Source of the DNA: Pontibacter coccineus
GTDB taxonomy: Bacteria > Bacteroidota > Bacteroidia > Cytophagales > Hymenobacteraceae
Assembly (NCBI RefSeq): GCF_030546575.1
Contig: NZ_JAUOTN010000004.1
Span: forward strand, 558,001-622,000
Direction: 5' to 3'
DNA: 64,000 bases
Below the pieces are notes generated by a model. That model was not told the origin of the DNA. It worked only from the letters and a program-made list of their open reading frames with translations, and ran no database searches. Below, one piece after another: positions 1 to 64,000 of the stretch (the stretch's first letter is position 1; every line of letters begins with the position of its first letter). A program made the position numbers and the translations under genes.

Positions 1-186
1 AAGGGCGCTTTTCGGGTTCTCGAGCGAACGCATGTTTGGCAGGTCCCCGAACAAATTCAGGAAGTTGATGCTGACCGCATAAATGTACAGTATGAACACA
101 GCCAGGCCACTCAGGAAAAGCAGCCAGAGTGTGGAAATGATCTTGGGGAATACCGTTTTTGGTTTTGGGCGGGTGGTTGTTGCCAT
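1..186 (-). CDS. Penicillin-binding protein 1A, N-terminus (partial)
   Basis: The minus strand from an ATG at 184-186 runs open to the window edge for 62 codons. It starts with a basic cytoplasmic stretch (MATTTRPKPKTVFPK), then one hydrophobic anchor (about residues 17-40), then the motif LFGDLPNMRSLENPKSAL. That juxtamembrane motif is typical of Bacteroidota class A bifunctional transglycosylase/transpeptidases (PBP1A family), which build peptidoglycan in the periplasm. The start lies one base after the stop of sprE/porW (TAA-C-ATG), so the two genes are very probably co-transcribed. Catalytic domains lie outside the window, so the call rests on the N-terminus only. Confidence 0.72.
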   Translation of the reverse strand, partial: MATTTRPKPKTVFPKIISTLWLLFLSGLAVFILYIYAVSINFLNLFGDLPNMRSLENPKSAL

Positions 187-187
187 G

Positions 188-3085
188 TTAATTATTCGTT
201 CTGAAGTAATTCAGATATTCTTCTACATCCTTCTTCTGAAGCAACTTCTGCCAGTTTTCGGATGATATTGCAAAGGTAATGAATTCTACGCCTCGAATTT
301 TGCCTATCGGGGATTGCGGCGCTTTTTGTTTTATGGTATAAGCCTGTGCCTCTTTCAGGTTAGGGAAAGCCCGCAGCAGCAGCATGCCTCTGTTGCCATC
401 AAATGGCTGCTGCTCCAAAGCCAGCTTTTGGTTGCGGAAGTAGGTGTTGTTATACTTCTCATACTTGGCCCCGATGTCCTTGAAAGCGGCATGCTCTGTA
501 GGGTATAGCATCACAAAATAATAAGCCGAATCAGGGGCGCTGGTATAAGCCAGCGGATCAACGGCAGATGGCTGTACTTCTGGTGTCTGAGCCTTTGCGG
601 TGTCCTGTGCTGTAGCTGTCGTATCCAAAGGCGTGCCAATCTGAGCGGTGTTTGCTGTATTCGGTTTGGCAGTGGCCGTATCAGGGGCTGTATTCAGGTT
701 AAGCGGGCGTGGCTGTTGTGGTACCGTGTTTCGCCCACGTGCCGAGGCCAGGGCGATGCTGTTGCTAACCCGTTGCTCCGGCGTGCGCTCGTCCAGCTTT
801 TGTGCTGTGGGTGGCGCAGGTGCCTCCTGACGGAGTTGTTGCTTGCTCTCCAGGTCCTGGTAGCGCTTCAGCAATTCGTCGGCACGCGAGGTCAGCGTGC
901 TGGACGGATGCTGCTGCTTAAACGCCAGCAGTTGCTGCCGAAGCAATTCCGGTTTTTCGGAGCGGGCAGTGATCATGACGTGCAGGAAGGCTACTTTGTC
1001 AGGTATATCGTTGAGCGGGTATACCTGGCTCAGTTCTTTGAGGATAGTGGTCGCCTGCTGATACTCTCCCGATTCATACTGCGCAAAAGCTGAGTCATAA
1101 AGTGTGTGCGCTTTGATGTTGTCAAGTGCATTCTGACTCATGTAATTCGGGTCGTCTACCAACTTGGCATAGATCGTATTCGGGAATTGTTGTTTGATCC
1201 TGGTGTAATACGTGTCCTTCTGCTCGCTGCCTGCCCGACTGTAGATCAGGTATAGACTATAGTGTGTCTCGGCAGCATGTTCGGATTGCGGGAATCGCTG
1301 CAGGAACTTCTCGTAAGTCACCGTCGCATCTTCGGGCGAGTTGAGCTTTTGCGCATAAATGTTGCCCAGGCGGAACATGGCGTCCTCCAGCAATTTCTCG
1401 GACTGCTGCAGTGCCAGTGTTGTAGACGGAATATTCTGCAGATAAGTTTCAACCTGGGCCTGCAGACGGGCAGAGCGGGTTTCTTCGGATTCAGCTGCTG
1501 CAGTGTCGGTGGGCGCTTCCATCGCTACCACTTCTTCCTGACTTCCTACGGTCTCTCCACGGCTCAGAAGTCGCCAGTTGTCCTGCAGCGGACGGTCGCC
1601 CCAACGCCTCACGAACTCAGAGCGGGCTGTTGCCATGGCCGCCGGGTTATCAAAGTAAAATACACCTCCTGTATTGTTGCCTCCTGCTGCTGCATCCGGA
1701 TTATTGCGGCCTCCAACGGTTACGGCTGCCTGTTGTTCCTGGGCGCGGCGGCCCTGGCGCTGCTTTTCCTGCTCCAGTTGCTTGGCCTGTTCTTGCAGGC
1801 GGGCTTCTTCTTCCTGCTGCACCAGGTTCTGCACAAAAGTCAGGCGCTCGCCTTCGCTTAGGGCTGCCAAACGCTGCAGACTGTCCTGCAACTGGATCGT
1901 GTTGTACTGCTTTGTGAAGTCAGCCAGCACGTTGCGGCGTTCAAGCACCTGCTCGTACTCCAAGGATTGTTGCGGGTATACCTGCACGGCGCTGTCGTAA
2001 TAGGCTTGTGCCAGGTCGTACTTATTCAGGTTCTCGAAATAGATCTCACCGGCCAGCAGGTAGGTATAGGCTTTCTGGTTAGGTATAGTGCCGGGTGTTT
2101 TCAAAGAAGCTTCAATGTTCTGCAGTGCTTTGTCGAAGTGCTGCTGGCGGCGCTCAAACACTGCCATCTCGTAATAGATCTTGTCGCGGTACTCGGTGTT
2201 TTTCTCGTCGCGCAGCATTTTCTGGTAGTAGCCCGCAATGCGGTTCAGATCTTGTGCATCGTCCAGTTCCGACACCTGGCCCAGGTATAGCCGACTGAAA
2301 AAGCCCAGGTCGTAAGGCGGGTTGCGGCGCAAAATGCGGCTGTACTGCTGGTAAGCCTCCTTGCTCTGGCCGCGGTCCTGATACAGCCGGGCCAGTGAGA
2401 AGCGCACGCGCGACTGGTCATCCCGCTCCGTAAAGTTCGGCAGCGACAGGTCCAGGTTCTCGATCACAGCAGCGGTATCGCCTTGCATGAGGTGGTACTC
2501 GGCGCGGGCCAGGTATAGCTCGCGGGCATTGTCGCGGTTCAGGCGCTCTTTGCGCAAAAACTCCGATACCTGCCAGGCATTGTCCGTCTCCCCCAGCTTC
2601 AGGAATGCGCGCATCAGCCAAACCAGCGCCTCGTGTTTCACGTGGCGGTCTTTGCCGGTGGAGTTCACATACCGGAATGTCTGGGCAGCCTCCGGAAAGT
2701 TGAGTTCATAAAAGCGCACCTTGCCGATGACCAGGTAACTGTCGTCGATCCATTTGCTGTTCGGGTGGTACTGTATCGGGAAAGAGGCCTTTTTGATGAC
2801 ATCCTCCAGGTCGGCGGCGTGCGCCTTGTAGGTAGCCGAGTCAATGGGCGGGAAGATGGGAAGAGGCCGGTTGTAATCGTACACGGTCTGGTCCTGTATG
2901 CTCTTCTCGATCGCATCCAGCTTCTCTTTCGCTAAAAAGTAGCCATTGTAACGGGCCGTTGTGTTATGGTAGGCCTTGCTGAGCGGATTGTTGCGCTCGG
3001 CAGAACAACCTGCCAGTAAGAGGCAGGCCAACACGAAGAGAAGGTATGGTGAGTTTTTGCTCAAAGTATCGAAAATGTGCCGCAT
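188..3085 (-). CDS. sprE: SprE/PorW-type T9SS lipoprotein (TPR repeats)
   Basis: A 965-residue protein with a lipoprotein signal (LACLLLAGC, Cys at about residue 27), so it is likely anchored in the periplasm or outer membrane. The motif NNPLSKAYHNTTARYNG just after the Cys is typical of the SprE/PorW family. That family is a lipoprotein of type IX secretion and gliding that links the outer-membrane machinery to the PorLM motor. The body is a long run of helical tetratricopeptide repeats (about 90-400 and 570-770), with a Gln/Glu-rich coiled segment near 430-460. A low-complexity Pro/Thr/Ala linker (about 770-870) precedes a compact C-terminal domain with a YPTEHAAF-like start. The gene ends one base before the PBP1A start. 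Subfamily assignment is by motif recognition. Confidence 0.82.
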   Translation of the reverse strand: MRHIFDTLSKNSPYLLFVLACLLLAGCSAERNNPLSKAYHNTTARYNGYFLAKEKLDAIEKSIQDQTVYDYNRPLPIFPPIDSATYKAHAADLEDVIKKASFPIQYHPNSKWIDDSYLVIGKVRFYELNFPEAAQTFRYVNSTGKDRHVKHEALVWLMRAFLKLGETDNAWQVSEFLRKERLNRDNARELYLARAEYHLMQGDTAAVIENLDLSLPNFTERDDQSRVRFSLARLYQDRGQSKEAYQQYSRILRRNPPYDLGFFSRLYLGQVSELDDAQDLNRIAGYYQKMLRDEKNTEYRDKIYYEMAVFERRQQHFDKALQNIEASLKTPGTIPNQKAYTYLLAGEIYFENLNKYDLAQAYYDSAVQVYPQQSLEYEQVLERRNVLADFTKQYNTIQLQDSLQRLAALSEGERLTFVQNLVQQEEEARLQEQAKQLEQEKQRQGRRAQEQQAAVTVGGRNNPDAAAGGNNTGGVFYFDNPAAMATARSEFVRRWGDRPLQDNWRLLSRGETVGSQEEVVAMEAPTDTAAAESEETRSARLQAQVETYLQNIPSTTLALQQSEKLLEDAMFRLGNIYAQKLNSPEDATVTYEKFLQRFPQSEHAAETHYSLYLIYSRAGSEQKDTYYTRIKQQFPNTIYAKLVDDPNYMSQNALDNIKAHTLYDSAFAQYESGEYQQATTILKELSQVYPLNDIPDKVAFLHVMITARSEKPELLRQQLLAFKQQHPSSTLTSRADELLKRYQDLESKQQLRQEAPAPPTAQKLDERTPEQRVSNSIALASARGRNTVPQQPRPLNLNTAPDTATAKPNTANTAQIGTPLDTTATAQDTAKAQTPEVQPSAVDPLAYTSAPDSAYYFVMLYPTEHAAFKDIGAKYEKYNNTYFRNQKLALEQQPFDGNRGMLLLRAFPNLKEAQAYTIKQKAPQSPIGKIRGVEFITFAISSENWQKLLQKKDVEEYLNYFRTNN

Positions 3086-3318
3086 AAATGGCCAGCCCTG
3101 CGCTTATCACCTTATAACGGCCCGGCTATACCTGAAAGTATCCAAGCTGAAACGGCGCGCAAGCTGCAAACCATCTACAAAAATACAATAATATGCCAAT
3201 TATGTAAGGGCCTCGGGATAAAGCCTGAAGCTCGCTATTGAACTATAGAAAATAAGAAATGGTTTCAGGCCTCAGAAGGCACCGTGGACAACCTAAAAAG
3301 CTGGCGAAATAATGTCGG

Positions 3319-3353
3319 TTTGCACAGAAGCCCGTGAAAAAAGCGTAATTTTG
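3319..3353 (+). promoter_or_regulatory. Promoter of the ATP synthase operon (Bacteroidota type)
   Basis: TTTG at 3319-3322 and TAATTTTG at 3346-3353 match the Bacteroidota -33 (TTG/TTTG) and -7 (TAnnTTTG) elements. The 23-base spacing is at the long end of the accepted range. A start site near 3359 would leave a leader of about 20 bases before the atpZ ATG. The rest of the 295-base gap from sprE holds nothing else I can name. Confidence 0.5.
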
Positions 3354-3379
3354 TAAATCATTGAAAAACAACCCAGCGC

Positions 3380-3610
3380 ATGGCACAGCCAGACGAACAG
3401 AAGCCGAAGGGCGAGGACTCTTTTAAAGGCTACCTGAAGTATTCGGGGCTGGCCTTCCAGATGATCGGAGCGATGGTGTTGGCCGCCTGGGCCGGCTCGG
3501 CGCTGGACGAGCGCATGGGCAACGAAAATCCGTGGATGACGATCATATTGCTGGTAGTAGCTGTGGTGGCCTCCATGGTGTTGGTAATAGTATCCTTAAA
3601 CAAAAAGTAA
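3380..3610 (+). CDS. AtpZ/AtpI-family ATP synthase accessory protein
   Basis: A 76-residue protein with a charged N-terminus and two hydrophobic hairpin segments (about residues 22-40 and 52-73) separated by a short polar loop (ALDERMGNENPW). This is the usual size and shape of the AtpZ family, whose members sit first in many F-type ATP synthase operons and are thought to help c-ring assembly or carry Mg2+/Ca2+. It directly follows the operon promoter, and the next gene begins 5 bases after its stop. The function is taken from position and family, not from a catalytic motif. Confidence 0.75.
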   Translation: MAQPDEQKPKGEDSFKGYLKYSGLAFQMIGAMVLAAWAGSALDERMGNENPWMTIILLVVAVVASMVLVIVSLNKK

Positions 3611-3615
3611 CCGCA

Positions 3616-3999
3616 TTGAAATTCTTTAAGAACCTCCTCATTTTCACAGGTGTCGTGAGCATTGGCATCGGCCTGCTCTCATTTTATACAGGCACGGCAC
3701 TCCTTCACCCGCTTATCTGGTATATTTTAGGTTTTATGGTCTTTGTTACGGCGCTGGCCTTTTATGTGTCGCGGCTGGGCGTGGGCTACGACCCGGATAA
3801 CTTTCAGCTGTACTACTTTGGCTCAATGGGTTTCCGGATGATCCTCAGCATCGCCGTCATATTTGTTTACATCTACATGTACTCCGAAAATGAGCTGCAG
3901 TTCGTTTTCAACTTCTTCGCGTTATATTTTCTATTTACCGGGTTTGAAATCTACAGCTTAATAACTAACTTCGCACCGCAATTGAAAAAGCAAAGCTAG
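3616..3999 (+). CDS. AtpI-like membrane protein of the atp operon
   Basis: About 127 residues with four predicted membrane segments (near residues 7-28, 33-53, 72-92 and 97-117). I place the start at TTG 3616, because the upstream in-frame ATG at 3532 lies inside atpZ in another frame and would add a non-hydrophobic leader. From TTG the protein begins MKFFKNLLIFTG, a normal membrane-protein N-terminus. Similar small membrane proteins sit between atpZ and atpB in Cytophagales atp operons, where they may play an AtpI-like assembly role. No conserved motif proves this. The start codon is the weakest part of the call. Confidence 0.65.
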   Translation: MKFFKNLLIFTGVVSIGIGLLSFYTGTALLHPLIWYILGFMVFVTALAFYVSRLGVGYDPDNFQLYYFGSMGFRMILSIAVIFVYIYMYSENELQFVFNFFALYFLFTGFEIYSLITNFAPQLKKQS

Positions 4000-4043
4000 A
4001 AATAGCTTTTGTAGATTTTAACTTTGCTTCTAAATCTCTCTTA

Positions 4044-5078
4044 ATGAAGAAGTTATTTATTTTACTGTTTTCCTTCCTGACAATCTCTGCTCATGTGGAG
4101 GCTGCGGCGGAAGGCGGCGAGTTCAAGCCAGGCGATATGATCACCCATCACATCGCCGATGACTATACCTGGCATTTTGCCGATGGTGTAACGCTATACC
4201 TTCCTGTTATCCTGATCGATAACGGTGCTCCAAAGGTGTTTTCATCGAGTAACTTCTATGACGAGAATCATGCGTTGGTGCCTTACGAAGGCTATGTGCT
4301 GAGTCACGGTCACATCTACCGTGCGGATGCCAATGGCCAGCAGGCTGCTGACCAGTCTTCTCTTTTAGACTTCTCTATTACAAAGAACGTGGCTTCGCTT
4401 TTCATTAGTGTGGCCCTGCTGCTGCTGGTGTTCTTCACGATTGCTGGCAGCTATAATAAAAGCCGTGGCAAGGCGCCAAGAGGGCTGCAGTCTTTCTTTG
4501 AGCCGATCATCATCTTTATTCGTGATGAAATCGCCAAGGCGAACATTGGTCCGAAGTACGAGCGCTACATGCCCTACCTGCTGACCATTTTCTTCTTCAT
4601 CTGGTTCAACAACCTGCTTGGTTTGATGCCGGGCGGTGCCAACCTGACAGGCAACATCGCGGTAACGTTGGTTTTGGCTACCATGACATTGTTGATCACG
4701 GTGTTCAGTGGCAATAAGAGCTACTGGTCGCACATCTTTGCTACACCGGGTGTTCCTACCTGGCTGGCTCCGATCATGATCCCTGTTGAACTGATCGGTA
4801 TCCTGACAAAGCCGTTCTCGCTGATGGTTCGACTTTTCGCCAACATCACGGCGGGTCACATCATCATCCTGTCGCTGTTCAGCCTCATCTTTATCTTCGA
4901 GAGTATCTTCGTGGCGCCGTTGAGTGTTGCCTTCGCCATCTTCATGTTCTTCCTGGAGTTGTTCGTGGCCCTGCTGCAGGCGTACATCTTCACCCTGCTG
5001 TCAGCGATGTACTTCGGTGGCGCGGTAGAGGAGCACGACCATGTAGGTGATCACGGTCACGGCGACGGAGCACATTAA
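4044..5078 (+). CDS. atpB: ATP synthase F0 subunit a
   Basis: The 344-residue proton-channel stator subunit, which works with the c-ring in the inner membrane. It has a cleavable-looking signal peptide (residues 1-20), then the roughly 90-residue periplasmic extension common in Bacteroidota, then the conserved membrane core from about residue 115. The core shows the helix with the essential arginine (KPFSLMVRLFANITAGH, Arg near 256) and a C-terminal helix rich in Leu and Phe with a Gln (ALLQAYIFTLLSAMYF). The protein ends in a histidine-rich tail (HDHVGDHGHGDGAH) that could bind metal. It is much longer than the E. coli protein (271 residues) because of the N-terminal extension. Confidence 0.95.
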   Translation: MKKLFILLFSFLTISAHVEAAAEGGEFKPGDMITHHIADDYTWHFADGVTLYLPVILIDNGAPKVFSSSNFYDENHALVPYEGYVLSHGHIYRADANGQQAADQSSLLDFSITKNVASLFISVALLLLVFFTIAGSYNKSRGKAPRGLQSFFEPIIIFIRDEIAKANIGPKYERYMPYLLTIFFFIWFNNLLGLMPGGANLTGNIAVTLVLATMTLLITVFSGNKSYWSHIFATPGVPTWLAPIMIPVELIGILTKPFSLMVRLFANITAGHIIILSLFSLIFIFESIFVAPLSVAFAIFMFFLELFVALLQAYIFTLLSAMYFGGAVEEHDHVGDHGHGDGAH

Positions 5079-5097
5079 TCTGTTTTTTATTTTTTAA

Positions 5098-5379
<282 letters not shown>

Positions 5380-5396
5380 TATCCTTTGTATTTGGT

Positions 5397-5428
5397 CTCT
5401 CGTCCGGACGCATGGTCCGGACGGAGAG
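5397..5428 (+). promoter_or_regulatory. Intercistronic hairpin between atpE and atpF
   Basis: The left arm CTCTCGTCCGGAC (5397-5409) pairs with the right arm GTCCGGACGGAGAG (5415-5428). The stem has about 13 pairs with one bulged base and a 5-base loop. Each arm contains the self-complementary GTCCGGAC. No T-run follows, so it is not a classic terminator. An mRNA stability or processing element that raises atpE output is a reasonable inference. Confidence 0.6.
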
Positions 5429-5511
5429 ATTAAAAATAGTTAAATAGTTAAAAGCACTGCCGGTGAGAGCCGGTGAACTGATTAAAACCTAATTATTCAA
5501 ATTCATACACA

Positions 5512-6006
5512 ATGGAATTAGTAACCCCAGGTATAGGTTTAATTTTCTGGCAGACGGTGACTTTCATCATCGTGCTGTTTTTGCTTTCCAAGTTCGCCTG
5601 GAAGCCAATCATGAACGCCCTGAATGAGCGTGAAACTTCTATCGAGAATGCACTGAGCGCTGCCGAGAAAGCAAAGCTGGAAATGCAGGGGCTGAAGGCT
5701 GAGAACGAGAAACTGCTGGCCGAAGCCCGCATGGAGCGTGACAAGATCCTGAAAGAAGCTTCTGATGCCGGCAATGCCCTGATTGAGACAGCAAAGCAAA
5801 AGGCAAACGAAGAAGGTTCGCGCATGATCGCACAGGCGCGTGAGGCTATTGAAAACGAAAAGCGTGCCGCTATCACGGAAGTGAAGAACATGGCTGCCGT
5901 GCTTTCAGTGGACATCGCGGAGCGCATCCTGCGCAAAGAACTGAGTAACCCACAGGCGCAGCATGAGCTTGCCAAGGATTACATCAAAGAAGTAACGCTT
6001 AACTAA
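5512..6006 (+). CDS. atpF: ATP synthase F0 subunit b
   Basis: A 164-residue peripheral-stalk subunit. One N-terminal membrane helix (about residues 9-28, GLIFWQTVTFIIVLFLLSKF) contains the FWQ motif usual in bacterial b subunits. A long, charged, Ala/Glu/Lys-rich helix follows (about 40-140) and forms the right-handed coiled coil of the stator. The C-terminal part (ILRKELSNPQAQHELAKDYI) contacts delta. The length is close to the 156-residue E. coli subunit. Confidence 0.95.
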   Translation: MELVTPGIGLIFWQTVTFIIVLFLLSKFAWKPIMNALNERETSIENALSAAEKAKLEMQGLKAENEKLLAEARMERDKILKEASDAGNALIETAKQKANEEGSRMIAQAREAIENEKRAAITEVKNMAAVLSVDIAERILRKELSNPQAQHELAKDYIKEVTLN

Positions 6007-6058
6007 TCGTATCAACATAGCCCTGTCACCCTTGGTGAGGAGGCCATAATAAAGCAAT

Positions 6059-6616
6059 ATGTCAGAAATTAGAATTGCTTCGAGATACGCAAAGTCACTG
6101 ATTGAGCTGGCACAGGAAAAAGGTGTGCTGGAGCAAGTGAAGGAGGACATGGATATGTTCGCCAAAGTACTTGACCAGAACAGAGAACTGAAGCTCCTGA
6201 TGCGTAACCCGGTCGTGAAGTCAGACAAGAAACTGGCCGTTATCAATGCGGTATTCAAAGGCAAAGTAAACGACCTTACCCTGGCTTTCTTTAAGATCGT
6301 GGCCCAAAAAGGCCGTGAGTCGGTGCTTGTGTTTATTGCTCCTGAGTTTACGAAGCAGTACAATGTGTACAAAGGCATCACAACAGCCAGCGTAACCACG
6401 GCAGTGCCGCTTACAGAAGAACTTCGCAACGAACTTGGCCAGCGCCTGGTAGCACAGACTGGTCAGCGCGTAGAATTAGAAGAAAAGATTGATACGACCC
6501 TCATTGGTGGCTTCGTGCTCCGCGTGGGCGATCAGCAGATTGACAGCTCTGTGAAGTATAACCTGAACAAGCTGAGAAATAAATTTAAAGACAACCCCTA
6601 TATCAATAAATTATAA
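6059..6616 (+). CDS. atpH: ATP synthase F1 subunit delta
   Basis: A 185-residue subunit linking the peripheral stalk to the top of the alpha/beta hexamer. The N-terminal helical domain begins with the typical [15 protein letters not shown], and the C-terminal region carries the conserved [20 protein letters not shown] motif (about residues 144-163) of the delta/OSCP family. The stop is 2 bases before the atpA ATG, which suggests translational coupling. Confidence 0.95.
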
Positions 6617-6618
6617 TC

Positions 6619-8199
6619 ATGGCAGAAGTAAGACCTGACGAAGTATCAGCCATACTAAGAGAGCAGCTATCTGGCTTCCGTTCTGAGGCAGAATTGGAAG
6701 AAGTAGGTACAGTACTGCAAGTGGGTGACGGTGTCGCTCGTATCTATGGCCTTTCCAAAGCACAGTCTGGAGAGCTATTAGAGTTTGAGAACGGACTTCA
6801 GGCGCTTGTTCTGAACCTGGAAGAAGACAACGTAGGTGCCGTAATGCTGGGCGACTACAGCGAAATCAAAGAGGGCGCCACTGTAAGAAGAACAAACCGT
6901 ATCGCCTCTGTAAAAGTAGGTGATGGCATCATCGGCCGTGTGGTTAACACACTGGGTCAGCCAATCGACGGTAGAGGTCCTGTTGCAGGTGATCTGTACG
7001 ACATGCCACTGGAGCGTAAAGCACCAGGTGTGGTATTCCGTCAGCCGGTAAACGAGCCAATGCAGACGGGTATCAAGGCGATCGACTCCATGATTCCGAT
7101 TGGCCGTGGCCAGCGTGAGCTGATCATCGGTGACCGCCAGACAGGTAAGTCTGCCGTTGCGATTGACACCATCCTGAACCAGCGCGAGTTCTTCGAAAAA
7201 GGACAGCCTGTGTTCTGTATATATGTGGCCGTAGGTCAGAAAGCATCTACAGTAGCCCAGGTAGTGAAGTCACTGACAGAAGGTGGCGCGATGGATTATA
7301 CAGTAGTCGTTGCGGCTTCTGCTTCTGATCCGGCTCCAATGCAGTTCTTTGCTCCATTTACTGGTGCGGCTATCGGTGAGTTCTTCCGCGATACCGGCCG
7401 TCCTGCACTGGTTGTTTATGACGACCTTTCCAAGCAGGCCGTTGCTTACCGCGAAGTGTCTCTGCTGCTGCGTCGTCCTCCAGGGCGTGAAGCTTATCCT
7501 GGTGACGTATTCTACCTGCACTCCCGCTTATTGGAGCGTGCCGCTAAGGTAAACGCCTCTGACGAGATCGCCCGTAACATGAACGACTTGCCAGAGTCAA
7601 TCCGTCACTTAGTAAAAGGTGGTGGTTCTTTGACGGCTCTTCCGATCATCGAGACACAGGCTGGTGACGTTTCTGCTTATATCCCGACGAACGTGATCTC
7701 GATCACAGACGGTCAGATCTTCCTGGAAACCAACCTTTTCAACTCCGGTATACGTCCTGCGATCAACGTAGGTATCTCGGTATCACGTGTGGGTGGTAAC
7801 GCTCAGATCAAGGCGATGAAGAAAGTATCTGGTACCCTGAAGCTGGATCAGGCGCAGTTCCGTGAACTGGAAGCGTTTGCCAAATTCGGTTCTGACCTGG
7901 ATGCCGCGACTAAGCTGACAATTGAGCGTGGTCGTCGTAACCTCGAGATCCTGAAGCAGCCACAGTTCTCTCCGGTATCAGTTTCTGAGCAGGTAGCGAT
8001 CATCTACTGCGCTACAAACGGTCTTCTGGACAACGTGCCTGTAAACGAGGTTAGAACGTTCGAGAAAGACTTCCTGCGCACGATGCGTGCCCAGCACCAG
8101 GACACCCTGAACGCACTGTTGGCCGGCAAGCTGGACGACGAGACGACAGGTGTTATCAAGCAGGTAGCCAGAGAGCTTTCTGCCCGTTACAAAAAGTAA
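6619..8199 (+). CDS. atpA: ATP synthase F1 subunit alpha
   Basis: A 526-residue non-catalytic nucleotide-binding subunit of the F1 head. The beta-barrel domain is at the N-terminus. The P-loop GDRQTGKSA is near residues 171-179. The family signature follows ([14 protein letters not shown], about 380-393), and the arginine-finger region has the conserved SVSRVGG context. The C-terminal helical domain closes the protein. Length matches the family. The gene contains a single copy of the window-wide core hexamer, unlike most of its surroundings. The beta (atpD) and epsilon (atpC) genes are absent from this operon, as is usual in Bacteroidota, where they form a separate pair. Confidence 0.97.
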
Positions 8200-8205
8200 T
8201 ATTTG

Positions 8206-8258
8206 GTTATGAGTTAGAGACTGCTGATAAAAGTGGTCTCTAACTTTATGCTCATAAC
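8206..8258 (+). promoter_or_regulatory. Intercistronic hairpin between atpA and atpG
   Basis: GTTAGAGAC (8213-8221) pairs with GTCTCTAAC (8236-8244) around a 14-base loop. A second helix, GTTATGAG (8206-8213) with CTCATAAC (8251-8258), can extend it across a 6-7 base bulge. It fills most of the gap before atpG and lacks a T-run. A role in segmental mRNA stability is inferred. Confidence 0.5.
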
Positions 8259-8267
8259 ATATAGAAT

Positions 8268-9155
8268 ATGGCAAGTTTAAAAGAGGTTAGAAGCCGCATC
8301 ACATCCGTTTCGTCGACACAGCAGATCACCAAAGCCATGAAAATGGTGGCGGCTGCCAAGTTGAGACGTGCTCAGGACAACATTCTGCGCATGCGCCCTT
8401 ATGCGCAGCGCCTGAGTGGCATCCTGGCTAATCTGTCTCAGCTGACAGAGGGTTCTGTGTCGAACAAATACTCTGAAAAGCGCGAAGCGAACAGAGTGCT
8501 TGTGATCGTGGTAACGTCTGATCGTGGTCTGGCGGGTGCTTTTAACTCAAACATCATTAAAGCAGCCAATGTACTGGCACAAGGCAAATACCGCAGCCAG
8601 CAAGAGGCCGGTAACCTTACCTTCCTGACAATTGGTCGTAAAGGTGCTGAAGCGTTGAGTAAGCGTGGTTACAAAGTGATCAGTGACTACACTGGCACGT
8701 TCGCAAACCTTTCTTTTGACACCGTTCGCATTGCCGCGGAGCGTGCCATGGATGGTTTCGTTGCCCGTGAGTTTGATCAGGTTGACATCATCTACAACGA
8801 ATTCAAAAACGTGGCGACACAGATTGTACGCAACGAGCAGTTCCTGCCAATTGAAGATAAGCCTGTAGAGGAAACAGCCAACAGCATGGTGTCTGACTAT
8901 ACCTTTGAGCCATCAAAAGAGCAGATCATCGAGGAGCTTATACCTAAGTCGCTCAAGATTCAGGTATACAAAGCGGTGCTGGAGTCGAATGCCTCCGAGC
9001 ACGGTGCCCGAATGACTGCCATGGACAAAGCGACAGAAAACGCAGGCGAACTGCTGAAAGAACTGAAGCTTACCTACAACAGGACGCGTCAGGCGGCCAT
9101 CACGAAGGAAATTCTCGAGATCGTGGGTGGTGCAGAGGCGCTTGCTGCAAAATAG
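8268..9155 (+). CDS. atpG: ATP synthase F1 subunit gamma
   Basis: A 295-residue central-stalk rotor subunit. The N-terminal coiled-coil helix (SLKEVRSRITSVSSTQQITKAMKMVAAAKLRRAQ) and the C-terminal helix with the family signature (ITKEILEIVGGAEAL, near residues 277-291) form the asymmetric shaft inside the alpha/beta hexamer. The central Rossmann-like domain contains VVTSDRGLAGAFN. It is the last gene of the operon and is followed within 25 bases by a strong intrinsic terminator. Confidence 0.96.
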   Translation: MASLKEVRSRITSVSSTQQITKAMKMVAAAKLRRAQDNILRMRPYAQRLSGILANLSQLTEGSVSNKYSEKREANRVLVIVVTSDRGLAGAFNSNIIKAANVLAQGKYRSQQEAGNLTFLTIGRKGAEALSKRGYKVISDYTGTFANLSFDTVRIAAERAMDGFVAREFDQVDIIYNEFKNVATQIVRNEQFLPIEDKPVEETANSMVSDYTFEPSKEQIIEELIPKSLKIQVYKAVLESNASEHGARMTAMDKATENAGELLKELKLTYNRTRQAAITKEILEIVGGAEALAAK

Positions 9156-9178
9156 ATTGAATTACCAGACATAAAAGC

Positions 9179-9213
9179 AACGCCCATCACACCAGGTGGG
9201 CGTTCTTTTTTTG
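9179..9213 (+). terminator. Rho-independent terminator of the atp operon
   Basis: AACGCCCA (9179-9186) pairs perfectly with TGGGCGTT (9197-9204) around a 10-base loop. A run of eight T follows from 9206. It lies 24 bases after the atpG stop. Confidence 0.9.
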
Positions 9214-9296
9214 GGGATATAATACAGTGTGTTATATTTTTGTTAAAACATCGAATGCAGGACCGTACGCTAGCCGATAAGCTGGGAAGTGTTGCC

Positions 9297-9304
9297 TATA
9301 TTTG
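9297..9304 (+). promoter_or_regulatory. Candidate -7 element for the pafA-like gene
   Basis: TATATTTG matches TAnnTTTG 21 bases before the ATG at 9325. A clear -33 TTG at the right distance is not visible. A second match (TATTTTTG) lies near 9235. The element falls inside the longer GTG-initiated reading frame, which supports the downstream ATG as the true start. Confidence 0.35.
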
Positions 9305-9324
9305 AGAAACTCAACAACATACAC

Positions 9325-11037
9325 ATGAAGTTAAGCGGTTTAAGATCCGGCATCCAGACTTTAGTTGCGGCAGTACTTTTAGTTACTGTGCAGGCTTGTA
9401 CGACAGCTAATACAGCCAATAACCCAGTCGTTGCAAAAGAGCAGCAAAGCCAGCAAGTGCCGGGCGTAGAAGGCCGGCCGAAACTGGTAGTAGGCATCGT
9501 GGTAGACCAGATGCGCTACGACTTTTTGTACCGCTACTGGGACAAGTACAGCGAGGGCGGATTTAAAAGACTGGTCAAGCAGGGCTTCAACTTCAAGAAC
9601 AACCAATACAGCTACGTACCAACCTATACCGGTCCAGGCCATGCTTCCGTTTATACCGGTAGCGTACCTGCCCTGAACGGTATCATCGGAAATTCCTGGT
9701 ACGACCGCACCACAGGGAAGACTATTTACTGTGTGGAGGATAAGACCGTGAAAACGGTAGGCAGTACCTCCGATGCCGGCCTGATGTCGCCCCGGAACCT
9801 GCTGACGACCACCATTACAGACGAACTGCGCCTTTCCAACAACATGCAGTCCAAAGTAATAGGTATAGCCCTGAAAGACAGAGGATCTATTTTGCCAGCC
9901 GGCCATACTGCCAATGGCGCCTATTGGTTTGACTCGCCATCCGGAAACTGGATCACGAGCACGTTCTACGCGAACGCCCTGCCAAGCTGGGTACAGGAGT
10001 TCAACAACCAAAAGCATCCGGATAAACTGTTGGGTGAAGTTTGGAACACACTCCTGCCAATTGAACAGTACACCGAAAGCACAGCAGACGATATGCCTTG
10101 GGAGCGTGCCCTGCCTGGCGAAGAAAGACCGGTATTCCCGCACAACATCCCTGCCCTCCGTGGCAAAGATTACGAGCTGATCCGCTCTATACCTGCCGGC
10201 AACACCTTGACTACGGAGTTTGCCAAGGCAGCCCTGCGTGGCGAGAACCTGGGCAAAGGAAACCACACTGATTTTCTGGCGCTGAGCTACTCCACACCAG
10301 ACTATACCGGGCACTCATTCGGGCCCAACTCCATTGAAGTGCAGGATGTATACCTGCGCCTCGACCGAGAAATAGAAGAATTGATCAACCTGCTCGAAAA
10401 GGAAATAGGCAAAGACAATGTCCTGATCTTCCTGACAGCAGACCATGGCGCAGCGCACGTGCCGGCTTATATGGAGTCGCTGAAGATACCGGCGGGCACA
10501 GCCAACTCTGGCGTCCTGCGCGACTCGCTCGAGCTGCACTTAAACAAGACATTTGGTAAAGGCCGCTGGGTGGAGCGCTACACGAACCAACAGGTATACC
10601 TGGACCATAAAACTATTGAAGGCAAAAAGCTGAAGAGAGCAGATGTGCAGGAAGCGGCAGCCAACTATGTCGTGCGCTTCGAAGGGGTGGCAAGAGCCAT
10701 TTCAGCGGATGCGGTGCAGCGTGCGGGTTGGGCTGGCGGTATGATGTCGCGCATTGCGAGTGGCTACAATGCACAGCGCTCGGGCGATGTGATCGTGGTG
10801 TTGCAGCCAGGCTGGTTTGAAGGCTATGGCAGTGGACCGCAAAAAGGAACCACGCACGGCTCGTACAGCAACTACGACACACACGTGCCACTGGTATGGT
10901 ATGGCTGGAAAGTGAAGCCGGGCGAAAGCTCCGCTGAAACCGCTGTAGCAGATATTGCCCCTACCATTGCCTCCTGGCTATACATACAAGAGCCAAACGG
11001 CAGCGTGGGGCGCCCCTTGCAAGAATTAATGAAGTAA
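9325..11037 (+). CDS. PafA-type alkaline phosphatase (lipoprotein)
   Basis: A 570-residue periplasmic phosphatase of the alkaline phosphatase superfamily. The ATG at 9325 gives a lipoprotein signal peptide (Cys near residue 25, TVQAC). By pattern the active site matches PafA, the phosphate-irrepressible enzyme of Chryseobacterium. Asp61 (VVDQMR) is a metal ligand, Thr102 (YTGPGHAS) is the nucleophile, and Asn123 (IGNSW) lies exactly 21 residues later as in PafA. Lys184 and Arg186 (LKDRG) bind phosphate. DYTGH, TADHG and the C-terminal THGS supply the other metal ligands. Together these favour phosphate monoester hydrolysis over diesterase activity. It should release phosphate from organic esters and is followed by pyrophosphatase. 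Confidence 0.88.
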   Translation: MKLSGLRSGIQTLVAAVLLVTVQACTTANTANNPVVAKEQQSQQVPGVEGRPKLVVGIVVDQMRYDFLYRYWDKYSEGGFKRLVKQGFNFKNNQYSYVPTYTGPGHASVYTGSVPALNGIIGNSWYDRTTGKTIYCVEDKTVKTVGSTSDAGLMSPRNLLTTTITDELRLSNNMQSKVIGIALKDRGSILPAGHTANGAYWFDSPSGNWITSTFYANALPSWVQEFNNQKHPDKLLGEVWNTLLPIEQYTESTADDMPWERALPGEERPVFPHNIPALRGKDYELIRSIPAGNTLTTEFAKAALRGENLGKGNHTDFLALSYSTPDYTGHSFGPNSIEVQDVYLRLDREIEELINLLEKEIGKDNVLIFLTADHGAAHVPAYMESLKIPAGTANSGVLRDSLELHLNKTFGKGRWVERYTNQQVYLDHKTIEGKKLKRADVQEAAANYVVRFEGVARAISADAVQRAGWAGGMMSRIASGYNAQRSGDVIVVLQPGWFEGYGSGPQKGTTHGSYSNYDTHVPLVWYGWKVKPGESSAETAVADIAPTIASWLYIQEPNGSVGRPLQELMK

Positions 11038-11083
11038 CAATACCTGTCGGGACGATACAAACGACAGTTTTTAAGATGAATAT

Positions 11084-11656
11084 ATGATGGAGAATTTAGA
11101 AAAGAATAACCCGTGGCACAGCGTGAGCTACGGTGAGGAGGCCCCGGCAGTCGTTACTGCTATCATTGAAATTCCAAAGGGTTCGAAAGCAAAGTACGAG
11201 TTGGACAAGGAGAGCGGCATGCTGAAACTCGACCGTGTACTTTTCTCTTCGGTGAACTACCCTGCCAACTATGGCTTTATACCTAAGACTTACTGCGACG
11301 ACAAAGACCCACTGGACATCCTGGTGATCTGCTCGCTGGACGTGGTGCCGATGTGCCTGATCGACGCGAAAGTGATCGGTGTGATGCGCATGATCGACAA
11401 CAACGAAGAAGACGACAAAATTATCGCCGTGGCAAACAACGACATGTCGGTGCGTCACATCAACGATATTTCTGAGCTGCCTCCACATACCTTGCTGGAG
11501 ATGCGCCGCTTCTTTGAGGACTACAAGAAACTGGAGCACAAAGAGGTGATCGTAGAGCAGTTCCTGGGCCGTGAGCCGGCTTACGAAATCATCAGGGAGA
11601 GCATCAGACTGTACGACACAACCTTTGGCGAAATCGAACCAAAGAGCACCATCTAA
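11084..11656 (+). CDS. ppa: Inorganic pyrophosphatase, family I
   Basis: A 190-residue soluble enzyme that hydrolyses PPi to two phosphates and so pulls biosynthetic reactions forward. The signature [11 protein letters not shown] (about residues 65-75) carries the three metal-binding aspartates of family I. The substrate Lys/Tyr motifs ([20 protein letters not shown]) and the distal DNKDDK-like acidic loop (DNNEEDDKI) are present. Two adjacent ATG codons (11084 and 11087) are possible starts. The gene lies 46 bases after the alkaline phosphatase and is closed by a terminator, so the two may form a small phosphate-recycling unit. Confidence 0.93.
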
Positions 11657-11673
11657 AACTTTACTTTTCCTGT

Positions 11674-11714
11674 AAAGCCTGATGTGGGGTAAAACCTGTG
11701 TCAGGCTTTTTTAT
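11674..11714 (+). terminator. Rho-independent terminator after ppa
   Basis: AAAGCCTGA (11674-11682) pairs with TCAGGCTTT (11701-11709) around an 18-base loop, followed by further T bases. Confidence 0.85.
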
Positions 11715-11769
11715 TTACGGCCGACCGGGGTTTGAAAGCCGTTTCTGAATTGCGAACTTGCAGAGAAGG

Positions 11770-12654
11770 ATGTTAGAAAAAGAACACAGCGAGATACAAA
11801 GCCAGCAACCACTGGCCAATCGGGTCAGAGCAGGTATAGAAGCCTTGCTCTACAGCAGTGTGTTCATTTCGCTGTGCGCTTTCGGACTAACGGTAGAAAC
11901 GTACTTACTGACAGGTAACCAGGTGTCGCTACCGATGGCAGGCTTTGTGTTTCTGGCGACGCTCTTTACCTATAACACCAGCAGTTTGCAGCGCATGTGG
12001 CGCGGCTGGCGAGCTGGCGAAGCAGGGCAGCCCTGGAACATCCGGCATCAACGGGAACTGGCGGTGCTGGCTTTGCTGAGTCTGGCAGGCGCAGTTGTGC
12101 TGTTTTTTGTGTATGAACTCCGGATCAACCTGTGGTTCGTGCTGGTCCTGGCACTGATTTCGGTAGGCTATACCGTACCCCTGGCGCGCAGCCGTCTCAA
12201 GCCTTTCCGGAGCGTGCCCCTACTCAAGGTTTTCCTGATCGCCTTGGTCTGGTCTGCCGTCACCGTGCTGTTTCCTTTGATTGATGCTGCGGTTGCGTTA
12301 GACAGTTCGGGTATGTTGCTCTGGCTTCGGCGCTTCCTCTTTATCCTGGCGCTGGCCCTGCTGTTCGACATCCGTGACTATACCTACGACCGCCGCACCC
12401 GCACCCTGACCTTCCCCGGCTTGCTAGGCGAGAACTATACCCGGTTCCTGTCGCTGGGGCTCCTGTTGCTATACCTGCTATTAGTGCTGCTAACGGAAGA
12501 AGGCGAGGTGCTGGTCAGCTTACTGAGCGCTGCCCTGGTGGCTGGCCTGATCGTGTGGAATGCCTCGGAAGAAAAGCCCCGCATCTATTATGCGCTGCTG
12601 GCCGATGGAGCGATGCTGGTGCATTTTGCGTTCGTATACCTAGCCGTCAGCTAA
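11770..12654 (+). CDS. UbiA-like polytopic membrane protein
   Basis: About 294 residues with eight or nine hydrophobic segments. The second aspartate-rich motif of UbiA prenyltransferases is clear (FDIRDYTYDRRT, near residue 200). The first motif, normally NxxxDxxxD, is degenerate (FTYNTSSLQRM near residue 68), so prenyl transfer is doubtful. The family makes menaquinone, heme or lipid precursors in the membrane. This member may be a divergent enzyme or may have lost activity. I take ATG 11770 over the TTG at 11758. The stop overlaps the convergent nnr stop by 4 bases. Confidence 0.6.
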   Translation: MLEKEHSEIQSQQPLANRVRAGIEALLYSSVFISLCAFGLTVETYLLTGNQVSLPMAGFVFLATLFTYNTSSLQRMWRGWRAGEAGQPWNIRHQRELAVLALLSLAGAVVLFFVYELRINLWFVLVLALISVGYTVPLARSRLKPFRSVPLLKVFLIALVWSAVTVLFPLIDAAVALDSSGMLLWLRRFLFILALALLFDIRDYTYDRRTRTLTFPGLLGENYTRFLSLGLLLLYLLLVLLTEEGEVLVSLLSAALVAGLIVWNASEEKPRIYYALLADGAMLVHFAFVYLAVS

Positions 12655-14162
12655 GAGCGGCGCAGCTGCTGAAAAGCCTGTGGCAAATGCTGTATTACAT
12701 CCGAGGCGATCAGTGCGATCTCTCCCACCGTACTTTTAGCCAGATCGCCGGCGAGTCCGTGCAGGTATACGCCCAGCAGGCAAGCTTCTTTTAAGATATA
12801 GCCTTGGGCTACCAGCGCTGTCAGAATGCCGGTCAGCACATCGCCTGTGCCGCCCGTGGCCATGCCTGCGTTGCCGGTCGTGTTGAAGTAGATGTCTCCT
12901 TCGGGCGTGGCGATGGCCGAGTGACTTCCTTTGAGCACCATGTAGCATTGGTATACCCTACAGAACTCCCGCAGCTCTTCCAGCCTTTCGTATTCATTAT
13001 GGCTTTTGCAAACGAGTCGTTCAAACTCTTTGGGATGCGGTGTGAAGATGACCTTTCCTTTTGGGAGCTGTGCTTTGAGCTTGTCGCTGCTGGCGATCAG
13101 GTTGATGGCGTCAGCGTCGATGACGAGCGGCAGATCCGTGGTGGCCAGCAACTGGCCGAGCATGGTTTTGGTCGTTCGCTCGGTGCCAATGCCCGGGCCT
13201 ATACCGATGGCGTCGTATTTTTCCATAGAGTCCGGAAGCCCGGATAAATGCTTGCGGTTGCTGTCAGGTATGAGCATGGCCTCCGGAACGGCTGTTTGCA
13301 ACACATCGTAGCCAATGGCAGGTGCCTGCACGGTGAGTAAACCCACGCCACTTCGCAGACAGGCCCTAGCCGCGAGCACCGCCGCCCCGATTTTCCCATA
13401 GCCTCCGCAAAGCAAGAGCGCGTGCCCGTAGGTGCCTTTGTGCGAAAATTTGCTCCGTGGCTTGATCAGTTGCTGCATCTCATGCTGCGTCACATACTGA
13501 AAGCTCGAGTTCGCCTCTGCCAGGTATGCCGGGCTCAGACTGATGGGGACGATATGCCAGTCGCCAACATAGTGCGCATGCTGCGGCAGAAAAAAGGCCA
13601 GCTTGGGCAGCTCAAAGCTCACCGTGTGATCTGCCTGCACAATGGCTCCCTCAGCAGGCGTTTGTTTGTCGGTGTACAAGCCCGAAGGGATATCCATGGC
13701 AACGGTGCAGGGGCTGTGTTCGTTGAGCCAGTTGACCACATCGGCATAGCGTCCGGTGACAGGTCTGGAGAGGCCAGTGCCGAACAGCGCATCGATCACG
13801 CAGGCTTTTTCAGGTATAGCAGGCAGATCGGCTTTGCTACTGATGTGGTGTGGAGGCACCTCGTGTGGCAGGCGCTCCAGGTTGATCTGAAAATCCGGGG
13901 AAGTTGCATTTCCGTCGTTAACCAGGTATAGCTGCACATCGTAGAGGCGCTGGTGCAGGAGCCGGGCTACCACCAGGCCATCGCCGCCGTTGTTGCCGGG
14001 GCCGCAAAAGATACAGACAGGGCACTCTGGTGTAAACTTGTTTTCAAACCAACCTACAAATGCCCGTGCTGCCCGTTCCATCAACTCTTCCGAAGCAATG
14101 CCTTCCTCGCTGATGGTCTGTGCATCGGCTTCGCGGGTTTGTCGATCGGATAGGATTTTCAT
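12651..14162 (-). CDS. nnr: Bifunctional NAD(P)H-hydrate repair enzyme Nnr
   Basis: A 503-residue fusion that repairs damaged NADHX/NADPHX. The N-terminal YjeF/NnrE epimerase domain (about 1-215) has the signature FCGPGNNGGDGLVVARLL near residue 50. The C-terminal ribokinase-like NnrD dehydratase domain (about 225-500) has GIGPGIGTE, the HPKEFERL motif and the ATP/ADP-site motif GNAGMATGGTGDVLTGIL near residues 440-457. Length and order match E. coli YjeF. It converges with the UbiA-like gene. Confidence 0.94.
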   Translation of the reverse strand: MKILSDRQTREADAQTISEEGIASEELMERAARAFVGWFENKFTPECPVCIFCGPGNNGGDGLVVARLLHQRLYDVQLYLVNDGNATSPDFQINLERLPHEVPPHHISSKADLPAIPEKACVIDALFGTGLSRPVTGRYADVVNWLNEHSPCTVAMDIPSGLYTDKQTPAEGAIVQADHTVSFELPKLAFFLPQHAHYVGDWHIVPISLSPAYLAEANSSFQYVTQHEMQQLIKPRSKFSHKGTYGHALLLCGGYGKIGAAVLAARACLRSGVGLLTVQAPAIGYDVLQTAVPEAMLIPDSNRKHLSGLPDSMEKYDAIGIGPGIGTERTTKTMLGQLLATTDLPLVIDADAINLIASSDKLKAQLPKGKVIFTPHPKEFERLVCKSHNEYERLEELREFCRVYQCYMVLKGSHSAIATPEGDIYFNTTGNAGMATGGTGDVLTGILTALVAQGYILKEACLLGVYLHGLAGDLAKSTVGEIALIASDVIQHLPQAFQQLRRS

Positions 14163-14307
14163 ACGTTGTTTTTATACTTCTTAAACCTGAGATAGTTGTA
14201 CGCAATTTTACGGCACATATTGGGTAACGCAAATTTCAAGGTATAGCAGCAACAGAAATCAGGTATAAAAGAAAGTAAGTGGCTTGATTAGATAGAGTCC
14301 TTCCAGG

Positions 14308-16722
14308 TTAAAACGCCAGGGTGGCCGTCAGCTTTATTTTGAGGTTGTCTTTAGCCCGTGGCAAGCCATAAGGGCCGTAGCGGTAAAAGGCACCCACGCC
14401 AACACCCGAGAAAGCCGAGCTGATGACGTTGTTGAGCATCAGTCCGGATTCAAAAAAGCCTTTGCGCATGTTGGCATACGCCAGGGGCTGTAGCTCAGGT
14501 ATAGACTGACGCAGGTCGCCGATGCCCATGTTCTGCACAAGGACCAGATCTGGTTTAAAGAGTTTGGTGTTGAGCAGGCGCTTGCCCAGGTCCTGGCGGA
14601 GGAACAGCGCCACGTAGCGGTCCGAGAAGAACTCGTAAGGGCGCATGGTTTCGAAGCCTTCGCCTGCATATACCTTGTAATTGGAGCTGTAGCTGCCGTA
14701 GCCATTGTAGAGAGTCACGAAAGGTGCCTCGCCCTGCACCCAGCCGCCGGCCAACACAAAGCTGGTTTCGCCGAGGCTGCGCTGCCGGATGGCACCCTCA
14801 GCACGCAAATCGAACTTGTTGTAGGTATAGCCGTCACTTTCCAGGGCGTCAATGCCTTTGGCGTATTGGAGCCAGAGCACAGGGTAGCGGCTTGGCATGG
14901 GCAGCAGGCGGTTGAACAGTTGCATGTATTGCTCGCCATAGGCAAAACGCAGGCCTGCCGTCACTTCAGCCAGGTTAAATTCCGGCATACCTATACCTGG
15001 CTCCGGCGTGAAAAGTGGCAGCGTGGGGCGGCGTTGTTCCTGCCGTATACCTGCCTGCCACTGCACGTAGCGCAACATGCGCCCGCTCAGGCCGGCGCTG
15101 CGCTGGGTGGTATAGTCCAGGTGGGGCAAAAGGGCGGGACGCAGATTGCGGAGCAGTGCGCGCTCCTGGAAAGGGAGGCGGCGGCCACCCGGCTCTTCCA
15201 CGTCTTCGGCAAAAGCCGCTGAAAGGGTGAGTTCAGAAGGTTTGTGCAGTTTAACGGCCGCATCAGCCCCGTATTTGTGCTCCTTGTCGCGCAGGCCATA
15301 GCCCCAGTAGCCGCCTACCGTTAAACGCTCTGAAAGCAGGTTGTTGGTGTGGGCGCCTATACCTATACGCATCCCCTCAAAGCGACTCACCTTCAGCAGC
15401 CGGTTCAGGTCCAGGCTGATGGGGCCAACGGGCAGCTGCTTTGCCATGAGGTACTCCATGGTGCGGATGGTGCGGTCGAGCTTTTGCGCCTGGCCCACGC
15501 TGTCGAGGCGCTGGTAGGTGGTTTGCTCTTTCAGTGACAGGGAATCGGGGCGGTACTGCTGCCAGAGCTGCTCCGGCTGTCGCCAGGCATCCGGGCGCTG
15601 CTCCAGGGCAATTACCCCAAAATCGCTGCGCCGCAGCGGTGGGTTCAGGTTCACGTTGGTAATGTAGGTGCGGATGCGCCCGTAAGGTTGGTGCCCCCGC
15701 ATGTAGATCTGCTGCACGGTTATCTCCACATCCAGCTCCGAAGGAAACCACTGCCGACCACCCACTTTCACAAATTGCTGCTGCAGCTTCAGGCCGCGCT
15801 TGTCATCAGCGTGCGACTCGGCCACTACATTCTGCACCGCCCAACCGTCGCTGTTGATGTATAGCAGACCTTTCAAGCCATTGAAATTCTTGCCAGGCTG
15901 TGGCGCATACGAAATGATAAAGACCGTGTCTGCTCCCACTACCGCTGTTTCCTGCAGCATAAAGTCATAGCGCCTGATGCTGCCATTGCTCAGGGGACTC
16001 AGGTAGCGTTTGCCAAAGAACACAGGCATGTCGTCGTACACCGAGAACACCCGCGCCTCGGCTGCCACTACTCCAAAGCTGGGTTGCCGCAGCCCCGATA
16101 CCCGGGTAGCCAGGATGGTTTCCTTTGAAAGGTTGCTGCCCAGCTGCGCAAAGTCGGTGATGCTCTCCATCATAAAGAGGTGCTGTTTGGCCAGCAGGTG
16201 ATGCATGCGCAAGGTGGAGGAGTCCTCTTCAGAAAGGCGGAGGGTATCGCTCAGGTCGAGGTCATCGGGAGCGTTGGCCGTCAGGATGAATTTGTTGTAG
16301 GTGCGGTAGGTATAGGCCGGAATGTTGTCGAGGCGGTGGCGCTCGCGGTTTTGGTTGGCCAGCCGGATGATGCGGTGCGCCGGATTGATACCGGAGTGAA
16401 TCACGACTTCCCGTAGTTGGGCTGCAGAAGGCCGCAAGGCAATGTCAAATTGCGAAAGCGAATCGACGGGAACGGTTTGCGGGGTATAGCCCACGTAGCT
16501 GAAGCGCAGGCTGGTGATCGGTTGGTTGTGCCGGAGCTGGTACTGCCCTTCCAGGTTGGAGGTGGTGCCTGTCTCGCCGTTGTTGACCACGATGCTCACG
16601 AATGGTAGCTTTTCACGTGAGACGGCATCACGTACCGTGCCCTGTACTTGGTATACCTGCGCAGCGGCAAGGCTTACCTGTAGGTATAGGTATAAGCAAA
16701 AGAGCAGGCGGCGTATGGGCAT
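14308..16722 (-). CDS. DUF5686 outer-membrane protein with carboxypeptidase-like domain
   Basis: About 804 residues from the ATG at 16722, which places a signal peptide at the N-terminus (MPIRRLLFCLYLYLQVSLAAAQ). The longer frame from 16758 would bury the signal. A carboxypeptidase-regulatory-like beta-sandwich follows (about 25-105, VQGTVRDAVSREKLPFVSI). Then come a conserved middle region (HRIIRLANQNRERHRLDNIP) and a C-terminal half rich in alternating aromatic strands that ends in Phe (LKIKLTATLAF), as expected for an outer-membrane beta-barrel. This architecture is the DUF5686 family of Bacteroidota. The substrate is unknown. Many copies of the window-wide octamer lie inside the gene. Confidence 0.8.
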   Translation of the reverse strand: MPIRRLLFCLYLYLQVSLAAAQVYQVQGTVRDAVSREKLPFVSIVVNNGETGTTSNLEGQYQLRHNQPITSLRFSYVGYTPQTVPVDSLSQFDIALRPSAAQLREVVIHSGINPAHRIIRLANQNRERHRLDNIPAYTYRTYNKFILTANAPDDLDLSDTLRLSEEDSSTLRMHHLLAKQHLFMMESITDFAQLGSNLSKETILATRVSGLRQPSFGVVAAEARVFSVYDDMPVFFGKRYLSPLSNGSIRRYDFMLQETAVVGADTVFIISYAPQPGKNFNGLKGLLYINSDGWAVQNVVAESHADDKRGLKLQQQFVKVGGRQWFPSELDVEITVQQIYMRGHQPYGRIRTYITNVNLNPPLRRSDFGVIALEQRPDAWRQPEQLWQQYRPDSLSLKEQTTYQRLDSVGQAQKLDRTIRTMEYLMAKQLPVGPISLDLNRLLKVSRFEGMRIGIGAHTNNLLSERLTVGGYWGYGLRDKEHKYGADAAVKLHKPSELTLSAAFAEDVEEPGGRRLPFQERALLRNLRPALLPHLDYTTQRSAGLSGRMLRYVQWQAGIRQEQRRPTLPLFTPEPGIGMPEFNLAEVTAGLRFAYGEQYMQLFNRLLPMPSRYPVLWLQYAKGIDALESDGYTYNKFDLRAEGAIRQRSLGETSFVLAGGWVQGEAPFVTLYNGYGSYSSNYKVYAGEGFETMRPYEFFSDRYVALFLRQDLGKRLLNTKLFKPDLVLVQNMGIGDLRQSIPELQPLAYANMRKGFFESGLMLNNVISSAFSGVGVGAFYRYGPYGLPRAKDNLKIKLTATLAF

Positions 16723-16803
16723 GTGGTAAAGATATAAAAAGAATGGACGCCTCCTCACAGAGCAGAAGGCGCCAGGTTATACCTTGCGTGAAATCATGTT
16801 GGG

Positions 16804-17667
16804 TTAAAAGGTAAGGGACATGGCCATACCCATCTGTCCGTTGGGTAACACAACCGGGTACATGGCTGTGTTCAAGCCCCCTCCCTGCGTGAGTTTGGCA
16901 TGTATCCAGTAGACCGTGTTCACGGATAGGATACCTACACCAGCGCCGGCCAGCACATCAGAGAGCCAATGCGCATCGTTCAGCACACGCAGTACACCGG
17001 TGCCGCCGGCTATACCATAGCTCACCACACTTACCCAGGGACTCTTGTGCCGGAACTCCTTATCCATGAAAGTAGCGATGGTGAACGCGTAGGCCGTGTG
17101 GCCTGAAGGAAAGGCGTAGGGCTTGCCATTGGGCCGGTCTCTGTCTGTCAGTTTCTTGGTGGGCCAGACGATAGCCGATGCCAATGCCCCCGAGGAAAGG
17201 AGCAGCAAGGTCTGGCGCCCGAGTTCGTGCCTGTTTTGCGACGATATGATGTTGAAACCATACAACCCCACCAGCGGTGCCAGCATGGCAAAATCATCCG
17301 CATTGGTTGCAAACTTAGGGAATACCCGGTGCCGGTAGTCGAACACATCATCGCTGTTCAGGATGCCATGTCCCCCAATGGTATAGACGCCGGCACCGAT
17401 CAGCACAACAGCAGGTATAACGGCCCGCTTGAGGTAGCGTTTGTTGTCGCCCTCCAGCCGCTGCGACTTTGTAAATGGGTGTTTCTGGCCGGGAAGTACA
17501 GTGTCGGCGGGAAGTGTGAAGAAGTCATCACCTACACTCCTTAGCGTATCTGCCTTCGGCTTCTGTTGCGGGTGCTTCTGTACCTGCGCCAGGGAGGTGG
17601 CAGGCCCAAAAAGTATACTAATCCAAAGGAGGTGTATCGTTAACAGCTGATTCAGTCTAATATGCAT
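16804..17667 (-). CDS. PAP2-family phosphatase
   Basis: About 287 residues from the ATG at 17667, which gives a signal peptide (MHIRLNQLLTIHLLWISILFG). All three PAP2 motifs are present: KKLTDRDRP (KxxxxxxRP), YAFPSGHTA (PSGH) and RVLNDAHWLSDVLAG (RxxxxxHxxxD). The family removes phosphate from lipid or undecaprenyl pyrophosphate substrates at the outer face of the inner membrane or in the periplasm. The exact substrate cannot be told from sequence. A weak hairpin with one mismatch between this gene and the DUF5686 gene may end its transcript. Confidence 0.85.
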   Translation of the reverse strand: MHIRLNQLLTIHLLWISILFGPATSLAQVQKHPQQKPKADTLRSVGDDFFTLPADTVLPGQKHPFTKSQRLEGDNKRYLKRAVIPAVVLIGAGVYTIGGHGILNSDDVFDYRHRVFPKFATNADDFAMLAPLVGLYGFNIISSQNRHELGRQTLLLLSSGALASAIVWPTKKLTDRDRPNGKPYAFPSGHTAYAFTIATFMDKEFRHKSPWVSVVSYGIAGGTGVLRVLNDAHWLSDVLAGAGVGILSVNTVYWIHAKLTQGGGLNTAMYPVVLPNGQMGMAMSLTF

Positions 17668-17804
17668 GCTACAGTAAATTCGTCTGACACTCGGAGTGCA
17701 AAAAAGCACATCAGTGAATTTTAACGGCTACTATTGCCATGGGTTTTAAAAGGAAGCTACATTGTATAGCCCTGCACAGACGCAAGCTAGAGGTCACAGG
17801 TCGT

Positions 17805-19010
17805 TTACCGGTCCACTTCACCCAGCACGATATCCACGGAGCCCACAATGGCAATGAGGTCGGCCACCATGCAGCCGCGGCTGATTTCGGGCAGTACGGA
17901 TAGGTTCACGAAGCTTGGGGCGCGCCCGTGGCAGCGGAAAGGCACGTCGCTGCGGTCGGTGGTGCGGAAGAAATAGCCCAGCTCGCCACGCGGGGTTTCG
18001 CCCCGGAAGTAGAGTTCCTGCGTGCCGGTCATGCGCATCTTTTTGGGGCAGGCCGCCTGAGGATCGAAGTCGGGGGTACGCTTGTGCTCGCCCAGCAGCC
18101 TGTCGAGGCATTGGCTGATGATCCTGACCGACTCGCGGCACTCGAGCGCCCGCACATAGTTGCGGTCCCAGCAGTCGCCGGTGCTGCCCATCATACCTTC
18201 GCCGATCGGCACCTCAAATTCCAGCTCCGGGTATACGCTGTACCCATCGACACGGCGCAGGTCGTGGCGCAGGCCGGAGCCACGCAGCATGGGGCCAGAG
18301 CAGCCGTAGTTTATGGCCACATCCAGCGGCAGCACGCCTACGTTGGCCGTGCGGTCAATAAAGATCTTGTTGGTGAGCAGAATGGTGTCGAGCTCGTCGA
18401 GCTTAGGCTTTAGGTAGTTAATGAACTCGCGGCAGCGCTCCTCAAAACCAATGGGCAGGTCGTAGTACAAGCCCCCCACCCAGATGTAGTTATACAGCAT
18501 GCGGGCACCGCTCGTCCACTCAAGCAGGCGCTGGATGTGCTCGCGATCGCGCAGCAGCCACAAAAAAGGCGTGAAGGCCCCTATGTCAATGGCGTACGTG
18601 CCGATGGCCAGAAAGTGCGAGGCCAGCCGGTTGAGCTCTGTCACCAGCACCCGGATATACTCTACCCGCTTCGGTATCTGGTCGGTGATGCCCAGCAGTT
18701 TCTCCACGCCCATGCACCACACGTGCTCGGAGTTCATGGCAGCCAGATAGTCCATGCGGTCCACGTAGGGGATGGTCTGGTTATAGGCCATGCTCTCGGC
18801 ATGCTTCTCGAAACAGCGGTGCAGGTAGCCGATGTGTGGCGCCACCTCCTGCACAATCTCCCCATCTGTGACTACCTCCAGGCGCAGCACGCCGTGCGTG
18901 CTCGGGTGCTGCGGCCCCATGTTCACGATCATCTCGCCTGCCCGCAGGTGTTCCAGGCTGAACTTGTTCGGCTCCGACTGCAGCAGGTATTCTTTGTGCG
19001 TGGTAGACAA
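17805..19010 (-). CDS. nuoD: NADH-quinone oxidoreductase subunit D
   Basis: A 401-residue peripheral-arm subunit of respiratory complex I that forms part of the quinone site. NMGPQHPSTHGVLRLEV near residue 31 is the family signature, with the two quinone-site histidines. The C-terminus keeps the hydrogenase-derived fold (RGETPRGELGYFF, RAPSFVNLSVL, DIVLGEVDR). It is a separate protein, not a NuoCD fusion. Unusually, it is split from nuoC by about 4.1 kb of opposite-strand genes, and no nuoE follows downstream. It may therefore need its own promoter. Confidence 0.95.
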   Translation of the reverse strand: MSTTHKEYLLQSEPNKFSLEHLRAGEMIVNMGPQHPSTHGVLRLEVVTDGEIVQEVAPHIGYLHRCFEKHAESMAYNQTIPYVDRMDYLAAMNSEHVWCMGVEKLLGITDQIPKRVEYIRVLVTELNRLASHFLAIGTYAIDIGAFTPFLWLLRDREHIQRLLEWTSGARMLYNYIWVGGLYYDLPIGFEERCREFINYLKPKLDELDTILLTNKIFIDRTANVGVLPLDVAINYGCSGPMLRGSGLRHDLRRVDGYSVYPELEFEVPIGEGMMGSTGDCWDRNYVRALECRESVRIISQCLDRLLGEHKRTPDFDPQAACPKKMRMTGTQELYFRGETPRGELGYFFRTTDRSDVPFRCHGRAPSFVNLSVLPEISRGCMVADLIAIVGSVDIVLGEVDR

Positions 19011-19238
19011 GGGGGAGTTAGTTAAGAGTTGAGAGTTAAAAGTTATGCGTTATACAAAGTTCGGAAAAATGGGGGAATTATGGAGGGGATTGTTTTAGGT
19101 TGAGAATGTCGTTTTAAAAAGTATATATTTTAAATAATATATAGTATATTCGGTAGTCTAGTCACGGTTATCTGTTAAAAGCGACAGAAAACCGGATGTT
19201 TATTCCGTTTAGTAGTTAGTTAGCACTTATTTGTATTT

Positions 19239-19654
19239 ATGAAACTCGCAAATTTCGAGTTAGAGGATACAGTTACACTTTGTTATGCAGGAAAGTACGT
19301 GGACCTTCATAATGATTATAACTTCTATGAATTCAAGTATTCAATATCCTCTCAAGTACTCGAAATGCAATGGCATAAATTAGATTGTAAAGAATCCATC
19401 TCAAATAATGTAGATAAAATAAAATTATACTTTAGTGGGATAAACTTCCTGAAGATACAAGAAAGGGATAGGGAAATGCCTGTCAGCGAGGACAATGTGT
19501 TGATGCTATTGGGTTTCTACCTCAAGAAATGCGGGAGGATATGGAAAGTTTTGGTGTGAAGCCAGATTATGAAAATGATGATATGATTATCATTTTCCGA
19601 GGTGGACAGACCTTCAAAATAAATGCGGAAGAGGTTAAACTGGTAATAGAGTAA
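19239..19654 (+). pseudogene. AT-rich hypothetical gene with a frameshift
   Basis: The first frame (ATG 19239) encodes about 90 clean residues and then stops at 19559 after an unlikely tail. A second frame, offset by -1, is open from 19472 and continues sensibly (GFLPQEMREDMESFGVKP ... MIIIFRGGQTFKINAEEV) to a TAA at 19652-19654. The two frames meet at the shared GF near 19511-19514. A one-base loss between about 19472 and 19514, or a sequencing error, would explain this. The whole product would be about 138 residues. I do not recognise the family. The gene is much richer in A+T than nuoD and has no copy of the octamer, which suggests recent arrival. Confidence 0.55.
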
Positions 19655-19731
19655 AACATTTGTTAACCACACCTTTACTGTAACTACGCCACAGCAAAGC
19701 CCAGTCCGTTAGGCAAAATGAAAGTTATAGA

Positions 19732-20124
19732 ATGAAAGGCCTCACTTTATCAATACTGACAATATTATCAGTCCTTTATTGTCTTCGCTTCGGGTATATC
19801 TGGACAGCCTATGGGCATGGGGGACAAATGATTGGAATACCCTTCGCCCTACTAATGATCGGCTTGACAATAAGGTATGTAGCAGTTAAGATTGAAAGGA
19901 AAAAAGAAAAGATGTTTTATGGGGCTCTGTTTTATTTCTCTGCATTGGCCTTGTTCAGCATAACAATAGAAATAATCAGAAGCAGTAACTCGAATTACTT
20001 TGAGCTACTTTATGTAGAGCCAGGGGGAATTGTGAATAAAATATTCATGGCATTTGCAGCCGCTGGAGTTATCGCAACATTTCTGAAATTTCGCCAGATA
20101 AATAAACAGGAAGCTATAGAATAG
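19732..20124 (+). CDS. Small polytopic membrane protein, unknown function
   Basis: A 130-residue protein with about four hydrophobic segments (residues 5-22, 30-50, 61-80 and 100-117) and short basic loops (KIERKKEKMF). No motif I recognise. It is AT-rich like the preceding broken gene and lies in the accessory block between nuoC and nuoD. Confidence 0.55.
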   Translation: MKGLTLSILTILSVLYCLRFGYIWTAYGHGGQMIGIPFALLMIGLTIRYVAVKIERKKEKMFYGALFYFSALALFSITIEIIRSSNSNYFELLYVEPGGIVNKIFMAFAAAGVIATFLKFRQINKQEAIE

Positions 20125-20291
20125 AATCTCTTTGGCTAGCCCAGCACATAAGCCAAGCTTTGGCTATACTTTGCTCACCTCATGTACCAACCAGTTAAAT
20201 AGACAGGCTATACCTATGGCGTATGTGCTGCAGATCAGATTCTTTAGCCAGAACTAAGCAAACAGATTGACTTCTAACACCTCCTGAACGC

Positions 20292-20744
20292 ATGCTATAC
20301 CTGAAAAGAACCGATTCGGATGATTCTGACTTTGTAGCGCTGGTAAAACTGCTCGACGCTGACCTGGCTATCAGGGATGGAGAAGAGCACGCCTTTTATG
20401 CACAGTACAACAGGATCGACAAGATAAAGCATGTGGTGCTGGCTTACGAAGACGAAAAGCCTTTGGGCTGTGGGGCGATAAAGGAATTTGTGCCGGGCAC
20501 CATGGAAGTGAAGCGCATGTACGTGCTGCCCGATGGGAGGAATAAAGGTATAGCGAGCCGGGTGCTGTTGGAACTGGAAACCTGGGCACGAGAACTCTCT
20601 TTTGAAAAGTGCATCCTGGAAACTGGGTTGAAGCAGCCGGAAGCGATCGGACTCTACAAAAAGAGTGGCTACCAGTTGATCCCGAACTATGGGCAGTATG
20701 TTGGTGTGGAGAACAGCGTGTGCTTTGAGAAAGTGCTACACTAA
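20292..20744 (+). CDS. GNAT-family N-acetyltransferase
   Basis: A 150-residue acetyl-CoA-dependent transferase. The acetyl-CoA motif A is visible (VKRMYVLPDGRNKGIASRVL, near residues 74-93, with the R/Q-x-x-G-x-G/A pattern as GRNKGIA). The C-terminal motif B region follows (ETGLKQPEAIGLYKKSGYQ). The substrate, perhaps a small amine or a toxin or drug, cannot be inferred. G+C here is close to that of the backbone, so the block between nuoC and nuoD is a mosaic. Confidence 0.85.
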   Translation: MLYLKRTDSDDSDFVALVKLLDADLAIRDGEEHAFYAQYNRIDKIKHVVLAYEDEKPLGCGAIKEFVPGTMEVKRMYVLPDGRNKGIASRVLLELETWARELSFEKCILETGLKQPEAIGLYKKSGYQLIPNYGQYVGVENSVCFEKVLH

Positions 20745-20897
20745 ACTGCCTTCTTTGCTATACCTCCGGCTTCTCCAGTAAGGAATTTTCGGAAGAGGTC
20801 AGTTGCACACGCTTACCACGGGAGCCGCCTTATTCGTTATCGTTAGGTGCTTCTGGGTGGAACTCTATTAATGCATCATACTAAAACGGCTCAACCC

Positions 20898-21290
20898 ATG
20901 AACACAGAATGGCACTTCCTGGTGATGATTGTCGCCTCTCTGCTTGTATTCTTTCTCGTGATCCGGGCGGTATTGCCGGGGCAGGAGTTTCTGCAGAAAA
21001 AGTATACGGTGGTGGTGCTCTCCCTCTGGGTAGTGGTTGTCGGGATGCTGTTTGGCAAGTACGGCGCGACCTGGGGCTTGCCCTGGTGGATCTACTACCC
21101 GGCTCCCATGCTGATGACCGTCTTGTTGCCACCGTTCGTCCTGAAACTGAGAAAAACCAAAACGATCCTATACCTGGTTCTGAGCTTTCTCTCGGCACCT
21201 TTCATACACATCTTTTTTTCATTCTGCTGCGGCTGGACAGAGTACATGCCCTTCTGGGAAATTCCATCCGCACAGGCTTTGTTTCTCTAA
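20898..21290 (+). CDS. Membrane protein of unknown function
   Basis: About 130 residues from the ATG at 20898 (MNTEWHFLVM), with four hydrophobic segments. The longer frame from 20847 adds a non-hydrophobic leader and is less likely. A KLRKTK loop precedes the last helix. I recognise no family. It sits in the nuoC-nuoD insertion between the acetyltransferase gene and another membrane-protein gene. Confidence 0.5.
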   Translation: MNTEWHFLVMIVASLLVFFLVIRAVLPGQEFLQKKYTVVVLSLWVVVVGMLFGKYGATWGLPWWIYYPAPMLMTVLLPPFVLKLRKTKTILYLVLSFLSAPFIHIFFSFCCGWTEYMPFWEIPSAQALFL

Positions 21291-21502
21291 AAGGTCCTGC
21301 TAGTGCGAGCCAGTAGCTTACGCTTACTCTAAGAACATAATGGCAGGTGCGAACTGCAAGCTTGCGTAGGAACTGTAATCAGGAACAAGTGATCCCTAGG
21401 GCGGGAGTTCCGGAGTTTTTTGCCTTCAGATTACCGTGAACATCAAGGTCAGAAATTGACCCAAAGCCTATAAACTATGGAGTTAAATTCAATGCAGAAA
21501 CT

Positions 21503-22090
21503 ATGAACGAAAAGAGATTCTTTAAAATCCGGCTGTATTTCACAGCAATGGTAACAGTGGCTATTTGGTCGCTTCTGGCCTGGGACCATTTTCAAGGAGG
21601 CGTGCCGAGCCACCACATCGCGGCAGATAAAGACATGCCCGCGATTTCTAATTGGTGGGGCGCTCTTTTGCTTCCGCTGCTGACCTGGGTGCTGCTGCAC
21701 CGCATCCAAAGAAGGGTGTTTGGTGCCAAAGTTGACTCCTCTGCCATTCCTGGGGCGTTGCGGCACGTGGTCTACAGGTTTGCTGGCGCTTTGTTATTCG
21801 GAGTCCTGATTGCCGTTCTCTTTACATTGGGGTACAATGATGTGACGGGCTACCTGGTGTTAGGGCTGCTTCCGCTTGCCATCCTGTTTCCGCTTTATCG
21901 GGCCGAGTGTCTGCTAGGGTTTGTCATGGCCATGACTTTTACTTTCGGGGCCGTGCTTCCAACTGCATTTGGGTCATTCCTGGTTCTGATGGGCCTGGTG
22001 CTCTACCGCATCGTCCGGCCGGCCATCCTATATGTCCTGCCAAAGATCGCGTTCCTGGCATCGTTGAGTAAAGAGAAACCCCATCAGTAA
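21503..22090 (+). CDS. Membrane protein of unknown function
   Basis: A 195-residue protein with a basic N-terminus and about five hydrophobic segments, including paired helices around residues 90-140. No motif is recognised. Its stop lies 4 bases before the next start, so it is very likely co-transcribed with the oxidoreductase gene at 22095. Confidence 0.55.
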   Translation: MNEKRFFKIRLYFTAMVTVAIWSLLAWDHFQGGVPSHHIAADKDMPAISNWWGALLLPLLTWVLLHRIQRRVFGAKVDSSAIPGALRHVVYRFAGALLFGVLIAVLFTLGYNDVTGYLVLGLLPLAILFPLYRAECLLGFVMAMTFTFGAVLPTAFGSFLVLMGLVLYRIVRPAILYVLPKIAFLASLSKEKPHQ

Positions 22091-22094
22091 GCAG

Positions 22095-23087
22095 ATGAAA
22101 AGCGATATGTCTCCCATCGTCACCATGAAAGCAGCTGTACATACCCGGTACGGACCACCCGAAGTCGTCAGTATCAGGGAGGTTCCCAAGCCGGAGCCCA
22201 AAGACAATGAGGTACTGATCCGGGTCTACGCCTCGACCGTTAACCGCACCGACAGCGGGTTCCGGAGTGCCGAATATTTCATTTCGAGGTTCTGGAGCGG
22301 CCTGCTTCGACCTAAGTGCCAAATACTTGGTTGTGAGTTCGCTGGCGAGATAGAGGCGGTGGGCAAGGAGGTGAAAGTAGCAAAGGTCGGGGCGAAGGTT
22401 TTCGGATTTAACGACAAGAAATGGGGCGGGCACGGTCAGTACATCACGTTGGAGGAAAACGACCCTTTCACGACTATACCCGAAGGCCTGACCTACGAAG
22501 AGGCTGCCCCGATAACCGAGGGCGCGCACTATGCGTTGGGCCATATTCGGGCAGCAAAAGTCGCCCGCGGGCAATCTGTGCTGGTTTATGGGGCGACGGG
22601 TGCTATCGGGTCGGCGGCAGTGCAGCTGCTCAAACATTTCGAGGCACACGTAACGGCAGTGTGTTCTACCAAACACGTAGCACTTGTCGAATCGCTGGGG
22701 GCTGACGTGGTCATCGATTACACGCAGGAAGATTATGCCCAGGCTGGCCACAGGTATGACGTGGTGTTGGATGCCGTCGGGAAAACGTCTTTTGGGCACT
22801 GCAAACCTGTCCTGGCGGAAAAAGGCATTTACATCTCCACGGAGCTCGGCAAAAACTGGGAGAATGTCTACCTGCCACTTCTAACACTGCTGGGAAAGGG
22901 CAAGAAGGTGCTGTTCCCTATACCTACCATCAGCAAAGCAGACGTGGAATTCCTGAAGCAATTGGTGGAGCGCAAGGAGTTTAAGCCTGTAGAGGACAGG
23001 CGCTATACCTTAGAGCAGATCGTGGATGCTTACCGGTATGTCGAGACAGGGCAGAAAGTTGGCAATGTGATCATCACGCTGCCTTAG
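22095..23087 (+). CDS. MDR-family NAD(P)-dependent oxidoreductase
   Basis: A 330-residue medium-chain dehydrogenase/reductase. It has an N-terminal GroES-like fold (KAAVHTRYGPPEVV, YASTVNRTDSGFR) and a Rossmann domain with VYGATGAIGSAAVQLLK near residue 167. The usual catalytic zinc Cys is not evident in the first domain (NRTDSG in place of a Cys motif), which fits the zinc-free quinone oxidoreductase-like branch. ATG 22125 (MKAAVHTRYG) is an alternative start. The substrate is unknown. It is the last gene of the block that separates nuoC from nuoD and is convergent with nuoC. Confidence 0.82.
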   Translation: MKSDMSPIVTMKAAVHTRYGPPEVVSIREVPKPEPKDNEVLIRVYASTVNRTDSGFRSAEYFISRFWSGLLRPKCQILGCEFAGEIEAVGKEVKVAKVGAKVFGFNDKKWGGHGQYITLEENDPFTTIPEGLTYEEAAPITEGAHYALGHIRAAKVARGQSVLVYGATGAIGSAAVQLLKHFEAHVTAVCSTKHVALVESLGADVVIDYTQEDYAQAGHRYDVVLDAVGKTSFGHCKPVLAEKGIYISTELGKNWENVYLPLLTLLGKGKKVLFPIPTISKADVEFLKQLVERKEFKPVEDRRYTLEQIVDAYRYVETGQKVGNVIITLP

Positions 23088-23132
23088 GACATTATAAGCT
23101 AGCCACAACAGGTCGTTTACAAGGCAGATTGA

Positions 23133-23729
23133 TTACTCCGGTTTCTCCCGCTTGTCCGTAAACGGATCTTCATGCGAGATCAACTTGACAGGCTCACCCC
23201 GGAAGCCGCTGTTTTCGTTGTGCTGGTCGTAGGGCACCTTAATGCCGTGGTAATAGTCTTGCAATTGGTAGTCCTTGCGGAGCGGGTGGCCCTCCCAGTC
23301 GGCGGCGCAGAGGATGCGGCGCATGTCGGGGTGGTCTTTAAAAAGGATGCCCACCAGGTCGAAGATCTCGCGCTCCTGCCAGTCGGCGGTGCGCCAGATG
23401 TGGCTCACGGTTGGCACGACAGGTATAGGTTCTGCTGTTGTGCTGTTGCGCGCTACGATCACCTTGAGCATCAAGTGATGGTCGTACGGTATGGAGTAGA
23501 GGTTATACACCACTTCCATGGTGCCGGCTTCGGGACCGTTGTCTATACCTGTCACGCTGGAGAGGAAGTCGAAATAAGTCGCTTCGTTGTCGTGCAGCTC
23601 CAGGCATACCTCCGCCAGGCGCTCTGTTTGTAGCACCAGGTAGGGCTGCAGGTTGTCGGCGTTCTCCGATACGATCACCTCTGCCCCAAACTGCGCTGCT
23701 ATAAAGTCTCTTAACTCTCCGAAAAGCAT
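23133..23729 (-). CDS. nuoC: NADH-quinone oxidoreductase subunit C
   Basis: A 198-residue peripheral-arm subunit of complex I (30 kDa family). The signature RTADWQEREIFDLVGILFKDHPDMRRIL and the following HPLRKDY motif (residues about 110-155) are conserved. It is separate from NuoD, and its usual downstream partner lies 4.1 kb away. The 61-base gap to nuoB and the adjacent nuoB 3' end are made of an AATGAATAATGA-type simple repeat. Confidence 0.94.
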   Translation of the reverse strand: MLFGELRDFIAAQFGAEVIVSENADNLQPYLVLQTERLAEVCLELHDNEATYFDFLSSVTGIDNGPEAGTMEVVYNLYSIPYDHHLMLKVIVARNSTTAEPIPVVPTVSHIWRTADWQEREIFDLVGILFKDHPDMRRILCAADWEGHPLRKDYQLQDYYHGIKVPYDQHNENSGFRGEPVKLISHEDPFTDKREKPE

Positions 23730-23734
23730 AGCTT

Positions 23735-23925
23735 TTTAATTAGTAATGAATAATGACTGAGTGGTGATCAATGATTAATGAACAATCGCTTTAAGTGACC
23801 GGGTTTTGCTGATCATCCGAAGTGGATGGATCATTATTCATACCTAATTCATCATTACTTATTTTTGGCTCCTCATTAGTCATTATTAATTCTTCATTAT
23901 TCATTCCTCCCTTCATTCTTTTCGC
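23735..23925. repeat. AATGAATAATGA-type simple repeat (nuoC-nuoB)
   Basis: Degenerate tandem words such as TAATGAATAATGA and, on the other strand, TCATTATTAATTC fill the spacer. They run on into the 3' coding end of nuoB (about 23791-23925). A further stretch of the same kind lies at about 24428-24478 between nuoB and nuoA. The composition contrasts sharply with the GC-rich nuo coding sequence. Confidence 0.7.
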
Positions 23926-24429
23926 CATAATCTGCTGCACGGCTCTTGGTTCGCGGATGGTTTCCTGGCGGATGATCTCCTGCAGGCGCAGGAAGCCACC
24001 GATGAGCGCCTCCGGCCTTGGCGGACAGCCGGGCACATACACATCTACCGGTATGATGCGGTCCACACCCTTCACCACATGGTAGCCGTGCTCCCAGTAA
24101 GGGCCGCCGCAGTTAGAGCAGCTGCCCATCGAAATCACGTAGCGCGGCTCCGGCATCTGCTCGTAGAGGCGGCGCACGCGGTCAGCCATCTTAAAGGTCA
24201 CAGTGCCCGCCACGATCATCACATCCGACTGACGAGGCGAGGCGCGCGGTATAATGCCGAAGCGGTCGAGGTCGTAGCCGGAAGCGTAAGCCCCCATCAT
24301 CTCGATGGCGCAGCAGGCCAGGCCGAAACCCATCGGGAACAGCGAAGTCAGTCGGGCCCAGTTGAGCAGGTCGTCCAGTTTGGTGATGATCACACCGCCT
24401 TCTCCCGTCTTGTCCTGTGGAATGTTCAA
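23791..24429 (-). CDS. nuoB: NADH-quinone oxidoreductase subunit B with repeat-derived tail
   Basis: A 212-residue subunit of complex I that holds the N2 iron-sulfur cluster next to the quinone site. The four ligands are visible: the Cys pair in [12 protein letters not shown], one in GSCSNCGG and one in [13 protein letters not shown]. The conserved fold ends near residue 173 ([11 protein letters not shown]). The last 39 residues ([23 protein letters not shown] and so on) are encoded by an AT-rich simple repeat like that in the flanking spacers. This tail looks like read-through into expanded repeat DNA and is unlikely to be structured. Confidence 0.94.
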
Positions 24430-24514
24430 TGGTTAATGATTAGTGATTAATGACGAATGAATAGTGAGTAATACATGGATTTCACGCTAATGACCTGTGC
24501 TTGCCGACTATTGC

Positions 24515-25030
24515 TTACAGATTACTGTCAGATTGTTTACTGTTATAGCTATTGGCTTTTCGCTGTTCGTTTAAGCGCTCGTACACCTCCTTAGGTATAC
24601 GCGATCGGCTTTGCGGCACCACAGGCTTTGGTCTGATCCAGTCGAGGTGGCCTTTTACCCAGGCATAAGCCAGGCCCAGCGCCAGCACGCCAATGAAGAT
24701 GAACATCTCGATCAGGGCAAACCAGCCCCATACGCCGTCGGTGGCTTCGATCAGGTCGCGGCGACCGAACACGGTAGCCCACGGAAACAGGAAGGCCAGC
24801 TCCACATCAAAAATGATGAAGATAAGCGCTACCACATAAAACCGCGGGTTGAACTGCACCCAGGAATTGCCGATCGGCTCCTCACCCGACTCGTAGGTGG
24901 TTAGCTTTTCGGGGTTAGGCCGGCTAGGGCGTATAAGCCGGGCGGTAAACAGACCGATCACCACGAAAATAGCTCCCCCGATCAGGAAGAGCAGGATGGT
25001 TCCGAAGTCAGAAAGGTAGGTTTCCTCCAT
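24515..25030 (-). CDS. nuoA: NADH-quinone oxidoreductase subunit A
   Basis: A 171-residue membrane subunit of complex I with three membrane helices (about residues 9-32, 80-102 and 108-130). Between helices one and two it has the family motif [24 protein letters not shown], followed by [12 protein letters not shown]. The C-terminus is longer than in E. coli (147 residues) and hydrophilic. It is the first gene of the truncated nuoABC cluster and is divergent from the thioredoxin/NHL gene. Confidence 0.95.
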
Positions 25031-25229
25031 AGTGCCGAAGCAGTTTTACACAAATTTACGATAAAATAACTTCTTGGCATAAGCCCTGTTATGGCTGCAG
25101 GCAAAGGGCACGCACAGGTATAGCAAGACGGCTACAGCACAAATACCCAAAAGCACTCTGCCAGCGTTATACCAACAACCTTTCCCGATCTATACCTGTA
25201 CGAGAGAATCCACACTAAACCAAAAGCAA

Positions 25230-26642
25230 ATGCTCACCGGACGCGTTAATGCACCAGAGATCAATACCCCGCACGGCTGGCTCAACACCGACCGGCGCTG
25301 GTCTATCAAAGACTTCAGAGGCAAGATCGTACTGCTGGATTTCTGGACATTTGGCTGCATCAACTGTCAGCACATCGTGCCGGACCTGAACCGACTGGAA
25401 GAGGAATTTGCCGACATTCTGGTAGTGATCGGTGTACACTCCGCCAAGTTCGATGCCGAGAAGCAGAGCGAAACCATCCGGCAGGCCATTCAGAAATTTG
25501 GGGTGGAGCACCCGGTGGTGAACGATGCCGACTTTGCCATCTGGAACCTGTATGGCATAAAAGCCTGGCCAACGACCGTGCTCATCGACCCGAACGGAAA
25601 AGTGGTGGGGCAGCATGCCGGAGAGAACGTGTACGACACCGTGCGGCCCTACATCCAGCGCATGAAAGAGGAGTTCCTAGACGAACTCAACCAGACACCT
25701 ATACCTGTGCAGCCTGAGAAGCAAGATGAAAGTGCTCTGTCATTCCCCTCCAAGCTGATCAACGACTCCGAAGGCAACCTATACCTGTCCGACAGCGGGC
25801 ACAACCGCATCCTGAAACTGAACCAGCAGGGACAGGTGCTGGAGGTGATCGGCAGTGGCGAAAGGGGCTTCAACAATGGCGGCTATGCCGATACTACTTT
25901 TAACGAACCACACGGGCTGGCCCTGCATGACGATGTGCTGTATGTGGCCGATGCCAAGAACAACGCCATTCGCAAAATAGACCTGCGGCACCGGATGGTG
26001 AGCACCGCCGCCGGAACCGGCGAACTGGAATACTACTTCCACGACGACAAGCGCAGCGAACCCGTGAACCCCAACAGTCCCTGGGATTTGCTCATACATG
26101 GCAAAAGCATGTTTATCGCCAACGCCGGTAACCATCAGATCCTGCGCATGGATTTGGAAACCGAGCAGGTATACCGATTTGCGGGCAGCGGTCGCGAAGC
26201 CCTCACCGACGGATTGCTGGACGAAGCCGCCTTCAACCAGCCCAGCGGACTATCCATCCGGGGCGAAGTGCTTTATGTGGCCGATGCCGAGGCCAGTGCC
26301 ATCCGTACCGTCAACCTCAAAACAGGTATGGTGCTTACTCCACTTGGGCGTGGCCTCTTCGACTTTGGCGATGTGGACGGCCACGTGGACGATGCCCTGC
26401 TGCAGCACTGCGTCGGACTGCAGGTAATCGACAGCGACGTGTACATTGCCGACACCTACAACGGCAAGATCAAGGTGCTCGACATGGAGCATCACCGCGT
26501 GCGCACCCTTACCGCCGGTCTGCGCGAACCCAACGATGTGCTATACCTGAACGGCCGCCTGTGGGTCACCAGCACCAACAGCCACCAACTCTTCCTGGTC
26601 GATCTGCACACAGGCGCGAAAGAAGAAGTGAAAGTGGTTTAA
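25230..26642 (+). CDS. Thioredoxin-like/NHL-repeat protein (NHLRC2-like)
   Basis: A 470-residue two-domain protein. Residues about 10-155 are a thioredoxin/TlpA-like fold with the redox motif FGCINCQH near residue 48 (CxxC) and the cis-proline region AWPTTVLIDPNG. Residues about 170-460 form an NHL beta-propeller with repeated units such as LYLSDSGHNRILKLN, LYVADAKNNAIRKID and VYIADTYNGKIKVLD. This order is that of animal NHLRC2 and bacterial relatives, whose exact role is unknown. No signal peptide is seen, so the protein is probably cytoplasmic. Confidence 0.85.
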   Translation: MLTGRVNAPEINTPHGWLNTDRRWSIKDFRGKIVLLDFWTFGCINCQHIVPDLNRLEEEFADILVVIGVHSAKFDAEKQSETIRQAIQKFGVEHPVVNDADFAIWNLYGIKAWPTTVLIDPNGKVVGQHAGENVYDTVRPYIQRMKEEFLDELNQTPIPVQPEKQDESALSFPSKLINDSEGNLYLSDSGHNRILKLNQQGQVLEVIGSGERGFNNGGYADTTFNEPHGLALHDDVLYVADAKNNAIRKIDLRHRMVSTAAGTGELEYYFHDDKRSEPVNPNSPWDLLIHGKSMFIANAGNHQILRMDLETEQVYRFAGSGREALTDGLLDEAAFNQPSGLSIRGEVLYVADAEASAIRTVNLKTGMVLTPLGRGLFDFGDVDGHVDDALLQHCVGLQVIDSDVYIADTYNGKIKVLDMEHHRVRTLTAGLREPNDVLYLNGRLWVTSTNSHQLFLVDLHTGAKEEVKVV

Positions 26643-26761
26643 GTTAGAAAGTCTGGAAGTTAGAAAGTTAGAAAAGGTGTGTTTGTAGCGACGTTATACT
26701 GTAATGTTGTGGTGGGATAGCGAACGGCTTGAGATAGGTATAGATAAAGAACTTTTTGTAG

Positions 26762-27148
26762 GGACAGGTCAAAGCTGTCTGAACCGCTCCACCTTCTCCC
26801 TCGCTCGCGTCCCGCGAGTGTGAGCTATCTGGCGGACTCTGGCCGCTTTCCCAGATACTCTTTTCAGATGTCGAGATGCACTCGAATGCACCCAAATGCT
26901 CTTTCGGACATCCATGTCCGGAAGCCATCTGTTGGGGATGTCTACATCCCCGTGCTCATGTTCACAGGTATACAGGGACACGGATGTCCCCGGCAGGAAT
27001 ACTTTCGGACACGGATGTCCGAAAGAGCGCTATAACTGACACACGGGGATTAGGAAATCCCCGACCGTTTGCTTCGGGATTGATAAATCCCGAAGAGCCT
27101 TTGAGAGCCTTACAGAAATATTCGTTTGCAGAGGCAGGTCGCGACCTG
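26762..27148. repeat. Array of seven or more short perfect hairpins
   Basis: The 526-base gap between genes holds a run of inverted repeats with 2-4 base loops. CGGACAT/ATGTCCG is at 26905-26920. GGGGATGT/ACATCCCC is at 26934-26951. GGGACA/TGTCCC is at 26975-26990. CTTTCGGACA/TGTCCGAAAG is at 27002-27025. CGGGGATT/AATCCCCG is at 27044-27063. CTTCGGGATT/AATCCCGAAG is at 27072-27095. The palindrome CAGGTCGCGACCTG is at 27135-27148. CTCGCG/CGCGAG (26804-26818) and GACAG/CTGTC (26763-26779) lie upstream. The first and last members share the frame CAGGTC...CTGTC(T/A)GAA, so related modules bracket the array. No coding sequence explains it. Confidence 0.85.
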
Positions 27149-27168
27149 TCAGAATCGTGGATGAACAG

Positions 27169-27801
27169 CTATACCTTAACCGTCACTTTCGCCTCGATCA
27201 GGTTATTGCGCATCCGCTGGAAGAAGCGGAGCGTGACCTGGAAGATCGGGCTCATGATGAAGGTATAGAAGAAAGTGGCGATGAAGATCGGGCCGCCCAG
27301 CAGATAGCCTATACCCAGAATCGCGCACTCCACCACCATGCGGGTACGGCTCACAGACGTGTTCAGTCGCTCCGACAAAGCCAGCATGAACCCGTCGCGC
27401 GGACCGGCACCCACACCGCCTGCGACATACAGACCACCGGCTATACCTCCTATAATAACAGAAGCAGCCAGGTTCAGATAATCTAGCGACGTGTTGGTAG
27501 CCGATGGCAGGAAGTCGAGCCAAAGGAACATGTCCATGAAGGGGCCGATGAGGAGCGCATTAAGGAAGGTGCCCACGTTGATGTACTTCCGGTTAACGAA
27601 CCACGAAATGATGACGAAGAGCAAGCCCACCAGCACGCTCCAGGTACCGATCGTGAAGCCCATGTGTTGAAACAGCGCCACGTTCAGCACCTCCCAGGGG
27701 TGCAGGCCCAGGTACTTCACCTTCACGGCAATGGCGTTGGCAAAGCCGAACAGAAGCAATCCAAGGAAAAAAAAACTATAACTAACTACTTTTTCGCGCA
27801 T
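27169..27801 (-). CDS. YczE/YyaS/YitT-family membrane protein
   Basis: A 210-residue integral membrane protein with about five helices. The glycine-rich motif GGIAGGLYVAGGVGAGPRDG (about 118-137) and the short basic segment SERLNTSVSRTRMVVE are typical of the YczE/YitT-type family. Function is undetermined, though some members relate to antibiotic export or lipopeptide production. It converges on the hairpin array. Confidence 0.82.
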   Translation of the reverse strand: MREKVVSYSFFFLGLLLFGFANAIAVKVKYLGLHPWEVLNVALFQHMGFTIGTWSVLVGLLFVIISWFVNRKYINVGTFLNALLIGPFMDMFLWLDFLPSATNTSLDYLNLAASVIIGGIAGGLYVAGGVGAGPRDGFMLALSERLNTSVSRTRMVVECAILGIGYLLGGPIFIATFFYTFIMSPIFQVTLRFFQRMRNNLIEAKVTVKV

Positions 27802-27996
27802 AATATGGTAACCCCTTTTCAGAACAGAGGTTGGCTAAGAACAAATTCGGGCGCAAGAAAGTTAAAATCGGCCGGAAATTGCAGGTATAATTTCAGCCAG
27901 TGCAAGATTAAGGCAGTCTTAGTATGTGACCGGAAGCGCTATGTTATTTTTTTGATGAAAAATTATTATATTCACACATAAAAACCATATTGCCCG

Positions 27997-28665
27997 ATGG
28001 ACCTGAAAACAACTTTAAAAACGGCTGTTTTGCTCTTATTTATTAGTAGTGTGGGTGTTACCACAACGGCATCAGCACAGGGGCTTATGTCTGACTTTAT
28101 GGGGCGCCCGGTTTTTGAGAAACGCTACACTGATACCAAAGGCACACCTTATCTCTTTGATGGCTATGAAAATGGTGCTGTAAAGCTGCAAAGCGGCAAA
28201 TCATTTAGTGGAGTGAAACTGAGGTATGATCAGGTGGAAGACGAACTGATGTTTTTAAACGAGTCCGGAAAAGAGATGCTGTTCGCGGAGCCGGTAACGG
28301 AGTTTACCATCAATGACCGGACGTTCCGCAGGAGATATCCTGCGACAGATGGTGCTACGGCCGAGGCATATTATGAAGTGCTGGTAGAGGGAAAGACCGA
28401 ACTACTGAAGCGGACAAGTAAAAAAATAATTGAGGAAGCGGCCTACAACGCTGCCACCAAAGTGAGGTCGATCCGTGCGAACGAGAACTATTATGTGACA
28501 GCCGCTCACCTGAGCCTTACCAAAGTAAAGAAAGACAAAAAATCACTGCTCGCTGCACTGCCTGGTAAAAGCGCCGAACTGGAGACCTACGTGAAGGACA
28601 ACCGCCTGGACCTGCGACAGGAGCAGGACATGGTAAAGCTGGTGATCTATTATAACTCTTTGTAA
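27997..28665 (+). CDS. Secreted protein of unknown function (tandem paralogue 1)
   Basis: A 222-residue protein with a clear signal peptide (cut near residue 27, TTASAQG). The body has GTPYLFDGYENGAVKLQSGK, YDQVEDELMF, LLKRTSKKIIEE and the C-terminal DMVKLVIYYNSL. No catalytic motif is evident. The gene 31 bases downstream encodes a clear paralogue with all these blocks conserved. Both are likely periplasmic or surface proteins of a Bacteroidota-specific family. Confidence 0.65.
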   Translation: MDLKTTLKTAVLLLFISSVGVTTTASAQGLMSDFMGRPVFEKRYTDTKGTPYLFDGYENGAVKLQSGKSFSGVKLRYDQVEDELMFLNESGKEMLFAEPVTEFTINDRTFRRRYPATDGATAEAYYEVLVEGKTELLKRTSKKIIEEAAYNAATKVRSIRANENYYVTAAHLSLTKVKKDKKSLLAALPGKSAELETYVKDNRLDLRQEQDMVKLVIYYNSL

Positions 28666-28695
28666 ACGAATGTCTTATTTATAATCTTCCGGTAT

Positions 28696-29376
28696 ATGAA
28701 AACAGTTGTATTACGTTTTAGTCTGGCTATGCTGGCCATCTGCCTGTTCAGTGCAAGTGCAGAGGCGCAGTATACGCACACCAACGACATGGAGGCACGC
28801 CCGGTGCACGAGTACAACACCATCACCATGATTGGCTCGCCATACCTCTTCAAAGACTGGGCAAAGGGCTCGCTGACACTCAAAAACGGCACCGTGTACC
28901 AGGGCATCGACCTGATGTATGACCAGGTGAAGGACGCCATCATTTTCAAGGCAAAGAACGGAGAGGTGAAGGAGCTGCTGGAGCCGGTGCAGGAGTTTAA
29001 GATCGGCTACATCGAAAACAACAAGCAGCTAGAGCGTACCTTCCGCTCCGGGTATAGCGGCGACGGGGTGCAGCCGAATGCCTTTATGGAAGTGCTGGCC
29101 GACGGGGATGTGGTGCTGCTAAAGCGTACCTCCAAAAAGATATTCGACCGCAAGAACTACAGCTCGGCCACCATCGACAGAGAGGTGCAGGCAAGCGAAG
29201 ACTATTACATTGCCAAAGGCGACAAGGCGGTAAAAGTGAAGAAATCGAAAAGCTCCCTGCTGGCTGCCATACCGGACAAGAAAGACTACCTGGAGACCTA
29301 CATCAAGTCAAACGCGCTGAACCTGCGCAACGACACCGACATGGCCAAACTGGTGGCTTACTACAACTCGCTGTAG
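28696..29376 (+). CDS. Secreted protein of unknown function (tandem paralogue 2)
   Basis: A 226-residue protein with a signal peptide (cut near residue 24, SAEAQY). It parallels its neighbour block by block: GSPYLFKDWAKGSLTLKNG, YDQVKDAIIF, LLKRTSKKIFDR, KSSLLAAIPDKKDYLETYI and DMAKLVAYYNSL. The arrangement indicates a local duplication followed by divergence. A terminator follows within 30 bases of the stop, so the pair is probably one transcript. Confidence 0.65.
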   Translation: MKTVVLRFSLAMLAICLFSASAEAQYTHTNDMEARPVHEYNTITMIGSPYLFKDWAKGSLTLKNGTVYQGIDLMYDQVKDAIIFKAKNGEVKELLEPVQEFKIGYIENNKQLERTFRSGYSGDGVQPNAFMEVLADGDVVLLKRTSKKIFDRKNYSSATIDREVQASEDYYIAKGDKAVKVKKSKSSLLAAIPDKKDYLETYIKSNALNLRNDTDMAKLVAYYNSL

Positions 29377-29403
29377 GCTTTCATAAAGCTTGTTGAGCAT
29401 ATT

Positions 29404-29970
29404 TTAAGCAGCTGCCTGGTTGACGGGTAGCTGCTTTTTTACATTGAGGGCTTGCTGCAAATGCCGCTCCTGGTGCAGCGCCACAAACGCCAGCGTTTCT
29501 CCGGTGTAGAGTTTTAGTAGCTTGAAGAACTCCACAGGTATAGTTTTTTTGTTCAGGTTGGCACCTTTGGCTTTGTCGAGGAGTTGCAGCAGTTCAGTCT
29601 GGTGGTCCAGAAACTCCTCCAGCGTCTGGCGGCCCAGCTGGCTGTTGTTGGGGTTCATGTGCTTCACGGTTTTGCTCTTTTTGCCATTCTCCGGCCGCAC
29701 CATATCCAGCGACTTTTTGCCAAGCCAGCTATACCTTATCGTTTGCCCGGCGTTGCCACCATCGTTAGCGGCGATGGCCTTGGCCAAAACCGGGTTGTAG
29801 TAGCGGCTGTAGCGGTTGAGGTGCTCCAGGCACTCGAGTATGCTCCAACTGTCGGGGGCAGGTTTGTAGTTGAGGAGGGAAAGCTCCAGCGGCACAAAAG
29901 CCGCTATGGCAGTGTGCTTCTGGTTGTGGACGGTGCGGGAGATTTGTTCTAAGGTGTTCATAGCGTTCAT
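29404..29970 (-). CDS. DinB-family protein
   Basis: A 188-residue four-helix-bundle protein. The pattern PAPDSWSILECLEHLNRYSRYY (His near residue 51) and the distal ALHQERHLQQAL (paired His) give the metal-binding histidines of the DinB/YfiT superfamily. Many members are thiol transferases, and some depend on bacillithiol. Bacillithiol use would fit the YtxJ homologue elsewhere in this window. ATG 29961 is an alternative start. Its 3' end overlaps the terminator of the convergent gene. Confidence 0.82.
   Translation of the reverse strand: MNAMNTLEQISRTVHNQKHTAIAAFVPLELSLLNYKPAPDSWSILECLEHLNRYSRYYNPVLAKAIAANDGGNAGQTIRYSWLGKKSLDMVRPENGKKSKTVKHMNPNNSQLGRQTLEEFLDHQTELLQLLDKAKGANLNKKTIPVEFFKLLKLYTGETLAFVALHQERHLQQALNVKKQLPVNQAAA
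29406..29440 (+). terminator. Terminator of the paralogue pair, inside the dinB 3' end
   Basis: AAGCAGCTGCC (29406-29416) pairs with GGGTAGCTGCTT (29425-29436) in an 11-pair stem with one G-T wobble, followed by T bases. On the other strand the same bases encode the last residues of the DinB protein (KKQLPVNQAAA). Confidence 0.75.
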
Positions 29971-30048
29971 CGTTTTATAGTGTACGCACCAAAGGTATAG
30001 GATGGGTTAACCCCAATCCTTGACGAGCATCAAGATTTACGAAAGCGA

Positions 30049-30600
30049 CTACTTGATCCGGCTCAGTGTTTCGGGGGACATGCGCAGGTATGAGGCGATG
30101 TACTTTTTGGGGATGTGCTGGAACAGGTGCGGACTCCGCTGCATGACGCGCTGCAGCCGCTGCTCCGATTCGGGCAGTAGCAGGTCCACTTCCCGCTCAA
30201 TCTTGCCAACCAGCGCCTTCTCGAGCTGCTCGTACCAGAAACGCCTGATGTTCGGCCGCTGCTCGATCAGCTGCATCAGATCGGCTTTGCTTATACCTAA
30301 TAGCTCGCTTTTCCGGAGGGCCTGTATGTAGTAGTCGGAGGGTTTGCCATCGACAAAGGACGGGAACGACACCAGCAAGGTATGCGGGTAGCCGAAACCG
30401 ACGCAGATCTCCTCGTCAGGCAGCGGGTAGTAAATGCGCAGCGCCCCGCTCATCACCAGGTATAGCCCTTGCTCCACCTGCCCCTGCCGAATCAGAAAGT
30501 CATACCGGTTCAGCTGTACCTTCTTCTTCCACAGCGGCAGGAAAGCAGCTATGTCGTCGGGGGTGAGGTAGGGGATTTGACTGAGGAGGGAGAGGGGCAT
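30049..30600 (-). CDS. Crp/Fnr-family transcriptional regulator
   Basis: A 183-residue regulator with an N-terminal cyclic-nucleotide-binding-type beta-barrel (about 20-120, FLIRQGQVEQGLYLVMSGALRIYY) and a short C-terminal winged helix-turn-helix (HIPKKYIASYLRMSPETLSRIK). The Cys ligands of an Fnr cluster are absent. Cytophagales have many such regulators. The effector and target are unknown. It lies 4 bases from the stop of the EVE-domain gene on the same strand, so it may be co-transcribed as that gene's downstream partner. Confidence 0.85.
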   Translation of the reverse strand: MPLSLLSQIPYLTPDDIAAFLPLWKKKVQLNRYDFLIRQGQVEQGLYLVMSGALRIYYPLPDEEICVGFGYPHTLLVSFPSFVDGKPSDYYIQALRKSELLGISKADLMQLIEQRPNIRRFWYEQLEKALVGKIEREVDLLLPESEQRLQRVMQRSPHLFQHIPKKYIASYLRMSPETLSRIK

Positions 30601-30604
30601 TTGG

Positions 30605-31720
30605 TTAAAAATATGAGTCTTCTGCCACTTCAGAAAATTCTTCTAAAACGGCGTCTGTCATATATTCTAATCTTTTCTCTTCGGCGAGCTCTTCAACTGA
30701 ATCATAAGAAATAAATGTACATGACTCAGATAATGGACCGCTTTCTAAAAAAGTAAAAACAGGACGGGTAATTTCCTGCAGAACCTTTTCTTTTCTCTCA
30801 TTTGGAGCCACTATATGTGCCTGGATTTTCAAGTTGGGTTGAAGAGCCATTAAGTCAGCCATTCTTAAAATGCCGGAATAGATAGAAGTTGTGTGTTCTA
30901 CTTCAAAGGCTCTGATAATAGACCGCCCTTTAATCCAAAGAATATCAATGTTCTCAATAGTCTTCAGAGTAGCGCTATCGTAATTCAGCGGAAGGTCCTG
31001 TAATACAGAGCCCTGCTTTACAGGGCTCCAGACCTCAAGTACTCTACTTCTATCATTCTTGGGAATCCAGATCTTATAATTCATACGCTCACCAATCCCG
31101 GCAAGTAAGCCTTGAATTTTTATAGAATCGCGAGTTTGTGAAGGTTGTTCTGGTGAAATCGGAGTCTCATCATTCTCAGGAATGGATACAGTAACTTTTT
31201 TATTATGCTGTGTTTTTACAGTAGGTCCTTTCGATTTCTTCTTATCGCTATCGCTTAAAGGAAAATCAGTAGGCTTTTGAGTCTGTTTATAAAGTAACTG
31301 TTCTAAAAATTGCCCGTCAAAATCATCGAATTTTCTTAAACTACCTCGGACCATACTTGTCCATTTGCTGCTTGTTTTCGGCTGATTAGCTGTGAATGTA
31401 AGGTTGTTCCAGCAAATGTCTTCATAAATCGGAACAGCTAAGTCTAGGGGCAACCATACTACAGGCCTTACTTTGAACCTCAATATGAATGGGTCATCCT
31501 CAGATTGAAAGATGGGAGAATCATCTATAAAGAACTTGTCTGTAACCTCTAGTATGCCGATCCATCTCGAAAGTCTTGTTACGTAACAAATCAACTTATC
31601 CCCAACTTTGATTTTAGAGGCAGCGGATTTCTGGCCTTCTCTAAAACCTGATATAGTCTGGTCTGATTTATTAAAAGCTTCAAGTGTGTCAGGTGAGAAA
31701 AGATTTACAAAGTATGCCAT
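30605..31720 (-). CDS. EVE-domain protein with a nuclease-like C-terminal domain
   Basis: About 371 residues from the ATG at 31720 (MAYFVNLFSPDT); the frame opens at 31732. Residues 1-150 fit an EVE/PUA-like fold, a known reader of modified bases (SGFREGQK, KIKVGDKLICYVTRLSRWIGILEV). A Lys/Ser/Thr-rich linker spans about 155-205. The C-terminal domain has IDILWIKGRSIIRAFEVEHTTS near residues 260-283, in which a D and an ExE fit the PD-(D/E)xK nuclease pattern with Glu in place of Lys. I infer a modification-sensing defence nuclease. The gene is clearly AT-rich against its neighbours and free of the octamer, consistent with transfer. No methyltransferase or second defence gene is adjacent. Confidence 0.62.
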   Translation of the reverse strand: MAYFVNLFSPDTLEAFNKSDQTISGFREGQKSAASKIKVGDKLICYVTRLSRWIGILEVTDKFFIDDSPIFQSEDDPFILRFKVRPVVWLPLDLAVPIYEDICWNNLTFTANQPKTSSKWTSMVRGSLRKFDDFDGQFLEQLLYKQTQKPTDFPLSDSDKKKSKGPTVKTQHNKKVTVSIPENDETPISPEQPSQTRDSIKIQGLLAGIGERMNYKIWIPKNDRSRVLEVWSPVKQGSVLQDLPLNYDSATLKTIENIDILWIKGRSIIRAFEVEHTTSIYSGILRMADLMALQPNLKIQAHIVAPNERKEKVLQEITRPVFTFLESGPLSESCTFISYDSVEELAEEKRLEYMTDAVLEEFSEVAEDSYF

Positions 31721-31789
31721 AATCAAGATCATTGTCTCACGTGAAAGTATACAATAATATATAGATTTTAATGTAAAATTGGCATTCTT

Positions 31790-32077
31790 TTACCTCCTCT
31801 GCTCAAACCGGTCAAACCCTTTCAGCCCCTCCTTCTCCTCTACCTCTACTTTCTCCACCTGCGCGCGGTCGGGGCCCTGGTGTGCCCATTCCTCCAGTTT
31901 TTTCAACGCCTCGGGTTTCCCTTCGGCTTCCAGGTATACGGTGCCATTGGGCTCGTTCTGCACAAAGCCGTACAGGCCCAACTCCAATGCTTTGCCTTGG
32001 GTGCTGGCTCTGAAAAATACGCCTTGCACCCGGCCATGTATGCGCATGGCCACACGCTTTTTGTCTTTGTTTTCCAT
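31790..32077 (-). CDS. acyP: Acylphosphatase
   Basis: A 95-residue ferredoxin-fold enzyme that hydrolyses acyl phosphates. The phosphate-binding loop and its arginine are in HGRVQGVFFRAST (about residues 14-26). The catalytic asparagine is in YGFVQNEPNGTVYLEAEG. The size matches the family. It sits alone between the EVE gene and L-serine dehydratase, with several octamer copies just upstream (32079-32130). Confidence 0.92.
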   Translation of the reverse strand: MENKDKKRVAMRIHGRVQGVFFRASTQGKALELGLYGFVQNEPNGTVYLEAEGKPEALKKLEEWAHQGPDRAQVEKVEVEEKEGLKGFDRFEQRR

Positions 32078-32280
32078 CAGGTATAGGTATAGCTCGTCTA
32101 CTCAGAAAACGGAGGCGGCAGGTATAGGTTAGGATAACCAGAAGCATCAGTTGAAACAGAACGTTTAACCCCGTGAGCCGTGTTATCAAATGGAGCGGGA
32201 GTCTAGCTGATTCCTGAAATTTAGATTAACTTTAACACGTCCCTGCGCCTAGGCCGCAGGGCAGGTATAAGCCATACGAT

Positions 32281-33189
32281 ATGTCATTACTATTCAACGA
32301 TTTTAAGAGCTGGGAAAAGCATTGCGCAGAAACCGGCGAACCACTATACCAGCCTGTGCTGGACTACGAAATAGAGCAAAAAGGTCGCACAGAGGAGTTT
32401 ATCTGGGAGAACATCGCCAAAGCCTACGAGGTGATGAAGGACGCCGTGCACACGGGCCTTACCGAAGACATGACCTCCCGCTCAGGTATGGTGAACAACA
32501 GCGCCAAAAAAGTGGCTAAGTCGCCGGTGACGGTGCTGTCGCCGGAGTTTCAGATGCTGGTGTCGCGTGCGCTGGGAGCCAAAGAGGTGAACTCCTGCAT
32601 GGGCCGCGTAGTGGCCGCTCCTACAGCCGGTGCCTCCGGTATACTGCCCGGTACGCTCACCACGCTGCAGGAACTACACGGACTCGATGACCGCAGCATA
32701 CATGAAGGCCTGCTCGTTGCAGCAGGTATAGCGCTGATCATTGAGCAGAACGCTTCGCTGGCCGGTGCCGTGGGCGGTTGTCAGGCCGAGACGGGCAGTG
32801 CAGCAGCCATGGCGGCTGGCGCCATTGTGTATTGCCTGGGCGGTAACGTGGACCAGGTGTTCACGGCGGTGGCCATTACGATCCAGTGTATGCTGGGCCT
32901 GGTATGCGACCCGGTAGCGGGTCTGGTAGAGGTGCCGTGCATTGTGCGCAACGCCAGCGCGGCCGCTATCGCCTATTCTTCCTCGCAACTGGCCATTGCC
33001 GGTGTGAATGCTGTTATCCCGGTTGACCAGTGCGTGGCGGCCCTCGGCGAGGTAGGCGAGAGCATGGAACGTAAGTACAAAGAAACAGCCCTCGGCGGAC
33101 TCGCCAACACCCCAAGAGCCCGCGAAATAGAAAAGTTCGTGCTGGTGCAGGACGTGGAGATCCTGCCGGACGAAGACGAGAACAGCTGA
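32281..33189 (+). CDS. L-serine ammonia-lyase, iron-sulfur type (catalytic chain)
   Basis: A 302-residue enzyme that deaminates L-serine to pyruvate. NSCMGRVVAAPTAGASGILPG is the family hallmark. The likely 4Fe-4S ligands are in GGCQAETGSA and CDPVAGLVEVPC. The length corresponds to the alpha (catalytic) part of the two-part enzymes. No beta chain lies next to it. A terminator follows 60 bases after the stop. Confidence 0.9.
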   Translation: MSLLFNDFKSWEKHCAETGEPLYQPVLDYEIEQKGRTEEFIWENIAKAYEVMKDAVHTGLTEDMTSRSGMVNNSAKKVAKSPVTVLSPEFQMLVSRALGAKEVNSCMGRVVAAPTAGASGILPGTLTTLQELHGLDDRSIHEGLLVAAGIALIIEQNASLAGAVGGCQAETGSAAAMAAGAIVYCLGGNVDQVFTAVAITIQCMLGLVCDPVAGLVEVPCIVRNASAAAIAYSSSQLAIAGVNAVIPVDQCVAALGEVGESMERKYKETALGGLANTPRAREIEKFVLVQDVEILPDEDENS

Positions 33190-33248
33190 TTTAAGTTAAT
33201 AAGGTAGAAAAGTATAAAGTTAGAAAGTTTTCTAGCTGATAGGTATGG

Positions 33249-33285
33249 AGAGGCAGTGGCTGGAGAGGTCGCTGCCTCTTTTTTA
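33249..33285 (+). terminator. Terminator after the serine dehydratase gene
   Basis: AGAGGCAG (33249-33256) pairs with CTGCCTCT (33272-33279) and is followed by a T-run to about 33284. Confidence 0.8.
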
Positions 33286-33419
33286 TACCTATACCTGGTG
33301 CCTTGTCGCCTTTACTCTGGCCACGATTCCTATACCTGAAATCCCTAAATCTGGTGGCTTTGTCGGATGATTCAGACCAATGGCTATACCTGTATTCCTG
33401 AAATATAAAGCAGGTATAA
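33284..33419. repeat. Dense non-coding cluster of the octamer
   Basis: Five copies of TATACCT/AGGTATA lie in 136 bases: 33284-33290, 33289-33296, 33330-33337, 33384-33391 and 33412-33419. The 410-base gap up to the DUF4407 gene holds no other recognisable feature. This is the densest non-coding cluster of the word in the window. Confidence 0.75.
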
Positions 33420-33600
33420 CGTCCCATCAATCAGCTGAACTTAACCAAGTACAATTGCTGTTGCCGCTTTAGTGCGCGAGTTCATCACATTTTAGGGGTG
33501 GTTCGTCACATTTTAAAGGATAAAAGTATTAAAGCCAGTAAGTTAGGCGTTGTTATTGCATGCTGCCTTTGCATCAGTTTTAACCTGTACAGGATCATAC

Positions 33601-34776
33601 ATGAAGAAATTTTTTTGGTGGTGCGCCGGTGCCGACGACACTATACTCGAAAAGTGCTCTAAGTCGGAGCACATTAAATATGCCGGTGTTGGCGCGACCG
33701 TTCTATTCACAGGTGTGCTGGCCAGCTTGTCGGGCGGGTATGCCCTCTATACCGTCTTCGATTCCGTGCCGATGGCAGTAGGCTTTGGTCTGTTGTGGGG
33801 CGCTGTTATCTTCAACCTCGACCGTTTCATTGTTTCCACCATCCGCAAAGAAGGCAAATTCTGGAAAGAGCTGCTGATGGTGACGCCCCGAATTTTGCTG
33901 GCACTGGTGCTAGCCGTGGTTATATCCAAACCACTGGAGCTGAAAATTTTTGACAAAGAGATACAGGCCGTCCTGAAGGAAAAGCAGGCAGAGCTCGCTA
34001 TTCAGCACAAATCGTTGGTGAACAAACAGTTTGCCGAGGTGGATTCCGTGAAGTCAGAGATTGCAGGTATACGGGCAGAGATAGAAGCCAAAATACAGGA
34101 GCGCAACAAACTCTACGAAATGGTGGCCGCTGAGTCCGATGGCACGGGTGGCACCGGTAAAATAGGCAGAGGCCCTATCTACGAAGAGAAAAAGCGCCAG
34201 TACGACAAGGTGGACGAAGAACTAAAGCTCCTGCAAGCGAGCGCCGCCGACCGGATTCTGGTAAAAGAGCAGCGCATTGCCGACCTCATGAAGCAGTACG
34301 ACAGCACCGTGGCCGAAGGACAGCAAAGCTTCTCGAACTACGATGGCCTGATGGCCCGGATCGACGCCCTGAACACGTTGCCGTGGCTACCGGTGTTCTT
34401 TATCACGCTGCTGTTCATCTGTCTGGAGACAGCACCTATTTTTACCAAGCTGATCACCAGCAAAGGCCCTTACGATGATATTCTGAAAGGGCTCGAGCAC
34501 GAGCGCACCACGCAGGAAATGCACCGGGTGCAGGAGCGCCAGAAGCAGTACGATACCCGCCAAGCCGTAGCCGAAGCCAAATTTGCCGCCCGTCAGGAGT
34601 TTGAAATCGAAGCCAAGCGGGAAGAAGAACGCCTGAAGTCAGACGCCCACCTCGACGTGGTCCGCGAATCAGCCGCCGTGTGGCGCGAGCGCAAACTGGC
34701 CGATATCAGCCGCAGTCCTAACACCGCCGCCGATATTTTGAATGACGGTGAGGAGAGCAGTTACTATAAGTGGTAA
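33601..34776 (+). CDS. DUF4407-family membrane protein
   Basis: About 391 residues from the ATG at 33601 (MKKFFWWCAGAD); the upstream 17 codons look like untranslated leader. Two hydrophobic pairs at the N-terminus (about 25-75 and 95-115) are separated by NLDRFIVSTIRKEG, the family hallmark. A long charged coiled coil follows (about 120-250). Then come another membrane helix (LPWLPVFFITLLFICLETAP) and a charged C-terminal helical tail. The shape suggests a membrane-anchored coiled-coil sensor or scaffold. No function is established. Confidence 0.85.
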   Translation: MKKFFWWCAGADDTILEKCSKSEHIKYAGVGATVLFTGVLASLSGGYALYTVFDSVPMAVGFGLLWGAVIFNLDRFIVSTIRKEGKFWKELLMVTPRILLALVLAVVISKPLELKIFDKEIQAVLKEKQAELAIQHKSLVNKQFAEVDSVKSEIAGIRAEIEAKIQERNKLYEMVAAESDGTGGTGKIGRGPIYEEKKRQYDKVDEELKLLQASAADRILVKEQRIADLMKQYDSTVAEGQQSFSNYDGLMARIDALNTLPWLPVFFITLLFICLETAPIFTKLITSKGPYDDILKGLEHERTTQEMHRVQERQKQYDTRQAVAEAKFAARQEFEIEAKREEERLKSDAHLDVVRESAAVWRERKLADISRSPNTAADILNDGEESSYYKW

Positions 34777-35009
34777 GCAAGGTCTTGAAGTTATCTTAGA
34801 TAGCTTTTGCTGGTGCTCTTCTTATCTGAGTAAGGTATAGGATTTACGTACTGGTTCTGTACTTAGAGCACAAGCGAGAATGCTGTGTCTTCTCCCAGAT
34901 TTCTTATTTAAATGCATCGCCGTCGAGCAACTGTCCCTTTGAGTATTAGCCTTTCGCATTAACCCAAAACTGTCCCCTTGAGGGATGGGTTTGTTTCATT
35001 CCAGGAAAT

Positions 35010-35125
35010 TCTCCCCTTGAGGGGAGCGTAGAGGGGTGTCTTGGTTGCGGAAAAATCGTAAAGAAGCCTGCTAATGGTAATTCGCCACCGAGTTCACACC
35101 CCTATAATCCCCTCAAGGGGATAGT
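35010..35125. repeat. Inverted pair of a CCCCTTGAGGGG element
   Basis: The element at 35011-35039 has CTCCCCTTGAGGGGAG followed by AGGGGTGT at 35032-35039. It recurs inverted at 35096-35125 as ACACCCCT followed by TCCCCTCAAGGGGA. Each arm contains its own small palindrome, and a spacer of about 56 bases separates them. A related partial copy lies near 34975. This sits in the 486-base gap between the DUF4407 and aminotransferase genes and resembles a small non-autonomous repeat. Confidence 0.7.
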
Positions 35126-35262
35126 TAGCTTCCGCTGTGTGATCACACTGCATAAGGTATAGCCCAATAGCACCTCCTTAGCTAAAAATCAGTTTTTGTA
35201 GCGCGTTTGGGCCATACTTTTTCCAGAAGTTAGTATCTTGTTGCGTACTAACTTACTGGCGC

Positions 35263-36519
35263 ATGACTGTTTCAAAAATGGCCCAAAACCTCATCGGTTC
35301 CGAGATCATCAAACTCGCCGGTGAAGTCAACGCAATGATTGCCAAGGGCGATCAAATCTGCAACCTTACCATCGGCGACTTCGACCCTAAGATATACCCT
35401 ATACCTGGCGAACTGCGGGCTGGCATTGCCGAAGCCTACGCCGAAGGGCATACCAATTACCCACCCGCTAACGGGGTGGCCGTGCTGCGCAAAGCTGTAG
35501 CCGACTTCACCCGCGACCGATTGGGCCTGGCTTACTCCGAGAATGATATTCTGATAGCAGGTGGCTCTCGTCCGCTGATTTACGCGACCTACCTGGCCCT
35601 TGTGGACCCGGGAGACAAAGTGGTTTTTCCGACGCCATCGTGGAACAACAACCATTACTGCCACCTCTCGGGCGCAACACCCGTGATGGTTGAGACCAGC
35701 CCGGACAACAACTTCATGCCGACCGCTGCCGATGTAGCCTCCAGCTTGAAAGGTGCGACCCTGCTGGCTTTGTGCTCACCACTTAACCCAACGGGCACGA
35801 TGTTCTCCAAAAAAGACCTTGAGGATATTTGCGACCTGGTGATTGCCGAAAACAAAAGCCGTGGAGCAGGCGAGAAGCCGCTTTACATCCTCTATGACCA
35901 AATTTACTGGATGCTGACTTTTGGTGAACACCAGCACTACGATCCGGTGAACCTGCGCCCCGAGCTACGCGACTATACCATTTACATCGACGGCACTTCC
36001 AAGTGCTTCGCCGCTACCGGTGTTCGGGTTGGCTACGCGTTCGGCCCGACGGTGGTGATCGACAAGATGAAGGCGATACTCGGCCATGTGGGTGCCTGGG
36101 CGCCGAAAGCTGAGCAAATGGCAACCGCACGCTTCCTGCACCAGACCGATGCAGTGGATGTGTTCCTGGACGAATTCAAGCATGATGTGCGCGCGAGCCT
36201 GGACATGCTCTACCACGCTTTCAAAGACCTGAAAAACGAAGGCTATAACGTGGACGCCATCGAGCCGATGGGTGCCATTTACCTCTCCGCCAAACTCGAC
36301 CTGGCCGGTAAAACCACCCCATCAGGGCAGCTACTGCAAACCAGCAAAGACATCAGCTTTTATATTCTTGAAGAGGCCAAACTGGCTGTCGTACCTTTCT
36401 CCGCCTTCGGTTCCGCTCCCGAGTTGGCTTGGTTCCGACTGTCGGTAGGGGGTGCCTCGCTGGAGAGCATCAAAGACTCGCTGGGCAGGTTGAGGGAAGC
36501 ACTGCAGAAGTTGAGATAA
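35263..36519 (+). CDS. PLP-dependent aminotransferase, class I/II
   Basis: A 418-residue fold-type I aminotransferase. The PLP lysine is in YIDGTSKCFAATGVRVGYAF (about residues 243-262). SPLNPTGTMFS supplies the substrate-carboxylate Asn, and ILYDQIYW the PLP-pyridine Asp and Tyr. Aspartate aminotransferase-like enzymes share this pattern, but specificity is not fixed by motifs. It faces the Lrp/AsnC regulator across a shared terminator, next to a probable asparagine-forming enzyme, so aspartate is an attractive but unproven product. Confidence 0.88.
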   Translation: MTVSKMAQNLIGSEIIKLAGEVNAMIAKGDQICNLTIGDFDPKIYPIPGELRAGIAEAYAEGHTNYPPANGVAVLRKAVADFTRDRLGLAYSENDILIAGGSRPLIYATYLALVDPGDKVVFPTPSWNNNHYCHLSGATPVMVETSPDNNFMPTAADVASSLKGATLLALCSPLNPTGTMFSKKDLEDICDLVIAENKSRGAGEKPLYILYDQIYWMLTFGEHQHYDPVNLRPELRDYTIYIDGTSKCFAATGVRVGYAFGPTVVIDKMKAILGHVGAWAPKAEQMATARFLHQTDAVDVFLDEFKHDVRASLDMLYHAFKDLKNEGYNVDAIEPMGAIYLSAKLDLAGKTTPSGQLLQTSKDISFYILEEAKLAVVPFSAFGSAPELAWFRLSVGGASLESIKDSLGRLREALQKLR

Positions 36520-36566
36520 GGTATAGCTCAATACGAAAGTAGCAAAACATAAAGCCCGGATAAACG

Positions 36567-36600
36567 CAAAGCCGCTTTGGATCAGTTCGAAGCGGCTTTG
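36567..36600. terminator. Bidirectional terminator between convergent genes
   Basis: CAAAGCCGCTT (36567-36577) pairs perfectly with AAGCGGCTTTG (36590-36600). It lies between the stops of the aminotransferase (plus) and the Lrp regulator (minus). T-richness after the stem is modest on both strands. Confidence 0.7.
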
Positions 36601-36606
36601 CTATAC

Positions 36607-37071
36607 CTACTCTACCCCAACCGAAATCTGCCGCGTAATGCTCTCTTCCAGGGAGATGAACGTTTCGGTGCGGTGCACGCCCGCTATACCTTGCATTTTC
36701 TCGTTGAGCACCTCGCGCAGGTGTTTCGTGTCACGGCAGATGATCTTTACGAACATGCTGTATTCGCCGGTGGTGTAATGCAGCTCTACAATCTCTGGTA
36801 TAAGGCGCATCTTCTCCACCACCTCTTTGTAAGCCGATCCCTTCTCCAGAAACACCCCGATAAAGGCGCAGATATCATAGCCTATGGCTGCTGGGTTTAT
36901 CAGCAGTTGTGCTCCCTGCACAATGCCCATCTCCGTCATTTTCTTGAGGCGCACATGTATCGTGCCACCCGAAACGCCTAGTTCTTTCGCGATATCTGTG
37001 TAAGCGCGGTTCACATTCTGCATGAGCAGGTGCAGAATCTGGCGGTCGAGTTTATCAATTTGTGAATCCAT
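36607..37071 (-). CDS. Lrp/AsnC-family transcriptional regulator
   Basis: A 154-residue regulator. The N-terminal helix-turn-helix (LDRQILHLLMQNVNRAYTDIAKELGVSGGTIHVRLKKM) and C-terminal ligand-binding domain (GYDICAFIGVFLE, YTTGEYSMFVKIICRD) are complete. The family responds to amino acids. The gene is divergent from the AsnRS-core gene across 154 bases, the arrangement seen for asnC and asnA in other bacteria, so an asparagine-responsive role is a fair inference. Confidence 0.92.
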   Translation of the reverse strand: MDSQIDKLDRQILHLLMQNVNRAYTDIAKELGVSGGTIHVRLKKMTEMGIVQGAQLLINPAAIGYDICAFIGVFLEKGSAYKEVVEKMRLIPEIVELHYTTGEYSMFVKIICRDTKHLREVLNEKMQGIAGVHRTETFISLEESITRQISVGVE

Positions 37072-37186
37072 TCCCTTAATAAAAGCTAATTTTTAGAGGT
37101 TCAGCAAAAACGAATGCTATATATTGTCTTATTTTCAACAAATGTATTTAAATGTTAAATGATTTTCAATAAAAATAATGATTAAG

Positions 37187-37194
37187 TAAGTTTG
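37187..37194 (+). promoter_or_regulatory. Candidate -7 element of the AsnRS-core gene
   Basis: TAAGTTTG matches TAnnTTTG 32 bases before the ATG. The best -33 match is TTTC at 37163-37166 (spacing 20), one base off TTTG. The AT-rich divergent gap is where the regulator would be expected to bind. Confidence 0.45.
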
Positions 37195-37225
37195 CAATAC
37201 ACCAATTCATTAATAATTAGATAGA

Positions 37226-38179
37226 ATGGAATTGCAAACACTCACAGAACCAACAGCCCTGGAAGCTACGATGAAGCACCTGAGCCGCCCGTCCCTTCCC
37301 AAAGTGCTTAAGGTACAGCAGGGGATTATCCGTGCCACGCACGACTTCATGTTCAAAAAAGGCCTGACGCAGCTGATGCCGCTCATGCTCTCGCCCATCA
37401 CCGATCCGCTCAACCACGGCGTGGTAGATGCCTCTATCGGGTATGCGGACCAGCGCTGGAGCCTCACCAAGTCGATGATTTTCCACAAGCAGCTGGCTTT
37501 GGTGAACCCCGAACTGGACAGTCTCTACATTGTGTCGCCCAACGTACGCCTTGAGTTCTCGGATCGTGCCAATACAGGTCGCCACTTGTTCGAGTTCACG
37601 CAGGTAGACTTCGAGTTCCGTGGCAAAGACCGCTTTTTTGTGATGGAGTTTATGGAGGAACTGGTTAACCACATCTTCGCGAGTTTGAACAAAGATATTC
37701 CTGAGCTTTTGATAGAGTTGCGTGGCGAGTTGCTGCCACAGTACGAAAAGTGGTCGGTATACCGCACCGAAAAGCTGGAAGCTGCTCTAGGCCCGGACTA
37801 TGAAGCGATTAAATCCGAGGAGGCGACAGAGCCGTTCTGGCTGATCAACCACAAGCGTGAGTTCTACGACAAAGAAGATCCGAGCCGTCGCGGCACCTAC
37901 CTGAACTACGATGTGATCTGGCCGGAGGGCTTCGGCGAAGGTTTGTCCGGTGGCGAGCGTGAACATGAGTATAAGCAGATTCTGAAGCGGATGGAGGAAG
38001 TGGGCTCTAACAAGGAGATTTTCAGACATTACCTGGAAATTGCCAAAGCGGGTTTGCTGCCTAAAACTGCCGGTGCCGGTTTCGGCGTGGAGCGTTTGAC
38101 GCGCTTTATCTGCCGCCTGAAAGATGTGAGTGAAGTAACGGTCTTCTCGCGCAAACCCTGCACACCTGCCATTTTTTAA
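37226..38179 (+). CDS. AsnRS catalytic-core protein, probable archaeal-type asparagine synthetase
   Basis: A 317-residue class II aminoacyl-tRNA synthetase core with no N-terminal OB-fold anticodon domain; full AsnRS is normally well over 400 residues. Motif 2 (FEFTQVDFEFRG) and motif 3 (GAGFGVERLTRFI) are intact, so amino acid activation should be possible. The length and lack of the tRNA-binding domain match the archaeal AS-AR enzyme of Pyrococcus, which amidates aspartate. It does not resemble E. coli AsnA. Together with the divergent Lrp/AsnC regulator this suggests aspartate-ammonia ligase activity. Modification of another substrate remains possible. Confidence 0.7.
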   Translation: MELQTLTEPTALEATMKHLSRPSLPKVLKVQQGIIRATHDFMFKKGLTQLMPLMLSPITDPLNHGVVDASIGYADQRWSLTKSMIFHKQLALVNPELDSLYIVSPNVRLEFSDRANTGRHLFEFTQVDFEFRGKDRFFVMEFMEELVNHIFASLNKDIPELLIELRGELLPQYEKWSVYRTEKLEAALGPDYEAIKSEEATEPFWLINHKREFYDKEDPSRRGTYLNYDVIWPEGFGEGLSGGEREHEYKQILKRMEEVGSNKEIFRHYLEIAKAGLLPKTAGAGFGVERLTRFICRLKDVSEVTVFSRKPCTPAIF

Positions 38180-38242
38180 AGGTATAAGGTATGGACGACG
38201 GTAATAATAATTGCCTGGGAGACCGGGCACGCAATGGAATGT

Positions 38243-38277
38243 AAAAGGCCTGCAACACTGAGTTTGCAGGCCTTTTT
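38243..38277 (+). terminator. Terminator after the AsnRS-core gene
   Basis: AAAAGGCCTGCAA (38243-38255) pairs with TTGCAGGCCTTTT (38264-38276) in a 13-base-pair stem with an 8-base loop and trailing T bases. Confidence 0.88.
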
Positions 38278-38451
38278 GCTTTTTGTAGCTATTGCATAGC
38301 GCGAGTGTCTTCGTTCGTGTCTAATATGGTGGGGCCTCTGGCCCGTACCAAGTATTGCTAGCGTGGGATGTCTATACCTATACCTAGCGTAGCTTCAGGC
38401 ATTCTATGCTTTAAGCGAACTTGTTCTATAGCTTGCCCTGGCCGGGCGGGC

Positions 38452-38481
38452 CCTACTTTTTGTCTTGACACAAAAAGTAGG
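38452..38481. repeat. CCTACTTTTTGT hairpin repeat
   Basis: CCTACTTTTTGT (38452-38463) and ACAAAAAGTAGG (38470-38481) form a perfect 12-pair stem with loop CTTGAC. A GC-rich CCGGGCGGGCC block precedes it. From memory, similar sequences recur in spacers of Cytophagales genomes. It belongs to no gene. Confidence 0.65.
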
Positions 38482-38649
38482 CAAAAAAGTCAAGATTCCC
38501 CAAACTCGCTGAACGCTCAAACAGTGGGTAATCATTTTGTGCACCTGGCACAGCTTTCTGCTTTGTAGGTTTGGTGCAAGTTAGTACTTCAATACCTGTC
38601 AGCGGTGTGTAACAGTCACTATAAGGCTTTTGCCTTTGAATTGTGCAGT

Positions 38650-39025
38650 AGCAGGCTCCCCTCCTTGGACTGCTGAGAACGAGAGTTCGAAAGTAGCGAG
38701 CCTAGCTCTGAGGGGTTAGGGGTGGTTGGACCCGGTCTAGCAAAACAGAAACTACAAAGCTTATACCTGCAAGTTGGCGGCTGCCGAGATTCCCCTCTCG
38801 GGAGGGGCAGGGGTGGGTATAATCTGTGGGAGTGATTAAAGGCAGTTGCTAAGATGCTATACCTTTTAAAGCACTATTAAAGAAGAGTTTCCCTTGGGGG
38901 TAGGGGCCCTCTATAAAGAAGGGGGCAGGGGGATGACAATCGTTCGCAAATCCCCCTCCTGTTTTTAGGAGGGGCTAGGGGAGGTGATTCCTCTCTCAGG
39001 AAGGGCAGGTATAACCATGCACTGG
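38650..39025. repeat. Cluster of degenerate CCCCTC...GAGGGG repeats
   Basis: At least four imperfect copies of a C-run/G-run hairpin with a trailing G-rich tail lie in the 869-base gap. One is near 38793-38819 (CCCCTCTCGGGAGGGG then CAGGGGTGGG). One is near 38889-38910. One is near 38951-38985 (TCCCCCTCCT, loop, AGGAGGGGCTAGGGG). The last is near 38988-39010. A half-copy is at about 38650-38730. This type of dispersed repeat is frequent in Bacteroidota spacers. No reading frame of interest crosses the region. Confidence 0.65.
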
Positions 39026-39048
39026 AATCCTGTCAATCCTGATTCGGA

Positions 39049-40425
39049 CTACTTCCCCTCCCGCTCTTTCCAAAGTTGGTTAAACGACTTTGGCGCTACT
39101 TGAAGCGGCTCTCTGCGTTTGCTCCACGTGTCTTTCAACACCTGCTTCAACACGAAGTTCTTCACGCCGGCGGGTGCCATGTTCAGCAGCTTGCGGCTCT
39201 TCATGGCCTTCAGCCACAGCTTAAAGGTGGTGCGCTCGCTCTTTTCTGTGTAGCCTTGCTCCACACTCTGGCGGCGGTTGAGCAGCAGAAGGTTGTGGAT
39301 GTTGATCTTGACCGGGCACACCGAGGTGCAGGCGCCGCAAAGTGAACTAGCAAAACTCAGATGCTTGTTCTCAGCCATGCCATTGTAGTGCGGCGTGATC
39401 ACAGAACCAATGGGGCCGCTGTAGGTGCTTTCGTAGGTATGGCCGCCGATGTTCTTGTATACCGGGCACACGTTCAGGCAGGCACCGCAGCGGATGCAGT
39501 TGAGTGCCTCGCGCTTCTCAGGCAAAGCCAGCAACTCAGTGCGTCCGTTGTCGAGCAGCACCACATACATTTCCTCCGGACCGTCCTTCTCGTTTGCCTG
39601 GCGCGGACCTGTAAAGATGGTGTTGTAGATCGTCACTTGTTGACCGGTGCCGCTGGTGCTCAGCAATGGCCAGAACAGGTCCAGGTCCATCACGGAGGGC
39701 AGGATCTTCTCTATGCCTACTATGGCGATATGTGTCTTCGGGAAGGCGGTGGACAAACGGCCGTTGCCTTCGTTTTCGGTTATGGCTACACCGCCGATGT
39801 CAGCCAGCAGGAAGTTGCCGCCCGTTATACCTACCTCAGCCTCGGTATACTTGGCGCGGAGCAAACGACGAGCTGTGGCTACCAGTTCTTCGGCGCTGTC
39901 GGTTGGCGCTATATTGAGCTTCTTCACGAAGAGGTCGGCAATGTCCTTTTTGGACATGTGCATGGCGGGCGTCACAATATGGTAGGGCCGCTGCTCAGCC
40001 AACTGCACAATGTACTCGCCCAGGTCCGTCTCCACCGTTTCGATCCCGTTCTTCTCCAGGAAGTTGTTCAGGTGAATCTCCTCCGTCGTCATCGACTTCG
40101 ACTTCACCACCGAACGGGCACGCTTGCGCTTCATGATCTGGCCGATTTCCTTCAGGGCCTCTTCAGCGTTGCGGGCCCAGATCACTTTGCCGCCACGGGA
40201 CGTGAAGTTCGACTCAAACTCCATCAGGTACTTGTCCAGGTTGTTGATGGCGTTCGTTTTTATAAAAGAAGCCCGTTCGCGGGCGAGCTCGTGATCGCTG
40301 TATTGGGTGAGGCCTCGCTGTACAGCGGCGTTGTACTTGCCGATGTTAAACTTAATAGTGGAGCGGTGGCCCAGGTCAAATGATTTCGTTTCGGCGTCCT
40401 GCAGAAACTGTTTTAGTCTACTCAT
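39049..40425 (-). CDS. lutB: LutB-type iron-sulfur lactate utilization protein
   Basis: A 458-residue protein of the LutB/LldF family, part of the LutABC L-lactate oxidation complex. The N-terminal domain has the LUD fold (VVKSKSMTTEEIHLN, VGITGGNFLLADIGGVAITENEGN). Two 4Fe-4S motifs follow: CIRCGACLNVCP near residue 302 and LCGACTSVCP near 352. The C-terminus is basic. lutA and lutC are not within the window next to it, though lutA could be expected nearby in related genomes. Confidence 0.9.
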   Translation of the reverse strand: MSRLKQFLQDAETKSFDLGHRSTIKFNIGKYNAAVQRGLTQYSDHELARERASFIKTNAINNLDKYLMEFESNFTSRGGKVIWARNAEEALKEIGQIMKRKRARSVVKSKSMTTEEIHLNNFLEKNGIETVETDLGEYIVQLAEQRPYHIVTPAMHMSKKDIADLFVKKLNIAPTDSAEELVATARRLLRAKYTEAEVGITGGNFLLADIGGVAITENEGNGRLSTAFPKTHIAIVGIEKILPSVMDLDLFWPLLSTSGTGQQVTIYNTIFTGPRQANEKDGPEEMYVVLLDNGRTELLALPEKREALNCIRCGACLNVCPVYKNIGGHTYESTYSGPIGSVITPHYNGMAENKHLSFASSLCGACTSVCPVKINIHNLLLLNRRQSVEQGYTEKSERTTFKLWLKAMKSRKLLNMAPAGVKNFVLKQVLKDTWSKRREPLQVAPKSFNQLWKEREGK

Positions 40426-40484
40426 AAGTTAAACCCTATGGTCGTTCCCGAAAATGGCTGATTTCAGGAAGTGCTGTAAAAAGA

Positions 40485-40511
40485 AAAACACCCTTAAAGT
40501 TAGGGTGTTTT
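40485..40511 (-). terminator. Terminator downstream of the M28 peptidase gene
   Basis: AAAACACCCT (40485-40494) pairs with AGGGTGTTTT (40502-40511). Read on the minus strand the stem is followed by a T-rich stretch, so it ends transcription of the peptidase gene before lutB. Confidence 0.75.
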
Positions 40512-40530
40512 CCTCAAAACCAATATAATT

Positions 40531-40631
40531 AGTTGAGAGTTGAAAGTTATGAGTTAAAAGTGGAGGGTATGGGTGTCGATAAGTCCGCGCTGCCCAACTC
40601 TTAACTTCTAACTCATAACTCTTAACTCAAA
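40531..40631. repeat. GAGTTAAGAGTT-type simple repeat
   Basis: Degenerate words such as GAGTTGAAAGTTATGAGTT (about 40533-40558) recur in inverted orientation as AACTCTTAACTTC and AACTCATAACTC (about 40597-40629). The same word family appears at 19018-19045 upstream of nuoD. It forms a loose stem between lutB and the peptidase gene. Confidence 0.6.
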
Positions 40632-40635
40632 AAAC

Positions 40636-42291
40636 CTATTTTTTATTGCTGTCCACTACAATGCGGTTTTCGCGGTTGGCTAGCTCCCAGGTCACGTGGA
40701 ACGCCAGACGGGCGGCTTTCTCGGCTTTCTCGAAGATGATCTTGTCTACTGTGTCACTTTCCTTGTGGTAGTCGGCGTGTACCCCGTTGAAGTAGAACAC
40801 GATCGGAATGCCGTGCTTGGCGAAGTTATAATGGTCAGAGCGGTAGTAGAAGCGGTTCGGGTCGTTCTCGTCGTTGAACTTGTAGTCGAGGCGCAGCCCT
40901 ACGTACTTCTGGTTTACTTCTTCGTTGATCTGGTGCAGCTCAGAAGAAAGCTTGTCAGCACCGATCACGTAGATGTAGTTCTGGTCGTTGGTCTTCTCAG
41001 CGTCGAAGTCCATGCGGCCGATCATGTCGATGTTTACGTTCGCTACAGTGTTTTCGAGTGGGAAAACCGGATTGTTAGCATAGTATTCAGAGCCCAACAG
41101 GCCTTTTTCCTCGGCTGTCACGGTCATGAACAAAATGCTGCGACGTGGGCCCATGCCGTCTTTCTTAGCCTGCGCGAAAGCTTCAGCCAGTTCAATCACG
41201 GCTACTGTACCTGAGCCATCGTCGTTGGCACCGTTAAAGATCTGACCGTCCTCTATACCTACGTGGTCGTAGTGAGCGGTTACCACAATCACTTCGTCTT
41301 TCTTGTCAGTGCCCTCGATGTAGCCGAGCACGTTTTCAGATGGAAGCGCTGTGCTGTTACGCTCGGTCTTCACCTTCACGTCTTTTACAGCTGTAAAGGT
41401 ACCTGCAGTTGGTTTGCCTGCTTTGGCTACTGCGTTGGCGTAGGCCAGCATTTTCTCAGGCGTGGTACCCAGCAGAGCCGCGCCTACCTGTGGGGATACC
41501 ATCATGGCTGCCGTAGCTCCACCTTGTGCGCCATTGCCTTTCAGGCCGATAGACGGACGCGTCAGGAAATTGCGGTAGCGCTGTGTCATGGTCTTGAATT
41601 CATCCGCGTTGTTGCCTGTTACCACCAGCACGCTCTTGGCTCCGCGCTTGGTGGCAGCATTGCGCTTGGTACGGAAGTCGTTGCCCCAGTCAGAAGCCTT
41701 GTCAGTACCGCTTATCAGGAACTTGCCGTCGGCGCTTTTCGGCTCACCGCCCAGCACCACAACCATTTTGCCGGTCACATCCAGGTTAGCGTAGTCAGAG
41801 TAGTTGTCCGCATCGATGCCGTAGCCCGCGAACACGACCTCAGCAGTTTGCTCGGTCTGGTATGGCGAAGCACCCAGCACGAAGAAGTCCTGCCCCATCA
41901 TGAACTTTTGCTTGCCCACCATCAGGTAGCCTTCGCCCCACTGGCTGCGCTCCAGATTTACTGGCTGATAGTATGGGTTGGCGTTGTCTTTCACCGGACC
42001 AACCAGGCCATCTTCCTTAAACTCGCGGGAGATATACTCAGCTGCCATCTGCAGACCTTTAGAACCTGTGTCGCGGCCTTCGTACTCGTCTGAAGCAAGT
42101 ATGTGCAGGTGCTTGGACAGATCGGCGGCCGTAATAGTGGCCGCATACTTAGGAGCAGCTTCGCTGAGGCGGTTAGCATCTGCAACCGGGGCCTCAGCTG
42201 TAGTGGTGGTACTTGTGGTGGTAGGCGTCTGGGCGCAACCTGTGGTCAGGAAAGCAGCCAGCGCATACACATAAAACTTGTTATACTTCAT
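40636..42291 (-). CDS. M28-family metallopeptidase (lipoprotein)
   Basis: A 551-residue secreted zinc aminopeptidase. The signal ends in a lipobox (FLTTGCAQTP, Cys near 19). A PA-type insert follows (about 110-290). The M28 core shows the di-zinc ligands: HYDHVG, NGANDDGSGTVAVIELA, TAEEKGLLGSEYY (catalytic Glu pair) and NVNIDMIGRMD, with the final His in HADYHKESDT. It probably trims peptides in the periplasm or at the outer membrane. It is followed by its own terminator. Confidence 0.92.
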   Translation of the reverse strand: MKYNKFYVYALAAFLTTGCAQTPTTTSTTTTAEAPVADANRLSEAAPKYAATITAADLSKHLHILASDEYEGRDTGSKGLQMAAEYISREFKEDGLVGPVKDNANPYYQPVNLERSQWGEGYLMVGKQKFMMGQDFFVLGASPYQTEQTAEVVFAGYGIDADNYSDYANLDVTGKMVVVLGGEPKSADGKFLISGTDKASDWGNDFRTKRNAATKRGAKSVLVVTGNNADEFKTMTQRYRNFLTRPSIGLKGNGAQGGATAAMMVSPQVGAALLGTTPEKMLAYANAVAKAGKPTAGTFTAVKDVKVKTERNSTALPSENVLGYIEGTDKKDEVIVVTAHYDHVGIEDGQIFNGANDDGSGTVAVIELAEAFAQAKKDGMGPRRSILFMTVTAEEKGLLGSEYYANNPVFPLENTVANVNIDMIGRMDFDAEKTNDQNYIYVIGADKLSSELHQINEEVNQKYVGLRLDYKFNDENDPNRFYYRSDHYNFAKHGIPIVFYFNGVHADYHKESDTVDKIIFEKAEKAARLAFHVTWELANRENRIVVDSNKK

Positions 42292-42325
42292 GTCTGTGTT
42301 AGGTGAAGAAAAGGGTTAGTGATTG

Positions 42326-42811
42326 TTATTGTTTATAGATGAGTACCGTGGCGAAAGCGGCCACGCCTTCTTTTTTGCCCACAAAGCCCAGGTGCTCGGT
42401 GGTGGTGGCCTTGATGGAAATGTCGTGCTCAGGTATACCCATCACTTTGGCCAGGCAGGCCTTCATGTCCGGTATATGCGGATTCACTTTTGGCTCCTGC
42501 AGGCAAATGGTCGAGTCGATGTTGCCGATCTCGTAGCCTTCGCGGGAAAGCAGGTGTATGACTTCTTTGAGGAGAATCTTGCTGTCGATGCCTTTGTACT
42601 GCGGATCGCGGTCGGAGAAGTGGAAACCGATGTCGCGCATGTTGGCGGCACCCAGCAGGGCGTCGCAGATGACGTGGGTCAGCACATCGGCGTCGGAGTG
42701 GCCCAGTGCGCCGTGCGTGTGTGGAATCTTGATGCCACCGAGCCAGAAGTCCAGCCCTTCCTGCAGTTGGTGCACGTCGTAGCCGAAGCCCGTTCTTATT
42801 TTAAATTTCAT
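42326..42811 (-). CDS. ispF: 2-C-methyl-D-erythritol 2,4-cyclodiphosphate synthase
   Basis: A 161-residue enzyme of the non-mevalonate isoprenoid pathway that cyclises CDP-ME 2-phosphate. The metal ligands are in GFGYDVHQL (Asp and His near 10-12) and the signature GALGHSDADVLTHVICDALLGA (His near 44). Length and motifs fit the family exactly. It sits alone, 34 bases upstream of the M28 gene in transcription order. Confidence 0.95.
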   Translation of the reverse strand: MKFKIRTGFGYDVHQLQEGLDFWLGGIKIPHTHGALGHSDADVLTHVICDALLGAANMRDIGFHFSDRDPQYKGIDSKILLKEVIHLLSREGYEIGNIDSTICLQEPKVNPHIPDMKACLAKVMGIPEHDISIKATTTEHLGFVGKKEGVAAFATVLIYKQ

Positions 42812-42951
42812 AGTGCGAGTTGAAGGTATAGCGCATGCCTTATACGGCAGGTATAAAAAGTAAATATAGTTTCTTTTACGCTTTTGTCATTAATGGGCAG
42901 GAGCATTTTTAAAGGGTATAGACTCAAATCAAACAGAAAGGTTTAAAAAGC

Positions 42952-42985
42952 AAGAGCCAGCCACCGGTTAAGGTGGCTGGCTCTT
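42952..42985 (-). terminator. Terminator of the MarR-AKR-OYE operon
   Basis: AAGAGCCAGCCACC (42952-42965) pairs perfectly with GGTGGCTGGCTCTT (42972-42985). This 14-pair stem is the longest perfect terminator stem in the window. On the minus strand it is followed by GCTTTTTAAA. Confidence 0.88.
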
Positions 42986-43010
42986 GGGTATGCTGATTTA
43001 TGGGATCGCC

Positions 43011-44111
43011 TTAGGCTTCCACTTCTGCCAGCGTAGGGTAATCCACGTAGCCCTCCGGACCGGGAGCGTAAAACTTGCTCGGGTCTGCCTGCTGTAACTC
43101 GGCATTCTCGGCAAAGCGCTCCACCAGATCAGGGTTGCCAATGAACGGTACCCCAAAGGCCACCATGTCAGCGTCGCCATCGGCAATCACCTGGTTGCCG
43201 GTTTCCTGGTTAAAGCCCCCGTTGATGATCAGGTTGCCGTTATATATCGGACGGTAGCGCTTGGCCACTTGCGGCTCTATGTGGGGCACATCCTTGTTGG
43301 CCGGCGAGGCCTCGGTCAGGTGCAGGTAGGCCAGGCTATACCTGTTCAGCTGCTCTACAATGTAGTCGAAGGTCGGGATGGTGTCCTCGTTTAGCGTGAT
43401 GCCGAAACCACCGTGCATGCTAGGGTTCAGGCGCACGCCGATGCGGTGCTGCGGCACTACTTCCTTAATGGCATCCAACACCTCGAACAGGATGCGGGCG
43501 CGGTTCTTGACAGAGCCACCATACTCATCGGTGCGCACGTTGGCCGTGCTCACAAAGAACTGGTGCAACAGGTAACCATTGGAGGCGTGTACTTCCACAC
43601 CGTCAAAACCGGCATCGATGGCGTTGCGGGCGGCCATTTTAAAGTCCTGCACGATCTGCTTGATCTCCGGGATGGTCAGTTCGTGCGGCGTTACGGTGTC
43701 TTTGAAGCCCTCCGGCGTAAAGGCCTTGTCATTCGGGTTGATGGCCGATGCGGAAACCGGCAGCTTTCCGCCATGGAAATCAGGGTGCGACATACGGCCC
43801 ACGTGCCACAGCTGCGCGAAGATCTTTCCACCTTTGGCATGCACGGCCTTGGTTACTTTCTTCCAGCCCGCTACCTGCTCGGCGCTGTGGATGCCGGGCG
43901 TGTTGATGTAGCCAACAGCCTGCTCTGAGATTTGCGACCCCTCGGAGATGATCAATCCGGCGCTCGCACGCTGGCTATAGTAGGTCACCATCAGGTCGTT
44001 GGCCACGTTGCCCTCGTTGGCAGCGCGGCTGCGCGTCATGGGTGCCATGATCACGCGATTCTTCAGTTCTAAATCGTGGAGTTTTATCGGTCTTAAAAGT
44101 GGTTGTGACAT
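43011..44111 (-). CDS. Old yellow enzyme-family alkene reductase
   Basis: A 366-residue FMN-dependent ene-reductase. The TIM-barrel landmarks are MAPMTRSRA (flavin contact), EGSQISEQAVGY, QLWHVGRMSHPDF, the catalytic pair in VEVHASNGYLLHQF (His and Asn), DEYGGSVKNRARI, and the distal NGGF phosphate loop. It reduces activated double bonds of toxic electrophiles. It is the last gene after marR and the aldo/keto reductase, a set typical of a carbonyl or electrophile stress response. Confidence 0.93.
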   Translation of the reverse strand: MSQPLLRPIKLHDLELKNRVIMAPMTRSRAANEGNVANDLMVTYYSQRASAGLIISEGSQISEQAVGYINTPGIHSAEQVAGWKKVTKAVHAKGGKIFAQLWHVGRMSHPDFHGGKLPVSASAINPNDKAFTPEGFKDTVTPHELTIPEIKQIVQDFKMAARNAIDAGFDGVEVHASNGYLLHQFFVSTANVRTDEYGGSVKNRARILFEVLDAIKEVVPQHRIGVRLNPSMHGGFGITLNEDTIPTFDYIVEQLNRYSLAYLHLTEASPANKDVPHIEPQVAKRYRPIYNGNLIINGGFNQETGNQVIADGDADMVAFGVPFIGNPDLVERFAENAELQQADPSKFYAPGPEGYVDYPTLAEVEA

Positions 44112-44114
44112 TTT

Positions 44115-44146
44115 ATATGAATTGTTGATTATATGAATTGTTGATT
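44115..44146. repeat. Perfect 16-base tandem duplication
   Basis: ATATGAATTGTTGATT occurs at 44115-44130 and again directly at 44131-44146, with a third partial ATTGTTG after it. It lies just upstream of the OYE start, in the leader of that gene. Confidence 0.85.
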
Positions 44147-44325
44147 GTTAAATTGTTGGGTGCATGACTCGGGTAAGTCGGGATTTGCGCCTGCATATCC
44201 TGTATCAATCAGGATTTGTCGAATCTTCAGGATTTCTGAAAATGCCAAGCTAATCCACTGCCCTCGCTCGACTCCCAGGCGTGTGCGTTATTGAGAGATT
44301 TTTAACTTTCTACCTTCTAAACTTT

Positions 44326-45153
44326 CTAACTTCCCTGGTCCCAATCCGGAGCGAAAGACGGATTGACCACGCGTTGGTGATCCTTTTTCAGCTGGTCGAT
44401 CCGGGTGATGTCTTCTGCTGACAACTCAAAGTCGAAAATGTTCAGGTTGTCTTTCAGGCGCTCAGTTTTTGAAGTTCTGGGTATAGCCATCACGCCGTCC
44501 TGCTGCACGAGCCAGCGCAGCGATACCTGCACCTCGTTCTTGCCGTACTGCTCGCCTATACCTTTCAGCACAGCGTTGCCCAGCACTTTGCCTTGCGCGA
44601 TCGGGCTGTAGGCCGTCAGCGAAATGCCATGCCCGCGCAGGTAGGTATAGAGCTTGGTTTGGTTAATAAGCGGGTGATACTCTACCTGGTTGGTGATGAT
44701 GTCGGCACCTGTGGCCAGCACCTCGTCGAGGAGGGCAGTGGGATGGTTGCTCACGCCGATGTGTTTGGTGTAGCCTTTTCGCTGCGCCTCCATCAGCTGG
44801 TCCATGTACTCGGCCACGGGCACGTTGCGGTTCGGCCAGTGGATCAGCAACAGGTCCACATAATCTGTTTTGAGCCCGCGCAGACTTTCCTCTACCGATG
44901 GCATAAAATCCTTCTTTGACAGACGCTCCCGGAACACCTTCGTGGTCAGGAAAATCTCGTCGCGGGCTATACCTGAATCCTTGATGGCCGCGCCAACGCC
45001 AGCCTCGTTCTTGTATGCCTGCGCCGTATCGATGTGGCGGTAGCCCTCCGAGATGGCAGCGGCCGTTATCTTGCGGGCCAAATCGTTCTCTAATTGGAAA
45101 GTGCCCAGGCCCAGAGCAGGTATAGTGGCGTTCTTTATGGTGATGTTCTTCAT
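44326..45153 (-). CDS. Aldo/keto reductase
   Basis: A 275-residue NADPH-dependent carbonyl reductase. The catalytic tetrad is visible: Asp and Tyr in HIDTAQAYKNE, Lys in FLTTKVF and His in LLLIHWPN. The NADPH-binding AIPRTSKTERLKDN near residue 225 is also present. The 3' end is made of an AACTTTCTA-type simple repeat that also runs into the spacer. The gene lies between marR and the OYE gene with one candidate operator in front of it. Confidence 0.93.
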   Translation of the reverse strand: MKNITIKNATIPALGLGTFQLENDLARKITAAAISEGYRHIDTAQAYKNEAGVGAAIKDSGIARDEIFLTTKVFRERLSKKDFMPSVEESLRGLKTDYVDLLLIHWPNRNVPVAEYMDQLMEAQRKGYTKHIGVSNHPTALLDEVLATGADIITNQVEYHPLINQTKLYTYLRGHGISLTAYSPIAQGKVLGNAVLKGIGEQYGKNEVQVSLRWLVQQDGVMAIPRTSKTERLKDNLNIFDFELSAEDITRIDQLKKDHQRVVNPSFAPDWDQGS

Positions 45154-45178
45154 AGTTTTAATTTCAGCATGTACATTA

Positions 45179-45192
45179 TTTGTGTGTACAAA
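45179..45192. promoter_or_regulatory. Candidate MarR operator, copy 2
   Basis: TTTGTGTGTACAAA is an inverted repeat (TTTGT-N4-ACAAA; with flanks ATTTGT and ACAAAT) between marR and the aldo/keto reductase start. It matches the site upstream of marR in both arms. Confidence 0.6.
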
Positions 45193-45211
45193 TATTAGTG
45201 TAAAAAAAAGC

Positions 45212-45661
45212 TTAGCCCCTGAGCTTGTCCAGCAATTGGCTTACTAACACTGCCTCTTCCTTTGTCAGGTTATGGAAGCGCTGAAAGAAGGCGGGCATTT
45301 GCTCGTCTATCTGGTTCAGAAAATCGGTGCCTTTCGGGGTCAGCCTCACCTCGATCATGCGGCGATTCGCCTGGCAGATGTCGCGGGTCACGTAGCCTTT
45401 CTCGATCAGCTTGTCCACGAGGCGGGTCACGTTGGAGTTGCGGTCCACCATACGCTCCTGCATCTCGCCAAAACAAACGGGCTTCGGGTGCTGCCCCCGC
45501 ACAATGCTCAGCACGTTGTGCTGTTGTAGCGTGAGGCCAAACTGCTTAAAGAATGGTATAAACTGCTGATTCAGCCAATTGTTCGTGAACAACAGGTTAA
45601 TCACCATCCGACGATGATCGTCCTTAAAGTCTTTCTGCTGTATTTCGTCTTCTATCCGCAT
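45212..45661 (-). CDS. MarR-family transcriptional regulator
   Basis: A 149-residue winged-helix repressor. It has the helix-turn-helix and wing (QHNVLSIVRGQHPKPVCFGEMQERMVDRNSNVTRLVDKLIEKGYV) and the conserved wing motif RMIEVRLTPKG. It heads the marR, aldo/keto reductase, OYE operon. Paired identical-arm palindromes upstream of marR and of the next gene make autoregulation and control of the downstream redox genes likely. Confidence 0.9.
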   Translation of the reverse strand: MRIEDEIQQKDFKDDHRRMVINLLFTNNWLNQQFIPFFKQFGLTLQQHNVLSIVRGQHPKPVCFGEMQERMVDRNSNVTRLVDKLIEKGYVTRDICQANRRMIEVRLTPKGTDFLNQIDEQMPAFFQRFHNLTKEEAVLVSQLLDKLRG

Positions 45662-45694
45662 AGGCTGAATGTAGGTGCAAAGTTAATGTCATTG

Positions 45695-45708
45695 TTTGTA
45701 TATACAAA
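45695..45708. promoter_or_regulatory. Candidate MarR operator, copy 1
   Basis: TTTGTATATACAAA is a perfect 14-base palindrome 34 bases upstream of the marR ATG. The arms TTTGT/ACAAA are the same as at 45179-45192. Confidence 0.65.
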
Positions 45709-45770
45709 TGTTATGCCTGAAAAGTTGCACCTGGCCATTTGTCTGACTCCAGATTAGAAAGGGGTTTTCC

Positions 45771-46211
45771 CTAGTCCCAGAAAGGTTGCTGGAGTTGCTG
45801 GCCATCTGCTGAAAAAACAACCTCCATTTCTGCTGTCTGGTTTTTAAGGACGATCTGGAAAGAAGTGTTGTGATTTTTTACGAAAGCCTCTGCTTCCGAA
45901 ATCTGATATCCCGGGTATTTCTTGGCAATGGAATTAGCGACGGCTTCTGGTAGTTGCGCTGCAGGTATAGCGCGCTTGTACTGCGTCAGTGCTCCTGCAT
46001 GCTGGAAAAGGGCACTGTGCGCTGCGGCATGCACCGTAAAGTCAGCTTCGTAGTCTTTCCCGCTTTTTTCCCAGGCTATGTCGAAGGCAAGCGGAAAGGT
46101 GGCCAGTAAATTTTTTCGCACTTCCAGCGGTACTTTCTCAGGCATGACGTCGTCATCACAGGAAATCAGGGTTGCTGACAACAGAACGATGGTGATGAGT
46201 TGCTGCTTCAT
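45771..46211 (-). CDS. PepSY-like lipoprotein, paralogue A
   Basis: About 146 residues from the ATG at 46211 (MKQQLITIVLLSATLISC), with a lipobox Cys near residue 18. The mature part contains two similar halves of the PepSY-like (DUF2874-type) kind: VPLEVRKNLLATFPLAFDIAWEKSGKDYEADF and LPEAVANSIAKKYPGYQISEAEAF, then FSADGQQLQQPFWD. Such proteins bind or inhibit partners in the periplasm. No target is known. A paralogue lies just upstream. Confidence 0.78.
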   Translation of the reverse strand: MKQQLITIVLLSATLISCDDDVMPEKVPLEVRKNLLATFPLAFDIAWEKSGKDYEADFTVHAAAHSALFQHAGALTQYKRAIPAAQLPEAVANSIAKKYPGYQISEAEAFVKNHNTSFQIVLKNQTAEMEVVFSADGQQLQQPFWD

Positions 46212-46404
46212 GAGTGAGCTATAATAAAGAATAAAGGACAAGTAGGTAATTGGGGCTAAGATTACAAAGCAAATCTGAAGAAAATTTGTAGAATGCTAAT
46301 TTTAAAGTAATTGAAGCCTTTGAGGTCGATGGGTGAGGTAAAAAGGCGGGCAGAAAAAGTACAGGAACAGGACAGGCAACAATAGAGCAGGTATAAATCT
46401 AAAA

Positions 46405-46433
46405 AAGGCCCAAGGCGTATTGCCCCGGGCCTT
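46405..46433 (-). terminator. Terminator after PepSY-like paralogue B
   Basis: AAGGCCC (46405-46411) pairs with GGGCCTT (46427-46433). On the minus strand a run of T follows. Confidence 0.7.
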
Positions 46434-46457
46434 CTTTAAAAAGTATCCGTCAGGTAA

Positions 46458-46910
46458 TTAATCCCAGTAGGCTTGGTCTACCTTCTGACCATCGGCAGAG
46501 AAAACGAGTTTTTCGTCCGTGCTGGTCATATGGTCAAGTTCTACCTGATACAAGGTGTCGCCATCCTGCACCAGCACTTCGGGGTCGTCTATTTTGTGAT
46601 CGGCGTAATTCTGGCTGATGGTTGCCCGGATGGCCTCCGGAAGTTCGGCTTCAGGTATGTCGTACTTGTGTTTCAGCACAGTGCCCGATGCATTGAGCAT
46701 GGCGTTGTAATCCACTCTGTCTACATCAAAGTCAGCCTCGAAGTCTTCTCCCTTCTTCTCCCAGTCTATACCTGTTGCGTTCGGGAAGCTGCTCAGTAAT
46801 GCTTCACGCACAGTGGCAGGCACATCCTCGATCTTTATGTCATCGTCGTTGTTATCGCAAGATAGTAAGGTCCCGGTCATTAAAAGGAATGCAAAAGCGG
46901 TTGCTCTCAT
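46458..46910 (-). CDS. PepSY-like lipoprotein, paralogue B
   Basis: A 150-residue lipoprotein (MTGTLLSCDNNDDD, Cys near 18) with the same two-part PepSY-like layout as its neighbour: VPATVREALLSSFPNATGIDWEKKGEDFEADF and LPEAIRATISQNYADHKIDDPEVL, then FSADGQKVDQAYWD. The acidic stretch after the Cys is typical of Bacteroidota lipoprotein export. The two paralogues have separate terminators, so each may have its own promoter. Confidence 0.78.
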   Translation of the reverse strand: MRATAFAFLLMTGTLLSCDNNDDDIKIEDVPATVREALLSSFPNATGIDWEKKGEDFEADFDVDRVDYNAMLNASGTVLKHKYDIPEAELPEAIRATISQNYADHKIDDPEVLVQDGDTLYQVELDHMTSTDEKLVFSADGQKVDQAYWD

Positions 46911-47011
46911 GGTATTAAGTTTTATGTTTAAAAAATTACTTATACCTATTTACTGAGCGATTTTGAAGGAAATCTGAAGGGGTGGGGTTTTTTGAGAATT
47001 AGCGGGAATAA

Positions 47012-47045
47012 AAAAGCGACTACCGGATAACTGACAGTCGCTTTT
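47012..47045 (-). terminator. Terminator after the M16 peptidase gene
   Basis: AAAAGCGACT (47012-47021) pairs with AGTCGCTTTT (47036-47045), and on the minus strand further T bases follow. Confidence 0.82.
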
Positions 47046-47075
47046 CTAATGTTTTAATCCGGGGCTATACCTTCC

Positions 47076-48341
47076 CTACGCTTCCTGCTCCACTACTTGT
47101 TGCTTTTTCTCCGCCTTGTAAAGCAAAGTAGAGCAGTTGTTCGGGTCGAGTACCTGCCTGGCGCAGCGCAGGATGTCCTGCGGCGTGATGGCCTGTATCT
47201 TCTCGCCCTCGGTGTTTACGAAGTTGGCGTCGCCCAGCAGCTTGCCGTAAGCCAGGTTCATGGCGCGGTTCAGGAGTTCGATCTCCGAGAAGACGATCGA
47301 GGTCTCGGCTTGGTTCTTTACTTTGTTCAGTTCTTCTTCCTCCACTAGCTGCTCCATCAAATCTTTATTAATGGCCTCGATGGCAGTATTGGCTTCCTGC
47401 AGGTCCACGCCTTCGTTGAGTTTGCCCTGGATGATGAGCAAGCCCGGCTCGATGGAACCCGTCACAGAGGCGGAGATGGAGTTGAACAGCTTCTGCTCTT
47501 TTACCAGTTGCTCGTACAGGCGCGACGATTTGCCACGACCCAGTATATCACTGATTAGGTCAACAGCATAGTAGTCTTCGTGATTGCGGTGCGGCATGTG
47601 ATAAGCCTTGTAGATGGCGCTTAGCGGCACGTCGGCACTGGTCTCGAGTACACGCGGCGCCTGCTGCTTCGGCTCGTGCGGTATAGCGCGCTCGTATTTC
47701 TCGCCGGCAGGTATAGGGCCGAACCACTTTTCGGTCAGCTCCTTCGCCTTGTCAAAGGTCACGTTGCCAGCTACCACTAGGATGGCGTTGCTTGGGGAGT
47801 AATGTTTCCTGTGGAACGCTTTCACAATGTCCATGGTCGCGTCCTCGATGTGGGCGATCTCCTTGCCGATGGTCGCCCACTTGTAGGGGTGCTGCTCATA
47901 GGCCAGCGGACGCAGTTTCAGCCACACATCGCCATAGGGCTGGTTCAGGTAGTTCTGCTTGAACTCCTCTACCACCACCTTGCGCTGCACTTCCAGGCCG
48001 TTGTCACTGAAAGCCAGGTCCAGCATGCGGTCCGACTCCAGCCAAAAGCCCGTCTCGATGTTCTGGGCCGGCAGGGAGAGGTAATAGTTGGTGATATCGG
48101 GGCTGGTGAAGGCGTTGTTTTCGCCGCCCACACGCTGCAGGGGCTCGTCGTATACGGGTATGTTTTTGGAGCCGCTGAACATCAGGTGCTCAAACAGGTG
48201 CGCAAAGCCGGTATGCTGCTCTACCTCGTCGCGGGAGCCCACGTCATACAGCACGTTCAGCACGGCCATGGGAGAGGTGTGGTCTTCGTGCACGATCACA
48301 CGCAGGCCGTTATCCAGCGTAAATTCCTCGAAATGTATCAT
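47076..48341 (-). CDS. M16-family zinc metallopeptidase
   Basis: About 421 residues from the ATG at 48341 (MIHFEEFTLDNGLRV). The inverted zinc motif HLFEH (in GFAHLFEHLMFSGS, near residue 50) with the distal Glu in VVEEFKQNY is complete. The C-terminal half is the second, non-catalytic M16 domain with VPLSAIYKAYHMPHRNHEDY. Such single-gene M16 proteins usually form dimers or pair with an inactive partner. No partner is adjacent. No signal peptide is visible. Confidence 0.92.
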   Translation of the reverse strand: MIHFEEFTLDNGLRVIVHEDHTSPMAVLNVLYDVGSRDEVEQHTGFAHLFEHLMFSGSKNIPVYDEPLQRVGGENNAFTSPDITNYYLSLPAQNIETGFWLESDRMLDLAFSDNGLEVQRKVVVEEFKQNYLNQPYGDVWLKLRPLAYEQHPYKWATIGKEIAHIEDATMDIVKAFHRKHYSPSNAILVVAGNVTFDKAKELTEKWFGPIPAGEKYERAIPHEPKQQAPRVLETSADVPLSAIYKAYHMPHRNHEDYYAVDLISDILGRGKSSRLYEQLVKEQKLFNSISASVTGSIEPGLLIIQGKLNEGVDLQEANTAIEAINKDLMEQLVEEEELNKVKNQAETSIVFSEIELLNRAMNLAYGKLLGDANFVNTEGEKIQAITPQDILRCARQVLDPNNCSTLLYKAEKKQQVVEQEA

Positions 48342-48638
48342 AATCTTCTTCTCTTTAAAGGGTGGCAACCCGTGTTACCTTTGCCTGATTTCTTTCCTGT
48401 CATTTCTTTTTCAACAGGTATAGCTTGTGCCCTGTTCAATCAAAACCGGCAAACACTTGCAGGCCTGACAGGTTTTCTGTAGCTTTTGCTCTCTTTACGG
48501 GCTTTCGGACGCCGCTTGTTGCGTATGCCGGGGCCGGTAAGGCACGAAGTACCGAACAAATTTATAAATTAGCACCATAATCGGTGGCCTAAGCAAACGT
48601 TATGCTGCCATACCACAACGAATTTTTCGCATCACAAG

Positions 48639-50618
48639 ATGAACTATAACCGCAAAGAATATTCTGACGACGAACTGATCGCCTTATATAAAGGTATCCT
48701 GAAACCCCGCATGATCGAGGAGCGCATGCTCGTGCTGCTACGCCAGGGCAAAGTGAGCAAGTGGTTTTCAGGTATAGGCCAGGAGGCTATCTCGGTAGGC
48801 TCTGCCATGGCGCTGGAATCAGACGAGTACATCCTGCCGCTTCACCGCAACCTGGGTGTGTTCACGAGCCGCGAAGTGCCTTTGGACAGACTCTTTGCGC
48901 AATTCCAGGGCAAGAAGACCGGCTTTACCAAAGGCCGCGACCGTTCTTTCCACTTTGGCACCAACGAGCACCACATCGTGGGCATGATCTCGCATTTGGG
49001 TCCGCAGTTGGCGGTGGCCGACGGTATAGCCTTGGCCGATCTGCTCGATAATAAGGAGAAAGTGGCGCTGGTGTTCAGCGGCGACGGCGGTGCTTCGGAG
49101 GGCGACTTTCACGAGGCGCTCAACGTGGCGGCTGTCTGGAACCTACCGGTTATTTTCATGATCGAGAACAACGGCTACGGACTTTCCACACCGAGCAACG
49201 AGCAATTCAAGTTCAAGCATTTCACTGACAAAGGCCCGGCCTACGGTATAGACGCCCTGCAGATCGACGGCAACAACATTGTAGAGGTATACGATACGGT
49301 ACGCCAGGCCGCCTACAGCATGCGCAAGAACCCGCGTCCGATGCTGATCGAGGCGATCACCTTCCGCATGCGCGGCCACGAAGAGGCCAGTGGTACCAAG
49401 TACGTGCCACAGGAGCTGTTTGAGAAGTGGGCCAAGAAAGACCCGGTGGAGAACTTCGAAAAGTACCTGCTGGATGAAGTGATCCTGACACCCAAAGCCA
49501 TTGAAGGTATACGCGAAGAGATAAAGGCCGAGATCGAAGAAGGACTGCAGACCGCTTTTGCCACGCCGATGCCAGAGGCTAACCGCGAGGAGGAAATCGA
49601 GGACATGTACCGTCCTTTCGAGCAGGAAGTGATCAAACCGGCTTCGGAAGCCAAAACCGAGCGACGCTATGTCGACGCCATTTCGGATGGCTTGCGCCAG
49701 AGCATGGAGCGCTACCCGGAACTGGTGCTGATGGGGCAGGACATTGCCGAGTACGGCGGCGTGTTCAAAATAACAGAAGGCTTTGTGGATAAATTCGGCA
49801 AAGACCGCGTGCGCAACACCCCGCTTTGCGAATCGGCGATTCTAGGTATAGGCCTGGGTATGTCGGTGAAGGGCAAGAAGAGCATGGTGGAAATGCAGTT
49901 TGCAGACTTTGTGAGCGCCGGTTTCAGCCAGATCGTGAACAACCTGGCCAAGAGCCACTACCGCTGGGGCCAGAACGCCGATGTGGTGGTGCGCATGCCA
50001 ACAGGAGCCGGTACGGCCGCTGGTCCATTCCACTCGCAGAGCAACGAAGCCTGGTTCTTCCATACCCCGGGCCTGAAGGTTGTGTACCCGTCCTCCCCTT
50101 ACGATGCCAAAGGCTTGCTGAATGCTGCCATCGAAGACCCGAACCCGGTGATGTACTTTGAGCACAAGATGCTTTACCGCTCCATTTCGCAGGAGATTCC
50201 GGACGATTACTATACTGTCGAGATCGGCAAGGCCAGATTGGTGGTCGAAGGGTCTGATATTTCGATCATCACGTACGGCATGGGCGTGCACTGGGCCAGG
50301 CAACTGCAGCAGGAAATGACGGACATCAGCTTCGACATCCTCGACCTGCGCTCGCTGCTGCCCTGGGACAAAGAAGCCGTGCGCGACACCGTGGCCCGCA
50401 CCGGACGCGTTATTGTACTGCACGAAGACACCATGACGGGCGGCATAGGCGGTGAGATAGCGGCCTGGATCGGCGAGCATTGCTTTGAGCTGCTCGATGG
50501 CCCGGTAACACGGGTTGCCAGCCTGGATACGGCTGTGCCGTTTGCGCCGCCGCTGGAGCAGGAGTTCCTGCCAAAGCAGCGCCTGCGCGAGAAGGTGGAG
50601 AGCATCATGGCATTTTAG
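48639..50618 (+). CDS. 2-oxoacid dehydrogenase E1, fused alpha and beta
   Basis: A 659-residue thiamine-diphosphate enzyme in which the alpha (about 1-320) and beta (about 340-659) chains are one polypeptide. The ThDP motif is in VFSGDGGASEGDFHEALNVAAVWNLPVIFMIENN (near residues 143-176). The beta part carries MGQDIAEYGG, NTPLCESAILGIGLG, QFADF and PSSPYDAKGLL. This is typical of branched-chain 2-oxoacid or pyruvate-type E1 in Cytophagales. E2 and E3 are not nearby. A 297-base spacer without evident features separates it from the divergent M16 gene. Confidence 0.92.
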   Translation: MNYNRKEYSDDELIALYKGILKPRMIEERMLVLLRQGKVSKWFSGIGQEAISVGSAMALESDEYILPLHRNLGVFTSREVPLDRLFAQFQGKKTGFTKGRDRSFHFGTNEHHIVGMISHLGPQLAVADGIALADLLDNKEKVALVFSGDGGASEGDFHEALNVAAVWNLPVIFMIENNGYGLSTPSNEQFKFKHFTDKGPAYGIDALQIDGNNIVEVYDTVRQAAYSMRKNPRPMLIEAITFRMRGHEEASGTKYVPQELFEKWAKKDPVENFEKYLLDEVILTPKAIEGIREEIKAEIEEGLQTAFATPMPEANREEEIEDMYRPFEQEVIKPASEAKTERRYVDAISDGLRQSMERYPELVLMGQDIAEYGGVFKITEGFVDKFGKDRVRNTPLCESAILGIGLGMSVKGKKSMVEMQFADFVSAGFSQIVNNLAKSHYRWGQNADVVVRMPTGAGTAAGPFHSQSNEAWFFHTPGLKVVYPSSPYDAKGLLNAAIEDPNPVMYFEHKMLYRSISQEIPDDYYTVEIGKARLVVEGSDISIITYGMGVHWARQLQQEMTDISFDILDLRSLLPWDKEAVRDTVARTGRVIVLHEDTMTGGIGGEIAAWIGEHCFELLDGPVTRVASLDTAVPFAPPLEQEFLPKQRLREKVESIMAF

Positions 50619-50654
50619 CGGAGATTAGCTTAGATAAACTTATATTGCAGTGTG

Positions 50655-50858
50655 ATGCAGAAAAGTAGATATTGGGTACTAGGCCTGCTGTGCATAGCAC
50701 TGCTATTCGGAACGGGCTGCCAGCGCAAGGGTATACCTTGTCCGAAGCCGGGTAAGACGGCCAAGGTGTCGGGCAAGAACGCCACCGGGCTGGAGTCGGT
50801 GAAGGTGAGCATGGACAAGAACGGCCGTGTGAAGAAGAAGCGCATGGGAATTTTTTAA
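50655..50858 (+). CDS. Small basic lipoprotein, unknown
   Basis: About 67 residues with a lipobox (LLFGTGCQRKG, Cys near 21) and a short, strongly basic mature part ending KNGRVKKKRMGIF. No family is recognised. Start is the ATG at 50655, one codon after a GTG. It lies 37 bases after the E1 gene and upstream of another small secreted protein, so the three small genes here may form one transcript. Confidence 0.6.
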   Translation: MQKSRYWVLGLLCIALLFGTGCQRKGIPCPKPGKTAKVSGKNATGLESVKVSMDKNGRVKKKRMGIF

Positions 50859-50912
50859 GGGAGCAACCCCTATTCCCGAATTCAGTATAACAACTGTAGA
50901 CGGAAAGCTGTT

Positions 50913-51260
50913 ATGAAGAAGCTGGGATTTGATAAACAAACGAAATGTTTGGTGGTAATGACAGGTATGCTGCTTCTGGCAGTTTTTCCTGCGTTCGGTC
51001 AGATTACCTATACCATGACGGACAAGCACGGGCGCCTGATGCGTCAGGCCCTGCGCGATGCCGACCAGGTAGAGGCCGCCACCTACAAGGAAACCCACCT
51101 GAACATGGAAGCCTATACCTTGAAGAAGGGCGAATCCGGCAAAGTGCGTAAGCGTTCGGGTTTCTTCAAGTCCAGGCACAGTAGCAAAGATGCTGTGCAG
51201 CGTGGGCAGGCTGACCGTGAGAAAAAGAAACTCAGGCTTTTCCGGAAGAAGGAGAAGTAA
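50913..51260 (+). CDS. Small secreted basic protein, unknown
   Basis: A 115-residue protein with an N-terminal signal peptide (hydrophobic 12-28, cut near AFGQ). The mature part is helical and very basic, with a Lys/Arg-rich tail (DREKKKLRLFRKKEK). No known domain is recognised. The next gene (ytxJ) starts 17 bases after its stop. Confidence 0.6.
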   Translation: MKKLGFDKQTKCLVVMTGMLLLAVFPAFGQITYTMTDKHGRLMRQALRDADQVEAATYKETHLNMEAYTLKKGESGKVRKRSGFFKSRHSSKDAVQRGQADREKKKLRLFRKKEK

Positions 51261-51276
51261 ACCTAACCAGATAGCA

Positions 51277-51618
51277 ATGAATTGGCATCCGCTTACAAGC
51301 GCAGAACAGTTAGATAACATAATTGAAGAGTCAAAGCACACCCCGGTGGTGATATTCAAGCACAGTACGTCCTGTTCTATCAGTTCCACTGCCAAGAGCA
51401 GGCTGGAGCGCCAGTGGGACGGTGCCAGTGTAGACCATATAAAGCCTTACTACCTCGACCTGTTGCGCTACCGCCCGGTTTCGAACGAAATAGCGGAAGT
51501 GTTTCAGGTACAGCACCAATCGCCCCAGTTGTTGCTTATCCAGGACGGTATGTGCACGTATGACGCCTCGCATTTAGGCATCAGCATCGATTCTATGAAA
51601 AAGAGCCTGGCGGTTTGA
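51277..51618 (+). CDS. ytxJ: Bacilliredoxin-like YtxJ protein
   Basis: 113 residues from the ATG at 51277 (MNWHPLTSAEQL); the longer frame from 51190 overlaps the upstream gene and is rejected. The thioredoxin-like fold has VIFKHSTSCSISSTA near residue 30, with a single active-site Cys, and a distal QHQSPQLLLIQDG cis-proline region. This is the YtxJ family, monothiol bacilliredoxins that remove bacillithiol from proteins. It suggests that this organism uses bacillithiol. Confidence 0.88.
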   Translation: MNWHPLTSAEQLDNIIEESKHTPVVIFKHSTSCSISSTAKSRLERQWDGASVDHIKPYYLDLLRYRPVSNEIAEVFQVQHQSPQLLLIQDGMCTYDASHLGISIDSMKKSLAV

Positions 51619-51787
51619 GGCGAAGTCGCGCAGAAGACAGGCCACACCGATAATTCGTAATACTCCTTATAAGCGGCCCTACCTGCCTGGGGTTTTTTGC
51701 CGGGCTGTGTGGCTTCGAATGCCTGATACCTGCCTGCTTTTGGATCTGGCTTTTTGATAGAACATACCTAACCCAAACTGTATAAAG

Positions 51788-52516
51788 GTGGCAAGAAACC
51801 TGGTACTCACAATTGCTATGACGCTGCTGCTGGTATTGCCGGCAACAGCTCAGTCTGACGATGACTTCAGCAATGAGCTGAGCTACGGCATCAACCTGAA
51901 CTCGAACGGTGGTTTGCTGGGTGGCGCGTTTGTGCGCAGCTCCTGGTTTATGAAAGAGCGGCTCTACCGTTTCGGCGGACTCGAGATCGTGGAGATCAAG
52001 CACCCGAAAGAAAACAGGCTGTATAACCCGGGCTCCGGCGACCATTTCATAGCAGGCAAGCAAAACCACTTCTTTTCGGTGCGCCCGCATTACGGTCTGG
52101 AGCACGTGCTTTTCCGCAAGGCTGCCGAGAGCGGTGTGCAGGTGAACGCCCTGGGCGCAGTCGGCCCCTCCCTGGGCCTGCTTATACCTTACTACATCCG
52201 CTACGACTATGGCAGCGGCCTGGGCAACGACGTTCGCACGGAGGCCTATGATCCGAACAAGCACCTGAGCTTTGAGAACACTCTGGGTAATGCCAACGTG
52301 CTTACCGGTCTGGGCGAAACCAACGTTAACCTGGGCGTGCATGCCAAGGTAGGCCTTAGCTTCGAATATGGCCGCTACCGCGAGAGCATCACAGGTATAG
52401 AGGCTGGGTTTATGGTGGAGAAGTTCTTCAAAGACATGGTCATGATCCCGCAGACCGAAAACTACAGCACCTTCACCTCCGTGTACCTGAACATCTACTA
52501 CGGCCGTCGCAAATAA
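51788..52516 (+). CDS. Predicted outer-membrane beta-barrel protein, unknown
   Basis: A 242-residue protein starting at a GTG, with a signal peptide (hydrophobic 5-20, cut near TAQS). The body alternates aromatic and polar residues in strand-like blocks (YGINLNSNGGLLGGAFVRSSW, NVNLGVHAKVGLSFEYG) and ends in a strand-like YLNIYYGRRK. This suggests an 8-10 strand barrel, but no named family is recognised. It lies just upstream of lipA. Confidence 0.6.
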   Translation: MARNLVLTIAMTLLLVLPATAQSDDDFSNELSYGINLNSNGGLLGGAFVRSSWFMKERLYRFGGLEIVEIKHPKENRLYNPGSGDHFIAGKQNHFFSVRPHYGLEHVLFRKAAESGVQVNALGAVGPSLGLLIPYYIRYDYGSGLGNDVRTEAYDPNKHLSFENTLGNANVLTGLGETNVNLGVHAKVGLSFEYGRYRESITGIEAGFMVEKFFKDMVMIPQTENYSTFTSVYLNIYYGRRK

Positions 52517-52602
52517 GCGGCGCCAAGAACATTTCCATGCAACCGTTTGTTGAGAAGGAAGTGCCCCGGGCATAGGCGGTGTTGCCTTAATTTCCTGGTG
52601 CA

Positions 52603-52637
52603 TTTGCTGAAGTCTTAACGCATTATACCTATCTTTG
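52603..52637 (+). promoter_or_regulatory. Promoter of lipA
   Basis: TTTG (52603-52606) and TATCTTTG (52630-52637), spaced by 23 bases, match the Bacteroidota promoter. The expected start site (about 52642-52645) coincides with the first ATG. The message would then be leaderless, or translation would begin at the ATG pair at 52651/52654. Confidence 0.5.
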
Positions 52638-52641
52638 CAGC

Positions 52642-53553
52642 ATGGATGAAATGATGACACTTCCGGTAATACAACCCAACGCTAAGCCCGAGGGGCTCAA
52701 TGCTTTGGGTCAGCCCCGCAAGCCAAACTGGCTCCGCGTGAAGCTGCCGGTAGGGAAAGAGTATGCGAAGGTAAGAAACATCGTAGACGAGTATAAGCTG
52801 CATACCATCTGTGAGAGCGGTAACTGCCCGAACATGGGCGAGTGCTGGGGAGCCGGCACAGCCACTTTCATGATTCTGGGCAATGTGTGTACGCGCAGCT
52901 GCTCTTTCTGTGCCGTGGCCACGGGCCGCCCTAACGAATACGACGTAGACGAGCCGCGCCGTGTGGCCGAAGCCATACAGCTGATGGGCGTGAAGCACGC
53001 CGTAATCACTTCTGTAAACCGCGACGAACTAAAAGACCGCGGTGCCGCCATCTGGCACGAGACCGTGCGCATGGTAAAAGAGCTTTCTCCTGCCACTACC
53101 ATCGAAACCCTTATACCTGATGTGAAAGCCAGCTGGGATGCGCTGATCACCATGATCTCGCCGGGCCAGGAAGTGGTTTCGCATAACGTCGAAACCGTGA
53201 AAGAGCTCTATCGCCGTGTACGTCCGCAGGCAAAGTACGAGCGTAGCATAGAGCAGATCCGCCGCACCAAGGAGTATGGCAAGCGCACCAAAACCGGCAT
53301 TATGCTGGGCCTGGGCGAAACACGCGAGCAGGTATACCAGGCCATGGATGACCTGGCTGCCAACGGGTGCGACATCCTGACACTGGGCCAATACCTGCAG
53401 CCAACCAAGCTTCATATTGAGGTGGCTGAGTTTATTCACCCGGATCTGTTTGAGCACTACAGGGAAGAAGGCCTGAAGCGGGGGATCAAATACGTAGAGT
53501 CTGGCCCACTGGTGCGTTCATCGTACCACGCTGAACGTCACGTAAATGTATAG
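52642..53553 (+). CDS. lipA: Lipoyl synthase
   Basis: A 303-residue radical SAM enzyme that inserts sulfur into octanoyl groups on E2 and H-protein subunits. The auxiliary cluster ligands are in [12 protein letters not shown] (near 55-66), the radical SAM triad is CTRSCSFC (near 82-89), and the C-terminal RSSY motif is [11 protein letters not shown] codons at 52651 and 52654 (MMTLPVIQP) are alternative starts that fit the promoter better. The enzyme would serve the 2-oxoacid dehydrogenase whose E1 lies 2 kb upstream. Confidence 0.95.
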
Positions 53554-53611
53554 CCAGAATTTTATATAAACTTTTAAAGAATTTTTAGAAAGTTTTATTT
53601 TAATTCTCCGA

Positions 53612-53652
53612 GTGCCCTATTGGTATGCAAAAGCCGATAGGGCACTTTTTTA
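53612..53652 (+). terminator. Terminator after lipA
   Basis: GTGCCCTAT (53612-53620) pairs with ATAGGGCAC (53637-53645), then a run of six T. Confidence 0.88.
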
Positions 53653-53884
53653 TTGCACTGTTTTCCTTCCCTAAATTTCCCTATTTTATTTAAGATTTTT
53701 TCAGTTCCTTTGCCCACTTCAGTAACAAAAGGTGTATAAAATAAGCATTTCCTGCAACTAAAGGGCGTTTAATTAGTATATCCAGATATTCAAGTAGTGG
53801 TGCAACGCTATATGCCCATATTCGAATCTTTGTACTGTAAATCCACTTTATTGAAAAAAATATTTACCTGGACGATCTGGGAAT

Positions 53885-53970
53885 AATGTTATGCAATTGC
53901 TGTTATAACATTCTATTAGAAGCTATATATTGTATTTTTTATATTGTACTAAACTTATTTACAATATATA
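53885..53970. promoter_or_regulatory. Two inverted repeats upstream of the surface-protein operon
   Basis: AATGTTAT (53885-53892) and ATAACATT (53905-53912) form one inverted repeat with a 12-base spacer. TATATATTGTA (53924-53934) and TACAATATATA (53960-53970) form a second with a 25-base spacer. They lie in a very AT-rich 497-base gap, 80-165 bases before the ATG of the surface protein. They may be operators. No clear TAnnTTTG element is seen. Confidence 0.45.
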
Positions 53971-54049
53971 AGTATCATGATATAGTAAAAATTTATGGAA
54001 ATACGTTTATATTTATGCCTGATTCATTACGCTTTTTTACATATTCCCT

Positions 54050-57000
54050 ATGAGTAGAATTCTACTGCTTCTCACCCTTTTTCTGACTACTGCTACCACC
54101 CTGAGCTTCGGGCAGTCAGAAATCAACTTAGGCCGCGTTAACAGGTTCATTGCGCTGGCCAATGAACAGATCGTCGTTAAAGGCCCCGACAAAACATGGA
54201 TTCGCGGCGACATCGGCATCAGCCCCGGCAAGGTCATTGTCGGAGAGGAATTCCTTGAAGTAACCGGCAAGAAAGAGAAAGGTACTGAAATAGCAGCGGA
54301 GGCGATGGCTGACGCGAACAGGCTGTATCAGGAACTGATCGCCCTTCAGGAGATCGAGAACCTAAACCCTGACCTGGGCAATGGACGCGAGATCTACCCT
54401 GGTGTTTACAGCATCACGGGCAATGCCACGATCAGTGGTATTTCGCTGTTGGTGACACAGGATGGCAGCTCTCCTATTTTCGTGTTTAAGATCAGCGGTA
54501 ACCTGAAAGTAAACCCGGGCGCTCTCAGCCTTTCTGGCGTAGGTGTTGAAACTAAAAATATCTACTGGGTTGTCGACGGTGACGTAGAGATTCAGGCCCC
54601 AAGCAGCCTGTACGGCAACATCATTGCCACAGGCGACATCACCTTTGGCAAAGGCGTTTCGCTGTATGGTCGGGCCATCTCACTGGGAGGCACCATCTAT
54701 TTCGAGAACAACCCGACGGTGCTGCAGAACGTGACGAACGCCGACCTGTATGTCAAGAAGAATGTTGACAACACAAACGTATCGCTGGGCTCGCGCGTGA
54801 CCTATACCATTACGGCCATCAACAACGGACCGGGTATAGCCCGCAACGTGGCAGTGAAGGAGCGCATCCCAACCGGGTTGAAGTTGGTGGAAGTAAAGCC
54901 TGCTACAAAAGGAACTTACGACCAGGTGAAGAACGAATGGGTGATTGGTGATATGGGGGTGTATGAAGAGCAAAGCCTCCGCCTGGTATTTGAAGTAACC
55001 GGTACCGGCAATATCACAAACGAGGTAATCATTATCGGAGATAACCCGGATCCTAATCCTGATGATGATAAAGACGAGGAAGAAATAGTGCTGCCAAATT
55101 TAGGGCTGACCAAACGCATTGTCGATCCGAAATCGAGCTATAACCTGGGCGATGTGATTGCCTACGAGATCAAGATCGTAAACACGTCATCCAAAGAGGA
55201 AAAGAACATAAACGTTAGCGAGCAGCTGGCAAGCGGGCTTAAGTATGTGCGCCACGAGGCGACTGCGGGCACCACCTATACCCCGGCTACAGGCATTTAT
55301 AACATCCCCACCCTGGCGGGCAATGCATATGCTACACTCATCGTGTATGCCCAGATCATAAGCACGGGCAACATCCGTAACGTGGCCACGATCATCGACC
55401 GTCCGGATGACAAGGATCCGGATGACAACGAAGAAGAAGTAGTGATCGTCCTGCCTGACCTGGGCGTGACTAAGAAACTTATTGATCCGAAGGAAAATTA
55501 CAAAGTAAATGACGTGCTGGCTTTTGAGATCAAGGTTTCAAACAACGCCTCTGCACCTCAGACCAATGTAAATGTGCGTGAGCAGTTGCCGAAGGAGCTG
55601 GAGTATGTAAGACATACCGTTACGAGTGGTGCCACGTACGATGCCAAAACAGGTATCCTCAACATTGCAACGCTGGCCGGAAAAACCACGGCGACACTGA
55701 TTGTTTACGCCAAAATTGTGGGCACGGGAGCGATCCGTAACGTGGCCACGATCATCGACCGCACGCCGGACAATGACAAAGACCCGGACAACGACGAAGA
55801 CGAGGTGGAGATCATCCTGCCAGACCTGGGCGTGACCAAGGAACTGGTAAATGCCAAGGCAGAATACATGGTAGGCGAAATGGTGCAGTACCGCATTGTG
55901 GTGACTAACAACGGTGCTAAAGTAGAGAAGAATATCGTGGTCGGCGAGAAATTGCCTGCAGGCCTTCGGTTGGTAGACTTCAATGTTAGCAATGGCACTT
56001 CGTATGATCCGGCAACCGGCGCATTCAAAGTTCCTTCGCTGGAGGCAAAAGCAACGGCCGTGCTTGTGATTAATGCTCAGTTAATGAAGGCTGGCCAGGT
56101 GCGCAACATTGCCCGTATCATCAGCAAAGATAAACCAACTCCTACGGACCCAAATAACCCGGATGATCCGAACAACCCTGACGATCCAGATAACCCGGGC
56201 GACCCTGATGATTCTGACCCGGACAACGACGAAGACGAGGTAGTGATTCCGGAGGTGAAATGTAGTTCAAACATTACGCTGTCATTTGTAGATGCGCCCA
56301 CTTCGGTATGCCGTGGCGGGGAGCTTACATTCAAAGCAACGTCGGATGTGATCGGGGGTACCTATACCTGGTCACTGCCAGCAGGCTGGAAAACGGTAAG
56401 CAAATCAGCTGACGGCAGCACCATAACCGTTACGGCGGGCACCACGCTGAACGCTCAGACGGTAAAAGTAACCGTGAACACCCAGTGTAAGGATGTTAAC
56501 AAGACTGCCGAAACCACTGTGAATGTGACCGGCGAACCAACAGGAGTAGCGATTACCGGAGAGGCTCTCATTTGCTTCAACAGCACGACAGGTATAGCGC
56601 TGAGCGCCGCATCTGTGGAAGGGCTTACCTATAAGTGGACGCTGGACAGCAACCTCGAGTTTGTAGAAGGTACTAACGATGCCGGCACCAGCGTGCGTGT
56701 TCGTCCGAAAGGACAGAGCCTGCTGGGCGGCAAGGTATACCTGACGGTGACCAATGCCTGCGGCTTTAGCACCACCACCGAGAAGGTGCTGATCGTGACG
56801 CCAACACCGGCTATACCGAAAATCATCACAGGTAACCTGGACTTATGCGAAGGCGAGGAAACGACTTTCAGCACGCCAATAGTAACAGGTGCCACCAGCT
56901 ATACCTGGACCTTCCCGGCTGATTGGACCATTGTAAGTAAAGAGGAAAATGGCAGAGTAGTAAAAGTGAAAGTTGGTAAAACAGGAGATCAGATCACGGT

Positions 57001-58108
57001 GAAAACCGGGAATGACTGTAATACAAGTGCAGCCCTCAGTGTACCTGTGAAAGTGACCCTGAAACCAGTAGCACCATCTATTTCCAACACGGCAACTACC
57101 GGCTGTATCGGCGCTAAGCTCACGTTCAGCATCGCATCCCCGGAAGTAGGCATGGCCTATACCTGGGCAGTGCCGCAGGGCTGGAGCGCCGACAAACTGA
57201 CGGGTACCAGCATCATTGTAACAGTAGGTGAGACAAGCGGCGATATTGAGGTATACGCAACCAACACGGTGAAAAACTGCGGTGCGGGTGCTGTAACGAA
57301 GCTAGCTGTTTCGCCGTCGCTGAAGCCGGCAACACCTGGCGCGATCAAGAGCAACCTAAACGTGTGCCTTAACAGTACCGGCAACTCCTTCAGCATCGAG
57401 GCTATACATGGCGCTACCACTTACGAGTGGGAAACGACCGGCGGCCTGACGATAGAAGGAGCCAGCAACGGCACAAGCATTACAGTGAAAGCGGCTGAAA
57501 CAGGCGGTACCGTGCGTGTACGTGCCATCAACGGTTGCGGTATGAGCGACTGGTCTAGCCTGAACATCGACATCACCATGCCTCCTGCTCCTGTTACCCG
57601 CATCACGGACAACAGCAGCGTGTGCGAAGGCCTGATCTATACCGCTGATCCGGTACAGGGAGCTACTTCTTATACCTGGACGGTAACAGAGGGCTTCACC
57701 ATCGAGTCTGGTCAAGGTACTACTACTATTAAGGTGAAAGCCAGCAGCCCGACTGCAACAGGCCGCGTGAGTGTAATTGCCTACAACGGCAGCTGCGCAG
57801 GCTCGGCCGAGTTTAGCATCGACATGGATGCCAAGGTAGCCGATGGACAGCTGGACTTCCCGAAAGCCTTCAGCCCGAACGGCGACGGCAAGAATGACGA
57901 TTGGCTGGTGAAGAACCTGGACAAGTTCCCGGACAATGAAATGGTGATTTTCAACCGCTGGGGGTCTGAGGTGTTCAAGCAGAAGAACTACAAGAACGAT
58001 TGGGCCGCCAAGGGACTGGAACAAGGTACTTACTTCTACAAAGTAAGGGTGAAGCTATGCGATGGCAAGTACCAGGACTACACCGGTTACGTGACCATCT
58101 TCCGATAA
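54050..58108 (+). CDS. Large T9SS surface protein: DUF3494, DUF11 repeats, type B sorting domain
   Basis: A 1352-residue secreted protein. It has a signal peptide (1-22) and then a DUF3494 ice-binding-type beta-helix domain (about 23-225, GREIYPGVYSITGNATISG, YGNIIATGDITFGKGVSLYG). Four DUF11-like repeats follow (about 226-690), each ending in an Asp/Glu-rich linker. An Asn/Pro/Asp linker (about 700-730) precedes six or so PKD/Ig-like modules (about 745-1265). The C-terminal domain (FPKAFSPNGDGKNDDW, VIFNRWGSEVF, GTYFYKV, GYVTIFR) is the type B T9SS signal (gliding-motility C-terminal family). It should be exported by T9SS and held at the surface. The following PorP/SprF gene is the classic partner. 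Confidence 0.88.
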   Translation: MSRILLLLTLFLTTATTLSFGQSEINLGRVNRFIALANEQIVVKGPDKTWIRGDIGISPGKVIVGEEFLEVTGKKEKGTEIAAEAMADANRLYQELIALQEIENLNPDLGNGREIYPGVYSITGNATISGISLLVTQDGSSPIFVFKISGNLKVNPGALSLSGVGVETKNIYWVVDGDVEIQAPSSLYGNIIATGDITFGKGVSLYGRAISLGGTIYFENNPTVLQNVTNADLYVKKNVDNTNVSLGSRVTYTITAINNGPGIARNVAVKERIPTGLKLVEVKPATKGTYDQVKNEWVIGDMGVYEEQSLRLVFEVTGTGNITNEVIIIGDNPDPNPDDDKDEEEIVLPNLGLTKRIVDPKSSYNLGDVIAYEIKIVNTSSKEEKNINVSEQLASGLKYVRHEATAGTTYTPATGIYNIPTLAGNAYATLIVYAQIISTGNIRNVATIIDRPDDKDPDDNEEEVVIVLPDLGVTKKLIDPKENYKVNDVLAFEIKVSNNASAPQTNVNVREQLPKELEYVRHTVTSGATYDAKTGILNIATLAGKTTATLIVYAKIVGTGAIRNVATIIDRTPDNDKDPDNDEDEVEIILPDLGVTKELVNAKAEYMVGEMVQYRIVVTNNGAKVEKNIVVGEKLPAGLRLVDFNVSNGTSYDPATGAFKVPSLEAKATAVLVINAQLMKAGQVRNIARIISKDKPTPTDPNNPDDPNNPDDPDNPGDPDDSDPDNDEDEVVIPEVKCSSNITLSFVDAPTSVCRGGELTFKATSDVIGGTYTWSLPAGWKTVSKSADGSTITVTAGTTLNAQTVKVTVNTQCKDVNKTAETTVNVTGEPTGVAITGEALICFNSTTGIALSAASVEGLTYKWTLDSNLEFVEGTNDAGTSVRVRPKGQSLLGGKVYLTVTNACGFSTTTEKVLIVTPTPAIPKIITGNLDLCEGEETTFSTPIVTGATSYTWTFPADWTIVSKEENGRVVKVKVGKTGDQITVKTGNDCNTSAALSVPVKVTLKPVAPSISNTATTGCIGAKLTFSIASPEVGMAYTWAVPQGWSADKLTGTSIIVTVGETSGDIEVYATNTVKNCGAGAVTKLAVSPSLKPATPGAIKSNLNVCLNSTGNSFSIEAIHGATTYEWETTGGLTIEGASNGTSITVKAAETGGTVRVRAINGCGMSDWSSLNIDITMPPAPVTRITDNSSVCEGLIYTADPVQGATSYTWTVTEGFTIESGQGTTTIKVKASSPTATGRVSVIAYNGSCAGSAEFSIDMDAKVADGQLDFPKAFSPNGDGKNDDWLVKNLDKFPDNEMVIFNRWGSEVFKQKNYKNDWAAKGLEQGTYFYKVRVKLCDGKYQDYTGYVTIFR

Positions 58109-58139
58109 GCGAGTGCATTCATTTGAAAATTTTATTACC

Positions 58140-59075
58140 ATGAGAATACTTTATACCCTGCTGGCGCTGCTCTTCACCTTTGCCGCGAACGCCCAGCAAA
58201 ACCCGCAGTACTCGCAGTACATCTTCAACAGTATGGCCATTAACCCGGCTTATACTGGCACCAAAGGTGTGCTCAACATCAACGCCTTCCACCGCTCGCA
58301 GTGGACGGGTATAGACGGAGCGCCTACGACACAGGCCCTGAGTGTGGATGGCCTGACCAGCCACGAGCGCCTGGGCCTGGGCTTGAACTTCACCCGCGAC
58401 AAGATCGGCGCCTATTCCACCACTTCGGCTTATGCCAATGCGGCGGCCCGTGTATCGGTGAGCGCCCGTGGAACGCTGAGCCTGGGTATAGCAGCTGGTG
58501 TAGTGCAGAGCGTGGTGGATGGTTCAGAGCTGGGTATAGTGGATGATCCGAGCATACCTGCCGGAAAAGATGTGTTCTACCGCCCGGATGTGAAATTGGG
58601 TGTGTACTTTAACACGCCGCGTTTCTACGCAGGTATATCCGCCTCCGATTTGATCCAATACAAAGACGTTTTCCAGATCGAGCCGGTTCGCCACTACTAC
58701 TTCACAACAGGCTATGTGTTTGACGTGAGCAGCTTTGTGAAGCTGAAGCCAAGCGTGCTGATCAAGGAGGACTTCAATGCCCCTGCCAATGTGGACCTGA
58801 ACGGTTTTGTGCTACTGGGCGACCGCCTGTGGCTGGGCAGTTCTTACCGCACCAGCATGAACCTGTTCAACAAGAACGAGGAAGCCGATCCTGTGACGAA
58901 GCGCACGGCCATGGCCCTGATCGCAGAACTGCAGGTGACCAATGCCTTGCGCCTGGGTTACTCTTACGACCGCATGCTCAACGACCTGAATGGTTTTCAC
59001 TCACACGAGATCTCAGTGGGTTACTACTTCTTCAAGAAGCAGGACACGAAAATGCTGACGCCGCAATACTTTTAA
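58140..59075 (+). CDS. PorP/SprF-family outer-membrane protein
   Basis: About 311 residues from the ATG at 58140, which yields a proper signal peptide (MRILYTLLALLFTFAANAQ). The start QQNPQYSQYIFNSMAINPAYTGTKG is the hallmark of the PorP/SprF family. The rest is a beta-barrel rich in alternating strands. Family members are outer-membrane partners needed to secrete or anchor type B T9SS substrates. It follows the large adhesin by 31 bases and precedes the OmpA-type gene by 18, so the three form one operon. Confidence 0.92.
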   Translation: MRILYTLLALLFTFAANAQQNPQYSQYIFNSMAINPAYTGTKGVLNINAFHRSQWTGIDGAPTTQALSVDGLTSHERLGLGLNFTRDKIGAYSTTSAYANAAARVSVSARGTLSLGIAAGVVQSVVDGSELGIVDDPSIPAGKDVFYRPDVKLGVYFNTPRFYAGISASDLIQYKDVFQIEPVRHYYFTTGYVFDVSSFVKLKPSVLIKEDFNAPANVDLNGFVLLGDRLWLGSSYRTSMNLFNKNEEADPVTKRTAMALIAELQVTNALRLGYSYDRMLNDLNGFHSHEISVGYYFFKKQDTKMLTPQYF

Positions 59076-59093
59076 TATTAGCTCTTACCGCAT

Positions 59094-61076
59094 ATGAATT
59101 TCAGACATATACCCTTATACCTTACTGCTGCTCTGATCCTGAGCGCAGCCCCTGTGGCCGAAGCGCAGCAGGAGCTTCGCAAGGCAAACAAGCACTACGA
59201 AAAGTTTGAATTTGCGCTGGCTCTAGAGCAGTACAAAAAAGCAGCTGAGAAGCGCAAGCCGGATGTAAAAACAGCCGAGCGCATCGCCGACTCTTACCGC
59301 CTGACACGCCAGACCGTGGAAGCGGAGCGCTGGTATGCACAGGTGGTGGCCATGCCGGGCCGCGATCCGCAGAACATTTACCATTATGCAGAGGCGCTGC
59401 GCAGCAATGGCAACTACGACGAAGCCAAGCAGCAGTACATGTTGTGGGCCGAGGAAGTGCCGGCTGCAGAGGAACGCGCGCAATACCTGATGGCCTCCTG
59501 CGACAAAGCCATGAACTGGATAAACCAGAAAATGCCACTGGCCGAAGTACAGCGCCTGAGCGGACTGAACGCCCAAGGCTTCTCTGACTTCAGCCCGATG
59601 AACTACGGCAAAGACGCGATCATTTTCACATCAGACCGTGGGGTAGATCAGGAGGGAAAAACTACCGGCACCTACGGCTGGACCGGTCGCCCCTATCTGC
59701 AGCTCTTTATGGCCAGTCGCGATGGCAACGGCAATTGGGGCAAACCCACGGCGCTGCACGAAATGATCAACGACCAGTACCACAACGCCACAGCTTCGGC
59801 CACGGAAGACGGACAAACGCTGTACTTCACCCGTACCCAACTGGTGCAGCAGCGCAAGTCCGGCAATGCCGACCCGACGAGTTGGGTAGACAAGTCGCAG
59901 GTGGAAGAATACATCAACCGTCTGGAGATTTACTCCTCACAACGACGCGGCACTACCTGGACAGAGATCAAGCCATTCGCTTTTAACAAAGTGACAGAAT
60001 ACTCCGTGGGCCATCCGGCCCTTTCGCCTGATGGTAAGATCATGTACTTTGTGTCGGACATGCCGGGTGGTGTGGGCGAGACGGACATCTACTATACCTT
60101 GCGTCAGCCGGACGGAAGCTGGGGAGAGCCCGTGAATGCCGGTATCCTGATCAACACGCCGGGTCGCGAAAGCTTCCCTTACGTGGACCAGGATGGCAAA
60201 CTGTACTTCTCGTCTGACGGGCACATGGGCATGGGCGGTCTGGACGTTTTCGCGGCAGAGGGCAAACACGCTGCTTGGACGGCTGTGAACAACATGGGCC
60301 ACCCGATCAATTCGTCGAAGAATGACTACGGCATCATGTTCAACGAAGACGAAGAAACCGGTCTGCTGTCGTCTAACCGCGAAAGCAGCAACGGCACCGA
60401 TGATATCTACAGCTTCAAAGTGTTGCAGAAGCCCGTCGTGATCGCTGTGACTACGCTGGAGCGCAAGCAGAATGCGCAAAAGAAAAACGTGCAACTCCCG
60501 CTGCCACAGGTGCAGCTCCTGATCGCGCTACAAAACGTGAACGATAGCAGCACAGTTGTGACAAACACAAAAGGGCAGTACTTTATGGATGGCCGCAAAG
60601 GAAACTCATATGTCATGCAAGGCTCCAAGCAAGGCTACCTGAATCAGCACGCGCTGGTGGTGGTGCCCAAAACCGCTCCGGATACCTTGCAGGTAGCCAT
60701 GGTGTTTGACCGTGACGAGAAGAACGTAGCCATTGTGCTGGAGAATATCTACTACGACCTGGACAAGTGGGATATCCGGTCGGATGCTGCCAAAGAACTG
60801 GATAAACTCGCCGAAGTGCTGGTGGCAAACCCGACGATCAAGATTGAGCTGAGCTCGCATACCGATAGTCGTGAAAGTTTGAACTACAACCAGGTGCTTT
60901 CAGAGCGCAGAGCCCAGGCCGCCGTGGATTACCTGATCGGGAAAGGTATAGCCAAAGACAGGCTGACAGCCAAAGGTTACGGTAAGACCAAGCTGGTGAA
61001 TAAATGTACCGATGGCGTGTCTTGTCCGGAGGAAATGCATCAGCAGAACAGAAGAACCGAGTTCCGAATCAGGTAA
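59094..61076 (+). CDS. PorE-like OmpA-family protein (TPR, propeller, CRD, OmpA)
   Basis: A 660-residue periplasmic protein with a signal peptide (1-25). It has N-terminal TPR helices (about 26-150), a PD40/WD40-like beta-propeller (about 160-440; DFSPMNYGKDAIIFTSDRG, HPALSPDGKIMYFVSDMPGG) and a carboxypeptidase-like domain (about 450-540). The C-terminal OmpA domain (about 545-660, SSHTDSRESLNYNQVLSERRA) binds peptidoglycan. This four-part order is that of PorE, which anchors the T9SS to the cell wall. Here the gene sits in a substrate operon, so it may be a dedicated anchor for this surface protein. Confidence 0.88.
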   Translation: MNFRHIPLYLTAALILSAAPVAEAQQELRKANKHYEKFEFALALEQYKKAAEKRKPDVKTAERIADSYRLTRQTVEAERWYAQVVAMPGRDPQNIYHYAEALRSNGNYDEAKQQYMLWAEEVPAAEERAQYLMASCDKAMNWINQKMPLAEVQRLSGLNAQGFSDFSPMNYGKDAIIFTSDRGVDQEGKTTGTYGWTGRPYLQLFMASRDGNGNWGKPTALHEMINDQYHNATASATEDGQTLYFTRTQLVQQRKSGNADPTSWVDKSQVEEYINRLEIYSSQRRGTTWTEIKPFAFNKVTEYSVGHPALSPDGKIMYFVSDMPGGVGETDIYYTLRQPDGSWGEPVNAGILINTPGRESFPYVDQDGKLYFSSDGHMGMGGLDVFAAEGKHAAWTAVNNMGHPINSSKNDYGIMFNEDEETGLLSSNRESSNGTDDIYSFKVLQKPVVIAVTTLERKQNAQKKNVQLPLPQVQLLIALQNVNDSSTVVTNTKGQYFMDGRKGNSYVMQGSKQGYLNQHALVVVPKTAPDTLQVAMVFDRDEKNVAIVLENIYYDLDKWDIRSDAAKELDKLAEVLVANPTIKIELSSHTDSRESLNYNQVLSERRAQAAVDYLIGKGIAKDRLTAKGYGKTKLVNKCTDGVSCPEEMHQQNRRTEFRIR

Positions 61077-61123
61077 GGACTCCCTTTAACAGAATTTAAT
61101 TTCATTAGCTTTCATAGTTTGGA

Positions 61124-61156
61124 AAGGCTCCGCAGATTCTACGGAGCCTTTTTTCA
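61124..61156 (+). terminator. Terminator of the surface-protein operon
   Basis: AAGGCTCCG (61124-61132) pairs with CGGAGCCTT (61142-61150), followed by T bases. Confidence 0.88.
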
Positions 61157-61175
61157 TTTATAGCTTCCTGATGAT

Positions 61176-61481
61176 TTAACGTTTGTTGCCAGCTGCACTA
61201 TGTACCACCCAATATATGACTCCATTTGAGTTGTCGGTGATCAGGAGTGAATCGTCATTATGGGCAGCTCGTCCAACCACTCGTCCAAACTGCGCTTCGG
61301 TGTCATCTACCAAAAAGGCCGTCACAAAATCTACAAACTCTTTTGGCTGACTAAGTTGTTTCACGTGCGCATCGGTCGCTTCAGGCCGGGCTTGTTTAAA
61401 GGTATGGCCTTCTACGGATGCGCTGACTAGTTTCTCACTTCCCTGATCAAAGGCTGAAGTGCGGGTGAGTGCCGTTGCCAA
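61176..61481 (-). pseudogene. Remnant of a sorbosone-type sugar dehydrogenase
   Basis: A 101-residue frame whose last 50 residues (FVTAFLVDDTEAQFGR, DDSLLITDNSNGVIYWV) match the C-terminal propeller strand and signature of PQQ-dependent glucose/sorbosone dehydrogenases, normally about 400 residues or more. The rest of the protein is missing: the first 20 residues look unrelated, and no further homologous sequence is visible upstream to 61659. I see it as a decayed 3' fragment. Expression is unlikely. Confidence 0.65.
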
Positions 61482-61658
61482 GGCAGTCGTAAGTATTTTT
61501 CAGATGATCTTTATTCGATTAAATTCAGGAAAATGATTGGTGATTTGAATTAACCGAACGCCAGTTATGATGGTTGTAAATGGGAAGGCTTAGCAAATCC
61601 TGCATAATTTTAACCCTTTACAGGTATAAGCCGTTTTGTTAGCAGCTAACTTGCACCC

Positions 61659-63959
61659 ATGAACCCAACGCTACTCCCGCTACGCCTCTGTTTCCTGACT
61701 ATCCTGCTGCTGTTGCCCCTGTTGAGTTATGCCCAGCAGCAGGTCACGGGCCAGGTACTGCGCGCCCAAACCCGACAGCCGCTGGAAGGAGTGACCATCA
61801 CGGCCAGTAGCGGCGAACAAACGCTGACCAACGCTTCCGGTCGCTTTGATTTAACTGTAGAAGACCAGGCGGCTTTCATTTTGATCTCACACATCGGGTA
61901 TAAGCCGGATACGGTGTTAATGCAGCACTTACAGCCAGGTATAGCACTGCAGGTATACCTGCAGCCATTAGCAGCAAACCTATCGGAAGTAGTCGTAACA
62001 GGCTATGAGAGCAACCGACCTTTGCTGGAAACTGCCGGCGCCATCAGTATCATCGACCGGGAAGTAATCGAGCGTTTTGACGAAAGTTCTCTGGTGCGGG
62101 CAGTGAACACCGTGCCAGGTGTGCGGATGGAGGAGCGGGCTACGGCCAGTTATCGGCTTTCTATCAGGGGTAGTAGTTTACGCTCGCCTTATGGCATCCG
62201 CAACGTGAAGATATACCTGGGCGAGATTCCGTTTACCGAGTCGAACGGCATCACGAATCTGAACCTGCTGGATGCGGCCAACTTCAATAGCGTCGAAATT
62301 CTGAAAGGCCCAACAGGAAGCATTTACGGAGCGGGAACAGGCGGCACGGTGTTGCTTGAACCGCGGAGGGCGGCTTCCGGGGAGAGGGTTTTACAGGTGG
62401 GCACCACCTTCGGGTCTTTTGGATTGAAACGCTATACCGCCAGTGCTAGCGTGGGTGGCGAGAAGCAGAGTCTATACCTGCAGTATACCCGCCAGCGACT
62501 CGACGGCTACCGGGAGCAATCGGGCATGGACCGCCAGACACTGCTGCTCACCTCTATTTTCAATCCATCCGGGAAGAGCACGATCCAGGCTAACCTGGTT
62601 TACTCCGATCTGTTTTACCAGCTCCCTGGCGGACTGACCCGGGAGCAGTATGAGCAAAACCCGCGGCAGGCACGCGGCGGCACGTTCGGGAGCGTGGCAC
62701 AAAATGCCTCCATGAACCAGCAAGGTATAAACCTTGGCCTGTCGCAGGAGTACCGCTTTAGCGACAACTGGAAAAACACGACCGCCCTGTATGGCCTGTT
62801 CCGATATAGAGACCACCCGTTCAATACCGACTACGAGCGCAACACCAACCAGGAATACGGGGCCCGAAGCCGATTTCTGTATACTACCAACTTAGGCGAT
62901 ATAGGAACAACGATCACCTTCGGAGGGGAATACCAGCGCGGCTTTGAGGCTGCCCGCACATACGATAACAACCGCGGCCGCACCGATTCGCTGCGTACCG
63001 ACGACGAAGTGCTGGCCAAAACCGGCTTGCTTTTCACGCAAGCTGAATTCGAGCTACCCAGCAACTGGATCGCAACGGCTGCCCTCAGCCTGAACGACAC
63101 CCGGTATGAGATCACGCGCCTGCACCAGGCTCCCGATGGTGGCCCCTACCAGTATACCCGCGATTTCAGCGCGGTGCTTTCGCCACGTGTGGCCTTGCTC
63201 AAGCGCCTGACCGATCAGGTGTCGTTGCATGGTAGCGTAAGTGCGGGTTTTTCACCACCCTCCGAAGAAGAGTTGCTTACCTCCGATGGCGCGCTCAATC
63301 AGGATTTGGAAGCAGAGAAAGGCATTAACTACGAGGCAGGTATACGCGGCTATACCTTGGGCAGAAAGTTGAGCTTTGATGTGGTGGCCTTTCATTTCCG
63401 GTTGCGCGAAACGATTGCAAGCCGGCAGGACTTATCCAGTATAGCTGTGTTCAGAAACGTGGGTGCGACTTCGCAGAGCGGACTCGAAGCTGCCCTGGGC
63501 TATACCTTGCTGGAAGATGCCACACAGCTAGTGAGCTTGCTCAAGGTATGGAGCAGCTATACCTACAGCCACTTCCGTTTCCGCGATTACCAGAAAGATG
63601 AGGCTGATCTGAGCGGCAACCAACTCACCGGCGTGGCCCCGCACACCTTAACCGCTGGCCTTGACCTGGCCACCCGCTTCGGGCTATACCTATACCTGAC
63701 GGCCAACTACGTGGATGAGATTCCGCTCACCGACGAAAACACCGTGTATGCCGATGCCTATGTGGTAGCAGGTGCCCGACTCGGGCTGAAACGTGAACTG
63801 GGGAGACACTTTGCGCTGGATGTTTTTGCAGGCGCTGAAAACCTGACAGATCAGAAGTATAGCCTGGGCAACGACCTGAATGCTTTTGGCGGACGCTACT
63901 TTCAGCCGGCTTCTCCACGAAACTATTATGGTGGGCTGAGTCTGTCGTATCGGCTGTGA
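61659..63959 (+). CDS. TonB-dependent receptor
   Basis: A 766-residue outer-membrane transporter. It has a signal peptide (1-25) and an N-terminal carboxypeptidase-like domain (about 26-110, VTGQVLRAQTRQPLEGVTI). The plug domain (about 115-225) has RLSIRGSSLRSPYGIRNVKI and NSVEILKGPTGSIYGAGTGG. The barrel runs to a C-terminal aromatic strand (YGGLSLSYRL). The plug sequence resembles siderophore or iron-complex receptors, but the ligand is not fixed. An 18-base palindrome built on the octamer lies inside the gene (61947-61964). The gene may be monocistronic within the window. Confidence 0.92.
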   Translation: MNPTLLPLRLCFLTILLLLPLLSYAQQQVTGQVLRAQTRQPLEGVTITASSGEQTLTNASGRFDLTVEDQAAFILISHIGYKPDTVLMQHLQPGIALQVYLQPLAANLSEVVVTGYESNRPLLETAGAISIIDREVIERFDESSLVRAVNTVPGVRMEERATASYRLSIRGSSLRSPYGIRNVKIYLGEIPFTESNGITNLNLLDAANFNSVEILKGPTGSIYGAGTGGTVLLEPRRAASGERVLQVGTTFGSFGLKRYTASASVGGEKQSLYLQYTRQRLDGYREQSGMDRQTLLLTSIFNPSGKSTIQANLVYSDLFYQLPGGLTREQYEQNPRQARGGTFGSVAQNASMNQQGINLGLSQEYRFSDNWKNTTALYGLFRYRDHPFNTDYERNTNQEYGARSRFLYTTNLGDIGTTITFGGEYQRGFEAARTYDNNRGRTDSLRTDDEVLAKTGLLFTQAEFELPSNWIATAALSLNDTRYEITRLHQAPDGGPYQYTRDFSAVLSPRVALLKRLTDQVSLHGSVSAGFSPPSEEELLTSDGALNQDLEAEKGINYEAGIRGYTLGRKLSFDVVAFHFRLRETIASRQDLSSIAVFRNVGATSQSGLEAALGYTLLEDATQLVSLLKVWSSYTYSHFRFRDYQKDEADLSGNQLTGVAPHTLTAGLDLATRFGLYLYLTANYVDEIPLTDENTVYADAYVVAGARLGLKRELGRHFALDVFAGAENLTDQKYSLGNDLNAFGGRYFQPASPRNYYGGLSLSYRL

Positions 63960-64000
63960 TTTACCTTCTGACCGGTTGGTTAGGCGGGTATAGCGACAAG

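Follow-up and report, generated by a model that had tools for sequence, protein, structure and literature searches.

A hairpin array between convergent genes of Pontibacter coccineus is very probably a composite of REP elements from different RAYT lineages

The window, that is, the whole 64,000-nt stretch of the P. coccineus contig that was analysed, carries a hairpin-rich array in the gap between a thioredoxin/NHL-repeat gene (25230-26642, + strand) and a YitT/YczE-type membrane gene (27169-27801, − strand; above the Pfam cut-off and below the NCBIfam cut-off), and because these neighbours run on the + and the − strand, the gap lies between convergent 3′ ends. Eight perfect hairpins (stem of at least 6 bp, loop of 2–4) were counted within 390 bases of the array, at 26804-26818, 26905-26920, 26934-26951, 26975-26990, 27002-27025, 27044-27063, 27072-27095 and 27135-27148, whereas 500 simulations of this stretch under a first-order Markov model gave a mean of 0.56 and a maximum of 3. 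The figure of at least seven short perfect inverted repeats given in an earlier note on this DNA is thus borne out. When all 400-base segments of the 64 kb were ranked by hairpins, those over the array came out on top, and the folding of 26762-27153 as single-stranded DNA gave a z value of −7.4, with none of 100 shuffles folding equally well. The array is not a CRISPR, as the same note had held: equal direct repeats with unique spacers are absent from it. At the end of the upstream gene (26641-26676), short direct repeats of the AAGTTAGAAAGT type are found, and similar runs occur in the syntenic gap of several relatives.

The bounds first proposed for the array were slightly short, since the GTAG foot of the first hairpin starts at 26758 and the last unit reaches approximately 27157. 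Within these limits, the order is a GTAG hairpin, an E unit, an H unit, two inverted H units and a degenerate GTAG hairpin. G unit 1 (26758-26782, +; delimited by reading) consists of the GTAG foot and an imperfect GGACAG/CTGTCT hairpin; it aligns with the GTAG hairpin of relatives without the array and is a decayed copy missed by the G profile. The E unit (module E1; 26798-26849, +) is a REP with two hairpins and belongs to the MSEYR-type RAYT lineage. The hairpin pair at 26905-26951 lies in a single unit, H unit 1 (26898-26953, +; 76.4 bits), a two-hairpin REP of the MGLKN-type RAYT lineage, which recurs in inverted orientation as H unit 2 (26972-27028, −; 71.4 bits) and as the likewise two-hairpin H unit 3 (27043-27098, −; 71.1 bits), all scores being those of model R1, which itself contains the three copies. 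H unit 2 is the inverted partner of H unit 1, and the two form a REPIN with 27-nt outer arms that are 93% complementary. G unit 2 (27128-27157, +), with a GCAG foot (a degenerate GTAG) and the hairpin CAGGTCGCGACCTG, is the right end of the composite at this site. The CAGGTC...CTGTC(T/A)GAA frame described as common to the first and last units is real and can be seen directly in the sequence. Outside the array, a decayed GTAG-footed hairpin, GTAGCGACGTTATACTGTAATGTTG, was read at 26685-26709 (+); it probably predates the array, and similar hairpins were read in the syntenic gap of the relatives L251-L255.

An H unit is approximately 56 nt long and consists of GCT, a first hairpin (up to 10 bp), a C(T/G)G-containing linker and a second hairpin (approximately 7 bp). 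Iterated profile searches yielded 105 such units, 74 from own-genome loci and 31 from RAYT loci, weak ones being counted. In an alignment of 49 hand-chosen sequences, in which RAYT-flanking and dispersed copies were mixed, 99.4% of the pair cells in the stems were standard, both sides changed in 10 of 17 pairs, and 134 compensatory cells were observed versus 44.1 in shuffles; as a control, sliding of the stem partner left 21-55% paired. The loop sequences vary among the copies. E units (33, spread over 22 of 37 searched stretches of the own genome) gave a weaker signal than H units, with both-side changes in 3 of 11 pairs; 164 of 500 shuffles reached that number of pairs, and none reached the number of cells. 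Neighbouring units of both families are mostly inverted pairs, i.e., REPINs: at own-genome loci, the H units are oriented +− in 26 of 40 cases (−− in 10, ++ in 4 and −+ in 0), and the E units are oriented +− in all seven. The GT[AG]G foot of canonical REPs is absent from both families, the first stem being preceded by GCT in H and by CCCTCG in E; G units do possess a GTAG foot.

Searching the own genome with positions 26740-27170 of the window gave 88 matches, grouped into approximately 40 places; this genome-wide recurrence agrees with the suggestion that the array is a nest of REP/MITE-like elements and contradicts the opposite possibility, also raised earlier, that the units are unique to the site. 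Identity of the full-length copies to the array of the window is no more than 68-85%, so their spread is old. A match to the array was found in 32 of 59 genomes, namely, the own genome, 30 of 36 from the same genus and one of 22 others, where it was weak. According to model R1, H units are present in 37 of the 41 genomes of the genus, the own one included, and number at least 86 in the own genome (138 of 1746 candidates scored). The sequence CGGACANGGATGTCCG occurs across the genome contigs in at least 118 stretches; full H units (>60 bits) were present at 6 of the 80 listed loci, all from Pontibacter, the other 74 scoring at most 28 bits, and among the matches listed, the named genomes with full H units were those of P. 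mucosus, P. anaerobius and Pontibacter sp. Tf4. Ten copies of CGGACANGGATGTCCG, those shown being approximately 74 nt apart, were also noticed in Pectobacterium polonicum (L104, 2516-3048), where they do not form an H unit. As for the genomic setting, 23 of 29 H clusters in the own genome lie between frames (12 between tandem, 8 between convergent and 3 between divergent genes, by simple frame calling); in the remaining 6, the nearest frame is a short one in overlap with the array and probably no true gene.

The assignment of the units to transposases was provided by the congeneric genomes. PF01797 (Y1_Tnp) matches were obtained in 34 of the 41 genomes of the genus, mostly in proteins of RAYT size, and 60 RAYT loci of up to 4 kb each were examined. 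BLAST matches to the array (E ≤ 1e-4) were present at 14 of the 60, all of them inside the RAYT frame or at most 190 bp from it and none elsewhere in these loci; 12 of the 14 carried MGLKN-type RAYTs with H units and 2 carried MSEYR-type RAYTs with E units. All 12 MGLKN-type RAYTs are flanked by H units (10 of 10 if two loci picked for a nearby repeat are excluded), and they form one clade (95/91; 96% of bootstrap trees; 57-row tree), with a result as low in none of 500 rounds of a label-shuffling control. A wider search revealed the MSEYR-type RAYT in 8 of 50 genomes, and all eight genes stand between an E(+) and an E(−) unit, further E units being present at three. Both families, H and E, are REP elements of RAYTs, and each flanks its own lineage in congeneric genomes; the link to single-strand transposases that had been considered from the hairpins is borne out for two of the three families of units. 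Divergent H-like units (18-31 bits with the covariance model) were located beside the sister-lineage RAYTs L196, L229, L230 and L232, and also beside L245, the N-terminus of which was used to put it in the sister lineage; the pattern suggests joint change of RAYT and REP. An exception is L212, a RAYT of another lineage with an H unit (38.8 bits) approximately 250 bp upstream, and one weak H unit lies near the RAYT of L217; both are taken as background copies.

The three RAYTs tested against NCBIfam NF047646 (REP-associated tyrosine transposase) all scored above the cut-off, and the best solved relative is 4er8 (TnpArep). Among 24 RAYTs compared, 23 are 173-197 aa long and one has 166 aa, the HuH-Y spacing is 80-83 in all 24, NH[LIV]H is found in 19 (SH in 5), WQ in 20 (it is absent in the MSEYR type), the strict YIH[QN]NP in 12 and SS in the tail in 24. 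RAYTs are TnpA-REP proteins, HUH single-strand transposases, and those found here are most likely of subclass 2.6, the motifs of which they fit in part. For the own genome, the conclusion that no RAYT is present, drawn from an empty PF01797 search, proved wrong: a profile built from the 24 congeneric RAYTs found one gene in two pieces in different frames, so absences resting on PF01797 alone are weak. The search for such a gene, recommended in the earlier note, thus ended in a split RAYT of the MGLKN (H) type, with identity of up to 80% in one piece and two H units on each side; the split may be a sequencing error. No RAYT of the MSEYR (E) type was found in the own genome either with this profile or in an MSEYR-type search, and for this reason, the E units give the impression of orphans, a status that the H units may share.

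With up to 3 mismatches allowed, the G family was located at 43 distinct places of the own genome (52 matches, with 9 opposite-strand doubles merged), and no convincing RAYT partner was found for it at the 60 + 8 RAYT loci and L063-L067. G units lie near only 2 of the 60 RAYTs, at L195 (2362-2389, approximately 150 bp away) and L200 (1372-1396, approximately 220 bp away); both RAYTs are of the MSRNYK type, most other members of which have no G unit, and this proximity is either due to chance or hints at a partner for the G family.

The order E+ H+ H− H− G is shared by five clusters of the own genome, i.e., the window, L028, L029, L030 and L031. In L029, L030 and L031, an inverted E unit follows the G unit, so that the H block lies inside an E pair; this E(−) unit is absent from the window copy. 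The stretches between the units are alike among the composite copies, the cargo ends with TGCACA before the E(−) arm in three composites, the spacer ends with GGCACA before the same arm in 4 of 7 simple E REPINs (mirrored in L052), and, by reading, the E arms differ from each other in the same manner in the three composites and in 6 of the 7 simple E REPINs. These similarities of arms, spacer ends and inter-unit stretches point to a single founding composite with subsequent copying; since partial blocks, too, are common at the own loci, joining piece by piece is possible. By analogy with the gene of the E-lineage RAYT, which itself sits between E(+) and E(−), we tentatively consider a compound REPIN, in which H units and a GTAG hairpin entered the spacer of an E REPIN and the resulting block of approximately 560-570 nt was perhaps multiplied via its outer E arms by the E-lineage RAYT. 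Were this so, the REPs of one transposase would travel as the cargo of another. Instead of RAYT activity, gene conversion or recombination could have copied the blocks. Behind the G unit, a decayed run of segments, each approximately 25 nt long and resembling GTATACCTGTCCGAATCGTGCACC, was read in L029 (3330-3530), L031 (3310-3500) and L028 (3353-3640).

The history of the site was followed in 29 loci of relatives, 18 of which have both neighbouring genes (in L259, the genes are 1,280 nt apart), and no E or H unit was present in the orthologous gap of these 18. A hairpin of the GTAGGGACAGGTCGCGACCTGTCC type is found in the gap of L251, L253, L254 and L256, with a variant in L252. Given these gaps with GTAG-type hairpins and no E or H units, the own lineage most likely acquired the array next to a pre-existing GTAG hairpin, repeated loss in the relatives being the less simple explanation; copies share 68-85% identity, which argues against a very recent gain. 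At the L028 site, where gap lengths vary widely, the same gap of the relative G029 was read as holding a composite in decay, which dates some composites to before the species split.

This distribution also bears on the idea that the array is a bidirectional terminator or mRNA-end stabiliser kept by selection. Its position between the convergent ends of the thioredoxin/NHL and YitT/YczE-type genes and its strong fold would suit such a role, but the E- and H-free gaps of 18 relatives do not, nor does the finding that only 8 of 29 own H clusters lie between convergent genes; terminator-like sites number one versus 0.7 expected, and in the scan, neither promoters nor terminators at the array rose above chance. 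Selection for this role is accordingly considered very improbable, and a secondary effect of the array on mRNA ends is possible. Slightly less probable still is the explanation by MITEs of an ordinary DDE insertion sequence, moving in double-stranded form and marked by terminal inverted repeats and target duplications: the 27-nt inverted arms and the presence of composite copies at several loci speak for it, but it does not agree with the linkage of the units to RAYT lineages or the internal hairpins with compensatory changes, and reading of the relatives' array-free gaps revealed no target duplication.

The least probable of the three rivals, and one that was rejected, is a structured regulatory RNA, more specifically a sponge of the CsrB/TwoAYGGAY kind that would bind CsrA by its GGA loops (ACANGGAUGU). 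The hairpin loops of the array resemble CsrA sites, TwoAYGGAY matches were obtained over 26921-27075 (36.9 bits) and in L030 (35.5 bits), and L032 has a weak CsrC-like match. The score of 36.9 is, however, lower than the gathering score of 43, CsrA (PF02599) was found in none of the 41 genomes of the genus versus 3 of 14 control genomes, the loops differ among copies, and copies flank RAYT genes. For the structured RNA proposed in the earlier note, support is likewise lacking: Rfam gave no match at the gathering score anywhere in the window. L032 also contains an ordinary TPP riboswitch (120-217, 68.5 bits).

Taken jointly, the data make it highly probable that the array is a composite of REP elements that spread and decayed by the steps proposed here. 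A RAYT would recognise its own REP when folded as a single strand, e.g., on the lagging-strand template, cut beside it and join it elsewhere, by which REPINs would spread through intergenic gaps. For H and E units, we infer this mechanism by homology, since cutting of single-stranded REPs by TnpA-REP has been shown for groups 2 and 3 (PMC8266576). The array would then have arisen by combination of H units and a GTAG hairpin with an E REPIN, followed by copying of the block to several loci and, in the window copy, by decay with loss of the right E arm. Today, the array is most likely an immobile relic of mobile DNA between convergent genes, provided that no RAYT is still acting on it, and neither a gene nor an RNA switch; for the window itself, the message is thus a modest one.

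BIMEs of E. coli and Pseudomonas are repeat mosaics between genes, and the Pontibacter array is likewise such a mosaic. Unlike canonical REPs and BIMEs, it has a G family without a convincing RAYT partner and mixes REPs of different RAYT lineages. The GTAG at the palindrome foot of the G units resembles that of the canonical GTAG REPs of these organisms (PMC3733652). TwoAYGGAY RNA (RF01731; PMC2864571), reported from the gut, gamma-Proteobacteria and Clostridiales, shares with the array hairpins with AYGGAY loops and owes its match to the loop sequence of some H units; unlike that RNA, the array scores under the gathering threshold. The closest known kind is RAYT subclass 2.6 with its "atypical" REPs, to which the present data add two-hairpin units and nesting. 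According to Quentin et al. (2018; PMC6006769), subclass 2.6 (RAYT group 5) is mostly found in Bacteroidetes and is characterised by approximately 179 aa, NH[LIV]H, WQ, YIH[QN]NP, a median HuH-Y spacing of 82 and SS in the tail, and its flanking structures, found by manual inspection and described as atypical, have no GT[AG]G, a weaker fold and copies elsewhere in the genome. The Pontibacter elements are similar to those described there in their Bacteroidetes host, RAYTs of approximately 180 aa, spacing of 80-83 and GT[AG]G-less flanks recurring in the genome, but differ from that description in that the units consist of two strong hairpins (with the C(T/G)G linker in H) and form inverted pairs, and in the nesting of lineages; the two-hairpin form may already be visible in the supplementary motif table of that paper. 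Among the papers listed in literature searches, none dealt with REPs in Pontibacter, and the one Pontibacter genome paper among them, PMC4511580, has "palindromic" in its reference list only.

The genus offers matched sets of a RAYT lineage and a two-hairpin REP, with divergent sister pairs, and recognition without GTAG therefore becomes testable; the nested copies, in turn, pose the question of whether the reach of a RAYT extends to blocks bigger than a REPIN. RAYTs of other lineages (L240, L242, L210 and L215) appear, by reading, to have their own two-hairpin inverted flanks, so the bipartite form may be general for the group.
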